Shown: in pieces, positions 1-43,945 of the stretch
Layout of the letters: the number at the start of each line of letters is the position of its first letter
Position numbering within the stretch: the first letter of the stretch is position 1
From: a virus
Strand: one strand, 5' to 3'
IMG/VR virus record: IMGVR_UViG_3300025141_000203
Span: 1 to 43,945 of that record
Length of the DNA stretch: 43,945 bases
Notes under the pieces: generated by a model
Seen by the model: the letters and a program-made list of their open reading frames with translations, nothing else
What the model was told of the DNA's origin: nothing
Databases searched by the model: none
Made by a program: the position numbers and the translations under genes

Positions 1-39
1 ACAGGTGCAGTAGGTGATTTAACAGTGAGTACAGACTAA
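1..39 (+). CDS. 3' end of a repeat-rich virion protein (partial)
   Basis: The window opens inside a reading frame that ends with TGAVGDLTVSTD and a TAA stop at 37-39, and the next gene starts on the last base of that stop. The visible residues match the GTGAV-x-x-LTV core of the 22-residue repeat in the protein at 2160-2990, so this is probably the C-terminus of a second member of that family. Only 12 residues are visible, so the call rests on this short resemblance. Confidence 0.5.
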   Translation, partial: TGAVGDLTVSTD

Positions 40-692
40 TGGCAGGATTTACTTATAGCGGCTTAAAGACAGCAATTCAGAATTATTTAGATAATGATGA
101 AACTACTTTTACCAGTACCTTAGATACTTTTATACAGCAGACCGAAGAACGGATTCTTAAATCCGTACAATTACCTGTGTTTCGAAAGAATTCAACGGGT
201 TCAGGAACCTCGGGAAATACATACTTAGCGACGCCAACCGACTATTTGTCACCTTATAGCTTAGCGGTTGTAGATAGTGATAGTAACTATAGTTACTTAT
301 TACTGAAGCATGTAACCTGGATTCGAGATTATACCCCAGCAGTAGCCACAACAGGAGAACCCCTTTACTATGCTCAGTTTGATGACGATACATTTATCTT
401 AGCCCCTACACCAAATAGTAACTTTACGTTTGAGCTACATTATTTTTATCGACCTGCTTCACTAACTGCTGCAGGTGATAGTGGGACAACCTGGCTTTCG
501 ACCAATGCGTCTAATGCCATGTTGTATGGTTGTTTAGTGGAAGGAGCAATTTTTATGAAAACGGCACCTGATGAAATTATGGTGTATGAACAAAAATTTA
601 AAGAAGCTCTCGCAACACTGAAAGCACTAGGGGAGTCGAAAGATGTAAGGGATGAATCCCGATACGATAATGTAAGAATGGCACCACAATAA
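39..692 (+). CDS. Head-tail adaptor protein (SU10 adaptor-like)
   Basis: This 217-residue protein resembles the adaptor family of podovirus-like marine phages, which forms the ring joining the portal to the tail. The N-terminus is helical (FTYSGLKTAIQNYLDNDE, then FIQQTEERILKSV). A beta-rich middle follows with YFYRPASL near residues 131-138, and the helical C-terminus carries a KFKEALATLKALG stretch near residues 186-198. This order of parts is typical of the family. Its place directly before other tail genes fits. The start is the ATG overlapping the previous stop (TAATG). The family call is from remembered sequence pattern and was not searched. Confidence 0.7.
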   Translation: MAGFTYSGLKTAIQNYLDNDETTFTSTLDTFIQQTEERILKSVQLPVFRKNSTGSGTSGNTYLATPTDYLSPYSLAVVDSDSNYSYLLLKHVTWIRDYTPAVATTGEPLYYAQFDDDTFILAPTPNSNFTFELHYFYRPASLTAAGDSGTTWLSTNASNAMLYGCLVEGAIFMKTAPDEIMVYEQKFKEALATLKALGESKDVRDESRYDNVRMAPQ

Positions 693-1435
693 TGCTAAAA
701 GAACCTATATCCGAATTAGAAGGCAAGAATATTGCGATTATTGCTATGGGGAATAGTCAACTAGACTATCATAAAATGATCACCCATAGTAAAAAATTTG
801 ATGAAGTGTGGGCAATTAACGCTATGATTGGCGTTTTAAAAAGAGTTGATAGAGCTTTTGTCATGGATCCAGTTAGTCGCTTTTTTGATACAGACGATGC
901 AGGAAATATGACGGATATGATGAAGGAAACGCTTCCTATAGTAGATTACCCAATATACACGTGTGAGTTGGATAAACGAGTTCCTGCTTTAGAAGAATAC
1001 CCTATCAAAGCAGTTACTACAGATTTAGCATGTGGATATTTTAATAATACTATCTCTTATGCAATTGCTTTTGCACTATGGAATAAAGTAGGCGGTATTA
1101 GTATGTTTGGTGCTGATTTTACTTATAAGGGTAATTTATACTTTGCAGAGCAAGGACGAGGTTGTTGTGAATTTTGGTTGGCAAAATGTATAGACGCAGG
1201 TATTATTGTTCAAGTAGCTTTAACGTCGGGACTTTTAGACGCTGATGTACCGATTCAAGAAAAATTGTATGGGTATCATCGACTAGAAGATCCATATGTA
1301 ACGTATATGGAAAAGGATGAATTAAAAATTTGTAAATGGTCAGAAGTTGAAAAACAACAAGCTATCCCTATAGGACTTGTTGGAAGACACGACGGACAAG
1401 TACAAGAAGGAATTGTGGAGCCTAAGAAATACTAA
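692..1435 (+). CDS. Rossmann-like protein, possible DUF115/GT42-type glycosyltransferase fold
   Basis: The 247-residue product begins with a beta strand and glycine loop, IAIIAMGNSQLDYHK (residues 14-28), of the kind seen in DUF115 and sialyltransferase-like proteins. It continues with EVWAINAMIG and a later GGISMFGADFTYKG segment (residues 133-146) that resembles the second half of those folds. I see no decisive catalytic motif. If it is a transferase, it could decorate virion or host-surface glycans. It sits inside the connector and tail module with start and stop overlaps on both sides, so it is probably co-translated with structural genes. Function is unproven. Confidence 0.45.
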   Translation: MLKEPISELEGKNIAIIAMGNSQLDYHKMITHSKKFDEVWAINAMIGVLKRVDRAFVMDPVSRFFDTDDAGNMTDMMKETLPIVDYPIYTCELDKRVPALEEYPIKAVTTDLACGYFNNTISYAIAFALWNKVGGISMFGADFTYKGNLYFAEQGRGCCEFWLAKCIDAGIIVQVALTSGLLDADVPIQEKLYGYHRLEDPYVTYMEKDELKICKWSEVEKQQAIPIGLVGRHDGQVQEGIVEPKKY

Positions 1436-1725
1436 TGTTTTCACTTAATTCAGAAACAGAAGTTGGAACTCTTGGGGTTACCACAACAGAACACAGAGGG
1501 CACACGATAGAGGAAATTGCGGAAATGGCAATTAATAAAATAATTTCTATCAGTAAAACAGCTCCTGCACCCATAAGGGAACAAGCTCATGTTTTTAAAG
1601 AAACATGCAAAAAGGTGATTACATATTATATGCAAGAAGCGGTGAATAACCACATGTGTACAATAGGCAATCAATTAGAGAAACAAGGTCAAAAAGACCT
1701 AGCTAATATTATTAGGAGACTATAA
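1435..1725 (+). CDS. Small conserved phage protein, unknown function
   Basis: A 96-residue, mostly helical protein with no motif I recognise. It overlaps its neighbours by one base on each side (TAATG at 1433-1437 and 1723-1727), so it is almost certainly a real gene of the virion operon. It contains four cysteines or histidines scattered in the helical part (HVFKETCKK and NHMCTIGNQ) without a clear zinc-binding pattern. A chaperone or minor structural role is possible, but nothing in the sequence decides it. Confidence 0.6.
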   Translation: MFSLNSETEVGTLGVTTTEHRGHTIEEIAEMAINKIISISKTAPAPIREQAHVFKETCKKVITYYMQEAVNNHMCTIGNQLEKQGQKDLANIIRRL

Positions 1726-2153
1726 TGGCAATAACACAAGCGATGTGCACGTCTTTCAAAAGTGAATTGATGACGGCGGTACATAACTTTGCGACAAACG
1801 GTAATACGTTTAAACTGGCTCTTTATACCAGTTCAGCTACTATGAGTGCTTCTACTACAGCGTATAGCACTAGCCAAGAAGCGACAGGAACCAATTACAC
1901 AGCTAAAGGTGGTACTTTAACTAAAGTAGCTCCGACTACATCTGGAACGACAGCGTTCACGGATTTTGCTGATTTAACTTTTGGTACTTGTACGATTACG
2001 GCTAGAGGATGCATGATTTTCAACGACACGGCTTCTGGTGATCCAGCAGTTGCGGTTTTTGATTTTGGTGGAGATAAAACCTCCACAGCAGGAAGTTTTA
2101 CAATTTCCTTCCCTACGGCAGATGCAAGTAACGCTGTAATTAGAATCGCTTAG
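1725..2153 (+). CDS. Beta-rich virion structural protein
   Basis: The 142-residue product is rich in Thr, Ser, Ala and Gly. It shows alternating beta strands such as TFKLALYTSSATMS (residues 28-41) and GCMIFNDTASGDPAVAVFDF (residues 95-114), ending in SNAVIRIA. Proteins of this look recur in marine phage genomes next to the adaptor gene, and a minor tail or head-completion role is the natural reading. The start is set by a TAATG overlap with the upstream stop. No enzymatic motif is visible. Confidence 0.6.
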   Translation: MAITQAMCTSFKSELMTAVHNFATNGNTFKLALYTSSATMSASTTAYSTSQEATGTNYTAKGGTLTKVAPTTSGTTAFTDFADLTFGTCTITARGCMIFNDTASGDPAVAVFDFGGDKTSTAGSFTISFPTADASNAVIRIA

Positions 2154-2159
2154 TAAAGA

Positions 2160-2990
2160 ATGGCTGGCTGGGGTCGGTCTACTTGGGGTTCAGGCACATG
2201 GGGTGAACCCGTTGAAGTTGACGTTACTGTAACCCTTACGGGGCTTGCAGGTACTTCTGCGTTAGGAACCGAAACCGTTACCTGTGATGCTAATGTAGCG
2301 GAAACAGGCGTAGCGGGCACAGGTTCTGTCGGTACGGTTGTTGCAACAGGTGCAGCGATTGTCACCGAAACAGGGGTAGTTGGTACTACCGCACTCGGCA
2401 CAGAAACAGTCACTGGAGATGCTAATGTAGCAGAAACAGGAGTTGCTGGAACAGGAGCGGTCAGTTCACTTACTGTAACAGGAGCAGCCAATGTTTCTGA
2501 AACAGGAGTTGCGGGAACTAGCGCAGTTAGTAGCGTAACTGCGACAGGAGGAGCTAATGTAGCAGAAACAGGAGTAGCAGGAACAGGTGCCGTAGGTACG
2601 GTTGTAGCTAATGGAGTTGCTCTGGTAGGAGTTAGTGGTACTGCTTCTACAGTAGCACAAGGCGATGAAACGGTAACTGGGGACGCTAATGTTTATCCTA
2701 CAGGATTAGCAGGAACTTCTGCTTTAGGAACTTTAAGTCTAGTAACTAATAATGTAATATCAGTTACGCAAGACGCCATGACCAGTGGTCTTGGTAGTTT
2801 AACGGTTACAACCCACGTAACTATTGCAATTACAGGAGTTTATGGCACAGGAGCAGTTAGCACCCTTACGGTTTGGGGCGAAATACAACCAGGACAAACG
2901 CCCGATTGGACGGGAGTTACTGACTCACAAAGCCCGAGTTGGAGCGAAGTTTCGGATTCACAAACTCCTGATTGGAAAGAAGTTGCTTAA
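2160..2990 (+). CDS. 22-residue-repeat virion or fibre protein
   Basis: The 276-residue protein starts with a Trp-Gly motif (WGRSTWGSGTWG) and then contains ten consecutive 22-residue units covering residues 24-243. The typical unit is VAETGVAGTGAV followed by a short strand and TGDAN. The tail (residues 244-276) repeats DSQ-x-P-x-W and TPDW words. Such regular beta repeats suggest an extended fibre or decoration protein on the virion. The ATG at 2160 has no strong ribosome binding site and follows the previous stop by six bases, so translational coupling is likely. Repeat decay is greatest in the last four units. Confidence 0.65.
   Translation: MAGWGRSTWGSGTWGEPVEVDVTVTLTGLAGTSALGTETVTCDANVAETGVAGTGSVGTVVATGAAIVTETGVVGTTALGTETVTGDANVAETGVAGTGAVSSLTVTGAANVSETGVAGTSAVSSVTATGGANVAETGVAGTGAVGTVVANGVALVGVSGTASTVAQGDETVTGDANVYPTGLAGTSALGTLSLVTNNVISVTQDAMTSGLGSLTVTTHVTIAITGVYGTGAVSTLTVWGEIQPGQTPDWTGVTDSQSPSWSEVSDSQTPDWKEVA
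2229..2888 (+). repeat. Ten coding tandem repeats of 66 bases
   Basis: Ten in-frame 22-codon units can be laid end to end without gaps. The conserved words are TG-V/L-AGT and G-x-x-TVTGDAN. Bases differ more than residues, so the array is old and under protein-level selection. Confidence 0.8.
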
Positions 2991-3001
2991 TAATTATGGA
3001 A

Positions 3002-3031
3002 ATCATAGTATAATCATAGCGGAGAAAAATT
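3002..3031 (+). promoter_or_regulatory. Possible promoter and RBS ahead of the fibre gene
   Basis: A perfect TATAAT lies at 3009-3014, flanked by a direct repeat of ATCATAG (3002-3008 and 3013-3019). A good GGAG ribosome binding site follows, 6-9 bases before the ATG at 3032. No convincing -35 box is present, so this is a weak promoter call but a firm RBS. Confidence 0.3.
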
Positions 3032-6000
3032 ATGGCAAGCACATATGTAAATAATCTAAGACTCGATGAAATGGCTACTGGTGACGGTAGCGGAACATGG
3101 GGCACAACGACAAATACGAATTTAACGCTTATAGCGGATGCTTTCGGTAGTGCGTCAACAGGGATCACGGGAACTTCCCACACGATTACTATACCTGATG
3201 GCACAGAAACGGATTCGGAAGCAAGAAGTATGGTATTGACCTTAACGGGATCTATTACCGCACTCAATACAGTTACTTTAGCTCCCAACACAGTTAGTAA
3301 AGTCTGGATAATCCAGAACTCTGCTGGTTACGCAGTTAGCCTTACCCAAGGCACAGGAGCCAATGTCGTAATACCGAATGGCGGTATTAAAATGGTGGTG
3401 GCTGACGGAGCAGGATCGGGTGCTGCAATTACTGACGTTTTAGATTTAACAGGTGGCACAGGCAACGTAGGACTCGGTAGCGGTAATTTAGGCACAGCCC
3501 TCACCACAGGTACGGACAACGTAGCGATAGGGGAAGCGTCACTGGATGCGGTCACTACTGGTTCTGACAACACCGCAGTAGGTGATAATGCTGGGGGTGC
3601 TTTAACCACAGGTGATTCTAATGTGGCTATTGGATCAGGTGCTTTATTGGTAGCAACAACTGCCAGCAACAATGTTGCGGTAGGAACTTCGGCTTTAACC
3701 GCTAATTCTTCTGGAACAGATAATGTAGCGGTTGGTGACTCGGCAGGTGATGCTGTCACCACTGGCTCAGATAATACTTTAATTGGTGATAATGCTGGTG
3801 GTGCTTTAACCACAGGCGGCAATAACGTAGCTATTGGTTCAGGAGCCTTATTAGTAGCCACAACGGCTGCTGATAATACCGCAGTAGGAACATCAGCTTT
3901 AGCAGCCAATAGTTCTGGAACAGACAACACAGCAATAGGCTATACAGCAGGAACTGCTATAACCACAGGTTCTAATAACACTTTTGTCGGAGATATTTCT
4001 GGATTAGCAGTTACTACTGGTGCTTCTAATACCGCAGTAGGAGCTGATTCTTTTAAAACTGCCACAACTGGGGATCATAATACAGCACTGGGTAAACAGG
4101 CATTAGAGGTAGCAACTACATCATCATATAATACAGCAGTAGGCTCAAGTTCTGGTGCAGCAGTAACTACAGGAGCAAATAATGTTTTAGTTGGTTATCT
4201 AGCTGGAACTGCAATCACAACAGGTGCTGGAAATACGGCAGTAGGTAAAAGTGCCTTAGATGCTACTACAACAGCAGACAACAACACAGCCGTTGGTTTA
4301 GATGCTTTAGGAGCAAACAGTACAGGGGCAGACAACACTGCTATTGGCTATAATGCTTTAACAGCGAATACTACTGCGAGTAACAATATTGCTATAGGAA
4401 GTTCAGCTTTATTAGCTAATACCACAGGTACAGAGAATCTTGCTATAGGAGCTGATGCTTTAAAAACAGTAACTACAGTAGATGGAAATGTTGCCATAGG
4501 CTATCGTGCTTTAGAAGATAGTGCTGTAGCTGATAATACTGCTGTTGGTAATGGTGCTATGCGAGAAAACACTACAGGCACAGCTAATGTTGGTCTTGGT
4601 GCTTATGCGTTAATGGTAAATACTACAGGTGCTTCTAATACAGGACTTGGTAGGAATGCTTTGGTAGCAAACACGACAGCATCAGACAACACAGCAGTGG
4701 GTGCTTATGCTTTAACAGCAAATACGACAGGTGCAGCTAACACAGCATTTGGATCAGAAGCATTAAAAGCTAATACAACAGGTGCTAAAAATGTTGCTGT
4801 AGGTGCTTCTGCTGGAACTGCCATTACCACAGGAAGTTATAATGTCTGTCTTGGTCCAGAATCTGGAGATTCCATTACTACAGGTGGTTATAATATTTGT
4901 ATAGGAAGAGAAGCTGGTGCAGCACTAACGACAGGGGAAGAGAATGTAGCTATTGGTGGTAAAGCATTAGACGCTCAAACAACAGTTTCAAGTAATACAG
5001 CAGTTGGTTATTTTGCTTTAGGAGCAAACACATCTGGAACAACTAATACTGCTCTTGGTGCAAATTCTTTAGCAACAAACACGACAGGTGCTGGTAATAC
5101 AGCAGTTGGTAAAGATGCTTTAACAACAAACACCACAGGTCAATATAACACAGCAGTTGGTTGGATTGCTTTAACAACAAATTCGACAGGTAACAATAAC
5201 ACAGCCTTTGGCAGAAGTGCTTTAGCAGCAAACACCACAGCTTCTGATAATACAGCCGTTGGTTATATATGTTTAAATACAAACTCGACAGGTGCAAGTA
5301 ACACAGCCGTTGGATATGGTGCTTTATATAGTAATACGACAGGACCGAACAATACAGCAGTTGGTTACAATGCTTTAACAGCAAACACAACAGGAGATAG
5401 AAATGTTGCTGTGGGTAGAAATTCTTTAGATTCCGTTACAACTGGTGATGATAATGTTTTTGTTGGTGGTTATGCGGGAGATGCAATTACCACAGGAAGC
5501 AATAATACGGGAATTGGTAGGAATCCTTTAAATGGTCTTTCTACAGGATCAAACAACATAGGTATTGGCTATGACGCTGGTAACTCTGGTACTCCGGGTG
5601 GAACACTTACTGGAAGCAATACAGTATGTATAGGTAATGCAAGTATTTCTTCTGCTAATATTCAGGTTGATTGGACTATTGCTTCTGATAAACGAGATAA
5701 AACCGATGTCAGTCCTTTAGACTTAGGACTAGACTTTATTAACAAACTAGAACCAGTTACTTATCGTTGGGATAAGCGTAGTAGCTATAGTAAAGATCAA
5801 GATATAACTCCTGACGGAACACATAAGGAAGAACAACTGGAAGGTGGTTTTTTAGCACAGGATGTTGAAGTTATAGAAAACCAGTATGGTTATCAGCAGT
5901 CTGATAAGACTAATTTAATAACACATTTAAGCGATGATGGCATGATGTATGGAATTAAATATTCCAAATTAGTTCCTATGCTAACCAAAGCAATACAAGA

Positions 6001-6052
6001 ACTCTCGGCAAAAGTCGAAGAATTAGAAAAACAACTTAATAATAAGGAGTAA
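3032..6052 (+). CDS. Tail fibre/adhesin with 17-residue repeats and S74 self-cleaving chaperone
   Basis: This 1006-residue protein has three parts. The N-terminus (about 1-140; ASTYVNNLRLDEMATGDGSG, GTWGTTTN) is a marine phage fibre attachment region. The middle (about 160-860) is roughly forty 17-residue units of the form NTAVGxxALxANTTGxx, the pattern of trimeric autotransporter (YadA-head) coils. The C-terminus (about 880-1006) is an intramolecular chaperone of the peptidase S74 class: ASDKRDK, then LEPVTYRW, GFLAQDVE, YSKLVPMLTKAIQEL and a terminal coiled coil. By analogy with endosialidase tailspikes, Ser885 and Lys890 would be the catalytic pair, with cleavage just before Ser885 after trimerisation. 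It is the likely host-recognition protein. Confidence 0.88.
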   Translation: MASTYVNNLRLDEMATGDGSGTWGTTTNTNLTLIADAFGSASTGITGTSHTITIPDGTETDSEARSMVLTLTGSITALNTVTLAPNTVSKVWIIQNSAGYAVSLTQGTGANVVIPNGGIKMVVADGAGSGAAITDVLDLTGGTGNVGLGSGNLGTALTTGTDNVAIGEASLDAVTTGSDNTAVGDNAGGALTTGDSNVAIGSGALLVATTASNNVAVGTSALTANSSGTDNVAVGDSAGDAVTTGSDNTLIGDNAGGALTTGGNNVAIGSGALLVATTAADNTAVGTSALAANSSGTDNTAIGYTAGTAITTGSNNTFVGDISGLAVTTGASNTAVGADSFKTATTGDHNTALGKQALEVATTSSYNTAVGSSSGAAVTTGANNVLVGYLAGTAITTGAGNTAVGKSALDATTTADNNTAVGLDALGANSTGADNTAIGYNALTANTTASNNIAIGSSALLANTTGTENLAIGADALKTVTTVDGNVAIGYRALEDSAVADNTAVGNGAMRENTTGTANVGLGAYALMVNTTGASNTGLGRNALVANTTASDNTAVGAYALTANTTGAANTAFGSEALKANTTGAKNVAVGASAGTAITTGSYNVCLGPESGDSITTGGYNICIGREAGAALTTGEENVAIGGKALDAQTTVSSNTAVGYFALGANTSGTTNTALGANSLATNTTGAGNTAVGKDALTTNTTGQYNTAVGWIALTTNSTGNNNTAFGRSALAANTTASDNTAVGYICLNTNSTGASNTAVGYGALYSNTTGPNNTAVGYNALTANTTGDRNVAVGRNSLDSVTTGDDNVFVGGYAGDAITTGSNNTGIGRNPLNGLSTGSNNIGIGYDAGNSGTPGGTLTGSNTVCIGNASISSANIQVDWTIASDKRDKTDVSPLDLGLDFINKLEPVTYRWDKRSSYSKDQDITPDGTHKEEQLEGGFLAQDVEVIENQYGYQQSDKTNLITHLSDDGMMYGIKYSKLVPMLTKAIQELSAKVEELEKQLNNKE
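3510..5640 (+). repeat. About forty degenerate 51-base coding repeats
   Basis: In-frame 17-codon units repeat almost without interruption through the fibre gene, encoding the NTAVG and NTTG words. Several neighbouring units are nearly identical at the DNA level, such as GCTTTAACAGCAAATAC-type stretches near 4370, 4710 and 5370. That would allow length change by recombination. End positions are approximate. Confidence 0.8.
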
Positions 6053-6055
6053 AAA

Positions 6056-6394
6056 ATGGCAGTAACTAAAACCTTAATCACAGCGATACCCTACAACAAG
6101 AGTAGTAAGGTGCAAAAGTGGGATTTAGGCATGAAGTATAATCAAGGCAGTAAAAGTGCAAGTCCTTCAACTTACTATGAAAGTGAGTTTAGTACAACTG
6201 TTGAGGCAACTGATCCAGTAACAGGTGCTACTAACTTCACGCCCAAAGCGGAAGGCAGTTGGACTTTAGCTGAATTGAAGGCTTTATGCCCTACGTCACA
6301 TTGGGACATTGTATTTGCGAGTCAGTACGACAGCGTAATTACTAATCCCCCTGACGATCCAGTACCTGACCCAGATTACGTTATCCCTAGTTAA
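6056..6394 (+). CDS. Small virion-associated protein, unknown function
   Basis: A 112-residue protein directly after the fibre gene (AATAAGGAGTAAAAA gives a strong ribosome binding site). It has a KVQKWDLGMKYNQG segment, a Thr/Ser-rich middle, and an acidic, proline-rich end (DDPVPDPDYVIPS). I recognise this as a recurring marine phage protein, but no function is known to me. Its position between the fibre and an oxygenase suggests a tail-associated or fibre-assembly role. Confidence 0.6.
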   Translation: MAVTKTLITAIPYNKSSKVQKWDLGMKYNQGSKSASPSTYYESEFSTTVEATDPVTGATNFTPKAEGSWTLAELKALCPTSHWDIVFASQYDSVITNPPDDPVPDPDYVIPS

Positions 6395-6396
6395 GC

Positions 6397-7113
6397 ATGG
6401 CTTACGAAAGGGCAGATGGTCAAGGCGAAGTTGACATCTATACGATGCCAGCTTTGTTTATGCTGAAGGCTAAAATACCTGATAAGTTAGTAGATGGTTT
6501 AAACGATTATCTAGATGAATTATTGGAAGATGAGGAGAGAGAATCTTTAGCTAAAACTTTGGTGGGACAAATCCATCAGGGACAACAGCTTAATATTCCC
6601 CCTACTGATGATGAGCGTATTCAGCCTTATGTAGCGTATTTGTGTGATTTAGGAGCAACCTATATCAATCATTTTAGCCAGTCCACAGGGATTATGTTTA
6701 AGCACAATAAACAAATAGCTTTAGACGAACTCTGGTCGGTGCATAGTTTTGAGGGAGACTACAATCCCATTCACGATCACGGCACTAAGACTATTATGGG
6801 TATTTCTACAACTACATGGACTAAAGTACCGCAACAGGTATTAGACCAACCGACATCGGGAACGCCTGAGTACAGCTTATATAATGATTCAGGACACAGT
6901 GACGGCTGTTTAGCTTTTAGCTACGGCAGAAACAGTCTAATAGATACAGACAGGCTGTTTCCGCCACAAAGTTGCGTGGTTAAGCCAGAAATAGGAGTAC
7001 AGTATATGTTCCCATCAGGCTTACAGCACATGGTATATCCTTTCTTCGGAGAGGGTGAGAGAAGAACAGTCGCAGCGAATTTGAATTGCTGGGACATACA
7101 GGAAAAACAATGA
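6397..7113 (+). CDS. 2OG-Fe(II) oxygenase-like protein
   Basis: The 238-residue product resembles the phage branch of 2-oxoglutarate/Fe(II) dioxygenases. The metal site would be His126 and His128 in NPIHDHG, with distal His211 in GLQHMVYPF. Arg222 or Arg223 in GERRTVAANLN would bind the 2OG carboxylate. In this family (TIGR02466-like) the first motif is often H-x-H rather than H-x-D, as here. The substrate is unknown; prolyl or other side-chain hydroxylation is a guess from related families. It is embedded among virion genes and ends in an ATGA overlap with the next gene. Confidence 0.7.
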   Translation: MAYERADGQGEVDIYTMPALFMLKAKIPDKLVDGLNDYLDELLEDEERESLAKTLVGQIHQGQQLNIPPTDDERIQPYVAYLCDLGATYINHFSQSTGIMFKHNKQIALDELWSVHSFEGDYNPIHDHGTKTIMGISTTTWTKVPQQVLDQPTSGTPEYSLYNDSGHSDGCLAFSYGRNSLIDTDRLFPPQSCVVKPEIGVQYMFPSGLQHMVYPFFGEGERRTVAANLNCWDIQEKQ

Positions 7114-7346
7114 CAGAAGAAGTAAAAGAAGAATATCAACATTGGGAAAAGGAAGAAGAAGTAAACCCTTTAATAACTACTAAATTGGCGTATGTAGATA
7201 ACTTACAACAGGAAATACAGAACTTACAGGAACAAATGACTTCCTTACAGTATCAGTTGGATATTAGAGTAACGGCTTTAACAATGTACCAAAGTACGCT
7301 AGAAGTTAAAGAAGAATCCAAAGAAAATGGTGAAGATAAAGTTTAA
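7110..7346 (+). CDS. Small coiled-coil protein
   Basis: A 78-residue protein whose start is the ATG overlapping the oxygenase stop (ATGA at 7110-7113). An upstream in-frame ATG at 7086 would lie inside the oxygenase gene. The middle, YVDNLQQEIQNLQEQMTSLQ (about residues 27-46), has clear heptads of Leu, Ile and Met with many Gln residues. Both ends are charged. It is probably a structural or scaffolding partner; nothing more specific is visible. Confidence 0.6.
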   Translation: MTEEVKEEYQHWEKEEEVNPLITTKLAYVDNLQQEIQNLQEQMTSLQYQLDIRVTALTMYQSTLEVKEESKENGEDKV

Positions 7347-7366
7347 CAAAATAAAGAGGTAAAATT

Positions 7367-7537
7367 ATGTTAATAATGATTGGATTGATAATAAGTGCAA
7401 TAGTGTTTATTGCATCAGCAATTGCTGCTATTACACCCACACCTAAAGATGATAAATTGATAGGAAAACTATACAAAATCATCGATGTGTGTGCGTTAAA
7501 TATTGGTAAAGCCAAAGATAAGCCAAAAAAGAAATAA
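7367..7537 (+). CDS. Small one-helix membrane protein
   Basis: A 56-residue gene with an AGAGGT ribosome binding site. Residues 2-23 are a continuous hydrophobic stretch (LIMIGLIISAIVFIASAIAA), followed by a basic tail ending in KPKKK. It ends one base before the next ATG. Similar small proteins occur in marine phages beside a second small membrane protein, as here. A holin or holin-regulator role is plausible but not shown. Confidence 0.65.
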   Translation: MLIMIGLIISAIVFIASAIAAITPTPKDDKLIGKLYKIIDVCALNIGKAKDKPKKK

Positions 7538-7720
7538 ATGGCTACCGCCGAAGAAGCATTTATAAAAGTAGAGGCACATGAAAAAGAATGTGCTATTCGC
7601 TACGAGCATATAGAAAAAAGACTAGAAGAAGGTTCAGAAAAGTTTAAACGACTTGAGTTAATTCTTTGGGGGCTTTATGGATTAATTGCTGCTTCTTTGG
7701 GGATAGATAAATTACTTTAA
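7538..7720 (+). CDS. XhlA-like small membrane protein, holin-associated candidate
   Basis: The 60-residue product has a charged coiled-coil N-terminus (about residues 5-38) and one C-terminal membrane segment (ILWGLYGLIAASLGIDKLL, residues 42-60). This is the architecture of XhlA-type haemolysin/holin-associated proteins. The gene starts immediately after the previous stop (TAAATG). The membrane segment lies at the very end, so the long helical part would face the cytoplasm. The call is from architecture only. Confidence 0.55.
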   Translation: MATAEEAFIKVEAHEKECAIRYEHIEKRLEEGSEKFKRLELILWGLYGLIAASLGIDKLL

Positions 7721-7724
7721 AACA

Positions 7725-9617
7725 ATGCCCTTACAAAAGTTTATTTTTCGACCTGGAATAGATCGTGAAGGAACTGACTACTCCAATGAAGGGGGTTGGT
7801 TTGATGCGAACTTAGTTCGTTTCCGTAAAAATCTACCCGAAAAAATTGGGGGTTGGGCTAAAAACACTCTCAATACTTTTCAATCCACGGGTAGAGCATT
7901 ACACGCATGGGTTAATTTAAGTTTAACTAAGTATTTAGGTTTAGGCACCACCTGGAAATATTACATTCAACAGGGGGATGTTTTTAATGATATAACTCCA
8001 ATTCGAGCTACTACTTCCGCAGGGGATGTTACTTTTTCTGCGAGTAATGGGGACGCTACCCTTACTGTTACTGATGCTTCTCACGGAGCCGTAGAAAATG
8101 ATTTTGTGACCTTTAGTGGTGCAGCTACTTTAGGCGGTCTTATCACTGCTACTGTATTGAACCAGGAATATCAAATAGCCACTATTGTTAATGCAAATAG
8201 TTACACTATAGAAGCCAAAGATACCGATGGAGATGAAGTGACGGCTAACAGCAGTGACAGTGGCAGCGGTGGAGGTTCTGTTGTTGGTGCGTATCAAATT
8301 AATGTCGGATTAGACGTTTATGTAGAATCTAGTGGGTGGGGAGCAGGTCTTTGGGGAGCAGGCACTTTTGGTAGCATAAGTGCGTTAAGTGATACTAATA
8401 ATTTACGTCTGTGGTCGCACGATAATTTTGGTGAAGACTTAATAATGAACGTAAGAGCAGGTGGTATTTATTATTGGGACACCAGTGCGGATTCATTAGG
8501 CACGGATAGGGCAGTAGCTTTAAGTGCCCTCTCTGGGGCTAATTTAGCCCCGACTAAAGCCTTAGTTACTTTAGTCAGTGATATTGATAGGCACGTCGTT
8601 TGTTTTGGGGCGGATCCCATTTCAGGGAGTTCACGAACAGGTTCTTTAGACCCTATGTTTATTGCGTGGAGTGATCAGGAAAACGCAGCAGAATGGGAAC
8701 CTAAATCTACTAATACTGCAGGTTCTTTTAGGCTTTCGGCAGGTTCTTCTATTATAGGAGCGATACGAGCAAGACAGGAAACATTGGTTTGGACCGATAC
8801 TTCTATGTATTCTATGACATTTGTAGGTCAGCCCTTTACTTTTGCGACTAATTTAGTTAATGAAGGAGTGGGTCTAATTGGTCCAAATGCTGCTATTAAT
8901 ACACCCAAAGGGGTGTTTTGGATGGACAAAAAAGGGTTTTATAACTACACGGGACAAATTAATGACGTTCCCTGTAGTGTACAGAATTATGTGTTTAGCG
9001 ACTTAGCCGAAGGACAATCGTTTCAAATCTTTGGGTTTTTAAATAAAGAGTTTGATGAAGTAGGTTGGTTTTATTGTTCCGAGGGAGAAACGGTAATTGA
9101 TCGCTATGCGGTTTTTAATTACGATGAACAAGTTTGGAGTATTGGGCAATTAACTCGTACCGCCTGGATAGATGAGGGAATTTTTAATAACCCTATGGGA
9201 ACGTACACCACGGCTGAGGTGGGGTATTTATATAACCATGAAACAGGAAACGACGCCGACGGTTCTCCCATGGATAACGTGTATATTCAATCCAGTGATT
9301 TTGATATAGACCCTGCAGGGGAAGAATTTCAACAAATACGACGTATTATTCCCGATATTAAATTTACAGGGAATGGAGGTTCGGGTCAAACGATTAATAT
9401 TGTTTTAAAAAAGAGAAATTTCCCAGGGGAAAGTCTTTCCACTTCTTCTACTAATACCTGTACCGCTACTACCACCCAAATTAACACACGGTTACGTGCA
9501 CGGCAGGCAGCATTACGCATAGAATCTGACGATGACGGTTCCTCAGGAACTAGACTAGGAGTAGGGTTTAGGGTAGGGGCAATGCGTATGGATTTACGTC
9601 CCACTGGCAGACGCTAA
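7725..9617 (+). CDS. Tail nozzle / packaged-DNA stabilisation protein (P22 gp10-like)
   Basis: A 630-residue, beta-rich protein with the N-terminal signature FRPGIDREGTDYSNEGGW, then LVRFRKNLPEKIGGW (residues 31-45), which I associate with the DNA-stabilisation or tail-needle-hub proteins of podoviruses. Glycine/tryptophan words (GWGAGLWGAG) and repeated blade-like segments fit a propeller. An inserted Ig-like section (about residues 95-170) is rich in Thr and Val. It would close the portal after packaging. The following gene begins at the stop (TAATG). Confidence 0.6.
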   Translation: MPLQKFIFRPGIDREGTDYSNEGGWFDANLVRFRKNLPEKIGGWAKNTLNTFQSTGRALHAWVNLSLTKYLGLGTTWKYYIQQGDVFNDITPIRATTSAGDVTFSASNGDATLTVTDASHGAVENDFVTFSGAATLGGLITATVLNQEYQIATIVNANSYTIEAKDTDGDEVTANSSDSGSGGGSVVGAYQINVGLDVYVESSGWGAGLWGAGTFGSISALSDTNNLRLWSHDNFGEDLIMNVRAGGIYYWDTSADSLGTDRAVALSALSGANLAPTKALVTLVSDIDRHVVCFGADPISGSSRTGSLDPMFIAWSDQENAAEWEPKSTNTAGSFRLSAGSSIIGAIRARQETLVWTDTSMYSMTFVGQPFTFATNLVNEGVGLIGPNAAINTPKGVFWMDKKGFYNYTGQINDVPCSVQNYVFSDLAEGQSFQIFGFLNKEFDEVGWFYCSEGETVIDRYAVFNYDEQVWSIGQLTRTAWIDEGIFNNPMGTYTTAEVGYLYNHETGNDADGSPMDNVYIQSSDFDIDPAGEEFQQIRRIIPDIKFTGNGGSGQTINIVLKKRNFPGESLSTSSTNTCTATTTQINTRLRARQAALRIESDDDGSSGTRLGVGFRVGAMRMDLRPTGRR

Positions 9618-9943
9618 TGGCTAAATTATTAGAAACTAAGCTACCCGTTGCGATAGGAGAACTTTCGCCTGAGACCTTTAACCGTTTGGTCAGAGTATTA
9701 GAGCTTAGTTTAAATAGAGTAGATATAGATTCCACCCTTTCTGTTAATGAATCTCAACGAAACATTAATAAATTTCAAGCAGGCGATGTTATTTGGAATT
9801 TATCCACCAGTCAATTGCAAGTGTGGACAGGGGCAACATGGGTAGATATTTATGCGGGAACGGAAAGAGGGGTCGAGGGAGTAAGTGGTTTAGGCAAATT
9901 AAGCGTTTCTACCAACGGGGCAACGGAGGTACTTATCCTATGA
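9617..9943 (+). CDS. Small virion protein with GDVIWN-type beta motif
   Basis: A 108-residue protein. The first half is helical (ELSPETFNRLVRVLELSLNR). The second half, AGDVIWNLSTSQLQVWTGATW (about residues 55-75), is the short beta meander found in many phage tail-fibre or tail-tip proteins. It overlaps the lysozyme gene by four bases (ATGA at 9940-9943). A tail-tip role is inferred from that motif and the position. Confidence 0.6.
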   Translation: MAKLLETKLPVAIGELSPETFNRLVRVLELSLNRVDIDSTLSVNESQRNINKFQAGDVIWNLSTSQLQVWTGATWVDIYAGTERGVEGVSGLGKLSVSTNGATEVLIL

Positions 9944-10386
9944 ACATAGATAAATTAATGAAAGAGCTTATTATGGACGAGGGTTATAAGTATGAGATTT
10001 ATTTAGATCATCTCGGTTATCCGACCATGGGAGTAGGGCATTTAATAACGGAAAAAGATGAAGAGTATGGAAAGATAATAGGAACTCCTGTTTCTGAGGA
10101 CAGAGTCAAAGAATGCTTAGATAATGATATAAAAATTGTTTGTGAAGAATTGGACATGAAAGAGCCTTGGTGGAGGAATCTAAGTGATAATCGTCAGCGA
10201 GTAGTAGCCAATATGTGTTTTAATTTAGGTCATCCGCGTCTTAGTAAATTTAAAAACTTTATTCAGGCTATGCAAGTTTCTGATTGGGAACGGGCTGCTG
10301 TTGAAATGATGGATTCTAAATGGTCTGGTCAAGTGGGGGACAGAGCCGTACGACTAAGAGACAGGGTACTAAGAGGAGATGACTAG
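9940..10386 (+). CDS. T4-type lysozyme (GH24 endolysin)
   Basis: This 148-residue muramidase cleaves the MurNAc-GlcNAc bond of peptidoglycan. The catalytic triad of T4 lysozyme is in place: Glu14 (MDEGYK), Asp23 (YLDHLG) and Thr29 (YPTMGVGHL). The lobe motif RQRVVANMCFNLG follows at about residues 86-98. I chose the ATG at 9940 because it overlaps the upstream stop and puts Glu14 at the usual distance from the N-terminus. There is no signal peptide, so it would need a holin to reach the wall. It opens the lysis cassette. Confidence 0.88.
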   Translation: MNIDKLMKELIMDEGYKYEIYLDHLGYPTMGVGHLITEKDEEYGKIIGTPVSEDRVKECLDNDIKIVCEELDMKEPWWRNLSDNRQRVVANMCFNLGHPRLSKFKNFIQAMQVSDWERAAVEMMDSKWSGQVGDRAVRLRDRVLRGDD

Positions 10387-10827
10387 ATGTACGAATATAA
10401 ATGCAAAGTTAAAAGAGTGGTGGACGGTGACACTATGGATGTTATTCTTGATCTTGGCTTCGATGTTCATCATGCTGTTCGTGTTAGGATGGCTGGTATT
10501 GATACCCCTGAAAGCCGTACGCGAGACAAAGATGAAAAAGCACGTGGAAAACTTAGTAAAGCCTTTCTTAAAGAAAGTATTAAAGGGAAAAAGATTGTCT
10601 TAAAAACTAAAATAAAAGACTCTAAAGGAAAGTTTGGGCGAGTAATAGCGGAAGTTTGGGCGGAGTTCGAAAAGGGCAGTTTACGCAATATTAATGAGCT
10701 CATGATAAAAGAGTGTTACGCGGTAAAATACAACGCTGAAAATAAAGCCTTAGTAAAGGAAGCACATCTAGTAAATCGGCAAATACTAATAGAGAAGGGG
10801 TTATTTGTTCCCGTGGAGCCTAAATGA
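10387..10827 (+). CDS. Staphylococcal-type thermonuclease (SNase domain)
   Basis: The 146-residue protein carries all key residues of the SNase fold: Asp15 in VVDGDT, Arg34 and Asp39 with Glu42 in RVRMAGIDTPESR, and Arg85 in KFGRVIAEVW. These match Asp21, Arg35, Asp40, Glu43 and Arg87 of staphylococcal nuclease. It would be a calcium-dependent nuclease acting on DNA or RNA. No signal peptide is present, so it probably acts inside the cell, for instance on host nucleic acid. It lies between the lysozyme and the spanins and ends in an ATGA overlap. Confidence 0.85.
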   Translation: MYEYKCKVKRVVDGDTMDVILDLGFDVHHAVRVRMAGIDTPESRTRDKDEKARGKLSKAFLKESIKGKKIVLKTKIKDSKGKFGRVIAEVWAEFEKGSLRNINELMIKECYAVKYNAENKALVKEAHLVNRQILIEKGLFVPVEPK

Positions 10828-11225
10828 AATTAGCTTTGATCATGGGTGTGTTACTATTATCAACGGTAGCGGGATCAGCGTGGTATATAGATAGACTACA
10901 AGACGACATAGGTACGTTAAAAGGTAATCAAATTATTCTTGAAACTAAAATACAAGAACAAAATGATGCCATAGAAGCTGCACTAAACAATCAAAAAAAG
11001 GCTCAAACCCTTATGGCTTCTTTAGAAAAAGAAAAACAGGAAGCGATGCGTGATGTTAATAAACTAAGAAAAACATTTGCCAGACACGACTTAGATGAAT
11101 TAACTTTAGCAAAACCAGAACTAATGCAAAGTAAGATTAATAAAGCTTCTAAACGAGTATTAGAAAATTTAGAAAAATTAACCGATCCAAACCAGTTTGA
11201 TGAAGAAGTTAGCGATAATACTTAG
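10824..11225 (+). CDS. Inner-membrane spanin (Rz-like)
   Basis: A 133-residue type II membrane protein. Residues 2-21 form the N-terminal membrane helix (KLALIMGVLLLSTVAGSAWY). A long coiled coil from about residue 24 to 90 is rich in Gln, Lys and Glu. This is the layout of i-spanins, which span the periplasm and pair with an outer-membrane lipoprotein. The decisive evidence is the following gene, a lipoprotein whose start lies out of frame inside the end of this one. The sequence itself is too divergent for a family call by eye. Confidence 0.75.
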   Translation: MKLALIMGVLLLSTVAGSAWYIDRLQDDIGTLKGNQIILETKIQEQNDAIEAALNNQKKAQTLMASLEKEKQEAMRDVNKLRKTFARHDLDELTLAKPELMQSKINKASKRVLENLEKLTDPNQFDEEVSDNT

Positions 11226-11586
11226 TCTGGCTTTAATAGCTTCGGGTTGTTCCATGATACAGCCTAAAGCGAAACCTGTTTCTGTAACCACTATCGCTAA
11301 ACAACAACCCATGTACCACCCGCCCTTACCTATGGAGGTGCAGATGGATCCTGTAGACTGGGAGATATTAACCCCCGACAGTATGCAACTGTACTTAGAT
11401 AATTTAAAAAAAGGGGAAGCACCGAAAAGAGCGTTTTATTCATTGTCCAGTAAAGAGTACGAACATTTGAGTATGGATATGGCGGATATTACTAGGTATA
11501 TAAAAGAAATATTGGGAATAATTAGATTTTATCGGGAATACGATAAAGAAGAGGAAGAGGAAGAACCTACTAAAAGGAGAAAATAA
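11200..11586 (+). CDS. Outer-membrane spanin lipoprotein (Rz1-like)
   Basis: The 128-residue product starts MKKLAIILSLALIASGC: a short positive n-region, a hydrophobic core and a lipobox with Cys17 as the lipidated residue (Ala at -3 is less common than Leu). The remainder is proline-containing, then helical (YLDNLKKGE, RYIKEILGIIRFYREYD) with an acidic run near the end. Its start overlaps the i-spanin gene by 26 bases in another frame, a hallmark of spanin pairs. I use ATG 11200 rather than the TTG at 11197. It would fuse outer and inner membranes in the last step of lysis. Confidence 0.75.
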   Translation: MKKLAIILSLALIASGCSMIQPKAKPVSVTTIAKQQPMYHPPLPMEVQMDPVDWEILTPDSMQLYLDNLKKGEAPKRAFYSLSSKEYEHLSMDMADITRYIKEILGIIRFYREYDKEEEEEEPTKRRK

Positions 11587-11975
11587 TGAGTGATGATAGA
11601 GGTAGATTTGGCGGAGACATGGACAGAAATGAGGTCGAAATTGACCTTAGTAAATTCATGGAATTACTTCAAGAACAATCTACATTAAAAGATAGAATAA
11701 GAGAACTGGAAGATGAAGGCACTAAGAATCCACATCAAAAATGGATCTTTTTAGCCCAAGCTGTCGATAGTTGGCGCATATTCCCTAGAGCTTTTTTAAC
11801 CGTCTATATCTTTTTACTTTATTACACGGTGATGTGGTTCATGGAGTTGCCAGAACCCTCATTTGAACAGTCTGGTTTAATTTCCATAGTAGTAGGCGCA
11901 GGGGCTGCCTGGTTTGGACTCTACGCAGGAACGTCAGGTAGCTCTAAGAGCTTTAAAGGTGAAGATAAGAAATGA
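11586..11975 (+). CDS. Putative holin with N-terminal coiled coil
   Basis: The 129-residue protein has an acidic helical N-terminus (residues 15-45) and two membrane helices (AFLTVYIFLLYYTVMWFM, about residues 69-86, and LISIVVGAGAAWFGLYAG, about 98-115). The AWFGLYAGTSG motif recurs in small holin-like proteins of marine phages. It follows the spanin genes with a TAATG overlap, which supports a lysis role. Cytoplasmic or periplasmic orientation cannot be read with certainty. Confidence 0.6.
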   Translation: MSDDRGRFGGDMDRNEVEIDLSKFMELLQEQSTLKDRIRELEDEGTKNPHQKWIFLAQAVDSWRIFPRAFLTVYIFLLYYTVMWFMELPEPSFEQSGLISIVVGAGAAWFGLYAGTSGSSKSFKGEDKK

Positions 11976-13168
11976 AACAAAAAGTAACCTTTATAGCAGT
12001 CTTACTCTTTATAGGGTTACTAGGCTCAGTTGCATTAAGTTCAGCAGAAAACGAACCTGAAAACCCTGACTGTACTGCTGGTACTGAATTTTGTGAGCAA
12101 AACTCGTTAGATACCACGAATAATACGACCACAAATAATACCAATGTTAATACCAACACGAACACCAACACGAACACCAATACAACGACAACAACTAGCA
12201 CAGCAAATAACACGAATGCCAATACCAATGTAAACACGAACACAACGACAACGACTGCAACGAATACCAACGCTAATACCAACGTCAATAGCAATACGAG
12301 TAATAACACCAACGTAAATACCAGTACCGCAACCAATACGAACAACAACACAACGACTGCTAATAATACGAACACGAATAATTCGACAGCGACCAATACC
12401 AACGTGAACACCAACACCAGTAATAGCACAGTTAACAGTACAGTTAATTCAAATAATACGAGTACCACGAATAACACCAATACCAATAATTCAACTTCTA
12501 GCAATACCAATGTGAATACAAACAACAACACATCTAATAGCACTAGCACTTCAGACAACACAAATACCAATACCAATGTGAATCAATCTACATCTGACTC
12601 TAATGTAAAAACTGATAACACTAATAGGAATGAAAATAACAGTAAGTCTGATAACACCAACAGGAACATCAATGAATCCAATACTACGCAAACGATCAAG
12701 CAAGAGATAACTAGCAAGGCTCCTCCTGCTTCTGCTATAGCCCCTAGTATCATGTCCTATTCACAAGATTTGTGTACTACAGGACGTTCTGGGGCGTTTC
12801 AGGGGCAAGTATTTGGTATATCGGGGGGTAGAACTATAAGAGATGAAAATTGTGAACGATTAAAGCTAAGTAAGTACATTTATGATATGGGGATGAAAGT
12901 AGCTGCGGTATCAATTCTTTGCCAAGACGAAAGAGTATTCCAGGCTATGGAAATGGCAGGCACGCCTTGTCCATATATGGGTAAAATAGGTAAAGAAGCA
13001 TCAGCAGGGTGGAAAGAAAACAGAACTGACAGACCTGATTACAAGATGAAAAGAAAACAGTTTATTAAAGCGTGTAAAGACACTAAGCACGTTCAAGGAG
13101 ACTTAGATGGTCTTAGGAGAAGTAGGTGGGATTGCGTAAATGAATGGAATAAAAACGCCACGAATTAA
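11972..13168 (+). CDS. Exported Asn/Thr-rich low-complexity protein with conserved Cys domain
   Basis: The 398-residue protein begins with a signal peptide (hydrophobic residues 6-21, likely cleavage after SSA at 25). Two cysteines follow (34 and 41), then about 160 residues made almost entirely of Asn, Thr and Ser (49-204, many NTN units). The C-terminal domain (about 255-398) is ordinary, with cysteines at 268, 294, 317, 333, 368 and 388 and words DLCTTGRSGAFQGQV and YIYDMGMKVAAVSILC. I recall the C-terminal domain from pelagic phage genomes, without a function. The Asn/Thr tract probably forms an extended linker. Export through the host Sec system is implied. Confidence 0.65.
   Translation: MKQKVTFIAVLLFIGLLGSVALSSAENEPENPDCTAGTEFCEQNSLDTTNNTTTNNTNVNTNTNTNTNTNTTTTTSTANNTNANTNVNTNTTTTTATNTNANTNVNSNTSNNTNVNTSTATNTNNNTTTANNTNTNNSTATNTNVNTNTSNSTVNSTVNSNNTSTTNNTNTNNSTSSNTNVNTNNNTSNSTSTSDNTNTNTNVNQSTSDSNVKTDNTNRNENNSKSDNTNRNINESNTTQTIKQEITSKAPPASAIAPSIMSYSQDLCTTGRSGAFQGQVFGISGGRTIRDENCERLKLSKYIYDMGMKVAAVSILCQDERVFQAMEMAGTPCPYMGKIGKEASAGWKENRTDRPDYKMKRKQFIKACKDTKHVQGDLDGLRRSRWDCVNEWNKNATN
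12115..12600 (+). repeat. Low-complexity AAC/ACN trinucleotide tract
   Basis: About 490 bases encode almost nothing but Asn, Thr and Ser. Units such as AATACCAAC and ACGAACACCAA recur many times with synonymous differences. The same DNA read on the other strand gives a long open frame of Val, Leu and Phe, which I treat as a by-product. Confidence 0.75.
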
Positions 13169-15659
13169 ATCTGAAGATAAAGGATTGACTTGGTGTTTTG
13201 CAGCCAGTTTAATTTTAGCTGGTATTTTTGCGTTAGGTATTAATCAACTTAAAGCTGATTATATCTATGAAGCTAACCAAGACTTATATGATCTACAAAC
13301 CAATTCAGCAGGCTCTACAGGACTAGGCTCAAATGATGATTCAGTTTCTGGAGCCTTTGATTTAGGTTTTACCTTTACCTTTTATGGTAATGACTATACC
13401 CAAGCGAGAATGGCTACCAACGGTTGTTTGCACTTTAACCTGACAGGCAGTTATTGTGGAGATTACACCCCTGATCCTCTACCACAATACACTAATACTT
13501 TATTTGTGTTTTGGACTGATCTGATAAAAGATAATGGTTCAGCTATGAAAGCCAAAGCCTTTGAGGACTACACTATTTTTGGTTGGTATAAGATGAGGGA
13601 ATTTAATCGGGCTAATTCCGATAACAGCATAGAAGTCTGGTTATACCCTAATAATACTTATGAGTATCGCTATGGCGAATTAGACATTATCTCCCATGAT
13701 GTCTTGATAGGGGAACAGGGAAGTTCCTCACAGATTTATACCTACCACTTCTTTGATGAGTGCAATACAGGAACGACCAATGTTTCTGGAACCTGTGTGA
13801 GTTACGACTGGAACTCCAGCAGTAATGCGATGAATACTTTATTAGAAAATGGCGGATCATTGTATGGCGATGGCACCAATCAATCGCTGTGTGCAACAGC
13901 ACCTTTAACTTCAGTTAATTGTGCTGGTTATGCAGCTGCATATTTAACCCAACAATGTGCATTAAATTCTTTACACAGTGAAAGCTGTACTGGTTACGCA
14001 GCAGCTTATTTAACGCAACAATGTAATATCACTCAGCTTTATAGTCAGGATTGTCCTTCTTATTGGAGTGCTTATGATGATCAACAATGTGACGATGATC
14101 CCCAATACTCCCCTTCTTGTGCAGGTTATACACAGGAAGCCTCTGTCGCTTATTACGTTGAAGAAGAACAATTTGACTACGGATATGAAGAAAACTACGG
14201 CTATGAAGAAAACTACGGCTATGAAGATGAGTATGGGATTGACGATGACCCATACGCAGATATGTATTTTACTGATGCAGAGTGGTACGAAATAGATTTA
14301 CAAGAGTTCGGACAAGAACAAGTAAATGAATGGTATGGTACTGATGTTTCTTTTAATGATGACGGATGGATAGAGTGGGATAGTTCTCCTTTAGACACAT
14401 GGGAAGAATTAGATCAGCAAATGGATGTTTATGATGAATTTGTAGAAACTTATGAATACATCGAAGACGTTTATTTAGTTTCCTACGACGAGTTTGATCC
14501 AACCCCTTTACCTTTTGATTCCAGTGAGGAATTGATAGAGGACTTTATCTTTCACGAAACTGTTTTAGTAGAAGATTATGAGGACTTAGAAACTTATATA
14601 GAGTTTGAAACCGTTGAAGAACTAGATGAGTGGTACGAAGAAGAACTAGCACAAATAGAGGAGGAAGAAGTTTTTGAAGAAGAATTAGTAGCCGAAATTG
14701 AAGAAATACTAGAAGAACCTGAAGAAGAATTTGTAGAGGAAGTTTTTGAAGAAGAAGCGGTTGAAGAAATATTTGAAGAAATAGAAGAAGAAAGATTAGC
14801 AGATGCGGAAGAAGAAATAGAGGAAGAAAGGGAAGCCTTAGTAGCTGAAGAAGAGGAAGAAGAAAAGAAAGGGGGGATAACAGCAGCTCAATTAAACGTA
14901 GTAGCTAGTACCATACAGGCTGCCTCTAATAGTGTTTCGGGCACTACCGCAGGCACTACAGCTCGTACAGGTGGGTGGGGCTCTACCAGTTCAGGTAGTA
15001 GCACCTCTGGTTATGGTGGTTCTTCCAGTGTAAGCGGTTCGGCAGGTAATACCACCACTTCAGCAGTAGCTAGTTCGGCTTCTGGTGGTGGGTTTTCTAC
15101 CAGCAGTTCTCCCAGCATTTCGGACCAGATACAAACCGCCCAAGTACAAACCAACACTGTATTAAGTTTGAACCAGGATATGAGTTCAACGAGCGGTATG
15201 GGGGGTAGCACCCAAACCATCAGTAATGTGTCAGTAGTAGTAACTCCTTTACCTGGATTAGACGCTACTCCACAAGTAGTCATGGCAGATGTACAAGTAA
15301 CCGATATGCAAGGCGAAATAGATACCGCTGTTGGAGGGGTCATGACGGCTAGTGAAGCAGACCAGATAGCCGATCAGATAATTGCTGCTAATATTAAAGA
15401 GCAACAAGAAGAAGGACAAACCACACAAGAAGAAACAGGAAAATATGGCGATGAATCCACGTTAGTTGCCTTTTTAGGATACGTTCCAGGGTTTGATGCG
15501 TACCGAGAAGCCACTATTCCTCAAGCTGAAACATGGTATGAGTCTCGAGCAATCTATGCCGATGCCTCGATTTCAGATAATATAGATGCGTTTTATGGCT
15601 TAGCTAGAACAAGTCTCAACACGATGCAGAGTTTAATTAATCAACAACCGAATTTATAG
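13140..15659 (+). CDS. Large exported surface protein: nidogen-like domain, Cys repeats, acidic linker
   Basis: An 839-residue mosaic. A membrane anchor or signal (WCFAASLILAGIFALGI, residues 18-34) leads to a nidogen-like beta domain (about 45-215; FDLGFTFTFYGNDY, ATNGCLHF, TLFVFWTDL). Eight cysteines follow at 251, 261, 273, 283, 295, 305, 317 and 327, spaced 10 and 12 in turn, within a GYAAAYLTQQC repeat. Then come Tyr/Glu words (YGYEEN, 348-366), a very acidic region to about 580, a Ser/Gly/Thr linker, and a helical C-terminus ending YGLARTSLNTMQSLINQQ. It overlaps the preceding gene by 29 bases. It looks like a virion or cell-surface adhesion protein; the exact role is unknown. Confidence 0.65.
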   Translation: MNGIKTPRIKSEDKGLTWCFAASLILAGIFALGINQLKADYIYEANQDLYDLQTNSAGSTGLGSNDDSVSGAFDLGFTFTFYGNDYTQARMATNGCLHFNLTGSYCGDYTPDPLPQYTNTLFVFWTDLIKDNGSAMKAKAFEDYTIFGWYKMREFNRANSDNSIEVWLYPNNTYEYRYGELDIISHDVLIGEQGSSSQIYTYHFFDECNTGTTNVSGTCVSYDWNSSSNAMNTLLENGGSLYGDGTNQSLCATAPLTSVNCAGYAAAYLTQQCALNSLHSESCTGYAAAYLTQQCNITQLYSQDCPSYWSAYDDQQCDDDPQYSPSCAGYTQEASVAYYVEEEQFDYGYEENYGYEENYGYEDEYGIDDDPYADMYFTDAEWYEIDLQEFGQEQVNEWYGTDVSFNDDGWIEWDSSPLDTWEELDQQMDVYDEFVETYEYIEDVYLVSYDEFDPTPLPFDSSEELIEDFIFHETVLVEDYEDLETYIEFETVEELDEWYEEELAQIEEEEVFEEELVAEIEEILEEPEEEFVEEVFEEEAVEEIFEEIEEERLADAEEEIEEEREALVAEEEEEEKKGGITAAQLNVVASTIQAASNSVSGTTAGTTARTGGWGSTSSGSSTSGYGGSSSVSGSAGNTTTSAVASSASGGGFSTSSSPSISDQIQTAQVQTNTVLSLNQDMSSTSGMGGSTQTISNVSVVVTPLPGLDATPQVVMADVQVTDMQGEIDTAVGGVMTASEADQIADQIIAANIKEQQEEGQTTQEETGKYGDESTLVAFLGYVPGFDAYREATIPQAETWYESRAIYADASISDNIDAFYGLARTSLNTMQSLINQQPNL

Positions 15660-15668
15660 GAGAAGAAT

Positions 15669-16013
15669 ATGGAATGGTTTAAATCAAAAGCAGGGCAATT
15701 AATCGCTCTAGCAACTATCGTAAGCACCTTAGCGGGGTTCGGTTACGCGGGAGCAGGTTACGTTAATAGACTAGAGAACCTAGAGAAGAAGATAGGGGGT
15801 CTAGGCGAGACGGAAGACGCTCAACAAGAGATAGAAGAACGGTTTACGGGTATAGAAACTTCAGTAGAATACTTAGAAAAACAGATAGACGGGATAAAAA
15901 TACCTGACAATAGTGGGTTAAAAGTACAACTAGAAGGGCTATCCGTTTCAGTAAAAAATTTAGAAGAAGATATATCTAAATTGGAAGGTAATAAAAACCC
16001 TTTAGCTAATTAG
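15669..16013 (+). CDS. Membrane-anchored coiled-coil protein
   Basis: The 114-residue product has one N-terminal membrane helix (LIALATIVSTLAGFGYAGAGYV, residues 11-32) and then two coiled-coil blocks (about 35-70 and 85-108) separated by DGIKIPDNSG. A good GGAG ribosome binding site precedes the ATG. The design resembles an i-spanin or a holin partner, but a lysis pair already exists upstream. It could be an inner-membrane partner of the exported proteins encoded just before it. Confidence 0.6.
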   Translation: MEWFKSKAGQLIALATIVSTLAGFGYAGAGYVNRLENLEKKIGGLGETEDAQQEIEERFTGIETSVEYLEKQIDGIKIPDNSGLKVQLEGLSVSVKNLEEDISKLEGNKNPLAN

Positions 16014-16024
16014 AATTTATGCAG

Positions 16025-16094
16025 TATAATCAATCCATCAGCTTTTCGCTGCAGCCTTCGGGAAAGGCTCTAACCCGCAATTTCGTTGATTATA
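16025..16094 (+). other. Structured intergenic element (branched inverted repeats)
   Basis: A 9-base inverted repeat, TATAATCAA (16025-16033) and TTGATTATA (16086-16094), encloses two smaller hairpins. These are CAGC-TTTTC-GCTG (16039-16051) and AGCCTT-CGGGA-AAGGCT (16053-16069). The whole forms a closed multi-branch fold in the only sizeable gap (110 bases) of the virion region, 29 bases before the next ATG. There is no T-run, so it is not a standard terminator, and no tRNA T-loop is present. An RNA control element or processing site is possible. Confidence 0.4.
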
Positions 16095-16123
16095 ACGCAT
16101 AGAAAAAAGAGGAATAAAAAGTA

Positions 16124-17164
16124 ATGTGGGATAAAATTCTAATGGCTTTAGGGGCTCTTGATAGTCTCGGTGGTATATTTGGTGATAAAGGTGGAGGAGG
16201 CGTTGGTGGAGCTACTTCTGCACAAACACAAGGGGGACAAACAGGTCTGCAGTATCAAGACGTTGTGGGCACGGGTATTTCCCCGTTTGAATTTGAAGAA
16301 GAGCAAAGACAGTTTGACGAGGAACAACAACTAGAAGAAGCCATGGCACTAGCCCAAGAACAAGGCTTATGGAGCGGTGGACCGTTGTTCGCGGCTGATG
16401 GAAATTCGATAGATTTTAAAACACAGATAGCGCAAGATATTTTTGGACAGGGTATTAAAGATTTAATGCCGCAAGGAATACTTGGTATATTGCTCGCTAA
16501 ACATTATTTAGATAACACCGATGAGGGGGAAGAAGAATCAATAGTTCCTATGCCTGCAAATATGGGACGTCCACTGTACGCGAATCAAGGGTTAGAAATT
16601 GAAGACTATTTTCCAGAAATTGAATTTGATCCTACTGCAATTGGCTCTGATTTAACAGATCCTTTAACAGGTGAAGAATTTGGACAACAAACCGCAGAAA
16701 TAGATGAAGGACTTAAAGCGGAAAGAATGGAAAATATTTTTGAAGGACTTGGAAAGTTTACTGAAATACTGGATCTTGTAAAAACATTAAAACCAAAAGA
16801 ACAATCAACAACTGTATCGCCACGCAGACCAGTAACTCCTTTACCTGGAAAAGGAGGTGGGGGTAGAGCTGCACGACAAGAAAGACAAAGAGAGGGAACA
16901 TCAGGCATCACGCCCTTTATGTATCGAGGCGTAGCCGACGGCGGGGTCTTAGGCAGGTCCATGTTTGCACAAAATTACATGCCGCATGGCGGAGCGATGC
17001 AGGGTCCTGGGGGTCCAAAAGACGATTTAATACCCGTGATGGCGAGTGACGGAGAGTATATGCTCTCGAAAGCCGCTGTCGATCAGGCGGGCGGTGGCAA
17101 TCACGCCAGAGGGATTGCTAATTTAGAACAATTTAATAATATGGGTAACAGAAGATATGGCTGA
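16124..17164 (+). CDS. Probable internal virion protein
   Basis: This 346-residue protein has a Gly-rich N-terminus, an acidic Gln/Glu helix (about 55-80), and a C-terminal block KDDLIPVMASDGEYMLSKAA (about 301-320). That block, preceded by a GPGGP word, recurs in virion proteins of marine podoviruses. The last 70 residues are rich in Gly, Met and Asn. It begins a run of five or six large genes that I read as ejection or inner-core proteins. The stop overlaps the next start by eight bases. Confidence 0.6.
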   Translation: MWDKILMALGALDSLGGIFGDKGGGGVGGATSAQTQGGQTGLQYQDVVGTGISPFEFEEEQRQFDEEQQLEEAMALAQEQGLWSGGPLFAADGNSIDFKTQIAQDIFGQGIKDLMPQGILGILLAKHYLDNTDEGEEESIVPMPANMGRPLYANQGLEIEDYFPEIEFDPTAIGSDLTDPLTGEEFGQQTAEIDEGLKAERMENIFEGLGKFTEILDLVKTLKPKEQSTTVSPRRPVTPLPGKGGGGRAARQERQREGTSGITPFMYRGVADGGVLGRSMFAQNYMPHGGAMQGPGGPKDDLIPVMASDGEYMLSKAAVDQAGGGNHARGIANLEQFNNMGNRRYG

Positions 17165-18812
17165 TAGATCGGTACGCGAATTTACTACACAAGCCCCTGC
17201 CCCTTATGTAGGACAGTTTTTACAGGGTGGGATTTTCCCTTACGCTCAGCGTTTTTTACACGGGCAGTTTGCTAATATGGGAGCCCCCGATAGCAGTCCG
17301 TATACTTACACAGGACCACGGGTAGCGGGCTTTGACCCCAGAGAAAGAAGGGGAATGCAAATGTCTGACCAAGCGATTGGCAGTTATAGCCCCTATTTAG
17401 GCTCACAATCCAGTTTATTAGGGCAAGCCACTGATTATTTACGCAAAGGCACGGGCGCAGGAGCCGAGCTAACGGGCGAAGCCGCAGGAATGTATCGAGG
17501 CTTAGGCAGAGATTTTGACCCCAGTGCGTATAAAGATTATATGTCCCCGTACACGGAAAACGTTATTGATCGCTCATTGGGCGATGTCCGTGAGCAAATG
17601 GAAAAGCAGAAAATGGGCGTACGCGACCGAGCCGTTAGTGCAGGAGCCTTTGGCGGTAGCCGTGGACGCTTAGCGGAAGAAGATATTGAACGCGCGGGCT
17701 TACGTTCTATGGGTGATGTAGCCGCAGGCTTACGGGAAAAGGGCTATGGACAATCTCAACAACAGGCTTTTCAAGAATTTGCCCGTAGACAAGCGGAACG
17801 CGGCGGCACAGCCCAAGGGCTCGCAGGTCTAGGACAACAGTTTTATGGCATGGGCGCAGGCTCAGCAGGTGGTTTAGGCAGTCTAGGTGGTATGTACGGC
17901 GGTATGGCACCCGCACTACAAGGCTTACAAACAGGCGACATCAACCGTACTATGCAGTTTGGGGGCTTAGGCAGGGGCAGACAACAATCGCTCATGGATC
18001 TAGGTTATCAGAACTTTGTAGGACAATATAACTTACCGATGCAAACCTTACAAAACGTAGGTGCATTAACCGCGTCCCTTGGACCAATGGCAGGTGGCTT
18101 TGGCTACGCAGGTCAAGGTGTGCCGACTGAGTTTCCAGGTGGGGGTGTTTATCAACCTGTGGGCGGCGGTATTGGTACCCCAGGAGCAGGGAGTTATCAA
18201 CCTTACTCCACGGACTTGGGCAATGCTCAACCGTTTATGAGCGCGGGACAACCCCAATCTAATATAGGCGGCGGACCTCAGACACAGCCACTAGCCCCTA
18301 TGAGCCCGACTAATTACAACACGTACGGGTCTAATATGCCGATTAGGGCGGCAGAAGGAAAACCTTTAACTCAAGCGGGTAGACGAATGACTGCATTAGA
18401 GAAATTAGAGGCAGAACCTTTAACTCAAGCGGGTAGAAGAATGACTGCAACAGAAAAATTAGAGGCAGAAGCAGGCACAAACCCAGCAGACACACTGAGA
18501 CTTTTACTAGGTCAAGAAGGCAGAGAGGTGTCTGATGCAGATATACAATTAGCATATATGTTAGCTGCTGCTCAAGGTCAAGAAGGCAGAGAGGTGTCTG
18601 ATAAAGATTTAAAGTTTCACTTAGATATGATTGGTAGAACACCTTCAGATAGAGACAGTGGTAGAACATTGTCTGACTTAGAGTATTACATGGATCTGAT
18701 TGGTAGAACAACTTCTGACAGAGATATGAAAGTAGGAAAACCAGGATATAATCGACGTACAATACGACGAGCAGGTGGTGGCGGCATCAGGAGCCTAAAG
18801 TACAATGGCTAA
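17157..18812 (+). CDS. Internal virion / ejection-type protein with C-terminal repeats
   Basis: The 551-residue product has an opening TTQAPAPYVGQFLQGGIFPY, a helical middle with DVREQMEKQKMGVRDRAVSA and GAFGGSRGRLAEEDIERAGL (about 145-185), and Gly/Met/Gln-rich stretches typical of phage DNA-ejection proteins. The C-terminus (about 400-530) holds repeats: PLTQAGRRMTALEKLEAE twice, GQEGREVSD twice, then GRTPSDRD, GRTLSDLE and GRTTSDRD. One related SDRD-L-x-x-HL-x-x-LG motif appears in the next gene. A role in genome delivery is inferred from composition and position. Confidence 0.6.
   Translation: MADRSVREFTTQAPAPYVGQFLQGGIFPYAQRFLHGQFANMGAPDSSPYTYTGPRVAGFDPRERRGMQMSDQAIGSYSPYLGSQSSLLGQATDYLRKGTGAGAELTGEAAGMYRGLGRDFDPSAYKDYMSPYTENVIDRSLGDVREQMEKQKMGVRDRAVSAGAFGGSRGRLAEEDIERAGLRSMGDVAAGLREKGYGQSQQQAFQEFARRQAERGGTAQGLAGLGQQFYGMGAGSAGGLGSLGGMYGGMAPALQGLQTGDINRTMQFGGLGRGRQQSLMDLGYQNFVGQYNLPMQTLQNVGALTASLGPMAGGFGYAGQGVPTEFPGGGVYQPVGGGIGTPGAGSYQPYSTDLGNAQPFMSAGQPQSNIGGGPQTQPLAPMSPTNYNTYGSNMPIRAAEGKPLTQAGRRMTALEKLEAEPLTQAGRRMTATEKLEAEAGTNPADTLRLLLGQEGREVSDADIQLAYMLAAAQGQEGREVSDKDLKFHLDMIGRTPSDRDSGRTLSDLEYYMDLIGRTTSDRDMKVGKPGYNRRTIRRAGGGGIRSLKYNG
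18363..18470 (+). repeat. Tandem 54-base coding duplication
   Basis: Two copies of an 18-codon unit start at 18363 and 18417 and encode PLTQAGRRMTALEKLEAE with two changes in the second copy. High DNA identity suggests a recent duplication. Confidence 0.8.
18510..18601 (+). repeat. Direct repeat of 25 bases, 66 bases apart
   Basis: GGTCAAGAAGGCAGAGAGGT followed by GTCTG occurs at 18510 and again at 18576, in frame, encoding GQEGREVSD. The intervening bases encode a related SD-x-D-I/L helix. Confidence 0.75.
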
Positions 18813-20538
18813 CGGACTAGGGAACTTTCTTCCCTTTCAACCTTGGCAACCTAAAGGCGGTGGCGTAACCCCCGTCCAAATACCCCAAACTCGCATGAGT
18901 TTCCCCACGCCTAGAGGCGGTGGGGGAGGTACACAAGGAGATCCTGCACAGGGAGGAGTTACACCTTATCTATTAAATATGTTAGCTAATCGATTTGGTA
19001 AAACTCAAACTGTAAAACCTTTATCTAAAGCTCCCCAACCTTTATCAAGAACGGGAGGTATAACAAGGGCTGATGTTGATCAATATCTACTTGACCAAGC
19101 AGATTATGTAACTGACAAACTTCATGGACCTGAGGTGATTGAAGAAAAAAATCTTTTTGGAAAAGCGGCTCCGTACCTTAGTTTAGCAGGAGCTTTTGCT
19201 TTTGATGAACCTTCTGAACAAACGGCTTATTTAAGGTCATTGGGGGATATTCAAAGAACTGAAGCTACTGCCAGCACCAAGGCTAAACCCCGCGCAGCAT
19301 TTAGAGAGGAGTATTTAAAACAAGCCGCAGGTAAAACATATGGAATTTCTCCTGCCTATTTAATAGGCGATGAGAGTAAAGCTAGAAATGCTATCAGAAG
19401 CCCTAATGGGGTGTTTCTTATACACAGCCAAGGCGAAGCGATAGATAAGGATGTAGAGGGAAATATCATAGAAAAAGGTAAATATTATGTGAGTCCTGAA
19501 TGGATTATAGGTGAACCACCTGTAGCCGACCTTACAAAACTCAGTTCAGGTACTAATGAGGCTAGAAAAAATTGGAGGACGGCACGGGACGGGGTAGAAC
19601 AAACAGCGGACTTATTGCAGGCTTCTCTACCTGCTGTGTTTACCGTTATTTCAACCGTTAACCAAAATCCAGAAGTTGCTACTTGGTGGTCCCCTATTAA
19701 TCGTATACGAGGCGAGATAAATGCTTTTGCAAGAGAACTTTATGATGATAATAAAGAATTATATACATTAGCGGAAGACAATGGGAGACTTACTTGGTAT
19801 AAACCTAGCGAGGGGCTAACTGAAAATTCCTTGATTGCCGATACTAATCGAGACCAATTTACATATATAGAGGAAGTATTCGATGGCGAAAAAATGGTTC
19901 CTAGAGAAAAAACATTTAGTTGGACAGGTACGTTTGGAGACATAGGTCAAGACGCCGCGTTTAGAAGTGCGATGTTAAATATGGCTTATGTAGCTGCTGC
20001 TTCCACAGGTAATACAGGTAAAGCCTTATCAGATAGAGATTTAGCGTTGCACTTAATGCAATTAGGAGACCCTTTCGAAGGGGGAGGTATAAAGGGAGGT
20101 AAGGCAGTCGTTAGAGGACTAACCACTTGGTACGGTGACCAATTAAGAAAAGTAACTAGGCAAGCTAAATCCTTAGAGACAGGAAGTTTAGGAGCAGACT
20201 ATAGAAGATTATTTAATGAAGCGACCCCTTGGGCAGAAAAATGGTATGAAGGCGAACCTGATGAACAAAAGATAAGAAAAATAAAACCCCCCACTGCTGC
20301 TTGGATTCAAGAAGCAGATGAAAATTTTTATAAGTATCTTGAAGCGATGTACAGGTCTCAACAACTCTGGGGAAATACAGCTCTCCCACCAGATCCCATA
20401 ATAGGATTCGATTGGCAAGAGTTTTTAAGAAATAAAGCCGCAGGTCAAACAACAACTCCAACAACTCCAGGGGCTGTTCCAGTTCCACCTCCAGGTAGTA
20501 GAATTTTTGGTACCCCTCCTCCACCTCCTTCATATTAG
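18805..20538 (+). CDS. Probable internal virion protein sharing the SDRD motif
   Basis: A 577-residue protein with no enzymatic motif I recognise. A Gly/Pro-rich N-terminus is followed by mixed helical sequence. The segment GKALSDRDLALHLMQLGDPF (near residues 410-430) matches the SD-x-D-L repeats of the upstream protein. The C-terminus is Pro-rich (PVPPPGSRIFGTPPPPPSY). Starts and stops overlap the upstream gene by eight bases, and the next gene follows after two bases. A virion core or ejection role is inferred from neighbours. Confidence 0.55.
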   Translation: MANGLGNFLPFQPWQPKGGGVTPVQIPQTRMSFPTPRGGGGGTQGDPAQGGVTPYLLNMLANRFGKTQTVKPLSKAPQPLSRTGGITRADVDQYLLDQADYVTDKLHGPEVIEEKNLFGKAAPYLSLAGAFAFDEPSEQTAYLRSLGDIQRTEATASTKAKPRAAFREEYLKQAAGKTYGISPAYLIGDESKARNAIRSPNGVFLIHSQGEAIDKDVEGNIIEKGKYYVSPEWIIGEPPVADLTKLSSGTNEARKNWRTARDGVEQTADLLQASLPAVFTVISTVNQNPEVATWWSPINRIRGEINAFARELYDDNKELYTLAEDNGRLTWYKPSEGLTENSLIADTNRDQFTYIEEVFDGEKMVPREKTFSWTGTFGDIGQDAAFRSAMLNMAYVAAASTGNTGKALSDRDLALHLMQLGDPFEGGGIKGGKAVVRGLTTWYGDQLRKVTRQAKSLETGSLGADYRRLFNEATPWAEKWYEGEPDEQKIRKIKPPTAAWIQEADENFYKYLEAMYRSQQLWGNTALPPDPIIGFDWQEFLRNKAAGQTTTPTTPGAVPVPPPGSRIFGTPPPPPSY

Positions 20539-20540
20539 TT

Positions 20541-23500
20541 ATGACTTACGAAGAGTTTTTAAAACAACCTAGCAAAAATAACCCTAATGTTACTATGGAG
20601 GATATGTACGACGAACAACAACGTCAATATTTATATAAATTTGAGACCATGTCTGACGAGGATTTAAAATCTACTGATGCGCACTGGCTACAGGAAAGAG
20701 GGATTAAATTTTCAAACTTAATGGAAAGTTTATTAGATAATAGATACCGTGCTCAACCCGCTCCTTTACCTGAACCACCTGTACCTGAAGAAATAACGGG
20801 GACGGATGAGTGGCAAGCGTACTTAGACGCTAATAAAGGTTTAAAGAATTTTGTTCCTACCACTGATCCTGAAGCAATTAGAAGAATTATATCTCCAACT
20901 AATCCATACTTCACTATGGAAAAACTTCGAGAAGGTATTGAAAGAGAAGTCCCAACAGATATTTTACGAGGAACTTTACAAACAGGGCTTAGTGCAGCAG
21001 AACTGATAGGGGAAGGAGTATCTTATATAACTCCTAAAGCAATTGCGTTGCGTAAATGGAACGAGCAAAAAGAATTAGCAAGGGCGGGCATTCCTTGGGA
21101 AGAAGGAGCCCCTGCTTTAGAACGTTTTAGAGCGGCTTTTGTTCCTCGTGGATATCAACCAGAAACCGTAGCAAACATAGCCCATGCCAGCGGAGAACCA
21201 ATTCCTGAAGACCCTTTAGATTTGACAGCTGAATATTTATATCCAGGTAGACCCGTTGGTCAACAAGGTCCAATTATTCGTAAAACCAGAAACGCTGAAG
21301 GGGGGATAGAAAAAATATTTCCATTTAATGATCCAGGAGTAACAGCAGAAGATTTTTATCATTTCGGAGTAAGAGAAGCTATTCCTCTTGCTGGAGACTT
21401 ATTAGTTTCAGCAAAAATATTAAAAACAATCAAGGCAGGGAAAAAAGGAAAATTTTATGAAAGCCCTTGGAAAAAAGTAAGAAATTGGGGAAAATTTGCA
21501 GCTGCTTCAGGTTTTGGTACAGCAGCAGCTGATTTTTCTCGTCTAGCGGCGGGGGTACAATTTATTGATCCCGATTTAACTTGGGAAGAAGCCATGCGAG
21601 AAGCAGGATTAATAGGTGCTTATGCAACAGCAGGCGCAGGAGCAGCTACGGCAATTTTATCAGGAACCCGAGCGTCTTGGAACTTTTTTACTGGAAAAAA
21701 TCCTCCTGCATTTATGGTGCGTAAGTTAACAGAAGTTAGAAATAATTATCAACAACAACTTAAGGCTAGAAATATAGAAGAAGGAACTCCTGAAGCAAAA
21801 GCGTTATTTGATGAAATAATAGGTGAGACTCCTAAAGAAGTACAAAAAAGAATGGAAGAAGTAACGGGTAAAACTTACAAAATCTTCTTAGGGGAGGGAC
21901 AATTCAATCCTGATGCTAATTTTGCTTTAAGCCTGTTAGCTGAACTTCAAACATTAGGCTTACCTAAAACTCAAACAATGGCGACATTACAAAAAGAAAT
22001 ATTAAACAATGATATTGCAAGACAGATATTTGCTCAAAAACTTCTTTTAAGTTCTGGAACAGAAGAAGGAGCTAAAAAAGCCGCAGCAGAGCTGGGTCAA
22101 CAATTAGGTGATGAAACCATTCCTAAAGTCATGAACGCGGAGATTGAAAGTGCGTGGTCCGTTTTTAGAAGACAAGTTGAAGAAGGAATTATTGACCAAG
22201 ATCAATTAATAAAATTGGGAATTGACGATGCAGCACTTCTTGGACTTAAACCCGCAACCAATGCTCTGCCTGGAGAGTTAGGTGATGATATTGCAATGAG
22301 TAAATTTTTATTCAAAGAAATACCTGATCCTACTTCAAAAATGAATGCGTTGCGTGACCCCAGAATAAGTAGACTTCATCGTTTACAAAGAGATTATATG
22401 GTTCCTGTGCAAAACAAGTTAGAGAATCTATTAAATACATACGGAGCCTTAAAAGTTAACATGAATGTTAGTTCACCCATGGCAATAGAAATGAATAAAA
22501 TTTTAAAGGGAGGGGGAATTAGTATTTTAAAGCGGGATAAGGCTTTTAAAGAATATTTGATTAAAAATGTAGATGGACCTGATATTAGACAATCAATAGC
22601 TCGATTAGAGGGGAGAGCAAGAGGAAAGTTTGGAAGCGAAAATTCTATATCTTTTGCAGAACTTCATGAGTTTAGAATAGACCTACACCAATTACGAAAT
22701 CAACTATCGGGTAAATTAAATGAGCCTGCGGAAGACGCGGTATTGAACCTTATCTCCGCTGTAGAAAGACAACAGGATCTTCTATTAATGAGAGCAGCAA
22801 ATCAAATTAAACCTAAAGGTGTTGGAGTTAAAAATTGGATGAAAGATACTGGTTTTGGGGACGACTATTGGAAAACGTTAGATGAGTATAGAAGACGCTC
22901 GAAATTAGCAAACAACAGATATGTTAATCAACTTATGAGGAGTGGTAGAGAATTTGATGAGTCTTTACTTCCTGCTTTAATGGCAGCAAATCAAAAAGGC
23001 TCTCACACGCACCCTTTAGCGGAGCCGTTAATGACTATGTTAAGAGAACAGAGTGAAGAAGGGGGCTTAGAGGCAATTAATGCGATACAAAAAGCCGTAG
23101 CTCAAAGATACCGCCGAGAGGTAGTAGAGCCTTTTATGGGAGAAAGAAATTATAAAGGAATGAGAGAGGCTCATGAGAAATGGATGGAGAACAACGGGGG
23201 TTTAATACGTTCTGTTTTCCCAGAAGAAAAGGCAGGTGTTTGGGACAATATGGGGAATACTCAAAGACTAACTAAAAATTTAGTTGAAGCGAGAGAAAAA
23301 ACATTTCAAAGAATTGCGGATGAGTTTGGTTTAGTTACAGAAAGGACCACTCCTGAAGAAATGATTTTAAGTATTGTTAGAGGTGAGGGTTATGAAAATG
23401 TATCGGGGGCAACTGCTGCTCGTAAAAAATTAGCTAAAATTATTAACGATAGTAAAGATAAAACTTTAAAAACTGAACTTAATCACGTTATTCGTAAAGA

Positions 23501-24269
23501 TATTTTTAATCAAATTACAGTAACTGATCCTATTAGGGGAGGGATGACAGGATTAAAGAGAATAGATCCTCAAGCTCTTAATGATTTATTAACTAAAGAT
23601 TTTTTAGTGGGTGCGGGCGATGCAGCACAGTCAGTTAGTTTTGCTAAATCCTATGGCATGTTTTTAACTAAACAACAAATTGATGACCTTTATAAATTAA
23701 ACGCTGCTGTGCAAAGTGAAGTACAGAGAAAAACAGCAGGAAGAAATATTTTACAAGAAGCAGGAGCTATAGGTGCAAAAGAAGACTTAAGTGTTTCAAC
23801 AGTTGGTAAATTAATATTTGGACCCTTAAACCCTTATACTTATCGTTTTGGTTGGAGACAACGAGCGTTAGCTGAAAAAACTCAAGAACTTTTAACAGAA
23901 ATGGTTTACGACCCCGCTCTTTTGCGTAAGGTAATGAACCAAATAAATCGTAAAGCAGATATTGATCAAACCGTTAGATTCTTATATTCTTTAGACTCAG
24001 TTGTAGCTCATGACTTAGGAAGAGAACTTCAATTAAACTATATGGAACCCGACGGAGAAAATCCTTTCAGGTCGCAAGACTCTATGGATTATATAAAAGA
24101 ATTTTTTAGCCCAGTAGGGACAAAAACAAGAGGTCCTAAACCAGGAGTTATTCCTGGAAGGGAAATATTAGAAAACGCTCCCATTCTACTTCCTACAGCC
24201 GCAGCACTAACAGGAACTGCGGTGGGACAGAATTTATCTGAGAAACTTTTAGATAGGGGAGCAAACTAA
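20541..24269 (+). CDS. Very large internal virion protein (ejection candidate)
   Basis: At 1242 residues this is the largest gene in the window. It is almost wholly helical and charged. One small-residue hydrophobic segment, GLIGAYATAGAGAATAILSG (about residues 353-372), could insert in a membrane, and a shorter Ala/Gly-rich one lies near the C-terminus (LLPTAAALTGTAVG). Size, helicity and placement match the large inner-core or DNA-ejection proteins of podoviruses (T7 gp16 or P22 gp16 type). I see no transglycosylase or protease motif. The following gene starts on its stop (TAATG). Confidence 0.55.
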   Translation: MTYEEFLKQPSKNNPNVTMEDMYDEQQRQYLYKFETMSDEDLKSTDAHWLQERGIKFSNLMESLLDNRYRAQPAPLPEPPVPEEITGTDEWQAYLDANKGLKNFVPTTDPEAIRRIISPTNPYFTMEKLREGIEREVPTDILRGTLQTGLSAAELIGEGVSYITPKAIALRKWNEQKELARAGIPWEEGAPALERFRAAFVPRGYQPETVANIAHASGEPIPEDPLDLTAEYLYPGRPVGQQGPIIRKTRNAEGGIEKIFPFNDPGVTAEDFYHFGVREAIPLAGDLLVSAKILKTIKAGKKGKFYESPWKKVRNWGKFAAASGFGTAAADFSRLAAGVQFIDPDLTWEEAMREAGLIGAYATAGAGAATAILSGTRASWNFFTGKNPPAFMVRKLTEVRNNYQQQLKARNIEEGTPEAKALFDEIIGETPKEVQKRMEEVTGKTYKIFLGEGQFNPDANFALSLLAELQTLGLPKTQTMATLQKEILNNDIARQIFAQKLLLSSGTEEGAKKAAAELGQQLGDETIPKVMNAEIESAWSVFRRQVEEGIIDQDQLIKLGIDDAALLGLKPATNALPGELGDDIAMSKFLFKEIPDPTSKMNALRDPRISRLHRLQRDYMVPVQNKLENLLNTYGALKVNMNVSSPMAIEMNKILKGGGISILKRDKAFKEYLIKNVDGPDIRQSIARLEGRARGKFGSENSISFAELHEFRIDLHQLRNQLSGKLNEPAEDAVLNLISAVERQQDLLLMRAANQIKPKGVGVKNWMKDTGFGDDYWKTLDEYRRRSKLANNRYVNQLMRSGREFDESLLPALMAANQKGSHTHPLAEPLMTMLREQSEEGGLEAINAIQKAVAQRYRREVVEPFMGERNYKGMREAHEKWMENNGGLIRSVFPEEKAGVWDNMGNTQRLTKNLVEAREKTFQRIADEFGLVTERTTPEEMILSIVRGEGYENVSGATAARKKLAKIINDSKDKTLKTELNHVIRKDIFNQITVTDPIRGGMTGLKRIDPQALNDLLTKDFLVGAGDAAQSVSFAKSYGMFLTKQQIDDLYKLNAAVQSEVQRKTAGRNILQEAGAIGAKEDLSVSTVGKLIFGPLNPYTYRFGWRQRALAEKTQELLTEMVYDPALLRKVMNQINRKADIDQTVRFLYSLDSVVAHDLGRELQLNYMEPDGENPFRSQDSMDYIKEFFSPVGTKTRGPKPGVIPGREILENAPILLPTAAALTGTAVGQNLSEKLLDRGAN

Positions 24270-25570
24270 TGTCTTTTAACTTTAACTTTGGCGGCATGCC
24301 TAATATGGACTTAGGCAATATCCAAGTGCCTGACTTTTCCTTAGAGGACTACGGTTTTGATCAAGGTATCGGGCAGTTTGGGCAAGAGGCTATGGACAAA
24401 AGGCAAGAGGCTAACGAAGCAAGGAACAGTGCCACGACCCAATACGAAGCGGACGTGGCTGAATTTAAAGATAGAGAAGCCACTGAAGCCGAGGACACCC
24501 TTAACAATATACTTAATGAAGCGGGCATAGGTGGGCTTTTTCCATCTATTGGTGAGCCAGGACACCCCACTACGGATCCAGGACGTCCTATACCAACAGG
24601 ACCAACTGGCGGGGGCAAACCTATTCCTCCCGTAAAAAACACAGGTTTTAATGATATAAATTGGGGTGAGCCAGGAATAGACAACCTTCCCTTTGGCGTA
24701 CCTTTTGGTCCAGGACATCCTTTATTTGATCCTCCTAGAGGAGGTGAACCAGGATTTACCCCTAGTGATTTAGGGTTTCAGGGGAATACGGGTACGGGAT
24801 CTCGAGGACTCTACGACCCCGTAGATAATTGGGGTGAACCAGGATTTGAAGCCTATATACCTGAGAGCGAAATTATTGATCCAATACAAGATTTTACTCC
24901 TGCTGAAGTGTCTCCTTTTGTTGATACCAACCCGTTTAATGATATTTGGGAAGCCCCCGTAGCCGAAGTAACCGACAATGTAGGCGCAGGCGCAGGGGGG
25001 GATCCAACCACTGATTTTGCTCCTACAAACAATCCTTTTGAACCCGTAGAAACAGACTATGATCCTGCTCGAGACCAAATTATTGACCCGAACGCCCCTG
25101 ATCTAGGAACGGGTTGGTGGGATGATCCTGACGAACCTGGACCTGACCAAGACTATTGGGATGAGGACGAAGGAATCTATGAACCGCCACCAGCACCGCC
25201 ACCAGCACCGCCACCAGCACCGCCACCGCCACCAATCTATACCCCGCCACCGCCTCCACCTATGGTAACAGGTCCTACGGCAACCCCCATGAACCGTTTA
25301 ATCGCGATGCAAACGGGAATGTTTGGTGGGCAACCGCAAGGACAATATAGACCGTACGAGGAGCCTTCAGCAACGACTTATTTGAACCAACCTACTGATC
25401 CACCGTTAATTATGCACGGGAATAGCGGAGGATCAATACAACAACCGACTCGGAATTTAAAGAAATTATTTAGCAATCCCTTAGATAAAGGGTTAGGACA
25501 GTTGCCTGTCATGGGACAAAATGATACACTAACTCAAACAGTTCAAGCGGGATTTAGACCAAGGAGATAA
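24269..25570 (+). CDS. Pro/Gly-rich virion protein
   Basis: The 433-residue protein has a helical N-terminus with Phe/Asn-rich FNFNFGGMPNMDLGN. It continues with repeated GEPG words (GEPGHP, WGEPGID, GEPGFTP, WGEPGFE), many Asp/Pro turns, and a polyproline block PPPAPPPAPPPAPPPPP (about residues 306-322). It is likely an extended, flexible structural component. The block is encoded by three perfect 12-base repeats at 25184-25219. No catalytic residues are evident. Confidence 0.55.
   Translation: MSFNFNFGGMPNMDLGNIQVPDFSLEDYGFDQGIGQFGQEAMDKRQEANEARNSATTQYEADVAEFKDREATEAEDTLNNILNEAGIGGLFPSIGEPGHPTTDPGRPIPTGPTGGGKPIPPVKNTGFNDINWGEPGIDNLPFGVPFGPGHPLFDPPRGGEPGFTPSDLGFQGNTGTGSRGLYDPVDNWGEPGFEAYIPESEIIDPIQDFTPAEVSPFVDTNPFNDIWEAPVAEVTDNVGAGAGGDPTTDFAPTNNPFEPVETDYDPARDQIIDPNAPDLGTGWWDDPDEPGPDQDYWDEDEGIYEPPPAPPPAPPPAPPPPPIYTPPPPPPMVTGPTATPMNRLIAMQTGMFGGQPQGQYRPYEEPSATTYLNQPTDPPLIMHGNSGGSIQQPTRNLKKLFSNPLDKGLGQLPVMGQNDTLTQTVQAGFRPRR
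25184..25219 (+). repeat. Three 12-base repeats (CCGCCACCAGCA)
   Basis: Three perfect tandem copies encode PPPA units. A shorter CCGCCACC continuation follows. This is a likely slippage hotspot. Confidence 0.85.
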
Positions 25571-25572
25571 AA

Positions 25573-26043
25573 ATGCCAGGAATAGAAGATTTAACAAACA
25601 TAATGGTAGCAGGAGGTCGAGACGACATTCCTGGTGGTCCCCCTATGGGTGGTCCTCCAATGGGTGGTCCAGCACCACTGCCGATGGGCGATCCCGCCGC
25701 AGCGGAGACCCTTATGGCGAACGCCGATATGCTACAAGGTGATATGCAACGCCCACCGATGGAAGGAGGGGGAGGCATAGAGCAAGACGCCATGGCGTTG
25801 GCTGATGCCGTAGTAGGACGAGCCCAAGGTGATATTGGGGCGGCTGTAGCTATCCTAGACGGGGCTAAAGAACTGTTGTTAGGTAGTGAACAACCACTGA
25901 TGGCAAATAGTGGAATGCCTTTGACTCACGCAGGGCAAAGCGAACTAGACACCCGTATGAAGAAGATTAGGGACTATGAAAATTATACACCTGATAAAAC
26001 AGATGAATTCTATGATGATTTTTATAGAAAAAGAATCTCTTAA
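25573..26043 (+). CDS. Small Gly/Pro/Met-rich virion-module protein
   Basis: A 156-residue protein with a GGPPMGGPPMGGP repeat (about residues 20-32), an Ala-rich helix with GDIGAAVAILDGAKELLL (about 85-102) and a charged end. A strong GGAG site lies just before the ATG. It closes the rightward virion block: its stop overlaps that of the minus-strand helicase (TTAA at 26040-26043). Function unknown. Confidence 0.55.
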   Translation: MPGIEDLTNIMVAGGRDDIPGGPPMGGPPMGGPAPLPMGDPAAAETLMANADMLQGDMQRPPMEGGGGIEQDAMALADAVVGRAQGDIGAAVAILDGAKELLLGSEQPLMANSGMPLTHAGQSELDTRMKKIRDYENYTPDKTDEFYDDFYRKRIS

Positions 26044-27482
26044 CTAATCCAGTCTTTCCACTTGTCATCGCCCAAGACTTCTTGAGCTAAGTCCAACTTA
26101 TTACGCAGAGCTTTCACGATCTTTTCGTCCACGGTTTTAGGCGAGACTAAATCAATATAAGTAACCTTGTTTACCTGTCCGATACGGTGTGCCCTGTCCT
26201 CTGACTGCAAACGCTTTTCTAAGTCGTAGTTGTTGCTGTAATAGATCACATTACTGGCGGCGTGTAACGTAATGCCGTAGCCACCTGTCTGTACGTTACT
26301 AACTAGGTACTGTAACTTAGAGTTCGGATCCTGGAATCGATCAATAATAGGCTGACGTTCTTCTTCAGGTGTACCCCCGTAATAAGTAGCCACGCTATCT
26401 GTTCCAGTAGTGTCTTGTAAGGTACGAGTGATACGTTTGATATCGTACTGGTAGTTCGCCCAGATAATAGTCTTGCCCTGTAATTCTTCTAAGACGTTCA
26501 AGAGTTCGTTGGTACGGTTGTTCTTAATCTCCACTTCCGTGCCTTTGTCATGCTTTACGAACCCACAGACTACTTGGTGTAGTCTAAGGATTTGAGTTAA
26601 CACCGAGGTCACGCTAACAATCTCGTGAGACGCCAGTTCTGCAATAGCATAGTCCTTAATTTCTTTATAAATTTTCCTCTGTTCAGGGGTGAGTTCTACT
26701 TCCCTGCGTTTATACACTTTATCGGGTAAGTCTAAACAGGCTTTTTTCAACACCCTATAGGAGAATTCCCCGACCTTAGCGGTCAGTTCTTCTATATTCT
26801 GATACCCTACTACCTGTCGGAACGTTCGGTGTCCCATATTGCGGTTAATTAACTGAGCGTAACGATTTTGAAACGTATAATAAGAGGCATGCCCCAATAG
26901 CTGTGGAGAAAGGAACTCCGCTTGACTGTATAAGTCGAGTGGCGACTGGGTTACGGGGAACCCCGTTAGAATTCTACGGAACTTAGTATTAATAGCGAGT
27001 TTAACAAGGTTCTTGGTACGTTGTGCCTTGGGGTTTTTAATCGTAGTAGACTCATCCACCGCGAGTAACGCATTGTGCGCTAGAAGAAACTTCTCCACAA
27101 ACGCAACCCCTTTCTTAGTGCTAAACGCTTCCACGTTTATTACCAGGATTTTCAATTCATCTAATACTTCAAAGAGTTTTAATAGCGGTTGCTTTTGCTT
27201 CTTAGTTGGTGCGGGATTCCATACCCCCACGTGCCGTAACACATGGTCAGGCATATGAATAGGGATCTCTCGTTCCGACCAGTTCTTATACACCCCTTTG
27301 GGTGCCACAATAACTGCCGCATTAATAGCCCCGCGATCATATAGAACGGCTATATTATCTATAAGGACTTTAGATTTGCCTGTCCCCATTTCCATGAAGT
27401 AAGCATACTCATGCTTATTCCATGATCTTTTAAGAGCCTCTAACTGGTGGTCGTAAGGCTCCGTTTTGAACTTATATTTCAT
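26040..27482 (-). CDS. SNF2-type DNA helicase/translocase
   Basis: This 480-residue SF2 ATPase has a Q-like motif (PYDHQLEAL, residues 9-17), Walker A GTGKS (33-37), a DEST box in place of DEAH (143-146), LTGFP (172-176) and SNF2 motif VI QSEDRAHRIGQ (426-436). It would move on double-stranded DNA using ATP, perhaps at forks, recombination intermediates or bound proteins. It is the only minus-strand gene and is transcribed away from the rightward replication genes. No Shine-Dalgarno GGAG precedes its ATG (leader TTAGAAAGTTCGTT), unlike the plus-strand genes across the spacer. Confidence 0.9.
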   Translation of the reverse strand: MKYKFKTEPYDHQLEALKRSWNKHEYAYFMEMGTGKSKVLIDNIAVLYDRGAINAAVIVAPKGVYKNWSEREIPIHMPDHVLRHVGVWNPAPTKKQKQPLLKLFEVLDELKILVINVEAFSTKKGVAFVEKFLLAHNALLAVDESTTIKNPKAQRTKNLVKLAINTKFRRILTGFPVTQSPLDLYSQAEFLSPQLLGHASYYTFQNRYAQLINRNMGHRTFRQVVGYQNIEELTAKVGEFSYRVLKKACLDLPDKVYKRREVELTPEQRKIYKEIKDYAIAELASHEIVSVTSVLTQILRLHQVVCGFVKHDKGTEVEIKNNRTNELLNVLEELQGKTIIWANYQYDIKRITRTLQDTTGTDSVATYYGGTPEEERQPIIDRFQDPNSKLQYLVSNVQTGGYGITLHAASNVIYYSNNYDLEKRLQSEDRAHRIGQVNKVTYIDLVSPKTVDEKIVKALRNKLDLAQEVLGDDKWKDWIS

Positions 27483-27566
27483 AACGAACTTTCTAATTTC
27501 TAATCCGAATTATATATTACAAAATTATATAAAATATAGTCCAAAATAAAAGATTTCTCGTGCCCT

Positions 27567-27733
27567 CTAATAGAATTAGCTGTTTCTAATAGGTTTTCTT
27601 TGAAAACTAATAGACTGTAACCCTCTTAAACACTAGGTTTCTTCTAAAATCTATTAGATTATTAGAGTTATTAGTAATTCTTGAAAAATATTTTTATTTT
27701 TTAAATTAATTTTCTAAAAGATATAACTAATAT
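27567..27733. repeat. CTAATAG word cluster
   Basis: Three exact direct copies, one exact inverted copy and three one-mismatch copies lie within 167 bases. The first three are about two helical turns apart. This fits binding sites of a phage protein. Confidence 0.55.
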
Positions 27734-27736
27734 CCC

Positions 27737-27765
27737 TTTACTTTGACGTTATAATTTAGTATCTT
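27737..27765 (+). promoter_or_regulatory. Promoter, TTTACT class (copy 1)
   Basis: TTTACT at 27737-27742, 17-base spacer, TATCTT at 27760-27765. An alternative reading is TTGACG with TATATT 16 bases downstream. The leader ends in TAGAAAGGAGAAAA before the ATG at 27795. It shares its box and leader with four other sites. Confidence 0.6.
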
Positions 27766-27794
27766 ATATTACCTAGAAATTAGAAAGGAGAAAA

Positions 27795-28115
27795 ATGACA
27801 GTATATGTTGTACAGGAAGTACCAGGACGTAACATAGCTTCCGCCCGTCAGTATGGAGACTTTGAGGTTTTACTACCTTCTAATACTAATATAATGCTTA
27901 GTGCGGCTCCGTCTGTCCGTAGAATGAAAAAGATTCTACAGGACTATAAGGAGGAGGACTATTTATTATTGATTGGTGACCCAGCAGCTATTGGTGTAGC
28001 TTGCTCGATTGCCGCTTTATATAATCGAGGTCGATATAAGATTCTTAAATGGGACCGACAGGAAGGACTTTATTATCCCGTCGATATCGATCTCCACCAG
28101 AAAGGAGAATTATGA
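27795..28115 (+). CDS. Conserved marine phage early protein, unknown function
   Basis: A 106-residue protein and first gene of the rightward replication block. It carries words I recall from many marine podoviruses: VYVVQEVPGRN, FEVLLPSNTNIMLS, YLLLIGDPAAIGVA (residues 56-69) and RYKILKWDRQEGLYYPVDIDL. The alternating strands and helices suggest a small alpha/beta fold with a GDP loop. It has a strong AGAAAGGAG leader and ends in an ATGA overlap with the next gene. No function is known to me. Confidence 0.7.
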   Translation: MTVYVVQEVPGRNIASARQYGDFEVLLPSNTNIMLSAAPSVRRMKKILQDYKEEDYLLLIGDPAAIGVACSIAALYNRGRYKILKWDRQEGLYYPVDIDLHQKGEL

Positions 28116-28690
28116 CTATAGAAAAACCAACGTTTGAGGAGTTAGTCGGGGAAGACGGTGTCGAAGAATGGGGCAACGACGTTTCTGATGGCGAACTTTC
28201 GTTAGTTTCTGCCTTAGCCAATAAACAGTTGGAACTTGCCAAAGAATTGGGAGAGTTAGAAAGTGCTGTAAAAGCTAAGAAAGAAGAATTACGTTTGACT
28301 TCCGAGCAAGAGTTACCTGATGCGATGCAAGCCGCAGGATTAACTCAGATAAAACTTAGTACGGGTGAAAATATCACTATAAGCGAGTTTTATAACGCTC
28401 ACATCTCGAAGGCAAACCAAGAGACAGCGTATAGATGGTTGTTAGATAACGGACACCAAGACTTAATCAAGAACGAAGTTCTACTTAAGTTTGGTCGTGA
28501 AGAGACTGCAGTAGTGGATGAAACCGTTGCGGCTTTAAAGTCTCGAGGTCTAGCACCTGAAATACGTCAGAGCATTCACCCGAGTACGTTAAAGGCTTTT
28601 GTTAAAGAGCGATTAACTACGGGGAATGATATTCCAACCGAGCCCTTTGGAGTCTATATAGGCACTAAAGCAATTATTAAGAAGGATTAA
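28112..28690 (+). CDS. Coiled-coil phage replication-block protein, unknown function
   Basis: The 192-residue product starts at the ATG overlapping the previous stop, with AGAAAGGAG seven bases upstream. Residues about 25-60 are a heptad-rich helix (QLELAKELGELESAVKAKKE). The second half includes NAHISKANQETAYRWLLDNG and a basic end. It lies directly before the SSB-like gene, so a role in replication or recombination is reasonable. I see no catalytic motif. Confidence 0.65.
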   Translation: MTIEKPTFEELVGEDGVEEWGNDVSDGELSLVSALANKQLELAKELGELESAVKAKKEELRLTSEQELPDAMQAAGLTQIKLSTGENITISEFYNAHISKANQETAYRWLLDNGHQDLIKNEVLLKFGREETAVVDETVAALKSRGLAPEIRQSIHPSTLKAFVKERLTTGNDIPTEPFGVYIGTKAIIKKD

Positions 28691-28692
28691 TT

Positions 28693-29487
28693 ATGGCAGA
28701 ACAAAAAACAGAAACGAAACTAGCTACTCCCAAGGAGACCGCCGTAGCTACTTTTGATGATACTTTATTATCAGGCGGAACAGGACTGGAAGAAACCACT
28801 ACGGAAGACTTTGCAATCCCTTTTATCAGGGTACTACAAAGTAATTCACCGCAAGTTAATAAACAAAAAGGTGAATACGTGGAGGGGGCTGAAGTAGGGA
28901 AACTTTTTAACACCGTTACTAACGAAGTTTATGACGGTCAGGAAGGTATTACCGTAGTCCCCTGTGCTTACGTGAAGAAATTCATAGAGTGGATCCCTAG
29001 AGAAAAGGGTGGAGGGTTAGTAGACGCTTCACACGACGCTTCTATTCTTAAATCCTGTACTCGAGATGACGAGACTAGAAAGTTTTATACAGCCGAAGGA
29101 AATGAGATTGTAGAAACGGCACAGTTTTTCGTCTTAGTATTAGAACCTGAACCACAGCAAGCAGTATTAACATTTACTTCTACGCAGTTGGGTGTGTCTA
29201 GGAAATGGTTAACCATGCTCCGAATGGCACGGGTCCAAAACAGTAAAGGCGAATCCGTACAGGCTCCTATGTTTGCATACAACTATCGTTTAACCACGAC
29301 TTCTTTATCTAATGATAAAGGTTCTTGGAACGGCTATAGCGTGAACCAGGAAAATGCAACGGAGTTGTCAATAGCTAAATTAGCTAAGGAGTTCATGAGT
29401 GCTGCAAGATCAGGTGACGTTCAAGTTAAAGAAGAACAACAACGTGACAGTAGTGTAGTAAAACCAGAAGGTGATGCACCGTTCTAA
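28693..29487 (+). CDS. Putative single-stranded-DNA-binding protein
   Basis: A 264-residue protein with a beta-rich core containing FAIPFIRVLQSNSPQVNKQK (about 42-61), YVKKFIEWIPREKGGG and many aromatic and basic residues. It ends in an acidic-hydrophobic tip, PEGDAPF, which closely copies the DDIPF tail that bacterial SSBs use to recruit partners. The primase gene follows by 17 bases. The tail and context support an SSB-like role; the core is not recognisably an OB fold by eye. Confidence is moderate. Confidence 0.55.
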   Translation: MAEQKTETKLATPKETAVATFDDTLLSGGTGLEETTTEDFAIPFIRVLQSNSPQVNKQKGEYVEGAEVGKLFNTVTNEVYDGQEGITVVPCAYVKKFIEWIPREKGGGLVDASHDASILKSCTRDDETRKFYTAEGNEIVETAQFFVLVLEPEPQQAVLTFTSTQLGVSRKWLTMLRMARVQNSKGESVQAPMFAYNYRLTTTSLSNDKGSWNGYSVNQENATELSIAKLAKEFMSAARSGDVQVKEEQQRDSSVVKPEGDAPF

Positions 29488-29504
29488 TATAAGGGAGAGT
29501 ATCT

Positions 29505-31028
29505 ATGTCGTTAGCAGAGGAATTTGCTACACGCTTCGCAGGCTTACGCCATGCGTATGGAACCTTCACCGCTACTAATGAATCACGAGAAGATGGCAAG
29601 GCAAGTGGTAAAAACGTTACCATATCTAAGGAACTATCCGATAAGGATCTTTTAAAGTTATGGGAAAACCACTTGTCAGGGGAACAAAGCGTTGGAATTG
29701 TCCCTATAGACGAGAACAACGCCTGTATGTGGGGAGCAATTGATGTCGATGAATATCAATTGGATCTCAAAGGGTTAGCTAAGAAATTAGCCAAACATAA
29801 ACTCCCTCTTGTTGTCTGTCGTAGTAAAAGCGGTGGGGCTCACGTATATTTATTTATAGCGGAGCCAGTACCAGCGTCTTTATTACAAAGAAAGTTACGA
29901 CAACTAGCTGCATCTATCGGTTATGGACAAGCCGAAATCTTTCCTAAACAAACCCAACTCTTATTAGAGCGAGGGGATAGAGGCAGTACGTTAAATATGC
30001 CGTACTTTGGGGGTGAAAACTCCACACGGTATGCCTATGGAAAAGGCGGCGAGGCACTAACACCTACTGAGTTTTTAGAGCAAGCCACTAAGATTACTTT
30101 AACGGCATCTGCGTTAGAGAAACTGGAAGCGAGCCCGTTAACTGAAGAAGTAGACTGGTTAGACCAAGGACCTCCTTGTATTCAACACTTAGTGGTACAG
30201 GGCTTTCCTAAAGGTACGCGTAACTCAGGCTTGTTTAACGTGGGCGTCTTTCTAAGAAAGAAGTACCCCGATGATTGGGAGAAGCGTTTAGAAGATGTAA
30301 ACATGCAGTATATGCAACCCCCACTAGGGGCACAAGAAGTATTAACCATTGGTAAACAGTTAAAACGTAAGGATTACTTCTACCGTTGTAATGACCAACC
30401 GATAGCGAGTCATTGTAATAGCCCTCTCTGCCGTACACGAAAGCATGGGATAGGGGCTAATGGAGGCACTCCGTTGTTCAGTAACCTAACTAAACAGGAC
30501 AGTGAACCGCCTATCTGGTTCTTAGACGTAGAGGGTGGACGCTTAGAACTAGAGACCGATGATCTATTAAACCAGAATCGTTTTCAACGTAAGTGTATGG
30601 ACGCCCTAAATAAAATACCACCCAAGGTCAAGGAAAATGTGTGGCGACAGATTATCCAACAGCTATTGGACAGTTTAACCATAGTAGAAGTACCCAAAGA
30701 GTCGTCCACCGAAGGACACTTCCTAGAATTACTCGAGAACTTCTGCACCGAGCGACCTGCCCGTGAGCGAGACGAACTATTATTACATAAACCATGGACA
30801 GATAATGGTAAGACCTATTTCCGTCTAGGCGATTTAATGGAACACTTACACCGTAATAACTTTAAAGAATACCAAAGAAATAAATTAACCTCTAAGCTAA
30901 AACAATTACATGGGGAACCTTTCTTCTTCAATATAAAAGGAAGGGGCGTGAACGTCTGGTTTATAGATGAGTTTAAATCCCAGGATGAACCCCATGACCT
31001 ACCTGATTTTGATGACAATCCACTATGA
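29505..31028 (+). CDS. Archaeo-eukaryotic-type primase (TOTE/PrimPol-like)
   Basis: The 507-residue protein carries the AEP catalytic signature: metal-binding Asp80 and Asp82 in GAIDVDEY and the SGGAH box with His113 (residues 109-113). A third strand region EIFPKQTQLL follows at about 144-153. A PriCT-like helical part follows, then a cysteine cluster (YRCNDQPIASHCNSPLC, near 289-305) that may bind zinc. It would make primers for the polymerase encoded at 37008. The layout resembles TOTE-type primases. It overlaps the AlkB-like gene by four bases. Confidence 0.8.
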   Translation: MSLAEEFATRFAGLRHAYGTFTATNESREDGKASGKNVTISKELSDKDLLKLWENHLSGEQSVGIVPIDENNACMWGAIDVDEYQLDLKGLAKKLAKHKLPLVVCRSKSGGAHVYLFIAEPVPASLLQRKLRQLAASIGYGQAEIFPKQTQLLLERGDRGSTLNMPYFGGENSTRYAYGKGGEALTPTEFLEQATKITLTASALEKLEASPLTEEVDWLDQGPPCIQHLVVQGFPKGTRNSGLFNVGVFLRKKYPDDWEKRLEDVNMQYMQPPLGAQEVLTIGKQLKRKDYFYRCNDQPIASHCNSPLCRTRKHGIGANGGTPLFSNLTKQDSEPPIWFLDVEGGRLELETDDLLNQNRFQRKCMDALNKIPPKVKENVWRQIIQQLLDSLTIVEVPKESSTEGHFLELLENFCTERPARERDELLLHKPWTDNGKTYFRLGDLMEHLHRNNFKEYQRNKLTSKLKQLHGEPFFFNIKGRGVNVWFIDEFKSQDEPHDLPDFDDNPL

Positions 31029-31612
31029 AGAAACTATTTAAAGGTCTGATGAAAGACTACCACGATGTAATTACTGAGTGGGACGAACCTAACACCCGTA
31101 TATTTAATGGCAACGAAGTAGTGGGGAGACCCACACGAGGCTTTGGCGATTCCAATTTTAATTATGCGGGTAAATACATGAGACCCGAACCTTGGGATAG
31201 TCACCCCATTATAAAGTTGATAAAAGAAGAGTCAGAAGAGTTTGTTTCTAAGGAACTGGATAGGGAAATTAATTTTACATTTTGTCTCTGTGGTTTTTAT
31301 TCTACAAAAGGAGAAGGAATACCTCACCATTCAGACACGGTCCCAACTTATAAAGACGTGGTCTTTTCTATCTCTTTAGGGGCACCCCGAATTATGGAGT
31401 GGCGAACGTATTGGACGGCGGTTAAAGAGGGCAGTGATACCAGTCGTTTGGCTCTCTGGGGTAGACAACCACGGTCAGAGAAACTATATGCTTTAGAACA
31501 CGGAGACGCTTTATTATTTGATGGAATGTCACAACTGTTTAGTACCCATGCCATTTTACCCTTCCCAAATGCAGGGGAGCGCACTAACCTAACCTTTAGG
31601 ACAGGGTTGTGA
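31025..31612 (+). CDS. AlkB-like 2OG-Fe(II) dioxygenase
   Basis: This 195-residue protein shows the AlkB pattern: His102-x-Asp104 in PHHSDTVP, the strand VVFSISLGAPRIMEW, distal His175 in STHAILP and the double-arginine end RTNLTFRTG with Arg186 and Arg192. AlkB enzymes remove N-alkyl groups from DNA or RNA bases by oxidation. Phage copies could repair damage or act on modified bases. It sits between primase and helicase genes with overlaps on both sides, so it is part of the replication operon. The substrate is not readable from sequence. Confidence 0.8.
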   Translation: MKKLFKGLMKDYHDVITEWDEPNTRIFNGNEVVGRPTRGFGDSNFNYAGKYMRPEPWDSHPIIKLIKEESEEFVSKELDREINFTFCLCGFYSTKGEGIPHHSDTVPTYKDVVFSISLGAPRIMEWRTYWTAVKEGSDTSRLALWGRQPRSEKLYALEHGDALLFDGMSQLFSTHAILPFPNAGERTNLTFRTGL

Positions 31613-33105
31613 CACTACCTAGCCACACTCAAATTATTCTTGGACCACCAGGAACTGGAAAAACCAGTACCTTACTTGGACTAATTGAAGATGAGCTAGA
31701 AAAAGGTACGGCTCCTGATCGCATAGGATTTTTTACTTTTACTAAGAAGGCAGTTAACGAAGGGAAGGAAAGGGCAATACTACGGTTTGATTTATCAAAT
31801 CGTGATCTACCCTTTTTCCGTACGCTACACTCACTAGCCTTTAGACAACTAGGGCTAACGCGAGAGAGTGTAATGGGACACGGAGACATCTTAGCATTGA
31901 ACGAGAAACTTAATCTAAAACTTAGTGGCAGAACCACCTCAGACGACGGGCATTTATTTAGTATGACTCATGACGACCGTCTAGCATTTATTGAGAACCT
32001 CGCACGCATGCGGAACGTACCTTTAGAAGAACAATGGCACGAGGTAGACGATGCAGTAGGTTGGTTTGAACTAGAACGGTTTGCCAGAGGTCTAAAACTA
32101 TTTAAGGAGGACAGGTTACTGGTGGACTACACAGACATGCTACAAATCTTTTTAGAGAAAGGCGATGTCCCAAAACTAGATGCCATGTTTGTAGACGAGG
32201 CACAAGACCTCTCCCCCTTACAGTGGTCAGTGGTGCGTAAACTAGCTGAATATGCTGATCGAATTTATGTAGCGGGCGACGATGACCAAGCTATTTATAA
32301 GTGGGCGGGGGCTGATGTCGATTACCTTATACAGAATTCTAAAGGGGCAATGGTATTACATCAGTCTCACCGTGTACCCGCTGCCGTACATGAAGTAGCT
32401 AGTCAATGTATTGGACAAGTGCGTTCCCGTATTCATAAAACCTGGAACCCACGAAAAGAGGAAGGGTTAGTACGGTGGGAACCTACGATTGAATTAATTA
32501 ACATGGAGGAAGGAGATTGGTTAGTCTTAGCACGCACTAATTATTTGTTAGAGGAGATCGATGAGTATTGTAGAAACCAAGGTTGGTTCTTTGAAGTGAA
32601 AGGTAGACCTAGTATTTCCGAAACCAAAGTACGAGCGGTACTTAATTGGGAACGATTGTGTAAGGGGTTTGACATATCGATGACCGACTGTGCAAACTTA
32701 TTAAAATTCATTAAGGTACGCGACCCTAAGTCCCTCGATATTTTAGACTTTGACGTAAGCATCACGCACGAGGTACTTAAAAAGCACTTTCCCGACCTAC
32801 CTGAAGGACATTGGTACGATGTTTTTAATTTATTAAGCGTAAAAGAGATCAGTTACATCCGTGCCATGCTTCGGAGAGGAGAAAAAATTACTAAGCAACC
32901 CAGGATTCGTCTATCGACTATCCATGCTGCGAAAGGTGGGGAGGCAACGAACGTAGTTTTATTAACTGACATTACTAATCGAGTTTATAAAACATACCAG
33001 AATAATCCAGACGATGAAAACCGAGTCTTTTATGTAGGGCTCACCCGAACAAAGGAGAATCTATATTTAATTGAACCTAAAACAACACGCTGCTTTCAGC
33101 TATAA
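31609..33105 (+). CDS. UvrD/PcrA-like SF1A DNA helicase
   Basis: A 498-residue helicase that starts at a GTG overlapping the previous stop (GTGA). Motifs in order: Walker A GPPGTGKT (12-19), TFTKKAVNEG (Ia), DEAQD Walker B (near 197-201), VAGDDDQAIYKWAG (III), LHQSHRVP (IV), STIHAAKGGEATNVVLL (V) and RVFYVGLTRTKENLYLI (VI). It would unwind DNA 3' to 5' with ATP. It is shorter than UvrD, lacking large accessory insertions, as is common in phages. It ends the operon begun at 27795; a new promoter follows. Confidence 0.87.
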   Translation: MTLPSHTQIILGPPGTGKTSTLLGLIEDELEKGTAPDRIGFFTFTKKAVNEGKERAILRFDLSNRDLPFFRTLHSLAFRQLGLTRESVMGHGDILALNEKLNLKLSGRTTSDDGHLFSMTHDDRLAFIENLARMRNVPLEEQWHEVDDAVGWFELERFARGLKLFKEDRLLVDYTDMLQIFLEKGDVPKLDAMFVDEAQDLSPLQWSVVRKLAEYADRIYVAGDDDQAIYKWAGADVDYLIQNSKGAMVLHQSHRVPAAVHEVASQCIGQVRSRIHKTWNPRKEEGLVRWEPTIELINMEEGDWLVLARTNYLLEEIDEYCRNQGWFFEVKGRPSISETKVRAVLNWERLCKGFDISMTDCANLLKFIKVRDPKSLDILDFDVSITHEVLKKHFPDLPEGHWYDVFNLLSVKEISYIRAMLRRGEKITKQPRIRLSTIHAAKGGEATNVVLLTDITNRVYKTYQNNPDDENRVFYVGLTRTKENLYLIEPKTTRCFQL

Positions 33106-33110
33106 AGTTC

Positions 33111-33140
33111 TTTACTTTGTACCTAAAAGTAAAGGATAAT
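33111..33140 (+). promoter_or_regulatory. Promoter, TTTACT class (copy 2)
   Basis: TTTACT at 33111-33116, 18-base spacer, GATAAT at 33135-33140. It is followed by TTAGAAAGGAGAACTT and the ATG at 33170. This promoter would drive the base-modification genes. Confidence 0.6.
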
Positions 33141-33169
33141 AACGGGTAGTATTTTAGAAAGGAGAACTT

Positions 33170-34018
33170 ATGTCATCAATAAGAAGAAAATTAAAAGTTA
33201 ATGAAAACGATAGCAAGAATACTCGTATGGATATTGCTACGGCAGGAGTGCTAGGTAACTGGCGACCTGACGAGCTAACTCATATCAGTCGTTACGATAA
33301 AATAGCGTCGCTTTGTATTCAAGAAGCTAAGAACCTAGACCGACCCCTCGATGCTTTTGAAGTAGGGTGTGGAGAACTCTGGGTATTAAGAAATATCTAT
33401 AAGGCGTACACCGTTAAGAAGTCAGACATTATTCAATCCTATTACGGCGTGGATATTGATCCCGCTATCCTAACGGAGAATCCCTTCTGGTCTAACGGCG
33501 GAGAGCCTATAGACGAGTCTACTTGGCTTAAGAATTTTAACGCAGTTTTAGAAGTTCAAGACGTTACCACCCACCCCACATTTAACCTACCTGACGAAAG
33601 CATAGATTTTTTCTGGACAACTGAAGTGATTGAGCATATGGGAAAAGAGTTTATTAATCCCTGGTTGGAAGACGCGGCTCGTTGCCTACGTCCAGGAGGG
33701 TTAGCTTATGTATCTACTCCTAATCATGAGGGTTCTAATGATAAGTTACCCGCAGACCACGTTTATGAGTGGGGATTTGATGAACTAAAAGACGAACTAG
33801 AAAAACATTTCACGATTGAATCAGTGGTAGGCACGTTTATACAAATGCCTAGATTGAGAAAAGCCATGTCTGGAGACAATTATACTCACGGTGGGTGGAG
33901 CGTAGAACAAATGTTGTTGTTACAAGAACGTTTCGGTAAACAGTTTTTAAGAATGGTGGCGGCTGTGTTCTACCCTGAGATAGCTAACAACTGTGCGTGG
34001 GTACTAAGGAAAGAATGA
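33170..34018 (+). CDS. Class I SAM-dependent methyltransferase
   Basis: The 282-residue protein has the Rossmann signature of SAM methyltransferases: motif I FEVGCGEL (63-70), acidic post-I GVDID (93-97), FFWTTEVIEHM (147-157) and CLRPGGLAYVSTPN (about 172-185). There is no DPPY or PC motif of DNA amino- or C5-methyltransferases. This is the small-molecule/Methyltransf_11-like type, whose target could be a modified base, a nucleotide or another small molecule. It is first in the operon with the base-modification genes and ends in an ATGA overlap. The substrate is unknown. Confidence 0.75.
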   Translation: MSSIRRKLKVNENDSKNTRMDIATAGVLGNWRPDELTHISRYDKIASLCIQEAKNLDRPLDAFEVGCGELWVLRNIYKAYTVKKSDIIQSYYGVDIDPAILTENPFWSNGGEPIDESTWLKNFNAVLEVQDVTTHPTFNLPDESIDFFWTTEVIEHMGKEFINPWLEDAARCLRPGGLAYVSTPNHEGSNDKLPADHVYEWGFDELKDELEKHFTIESVVGTFIQMPRLRKAMSGDNYTHGGWSVEQMLLLQERFGKQFLRMVAAVFYPEIANNCAWVLRKE

Positions 34019-34944
34019 CAGAATTTATTCCCGAAGAACTAGATCGCTATCGCTATTGGCAAATAGAGCGAGAAAAGATCCGATTTAAAAAAGAGAATCT
34101 AGGAGAAGATCCCCCTTGGACAAACGACCCTATATTACAAGAGTTTAAATTCTGCCAAGTCTTTCGGGAAGATGACCGAACAACACGGTGGTTTGCTAAA
34201 CATATAAGAGAACCTTTAAGAGACGACCCAAAGGTTTTAATGGCAACCGTTATTTTTAGATGGTTTAACTTAATCGAGACGGGGAGAACTCTACTAGAAC
34301 ACAACTTACACTTAGAGTGGGATAGAAAGAAAGCGATTGAAGAAATCACTAAACAACCTAAGTGGATAACAGGCTCCTATATTATTAAAACTCCAAACCG
34401 TATGGATAAGGTGACAGGGGTGGCTGAATGTATTAGTCATATGTGGAGCGATCGAAACTATTTAATAAGTGCTTTATTAACTTGTGCTGCAAACAAAGAA
34501 TCTTCATTAGAAGATACATGGAATTTATTAAGAGATTATCCCTACATGGGTCCCTTTATGGCATATGAAGTGGTAACTGATTTACGATGGACGCATTTTT
34601 TAGAAAACGCGGACGATATATTGACGTGGGCTAATGCTGGACCAGGAGCGATGCGTGGACTTAATCGTTTAACAGGCAGAGATTTATCCTTTTCCCAACG
34701 TAGCCATGATTGGAATAAAGAAATGAATGATTTATATGAAGTTATAACTAAGGAAAGCCCCCGTATTTGGTTTAATCGAAAAGACTTGCCGTATGAAATG
34801 CGAGAGATAGAAGGGGGTCTATGTGAATTCGATAAGTATTCCAGAATCCTAAAGGACGAGGGAAGAACTCGTTCTATTTATAAATACAATAAAGAACTTC
34901 CTATGGTGGAAGATACAATTAACGGAGAAAGTATATGGGCATAA
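34015..34944 (+). CDS. 5-hmdU DNA kinase-type helical domain protein (aGPT-Pplase-like)
   Basis: The 309-residue protein matches from memory the helical domain family linked to thymine hypermodification (HMUDK_hel / alpha-glutamyl-putrescinyl-thymine pyrophosphorylase group). Signature segments are RYWQIEREKIRFKKENLG (12-29), PPWTNDPILQEFKFCQVFRE (33-52), a glycosylase-like turn MGPFMAYEVVTDLRW (about 181-195) and WANAGPGAMRGLNRL (about 208-222). Family members act on 5-hydroxymethyl-dU in DNA or its pyrophosphate. The P-loop kinase half found in the known 5-hmdU kinase is absent here. The hydroxymethylase-type gene lies 380 bases downstream in the same operon. Confidence 0.75.
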   Translation: MTEFIPEELDRYRYWQIEREKIRFKKENLGEDPPWTNDPILQEFKFCQVFREDDRTTRWFAKHIREPLRDDPKVLMATVIFRWFNLIETGRTLLEHNLHLEWDRKKAIEEITKQPKWITGSYIIKTPNRMDKVTGVAECISHMWSDRNYLISALLTCAANKESSLEDTWNLLRDYPYMGPFMAYEVVTDLRWTHFLENADDILTWANAGPGAMRGLNRLTGRDLSFSQRSHDWNKEMNDLYEVITKESPRIWFNRKDLPYEMREIEGGLCEFDKYSRILKDEGRTRSIYKYNKELPMVEDTINGESIWA

Positions 34945-35156
34945 TGAAAGAAAAAGCAATTAATTTGCTAGAAGAATACGGGGACTTAGTAGATATCTAC
35001 TATACTCAATTCTTAGAAGTTTCCTTCTTTTTGAAAGTACCTGCGAGTTACCCTATGGTATTAGCATTTCTTAAAAAGAAAATACCTAACCTAACAGAGC
35101 AAGAACTTAGCTTTTTGGTTAGCGAAATTACATCGGCTTATCATGAAGAGATATGA
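34935..35156 (+). CDS. Small acidic/helical protein, unknown function
   Basis: A 73-residue protein within the modification operon. I prefer ATG 34935 because GGAG lies seven bases upstream; ATG 34944, which overlaps the previous stop (TAATG), is the alternative. It is helical with an aromatic-rich middle (VDIYYTQFLEVSFFLKVPASY). The next gene overlaps its stop by four bases. No motif is recognised. Confidence 0.6.
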   Translation: MGIMKEKAINLLEEYGDLVDIYYTQFLEVSFFLKVPASYPMVLAFLKKKIPNLTEQELSFLVSEITSAYHEEI

Positions 35157-35344
35157 AACGATACAGAGGAACGGCACGGAGAGACGGTGTTGAAAATAAA
35201 AGATCGAGGTGGATTTTGAAAGTAACGGACACCGAAACCAATGAAGTAGTAGAAGAAGGTTCAATAGTAACTCTTAGTGGAGAAACGGCTATCGCTAAAG
35301 CACATGAACTCGCACGAGGATGGAATGAAAGTAATTCGAGCTAG
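35153..35344 (+). CDS. Small basic protein, unknown function
   Basis: The 63-residue product begins with a basic patch (MKRYRGTARRDGVENKRSRW), continues with a strand pair (ILKVTDTETNEVVEEGSIV) and ends in a short helix. It could be a small beta/alpha nucleic-acid-binding protein, but no family comes to mind. It overlaps genes on both sides (ATGA upstream, 20 bases downstream). Confidence 0.55.
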   Translation: MKRYRGTARRDGVENKRSRWILKVTDTETNEVVEEGSIVTLSGETAIAKAHELARGWNESNSS

Positions 35345-36392
35345 AAACGTCAACGACGCACTATTGTTAGGTTTAGATTTATTCCAAGACCCCCGTAACT
35401 TTAGAACGCAAGAGAGCCGTAACGGAGTTACTTACGAAGCCTTAGAGCCTGTCACCACAGTTTATGAAAGACCGTGGGAACGAGTGTGCTTACTTAAGAA
35501 ACGAGACGCCAACCCGTTCTTCCATTTTATAGAAGGACTTTGGATGCTGGCAGGACGTAACGATTTAGAACCCTTAACTTATTTTGTTAAATCCATGGAA
35601 GATTTTTCTGATGACGGTGAGACGCTATGGGGAGCCTATGGAGCACGGTGGCGACACTGGTGGGACGTAGATCAACTAGGAGAAGTGATAGATATTCTTA
35701 AAGCTGACCCGTATGACCGTAGAGCTGTGCTCCAAATGTGGGACGTAGATACCGATTTAAACAGAATTGGAAAGGATCTCCCCTGCAATACCAATATTTA
35801 TTTTAAAGTACGTGATGAAGCACTACAGATGACAGTCTGTTGTCGCTCTAACGATATGCTCTGGGGAGCATACGGAGCCAACGTGGTACATATGTCTATG
35901 CTCCAAGAATATATGGCAACAGCACTCGGAATAGGAATGGGAATTTATCGACAACTAAGTGACAGTTTTCACGTCTATCACAACGAAGTCTGGGAGCGTA
36001 TGAAACATTTAGAGATTGATCCCTTAACCTTTAGAACACAGACTAGGAACCCCTACGATGTATTAGAAAACCCTCAACACGTTCCTCTAATTACAGATTT
36101 TAAAAGATTTCCTTCCGAATTAGAAGAATTTTTTGAACTTTTTACTCAAAGTATTATATCGGATGCAAACTACCCAAGATTTGATCAAACTAACTGGGTC
36201 AACCCAGCATTTAAGGACGTAGGAGTACCTATGTTAAAAACCTTTAAATTACATAAGGAAAGAGATTATTTGAATTCTTATCGAGAGGTAATGAATATAT
36301 TACCTACCGATTGGATGACAGCGTGTTTCGATTGGATTCGGAAACGAGATACGATGTGGAGTATAACAAAAAAGGAGAAAACTCATGGTTAA
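35325..36392 (+). CDS. Thymidylate-synthase-like dUMP hydroxymethylase
   Basis: This 355-residue member of the thymidylate synthase fold carries the nucleophile Cys154 (LPCNTNIYF), the phosphate-binding arginines in DRRAVLQMWDVD, the RSNDMLWGAYGANVVHMSML segment (174-193) with Asn186, and His216 and Tyr218 in SDSFHVYHNE. After the Cys the usual His is replaced by Asn-Thr. The WGAYGAN sequence is the form I recall for phage hydroxymethylases. Asn rather than Asp at the base-recognition site favours dUMP over dCMP. The likely product is 5-hydroxymethyl-dUMP, although plain thymidylate synthase activity cannot be excluded. The start at 35325 has GAGGA upstream. Confidence 0.75.
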   Translation: MKVIRARNVNDALLLGLDLFQDPRNFRTQESRNGVTYEALEPVTTVYERPWERVCLLKKRDANPFFHFIEGLWMLAGRNDLEPLTYFVKSMEDFSDDGETLWGAYGARWRHWWDVDQLGEVIDILKADPYDRRAVLQMWDVDTDLNRIGKDLPCNTNIYFKVRDEALQMTVCCRSNDMLWGAYGANVVHMSMLQEYMATALGIGMGIYRQLSDSFHVYHNEVWERMKHLEIDPLTFRTQTRNPYDVLENPQHVPLITDFKRFPSELEEFFELFTQSIISDANYPRFDQTNWVNPAFKDVGVPMLKTFKLHKERDYLNSYREVMNILPTDWMTACFDWIRKRDTMWSITKKEKTHG

Positions 36393-36732
36393 TAAATGGG
36401 AAGCGATGCTCGCCATCGCACAAAAGGATTTAGATGCTCTGAAAAGGGCAGAAGAATCTTATGGGGATTCATGGAGGCGTCGAGGTGGAGTCGGTGCTTT
36501 TATGATGTTGGCTCGTAAGTTTGATCGAATAGAACACCAATGTGAAAAGCACGGGTGGAACATATTCGAAGCGGGCGAAGCCTTTAAAGGTGAAGCTGGT
36601 CTACTCGATGATATTCGAGACTTACGAAGGTATTTAATTTTAGTGGAGGACTTTGTTCTCCGCACTGACAATAAGGAGGAAGAAGAATGGGATTACTCGA
36701 CTGGTTCCGAAGACGAAGAAAACGACCAATAG
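36385..36732 (+). CDS. DUF1599/Nmad1-like nucleotide-modification-associated protein
   Basis: The 115-residue helical protein has the pattern of the DUF1599 (Nmad1) family: SYGDSWRRRGGVGAFMMLAR, KFDRIEHQCEKHGWN, and LLDDIRDLRRYLILVEDF. Members occur next to base-modification or nucleotide-metabolism genes in phages, matching the neighbouring hydroxymethylase. The biochemical role of the family is not settled. It may bind a nucleotide with its conserved charged helices. GGAG in an AAAAAGGAGAAAACTC leader precedes the ATG, which overlaps the hydroxymethylase stop by eight bases. Confidence 0.6.
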   Translation: MVNKWEAMLAIAQKDLDALKRAEESYGDSWRRRGGVGAFMMLARKFDRIEHQCEKHGWNIFEAGEAFKGEAGLLDDIRDLRRYLILVEDFVLRTDNKEEEEWDYSTGSEDEENDQ

Positions 36733-37004
36733 TTGCTGACCAAGAGGGCAAAAGTCCTTACGAACAAGCTAAAGCTATTATTCAAAAACAACGAGCCGCA
36801 GATGAACTTAGAGCAAAAGCTGAAAAGGATTCAGAAGTCACTTTAGAAAAGTTTGAAGCTGAAAAAGCGAAGCCTAAGCCAAAACGTGCCAGAACAGCTA
36901 AAGGACGTTATAAAGGAGACGATAAGTCTACCCCCGACGTTAACGAAGCATGGGAAGGCGGAAAGGCTCCAAAGAAAAAGAGCAAAGCTAAAAAGAAAAA
37001 GTAA
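36687..37004 (+). CDS. Small lysine-rich protein, unknown function
   Basis: A 105-residue, strongly basic protein with an N-terminal WFRRRRKRP patch and a C-terminus PKKKSKAKKKK. Between them lie a helix (SPYEQAKAIIQKQRAADELR) and a motif GRYKGDDKSTPDVNEAWEGG that I recall from marine phages. It probably binds nucleic acid. It overlaps the preceding gene by 46 bases, with a perfect AAGGAGGAA ribosome binding site inside that gene. DNA polymerase follows after three bases. Confidence 0.65.
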   Translation: MGLLDWFRRRRKRPIVADQEGKSPYEQAKAIIQKQRAADELRAKAEKDSEVTLEKFEAEKAKPKPKRARTAKGRYKGDDKSTPDVNEAWEGGKAPKKKSKAKKKK

Positions 37005-37007
37005 CCA

Positions 37008-38870
37008 ATGCAACAAGAACCGTTATTTACTCCCGAAAGCGACTGGTCTATACCAGACGTGTTCCCTCAGTTTACTGATAAGGAACGCATCGCCGTAGAT
37101 CTCGAGACCTATGATCCTCATCTCCTGACCAGTGGTCCAGGATGGGCGACGGGTCGAGGACATATAGTAGGTGTAGGGGTAGCAACGGAGAGTTGGAAAG
37201 GTTACTTTCCCATTCGTCATGAAGGCGGTGGGAACCTCGATGAGGCGGTAGTCTTGCGGTGGTTGAAGAAGACGCTTTCTTCTCCCAAGCGTGAGGTCAT
37301 CTTTCATAATTCACTCTATGACGTGGGTTGGTTAAGGAGGGAAGGCGTAGAGGTCCAGGGCAAAATCCTAGACACTATCTTCGCCGCTCCTCTAGTCGAT
37401 GAAAATCGACATTCCTACTCACTTGATTCCCTCGGACAAACATACTGTGGAGAAAAGAAAGATGAATCACTGCTGCAAGACGCTGCCTTAGCTTGGGGAA
37501 TCAATCCCAAAGCAGAAATGTACAAACTACCTTCCAAATACGTTGGACCGTATGGAGAGCAGGATGCTGCATTGACCTTAAAACTTTGGGAAAAATTAAA
37601 AGTTGAACTTAGAGAACATAATAGTGAATCTATCTTCGAGATGGAATGTAAATTAATCCCTTTACTTTTAGAAATGCGAGGAAGGGGTGTTCGAGTAGAT
37701 GAAGCTAAAGCCGAGGAGATAGGAGAAACTCTTTCTAAAGAGGAACAAAAGATCCAAGTGGAGATCAAACGCAAGTATGGTAATGAGGTACAGCTCTGGG
37801 CAAATGCCTCGCTACAAAAGATATTTGATGATAATAGTCTATGGTACCCCAAAAGCCCAACAGGTCTAGCAAGTTTCCAACGCCAGTGGCTCGAGGGACA
37901 CGAACACGAATTACCACAACTAATTGTAAAAGCCAGAAAACTTAATAAAGCCAGAACTACTTTCATCGACAAGATGATTATGGAACATTCTTATAACGGC
38001 AGAATACACGCGGAAGCCCACCCCCTACGCAGTCATCGTGGGGGCACGGTCAGTGGTCGTTTTAGTTACAGCAACCCCAATCTACAACAGGTCCCTGCAC
38101 GAGACCCCGAAATAGGAGGACTGATTCGTTCTCTATTTATTCCAGAGGACGGTTGCGAGTGGGGTATTTTCGATTACTCCCAACAAGAACCTAGACTAAC
38201 CGTACACTACGCTAATCAGATGCATCTAACGGGGGCTAAGGACGCCGTAGAGGACTATACGGAAAAGAACGCGGACTTCCACCAGATCGTAGCGGATATG
38301 GCTAATATACCGCGTAAACAGGCTAAAACAATAAATCTAGGACTTAGTTACGGAATGGGTAAACAGAAACTAACTAAAGAACTCGGACTTGATGATAATG
38401 AAGCAGAGAAACTCTTTGCTCAATATCATACGAAGGTTCCCTTTATTAGGGGACTACAAGATCAATGTGCTCGTGTTGCCATCGATAGAGGGTATATACG
38501 AACTATTGCAGGGAGACGATGTCGATTTGACCAATGGGAACATCGGTTCGAAGACAGTGTCCCTCTACCTTTGGAAGAAGCAAAGGAAAAGTATGGAGAT
38601 AATTTAAAACGGTCTTATACATATAAGGCTCTGAATCGTTTGATACAAGGCTCAGCGGCAGACATGACCAAGTTAGCTATGCTCGGTTTATGGGAGGAAG
38701 GAATAGTTCCTCACCTACAAGTCCACGACGAAGTCGATATATCCGTAGAGAACACAGACCAAGCTCAAAAAGTTGCAAGAATAATGGAAAACTGTATAGA
38801 GTTGGCTGTTCCCCTCGTAGTGGACATAGAACTCGGACGATCCTGGGGCGAAACGGAGGAAATAACATGA
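37008..38870 (+). CDS. polA: Family A DNA polymerase with 3'-5' exonuclease
   Basis: The 620-residue replicative polymerase has a DnaQ-type exonuclease: Asp31 and Glu33 in AVDLETY, Asp105 in NSLYDVGWLR, Tyr182 and Asp186 in YGEQDAAL. The polymerase palm follows: motif A IFDYSQQEPRL (Asp389), motif B RKQAKTINLGLSYG (Arg436, Lys440, Tyr448) and motif C VHDEVDI (His573-Asp574-Glu575). There is no 5'-3' exonuclease domain. The residue at the E. coli Phe762 position is Leu444. It would copy the phage genome using primers from the primase at 29505. It is followed by an HTH gene at an ATGA overlap. Confidence 0.93.
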   Translation: MQQEPLFTPESDWSIPDVFPQFTDKERIAVDLETYDPHLLTSGPGWATGRGHIVGVGVATESWKGYFPIRHEGGGNLDEAVVLRWLKKTLSSPKREVIFHNSLYDVGWLRREGVEVQGKILDTIFAAPLVDENRHSYSLDSLGQTYCGEKKDESLLQDAALAWGINPKAEMYKLPSKYVGPYGEQDAALTLKLWEKLKVELREHNSESIFEMECKLIPLLLEMRGRGVRVDEAKAEEIGETLSKEEQKIQVEIKRKYGNEVQLWANASLQKIFDDNSLWYPKSPTGLASFQRQWLEGHEHELPQLIVKARKLNKARTTFIDKMIMEHSYNGRIHAEAHPLRSHRGGTVSGRFSYSNPNLQQVPARDPEIGGLIRSLFIPEDGCEWGIFDYSQQEPRLTVHYANQMHLTGAKDAVEDYTEKNADFHQIVADMANIPRKQAKTINLGLSYGMGKQKLTKELGLDDNEAEKLFAQYHTKVPFIRGLQDQCARVAIDRGYIRTIAGRRCRFDQWEHRFEDSVPLPLEEAKEKYGDNLKRSYTYKALNRLIQGSAADMTKLAMLGLWEEGIVPHLQVHDEVDISVENTDQAQKVARIMENCIELAVPLVVDIELGRSWGETEEIT

Positions 38871-39208
38871 GAGGAATCTCACAAGAAAAGGCAAAAGAAA
38901 ACGCACTTAGATACAGAAACATGTATGATAAGTGGATGAGTAAAGCACTAACCTTAGAGGAGTTGGGTAAGGAACACGACCTCACTAAGCAACGCATGTG
39001 GCAGATTATTACTCGTTGTAAACTGGGCGAGGGAGACTACTATTACGGCACGCAAGTGGCTCGGAATAAATGGTCAGAACTTCACGCACTCTACAACGAT
39101 AAAGAACAAACCCGTCGTGCGTTCAATGAATGGTTAGAAGATAAGGATATTAAACTCATTATGAACAACCACAAGGTTGCACCACACACGGGGTGGGATT
39201 GGAGATGA
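38867..39208 (+). CDS. Helix-turn-helix DNA-binding protein (sigma region 4-like)
   Basis: A 113-residue protein whose segment ALTLEELGKEHDLTKQRMWQ (about residues 27-46) continues IITRC. It is a clear HTH similar to sigma-factor region 4 and related regulators, with the recognition helix around TKQRMWQIITR. The C-terminal half is helical and charged. It starts at the ATG overlapping the polymerase stop. It may bind the shared promoters or the CTAATAG sites found elsewhere in the window; this is only a suggestion. Confidence 0.65.
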   Translation: MRGISQEKAKENALRYRNMYDKWMSKALTLEELGKEHDLTKQRMWQIITRCKLGEGDYYYGTQVARNKWSELHALYNDKEQTRRAFNEWLEDKDIKLIMNNHKVAPHTGWDWR

Positions 39209-39211
39209 TAA

Positions 39212-40153
39212 ATGAATACGGCGAAGGGGTTTGTTAGGTTTTTAGAACTCCTTCCTGTACTGGGGGTGGTGAAAGCTCACCCCCAGCGTAAAAAATATAA
39301 ATCAAAGATATGCAAGCAGTGCAAACTAACTATAAAAGAACCAAAAAGAAGAAAATTCTGCTCTACTGAATGCCATAACGTTTACTGGCTACAAAATCAA
39401 AACCCTAAGAAAATATCAAAACCACAACCTTGTGCGTTTTGCAAAAAAGAATTTAACCATCCCCGACAACGCAAGTATTGCTCTGCGGAATGCAGAATAA
39501 ACGCCAACTCTATTACCTATAATGACTACACTAAAGAAAGAAACTGTGTTCGTTGTGGGAATATCCTGCCTTATGGGGTAACTATCTATTGTTCAGAAGA
39601 CTGTAGAAAAGAACAACACTACGCCAATTTAAAAAATCCGTTTAGCACTCACGGAACAGGAGAAAGAGCTTCATTACTCCCTTATGAACCCAACGTAATG
39701 CCCACGCATTATGTAGACCCTGAGATACTGTCTCAAGCGGAACTACATGTAGAGTGCCACGGGAGCGGAATAAAAGAAGACATGGAGGAAATAAACCAAA
39801 TCATTATGGAGGAAAATATAAAACAACCTTCAAGGTATAAGAAAACTTTTCGCTCTCCCGAAAAAAGCGGTAAGTTGTACTGGTCGGTAAAACAACACGA
39901 AAACGAACGCAGAGAAAGAGCAGGACTATCCAAGATACCGAGTATGAGACACTCTAATTTAGAGCAACAACTTATAGACCATCACAAGGAAAAAGATAAA
40001 GACCCAATGGTAGCCGTAAGGGAGAAGAACTATCAAATACAAAAACATACGAAGGGGTTTGCCACCATTACCCCTATACGCACCAAAAGTGGGAAATCAT
40101 TATCAGAGGTAATGGAGAATGCCAAAAGAAAGCAATCTATGGGCTCTACTTAG
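39212..40153 (+). CDS. Triple zinc-ribbon protein
   Basis: The 313-residue protein holds three metal-binding repeats: Cys34/37/50/54, Cys74/77/90/94 and Cys112/115/127/131, with pattern C-x2-C-x11/12-C-x3-C and words KFCSTEC, KYCSAEC and IYCSEDC. They are about 38-40 residues apart. The C-terminal half (about 170-313) is charged and helical with basic clusters. It probably binds nucleic acid or a protein partner. The first 27 residues look unlike coding sequence of the neighbours and span a strong hairpin at 39260-39286, so the start is less certain. The last 35 bases overlap the nuclease gene. Confidence 0.65.
   Translation: MNTAKGFVRFLELLPVLGVVKAHPQRKKYKSKICKQCKLTIKEPKRRKFCSTECHNVYWLQNQNPKKISKPQPCAFCKKEFNHPRQRKYCSAECRINANSITYNDYTKERNCVRCGNILPYGVTIYCSEDCRKEQHYANLKNPFSTHGTGERASLLPYEPNVMPTHYVDPEILSQAELHVECHGSGIKEDMEEINQIIMEENIKQPSRYKKTFRSPEKSGKLYWSVKQHENERRERAGLSKIPSMRHSNLEQQLIDHHKEKDKDPMVAVREKNYQIQKHTKGFATITPIRTKSGKSLSEVMENAKRKQSMGST
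39260..39286 (+). other. GC-rich hairpin at the start of the zinc-ribbon gene
   Basis: CTGGGGGTG at 39260-39268 and CACCCCCAG at 39278-39286 form a perfect 9-base stem with loop GTGAAAGCT. It lies about 50 bases into the reading frame. Downstream bases are A-rich rather than T-rich, so it is not a typical plus-strand terminator. It could slow translation, protect an RNA end or mark an insertion boundary. Confidence 0.55.
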
Positions 40154-40508
40154 AGACAATCTACTCGACTTTCATCTTCAACGGATTGAAACGGGGATGA
40201 CGGGTTCAGGTGTACCTGACGTTAACGGTTGTAAGAAGGGCAAAGAATTCTGGGTCGAGTTAAAAGAAATTCACTCGGGCAACTCACTCACTCTACGCCC
40301 TATGCAAGTTTCCTGGTTAGCAAAACGGGCTATGCATGGTGGACAAGTCTTTGTTCTTGCTCGGAAAAATAATGAAATTAAACTGTTCCACGTGGACGGT
40401 TTGGAAGGGGCTCAACAACTGGTAAAAGACGGTTTTAAATCCAAGGCTTTGCTTACGCTAACTATTCCTTACGAGTGGGAGGCTCTAAGTAGTGCTTTAC
40501 TTTCGTAG
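40119..40508 (+). CDS. VRR-NUC endonuclease
   Basis: The 129-residue protein has the compact PD-(D/E)XK nuclease pattern of the VRR-NUC family: GVPD with Asp34 (residues 31-34), WVELKE with Glu47 and Lys49, and LRPMQVSWLAKR with Gln63. It would cut DNA, possibly branched structures or host DNA. The ATG at 40119 overlaps the zinc-ribbon gene by 35 bases and has AGAGGT and GGAGA upstream. Its stop region contains the TTTACT box of the next promoter. Confidence 0.8.
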   Translation: MPKESNLWALLRDNLLDFHLQRIETGMTGSGVPDVNGCKKGKEFWVELKEIHSGNSLTLRPMQVSWLAKRAMHGGQVFVLARKNNEIKLFHVDGLEGAQQLVKDGFKSKALLTLTIPYEWEALSSALLS

Positions 40509-40524
40509 CCCTGTACTATTTAAT
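40496..40524 (+). promoter_or_regulatory. Promoter, TTTACT class (copy 3)
   Basis: TTTACT at 40496-40501, 17-base spacer, TTTAAT at 40519-40524. The box is part of GTGCTTTACTTTC, identical in copies 3, 4 and 5. It overlaps the last codons of the nuclease gene. A hairpin GTAGC-TTAAC-GCTAC (40531-40545) begins about where transcription should start. The leader ends ATAGAAAGGAGAAATT. Confidence 0.6.
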
Positions 40525-40578
40525 AGGGGGGTAGCTTAACGCTACGATCATTAACGAGTGCAATAGAAAGGAGAAATT

Positions 40579-41613
40579 ATGGCACATGAAATAGAAACAA
40601 TGGCATGGACGGGCGAGGAGCCTTGGCACGGACTGGGTGTTCAAGTTCCCGCTGATCTAACGCCATTAGAAATGCAGGAAGCAGCCAAGTTAAACTGGAC
40701 GGTTAGCAAACGTCCTAGTTATACTTTGGATGCCCCGCAATGGCACGAGGATGTGGGTATTATCCAAGCGGAAAATACGTTCCACATTGTTCGTGATAAT
40801 GATAACCAAGTCCTCTCCCACTGTGGTAGGGATTACATTCCTATCCAGAATGAGGACATCTTTAAATTCTTTAAACGCTTTACCGAAGCGGGTCATATGA
40901 CTATGGAAACCGCAGGTAGCTTAAAGGACGGTAGAGAAATATGGGGTTTAGCCAAAATAGCTGAAGACTTTGAGCTTGCTGGCGACGACCTTATTAAAGG
41001 TTATCTTTTAATTAACCAACCGCATATTGTCGGTCGCTCGCTTACTATCAAGCTAACGCCTATACGAGTAGTATGTAACAATACTCTCACGTTCGCATTA
41101 CAGCAAGGTGGTACAGCGTCTTTCCGTATGCCCCACGTTAGAGAATTCGGTAACGAGGTTATGGAAGCTGCAGAAGAGGCTTTAGGTCTTTCAGCAGAAC
41201 GTATGACTGAGTTCCGAGAAGCGGCAACGCTACTTTCTAAGAAGAAAGCTAAACACTCTAATGTACTTGAGTTTATTGGGGAAGTTTACCAACCTGCGAT
41301 TATCGCAGAGCGTAGACGTAACCTAGAACTTAAAGCCCAAGGTAAAAAGATTGGTGAGGAAATCCCTTTAATCGATCAATTTAATAATTACCCTAAGTTA
41401 GCGGTAGAAGCTCTCGAGCGTCAACCAGGAGCCAACTTGGCTTCAGCTAAGGGAACTTGGTGGGGTGCATTAAACGCAGTTACTTATGTAGAGGACCACT
41501 TGCGTGAGTCTCAACAAGAAGGCAACGCGTTACACAGTGCGTGGTTTGGTGCGGCAGCCAACCGTAAGGCAAAAGCCCTACAGTTAGCCGTTGAATACGC
41601 GAAGGTGGCATAA
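40579..41613 (+). CDS. DUF932 phage/plasmid-like protein
   Basis: The 344-residue protein matches DUF932 (TIGR03299 type): MAHEIETMAWTGEEPWHGLG at the start, YIPIQNEDIFKFF, IKGYLLINQPHIVGRSL and TPIRVVCNNTLTFAL (about 160-174), and WWGALNAVTYVEDH near the end. The family is common in phages and plasmids and often near recombination genes, but its biochemical function is not established. It is the first gene behind promoter copy 3 with a strong leader, and probably abundant early in infection. Confidence 0.82.
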   Translation: MAHEIETMAWTGEEPWHGLGVQVPADLTPLEMQEAAKLNWTVSKRPSYTLDAPQWHEDVGIIQAENTFHIVRDNDNQVLSHCGRDYIPIQNEDIFKFFKRFTEAGHMTMETAGSLKDGREIWGLAKIAEDFELAGDDLIKGYLLINQPHIVGRSLTIKLTPIRVVCNNTLTFALQQGGTASFRMPHVREFGNEVMEAAEEALGLSAERMTEFREAATLLSKKKAKHSNVLEFIGEVYQPAIIAERRRNLELKAQGKKIGEEIPLIDQFNNYPKLAVEALERQPGANLASAKGTWWGALNAVTYVEDHLRESQQEGNALHSAWFGAAANRKAKALQLAVEYAKVA

Positions 41614-41852
41614 TGGCAAAAGACCCAAAAACGTATCAGCTAGATGCTGAAGTGGCGGGTGTCATTTGGGCAGCATTATTCGAGTCAGGACAGGATGAAC
41701 TGGCTCGACTGCTCTCCGACGCTATGATCGCGCAGGGTTGTCAGGAATTAGCGGGAGTTACGGACAGCTCCCTTATCCTGATGTTTTGGAAAAATTATAT
41801 GGAGGACAATAATATATTGACCTTCAGACCACCCGATAAGGAGTTGAACTAA
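41613..41852 (+). CDS. Small helical protein, unknown function
   Basis: A 79-residue protein following DUF932 with a TAATG overlap and preceding the DUF7303-like gene with another. It is helical (GVIWAALFESGQDELARLLS) with an acidic N-terminus. No motif is recognised. Conserved operon structure makes it a real gene. Confidence 0.6.
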   Translation: MAKDPKTYQLDAEVAGVIWAALFESGQDELARLLSDAMIAQGCQELAGVTDSSLILMFWKNYMEDNNILTFRPPDKELN

Positions 41853-42154
41853 TGGAAGAAAACTTTGAAGCAATGGATATTATCCACTCGGACGAAGGGG
41901 AGTTTATCATTGATAAAAATGTACCTTTCCCCGAGGACACTCGATCTTCTGCCAAATATCCTTTTCAACATATGGACGTGGGGGATTCTTTATTCCTCCC
42001 GCTCAAAGAAGGGGATAACGCCAAGCGTATGAAAAACCGCTTGTCTCAAGCCACTCGGACGTTTGGGAAAAAACAAACTCCCGAATGGCACTTTATCATT
42101 CGATATCGTTTAGAGAACGAAATCTCAGGGGTAAGGATATGGAGAAAAGATTGA
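41852..42154 (+). CDS. DUF7303-like protein
   Basis: The 100-residue protein has a strand-helix-strand layout with IDKNVPFPEDT, YPFQHMDVGDSLFLPL (about 36-51), a basic helix (AKRMKNRLSQATRTFGKK) and RYRLENEISGVRIWR. This is the pattern I recall for DUF7303 of marine phages. The function is unknown; the basic helix and the W-R end suggest a nucleic-acid or protein-binding role. Confidence 0.65.
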   Translation: MEENFEAMDIIHSDEGEFIIDKNVPFPEDTRSSAKYPFQHMDVGDSLFLPLKEGDNAKRMKNRLSQATRTFGKKQTPEWHFIIRYRLENEISGVRIWRKD

Positions 42155-42270
42155 ACGCGGAGGAGTACATCAAACAACTGGAAGAGGAGATCGTTAAGCT
42201 GAAACAAGAGATTGACGATCTAAAAGATCAACTAAGTGGGGCAACCCCTGCTTATGTGGACCAGGATTGA
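42139..42270 (+). CDS. Very small coiled-coil protein
   Basis: A 43-residue protein starting at 42139, with GGGGTAAGG just upstream, inside the end of the DUF7303-like gene (16-base overlap). Residues 6-32 are heptads of Leu, Ile, Glu and Lys (YIKQLEEEIVKLKQEIDDLK). It may be a dimeric accessory factor. An upstream in-frame ATG at 42085 would give 61 residues but has no ribosome binding site. Confidence 0.5.
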   Translation: MEKRLNAEEYIKQLEEEIVKLKQEIDDLKDQLSGATPAYVDQD

Positions 42271-42287
42271 GGTACTCGTTTTAGTGC

Positions 42288-42316
42288 TTTACTTTCGTAA
42301 GTTTCGTAAGTAAACT
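42288..42316 (+). promoter_or_regulatory. Promoter, TTTACT class (copy 4)
   Basis: TTTACT at 42288-42293, 17-base spacer, TAAACT at 42311-42316. The spacer contains two perfect copies of TTTCGTAAG (42293-42301 and 42302-42310). The leader carries a GCACC-GAGA-GGTGC hairpin (42351-42364) with a GNRA loop and ends AAGAAAGGAGAAAGAC before the ATG at 42393. Confidence 0.55.
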
Positions 42317-42392
42317 ACTTAGTATGTTCTGCTACAGGTAGGACAAGGTTGCACCGAGAGGTGCGTGTGTTGAAAGAAGAAAGGAGAAAGAC

Positions 42393-42776
42393 ATGGTACA
42401 AGCAGTATCTGTCGGTAGCCAGAAAGCTACCACAAAACCTCCTGTTAAGAAGGTAGCATCCAACGGCAAGGCGAGGGCAACTGGGACTTCAATCCCTAAG
42501 CCTACGACTACGGGGAAAGGGTCTGCTCGTACTTTGTACGCATATAGCGGACAGTACCCTGAGAACGTGGATAAAACTACGGCTCAGATGCTTGCCTTGA
42601 TTGACACGGTTAAAGAAGCCAAGAAAGCTGACTTAGATAGTTCCAGCTTTACGGCTCAAGACTGTGTTGCCTTAGCAGTGAAAGAAGGGTTCCTATCTAC
42701 CAGACAAGATCCACTTAGAATCTTTAGGTTCTACATCAAACGTCTGATAGCAGAAGGTTACTTTTCTAAGGTGTAA
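42393..42776 (+). CDS. Small basic protein with C-terminal helical domain
   Basis: A 127-residue protein. The first 50 residues are basic and low in complexity (Lys, Thr, Pro, Ser; KPPVKKVASNGKARATG). The C-terminal part (about 60-127) is a helical domain with TAQDCVALAVKEGFL and PLRIFRFYIKRLIAEGYFSK, resembling a winged-helix or HTH-like small domain. DNA binding is possible. It has its own promoter and a strong ribosome binding site. Confidence 0.6.
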   Translation: MVQAVSVGSQKATTKPPVKKVASNGKARATGTSIPKPTTTGKGSARTLYAYSGQYPENVDKTTAQMLALIDTVKEAKKADLDSSSFTAQDCVALAVKEGFLSTRQDPLRIFRFYIKRLIAEGYFSKV

Positions 42777-42786
42777 TGATTAGGGG

Positions 42787-42832
42787 GTGACTACATTAAA
42801 AAGCCTAGATTAAATTCGGGGTAGGTAGTCAC
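42787..42832. other. Inverted repeat GTGACTAC ... GTAGTCAC
   Basis: An 8-base perfect inverted repeat (42787-42794 and 42825-42832) with a 30-base interior lies in the 97-base gap before the next gene. It could be an operator bound by a dimer or a large hairpin in the leader. No T-run follows, so a terminator is unlikely. Confidence 0.45.
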
Positions 42833-42873
42833 TCTCGTCATTCATAGTACAATAACCAAAAACGGAGGAATGC

Positions 42874-43038
42874 ATGAATGAATTGCATATTATTAAAGGG
42901 GACGGCACGGTGCATAAAACGAACGTTACCGCACTCGCTCGCCAAATTTCTATTGAATTAAAGAAAGAAGGGGACACTAAGATTATTAACACCGTATTTG
43001 ACGCGGTGGAAAATTTAATGGGAGGTGGTGATGACTGA
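42874..43038 (+). CDS. Small protein, unknown function
   Basis: A 54-residue gene with GGAGG upstream of ATG 42874 (an out-of-frame ATG at 42870 stops after three codons). The sequence is MNELHIIKGDGTVH followed by a helix (TALARQISIELKKEGD) and a glycine-acidic end. It overlaps the next gene by eight bases. No family is recognised. Confidence 0.55.
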   Translation: MNELHIIKGDGTVHKTNVTALARQISIELKKEGDTKIINTVFDAVENLMGGGDD

Positions 43039-43264
43039 ATTTACACACCTAGTGAACAAAGCCAGAGAAGACGCAGCCTTTGCTGAATGGGCTACTCAGC
43101 CCAAGTATCTATATATGGACAGCTCAGACGGCATCGTCATTACTAAGTTTAATGACGGACGTATTTGGTACGAGGACCACGGTAAAGAGACCTGGGAATT
43201 CCCTAAAGACTACAAGAAAGATTCTTTTTGGGAAACTTTACGACACCTTTGGGGTGGTCGTTAA
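43031..43264 (+). CDS. Small aromatic-rich protein, unknown function
   Basis: The 77-residue product starts at ATG 43031 with GGAGGT four bases upstream. GTG codons at 43025 and 43028 are possible but lie inside the binding site. It is rich in Trp, Tyr and Asp (KYLYMDSSDGIVITKFNDGR, WYEDHGKETWEFP). No motif is recognised. Confidence 0.6.
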   Translation: MTEFTHLVNKAREDAAFAEWATQPKYLYMDSSDGIVITKFNDGRIWYEDHGKETWEFPKDYKKDSFWETLRHLWGGR

Positions 43265-43269
43265 GGTGC

Positions 43270-43298
43270 TTTACTTTCCAATTACTGCTACCTAAAAT
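43270..43298 (+). promoter_or_regulatory. Promoter, TTTACT class (copy 5)
   Basis: TTTACT at 43270-43275, 17-base spacer, TAAAAT at 43293-43298, the best -10 of the five. The leader ends CGAGAAAGGAGAAAATT before the ATG at 43332. Confidence 0.65.
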
Positions 43299-43331
43299 AT
43301 AGGGGTAAGTTAAACGAGAAAGGAGAAAATT

Positions 43332-43505
43332 ATGGAATGTAGTATTTGTGGAGATTCGATTAAGCCACATAAAAAACCAGATGGAGAAATCTACTGGACC
43401 AAAGGACATAATGCTGAACCCGTAACAGGGGGAAGGTGTTGTGATGAATGCAATACAGGAGTAGTAATACCCAGACGTATTCAGTTAATAAATAAACAAT
43501 ATTAG
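43332..43505 (+). CDS. Small zinc-finger protein
   Basis: A 57-residue protein with two cysteine pairs, MECSICG (Cys3, Cys6) and GRCCDEC (Cys36, 37, 40), likely binding one zinc ion. HN between the pairs (YWTKGHNAEP) is characteristic of a small marine-phage protein I recall. It follows promoter copy 5 and is followed by another AGAAAGGAG leader. Function unknown. Confidence 0.65.
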   Translation: MECSICGDSIKPHKKPDGEIYWTKGHNAEPVTGGRCCDECNTGVVIPRRIQLINKQY

Positions 43506-43518
43506 AAAGGAGAAAGCT

Positions 43519-43941
43519 ATGCCAAATTGGTGTGACAACAGGGTCGAAATTTACGGAGATAATCCAGACCAAATAAAAGAAGTCAAGAAGACCTTAGCGG
43601 GCAAGGAAACTTGCTTTGATTTTAATAATATAGTGCCGATGCCTAAAGAGTTAGAGGGAACTACAGCACCCAATCCAGAACCCGATTCGTTTGAAGCGAA
43701 ACGCTTACGCAAACAACACGGGTACGACAACTGGTACGATTGGTGTTGTGATAATTGGGACACTAAATGGAATAGTTCTGACGCTATGCTTAGTGAAGAC
43801 GGAGACGGCTTAGAATATGAATTCCAGACCGCGTGGGGACCGCCCATAAAAGTGATCGAAGCTATCCGTGAGCAATACCCAGACTTAAGTGTTACCGCGT
43901 TCTATGACGAGCCTGGAATGGAAATAGCGGGGTATTACTAA
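43519..43941 (+). CDS. Api92-like ferredoxin-fold protein
   Basis: The 140-residue protein begins with the signature MPNWCDNRVEIYGDN and has FDFNNIVPMPKEL, NWYDWCCDNWDTKWN and a LEYEFQTAWGPPIKVIEAI segment. This is the pattern of the Api92-like (YubB/DUF1281) ferredoxin-like domain found in phages and plasmids. Function is unknown. A GAAAGGAGAA site precedes the start, with no separate promoter visible. Confidence 0.82.
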   Translation: MPNWCDNRVEIYGDNPDQIKEVKKTLAGKETCFDFNNIVPMPKELEGTTAPNPEPDSFEAKRLRKQHGYDNWYDWCCDNWDTKWNSSDAMLSEDGDGLEYEFQTAWGPPIKVIEAIREQYPDLSVTAFYDEPGMEIAGYY

Positions 43942-43945
43942 TGGG

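Follow-up and report, generated by a model that had tools for sequence, protein, structure and literature searches.

The window, a stretch of 43,945 nucleotides (positions 1 to 43,945 of IMG/VR virus record IMGVR_UViG_3300025141_000203), carries on its plus strand seven genes that form one overlapping chain at 33170-37004, followed by DNA polymerase A at 37008. The features of this region are:

33110..33140, +: promoter/operator, an inverted repeat overlapping a sigma70-like promoter
33170..34018, +: SAM-dependent class I methyltransferase, 282 aa, proposed 5-hydroxymethyluracil O-methyltransferase
34015..34944, +: HMUDK_hel / aGPT-PPlase1 protein, 309 aa (PF18723), orthologue of M6 gp55 and Pam3_50
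34935..35156, +: small protein, 73 aa, shared by most of the clade (orthologues 49-95% identical)
35153..35344, +: small protein, 63 aa, with an orthologue only in the closest relative, L005
35325..36392, +: predicted dUMP hydroxymethylase of thymidylate synthase (TS) fold, 355 aa (phrog_5131, Asn177, clade)
36385..36732, +: 115-aa protein, called Nmad1-like, in all clade architectures and in cyanophage Pam3
36687..37004, +: lysine-rich 105-aa protein, its orthologues shared by most of the clade
37008..38870, +: DNA polymerase A with 3'-5' exonuclease (PF00476, PF01612), in synteny with M6 and Pam3

Most of the operon genes are preceded by a Shine-Dalgarno-like sequence. The promoter contains a perfect 9-bp inverted repeat, CTTTACTTT...AAAGTAAAG (33110-33134; in full CTTTACTTTG-N6-AAAGTAAAG), overlapped by a sigma70-like promoter, TTTACT-18-GATAAT, at 33111-33140. 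This palindrome has one site in the whole window, with 0.03 expected by chance, and about 50 relatives have it at the corresponding site behind the UvrD stop codon, as a rule in one copy per locus; the seven overlapping genes behind one promoter described in the sequence-only reading are thereby borne out. The carriers form a widespread group of bacterial viruses, mostly uncultured and probably marine in habitat, and a near-identity DNA search of the stretch against cultured phages gave no match. The AlkB-like gene at 31025-31612, a conceivable T-to-hmU oxidase, was set aside, since the predicted hydroxymethylase would already supply hmdU; moreover, its place is between the primase and UvrD genes, upstream of the promoter, and it is missing from several cassettes that are otherwise intact.

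What kind of synthase does the operon encode? We placed its start at the ATG matching M6, within a reading frame that opens at 35277. The protein matches Thymidylat_synt in a profile search (83.6 bits) and phrog_5131 (358 bits), and its best solved relative is the CMP 5-hydroxymethylase 5b6d. By alignment, the catalytic Cys is present, Asn177 occupies the base-recognition position, as had been claimed from the letters alone, and E. coli Trp80 is absent; across the clade, Trp80 is missing from 157/157 synthases and Asn177 is found in 156 of them. No ThyA equivalog profile was passed (50-82 bits against cut-offs of 108-405), and the tree places the synthase in the M6/Pam3 clade with support of 98/97. 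A grouping with ordinary ThyA proteins, which had been named as one outcome that would count against the operon proposal, was thus not found, and the low scores, the lost Trp80 and the clade placement rule out an ordinary ThyA. The synthase would instead be a dUMP-hydroxymethylase-type enzyme, predicted to make 5-hmdUMP.

The HMUDK_hel gene starts at ATG 34015 or at GTG 33997. Its product matches PF18723 over the full length at 142.7 bits (cut-off 25), confirming the HMUDK_hel/aGPT-PPlase-like identity first suggested, and matches M6 gp55 at 38% with all the signature residues kept. A PDB sequence search gave no match; the best PDB fold match is the 5-PmdU glycinyltransferase 8z2n, followed by HhH DNA glycosylases; the match is weak (E 0.32). 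We propose, guided by the predicted fold, that the protein may serve as a DNA-level reader of hydroxymethyl pyrimidine. As for the small proteins without assigned function, they are indeed present, but number three rather than the two counted before; the 73-aa protein has no family match in domain and phrog profile searches. The 115-aa product matches Pam3_54, annotated 'nucleotide modification', at 56% over 46 aa; its former DUF1599 label is not supported, as PF07659 gives no match at E 10. The adjoining DNA polymerase A presumably incorporates 5-hmdUTP, by analogy with related systems.

The methyltransferase scores above cut-off with Methyltransf_23/11 (PF13489/PF08241), in agreement with the sequence-only reading, and its orthologues in the clade are 65-84% identical. 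A PDB sequence search gave no match; its predicted model matches the small-molecule methyltransferases TleD, AtmM and RebM, and the fold resembles O-, N- and C-methyltransferases equally. It belongs with the AXL3 gp31-type proteins, to which it shows 27-29% identity, specific and reciprocal profile matches of 75-93 bits, and shared residues outside the SAM core (N-terminal D34/H38/R41, C-terminal N274/W277). One relative is annotated 'capping protein'. Among 50,697 phage records, only 1154 of which have a TS-like match, the family has only five matches, 5/5 beside a hydroxymethylase cassette. A search with the methyltransferase alone gave 80 IMG/VR loci, counted as independent; 74 of them have a hydroxymethylase at a distance of ≤6 kb, and the other six reach the contig end shortly after. 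The partner is of the Asp177 (dCMP) type in 73 of these 74 loci, as against Asn177 in 156/157 window-clade synthases, a difference in base that fits a methyltransferase acting on the shared CH2OH group. These genomic associations tie the family of the methyltransferase to pyrimidine hydroxymethylases, and the enzyme is no incidental neighbour; the same linkage makes it likely that it acts on a hydroxymethyl pyrimidine, and points to the target and position.

Known thymidine pathways, as far as the accounts drawn on here go, phosphorylate the hydroxyl to create a leaving group for an amine. The 5-hmdU DNA kinase (PF18748) was found by profile searches in 0/42 related contigs (28 + 14), and the amino acid:DNA transferase (ADDT, PF18724) in 0/28 and in none of five near-complete relatives of 58-65 kb, one of which has a 127-bp exact and another a 97-bp near-exact terminal repeat. 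Apart from UvrD, neither the window nor any of these five encodes a protein with a Walker-A motif, and profiles for PLP enzymes and M6-type radical SAM enzymes gave none in the window or the relatives searched. Matches of relatives to phrog_800 were rejected as kinases, as they cover only the helical part of the profile (324-477), which is the HMUDK_hel gene itself. A kinase lying outside the window is likewise rejected by the near-complete relatives and the profile searches of related contigs. Judging from the contigs compared, the absence of the kinase is a clade-wide state and not an effect of truncation, and we consider the cassette very likely to be kinase-free. The smaller set without kinase or PLP enzyme and with an added methyltransferase, remarked upon earlier for the window, hence extends to its relatives.

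The M6-type thymidine hypermodification of Pseudomonas M6/YuA, cyanophage Pam3 and Rhizobium RHph_TM26 (5-NedU being the base described for M6 DNA) has in common with the window an orthologous dUMP-hydroxymethylase-type TS, HMUDK_hel and an adjoining DNA polymerase A; Pam3 also shares the 115-aa Nmad1-like gene. However, M6 and Pam3 possess 5-hmdU kinase, ADDT, PLP enzyme, radical SAM enzyme and Nmad5, none of which was found in the window, where the methyltransferase is present instead. Thus, from the features of the kinase-dependent M6/ViI type, the window has the TS homologue and PF18723, but neither the PF18748 kinase nor the PF18724 ADDT. The pairing of TS and aGPT-PPlase1 near DNA polymerase A is already published for marine phages, the pelagiphages of HTVC023P type, some of which were noted to have a putative glucosyltransferase; that report mentions no methyltransferase and takes up neither the loss of the kinase nor exclusivity (PMC9599517). 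The methyltransferase linkage and the kinase/transferase exclusivity described here are absent from the literature searched. In AXL3/PW916, the cassette reads methyltransferase, NTP pyrophosphohydrolase, kinase-like protein, hydroxymethylase, dCMP deaminase; it shares with the window the homologous methyltransferase adjoining a hydroxymethylase, but the latter is of the Asp177 dCMP type, and HMUDK_hel is absent.

In our survey of 104 non-redundant HMUDK_hel loci, 27 have a kinase, 65 a direct transferase, none both and 12 neither, the 65 not being independent because the methyltransferase-bearing loci form few lineages. Window-type methyltransferase, TET-associated glycosyltransferase, FkbM with glycosyltransferase, and others make up the direct transferases; one of the partners belongs to TAGT (PF20691), a family of DNA glycosyltransferases (PMC13216743), and in sister cassettes DNA glycosyltransferase-type genes occupy the slot of the methyltransferase. 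The exclusivity has a Fisher p of 6e-16 with phylogeny ignored, and the HMUDK_hel tree forces at least six switches between the two states. ADDT is also near in 23 of the 27 kinase loci. The 12 partnerless loci are on GC-rich contigs, with no TS in the flanks of the six examined. If the methyl ether proposed below is found, the retention of HMUDK_hel where the kinase is absent would also bear on the role of aGPT-PPlase1/HMUDK_hel.

That the locus is a 5-hmdU-based DNA hypermodification cassette appears highly probable, and every part of that original proposal that sequence can address held except the DUF1599 label. Our main reading, to which we assign a probability of roughly 0.55, is a 5-hmdU-type cassette without the kinase branch, in which the methyltransferase acts directly on the hydroxymethyl oxygen. 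The TS-like enzyme would turn dUMP into 5-hmdUMP, as its active site and clade suggest, and the phage polymerase would put 5-hmdU into DNA in place of thymidine, as in M6 and relatives. HMUDK_hel, a DNA-glycosylase-like helical protein by its weak fold match, may then recognise or flip 5-hmdU in DNA, and the methyltransferase would move the SAM methyl onto the 5-hydroxymethyl oxygen, giving 5-methoxymethyl-2'-deoxyuridine (dT + 30.01 Da). With the 5-CH2OH oxygen itself as acceptor, the kinase, ADDT, PLP and radical SAM enzymes would not be needed. We hold it an even bet that the product is this simple O-methyl ether, a predicted base with no report in the literature searched; ultimately, the modification would presumably serve to evade restriction. 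More tentatively, the clade's DNA may contain 5-methoxymethyl-2'-deoxyuridine and AXL3-type DNA 5-methoxymethyl-2'-deoxycytidine, made by a dedicated O-methyltransferase, with HMUDK_hel as a general 5-hydroxymethylpyrimidine-DNA adaptor serving either kinase and amine transferase or, exclusively, a direct O-transferase. The MetaGPA carbamoyltransferase, which O-acylates 5hmC in a setting of TS, PRA-PH and dCMP deaminase, resembles this proposal in its direct transfer onto the 5-hydroxymethyl oxygen and its linked TS-like hydroxymethylase, but is an unrelated enzyme that moves carbamoyl rather than methyl, onto cytosine rather than uracil (PMC8670742).

Other readings can be set against direct methylation. 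An operon for ordinary thymidylate biosynthesis, with no part in DNA modification, would account for the TS fold with Asn177, but is scarcely credible given the Trp80 lost throughout the clade synthases, the ThyA equivalog cut-offs missed without exception, the HMUDK_hel partner and the M6/Pam3 placement. Plain or partial 5-hmdU could be the end product, since some phages, e.g. SP8, carry plain 5-hmdU (PMC7653180); the methyltransferase would then target RNA, protein or a cofactor, in line with the 'capping protein' annotation. The family's near-obligate linkage to hydroxymethylases in unrelated phages, and the glycosyltransferase-type genes holding the same slot in sister cassettes, render this improbable.

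Could the pathway be kinase-dependent after all, through an unrecognised or host kinase and a transferase, the methyltransferase decorating a later-added amine or other group? The kinase family does diverge (the Epa5 kinase, at 19.4 bits, falls below the Pfam cut-off), the window is a fragment, and on the tree the PaMx11-like HMUDK_hel proteins, which are linked to a kinase, fall among those from kinase-free loci. We nevertheless give this little credence, as UvrD alone has a Walker-A in the five near-complete relatives, the ADDT, PLP and M6-type radical SAM profiles are absent, and the kinase, usually with ADDT nearby, never co-occurs with a direct transferase. It also seems unlikely that the methyltransferase modifies 5-hmdUMP or 5-hmdUTP for incorporation by the polymerase, with a separate role for HMUDK_hel. 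Its small-molecule-type fold, the dNMP-kinase-like protein, NTP pyrophosphohydrolase and dCMP deaminase of AXL3-type cassettes, and the acceptance of 5hmdCTP by the MetaGPA carbamoyltransferase (PMC8670742) argue for such a nucleotide-level step; yet HMUDK_hel, of a DNA-level family, adjoins the methyltransferase in every window-clade member, and searches of the clade's cassette showed neither a nucleotide kinase nor a pyrophosphohydrolase.

Under direct methylation, thymine hypermodification would fall into two kinds of chemistry: one in which a kinase activates the base for substitution by an amine, and one that uses the hydroxymethyl oxygen directly. The genomic rule that kinase and direct transferase are never together would predict which of them applies. 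The methyl ether, if found, would add a new member to the natural DNA bases and would block restriction enzymes by minimal means. The methyltransferase family is one of common environmental phages, with AXL3 and PW916 as cultured members. In favour of the main reading, 35 of 37 restriction enzymes fail to cut DNA from AXL3 virions, cleavage being confined to AATT and TTAA sites (PMC7504290).

Seven overlapping genes form a chain between the gene of a UvrD-type helicase (end at 33105) and that of a DNA polymerase of family A (37008). As the sequence-only reading had claimed, profile searches find among their products a thymidylate-synthase-fold protein of phrog_5131, a complete PF18723 protein (HMUDK_hel, or aGPT-PPlase1) and a SAM methyltransferase of class I. 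The single promoter proposed for them is likewise substantiated: a perfect inverted repeat, CTTTACTTT/AAAGTAAAG, lies between TTTACT and GATAAT, has a single occurrence in the window, against 0.03 expected, and an exact match in about 50 related loci immediately 3' of the UvrD stop, even where an additional gene precedes the methyltransferase. Support for this promoter is unusually good. In many relatives (L001, L013, L032 and others) a gene of ~160 codons, its C-terminus by eye similar to pyrimidine-dimer DNA glycosylases, is inserted between this promoter and the methyltransferase.

Features of the window
6397-7113, 2OG-Fe(II) oxygenase (PF13759) among tail genes, unrelated to the next
31025-31612, AlkB-like 2OG-Fe(II) oxygenase, its gene lying between those for primase and UvrD; fast-evolving (45-57% vs 70-90% for neighbours), absent from some relatives
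33170-34018, methyltransferase
34015-34944, HMUDK_hel
35325-36392, synthase (putative hydroxymethylase)
39212-40153, Cys-rich zinc-finger-like protein with weak Ecl1/PLATZ matches, very variable among relatives (25-74%)

The window, 43.9 kb long, is a fragment of a virus: the proteins scanned matched no terminase, portal or capsid family, an SU10-type adaptor stands at its left end, and Pam3 gp33-like and gp34-like proteins are encoded.

Aligned to E. coli ThyA and T4 gp42, the synthase keeps the catalytic Cys, has lost Trp80 and carries, at position 177, the Asn (uracil) proposed for its base-recognition site, a pattern shared with hmdU phages such as M6 and Pam3. Asn177 recurs in 156 of the 157 clade members having a synthase, the last being gapped there, and Trp80 is missing in all 157. 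The closest solved relative is MilA, a CMP 5-hydroxymethylase. In a maximum-likelihood tree, which took in a single, long-branched ThyA, the enzyme falls within the M6/Pam3 clade (98/97), separate from ThyA and from Asp177 enzymes; this placement, scores far below the ThyA equivalog cut-offs and the loss of Trp80 make an ordinary ThyA very unlikely.

The window HMUDK_hel is the orthologue of M6 gp55 (38%); gp51, the M6 amino acid:DNA transferase (ADDT), is not its counterpart. Relatives occur in phages with literature-documented thymine hypermodification (M6-like, PhiW-14, Ackermannviridae) and in some with predicted systems; its pairing with the synthase in pelagiphages, in some with a putative glucosyltransferase, is already published (PMC9599517), as is the idea of an untapped diversity of such modifications. 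Its AlphaFold model (pLDDT 88.5) matches best the PaMx11 5-PmdU glycinyltransferase 8z2n, followed by HhH DNA glycosylases, none reaching E 0.001, a fold likeness that may serve as a hint only. Microbacterium phage Guetzie (L089 1352-5883) combines HMUDK_hel and a P-loop kinase, yet its hydroxymethylase has Asp177, so that the family is apparently not confined to uracil.

In M6, Pam3, Sonora, RHph_TM26, AIIMS-Plu-RaNi and Epa5 a kinase-like gene adjoins HMUDK_hel, whereas in the window clade the PF18748 kinase is found in 0 of 42 contigs and ADDT in 0 of 28. A read through five near-complete relatives (58-65 kb; terminal repeats of 127 bp, exact, in one and 97 bp, near-exact, in another) revealed no plausible Walker-A protein other than UvrD and no match to ADDT, PLP or M6-type radical SAM profiles, so the lack of a visible kinase or PLP enzyme noted earlier stands. 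The 5-hmdU DNA kinase M6 gp54 (L082 9743-10306) is itself annotated as terminase small subunit, a misleading label that phrog_800 shares.

Four scans yielded 316 HMUDK_hel loci, 143 at 90% identity, 104 of them with sufficient flank. A kinase is present in 27 (ADDT near in 23), a direct transferase without kinase in 65, both in none and neither in 12. The exclusivity has a Fisher p of 6e-16, overstated since loci share lineages; across a tree of 82 proteins, the kinase/direct state changes seven times, and strongly supported branches force at least six of these changes. At L318, a kinase locus, there is in addition a radical SAM match, not counted as a direct transferase. The glycosyltransferase reading of the GTc gene, which has no Pfam match, was made by eye. 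The 12 partnerless loci (L389, L394, L399, L401 and eight more) are GC-rich phage contigs; no synthase was found in the flanks of six examined.

Direct transferases at 65 HMUDK_hel loci
Window-type methyltransferase: 38
TAGT (TET-associated glycosyltransferase): 18
FkbM + glycosyltransferase: 4
Cytidylyltransferase-cupin / glycosyltransferase-like / radical SAM set: 4
Glycosyltransferase-like alone: 1

On what does the methyltransferase act? METHYLTRANSFERASE has matches in only 5 of 50,697 phage records, in all of which it adjoins a hydroxymethylase, with NTP pyrophosphohydrolase and dCMP deaminase, and in most a kinase-like gene is also present. An IMG/VR scan with AXL3-type queries alone gave 80 loci, 74 with a hydroxymethylase within 6 kb; in the other six the contig ends shortly past the methyltransferase gene. 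The window-type and AXL3-type profiles pick up one another but no further member of the set, and 73 of the 74 paired hydroxymethylases carry Asp177 (cytosine type). Because the family moves between hmC and hmU systems, its target is most simply the CH2OH group common to both. Of 37 enzymes tried on AXL3 virion DNA, two cut it, and their sites consist of A/T alone (PMC7504290), a pattern that fits modified cytosine. The AXL3 hydroxymethylase, gp28 (in gp27-gp31, L093), is annotated thymidylate synthase (PMC7504290) and has Asp177; by sequence it looks like a dCMP hydroxymethylase, which would fit the restriction pattern better than dT synthesis.

As outlined in PMC6449724, the published pathway phosphorylates 5-hmdU in DNA before attack by alkylamine transferases. 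Phosphorylation would be required only where the hydroxymethyl oxygen has to leave; for a methyl or glycosyl transferase this oxygen would be the nucleophile, and a kinase would not be needed. Such chemistry would account for the reduced gene set, the kinase/direct exclusivity and the family's indifference to the base. The simplest outcome would be 5-methoxymethyl-dU, the main alternative within this scheme being methylation at the nucleotide level. Open-access papers, among which the main primary ones are missing, yielded nothing relevant on a phage base carrying a methoxymethyl group or on a methyltransferase linked to hydroxymethylases.

Some sister cassettes place other enzymes between HMUDK_hel and the synthase. 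In L079 (8756-11042) and L102-L108, an FkbM-type methyltransferase and a group 1 glycosyltransferase-like protein replace the window-type methyltransferase, with methylated-sugar hmdU as the predicted product. In L112, L117, L118 and L123 the position is taken by a cytidylyltransferase, which in the last three is a fusion with a cupin of the mannose-6-P-isomerase type, along with a radical SAM/SPASM enzyme and a glycosyltransferase-like protein that matches no Pfam family. TAGT (PF20691) adjoins HMUDK_hel in L143 (5595-6431), where the hydroxymethylase is of the Asn type and a TET gene is lacking, and in 17 other non-redundant loci, which may account for part of the 'solitary' TAGTs of PMC13216743.
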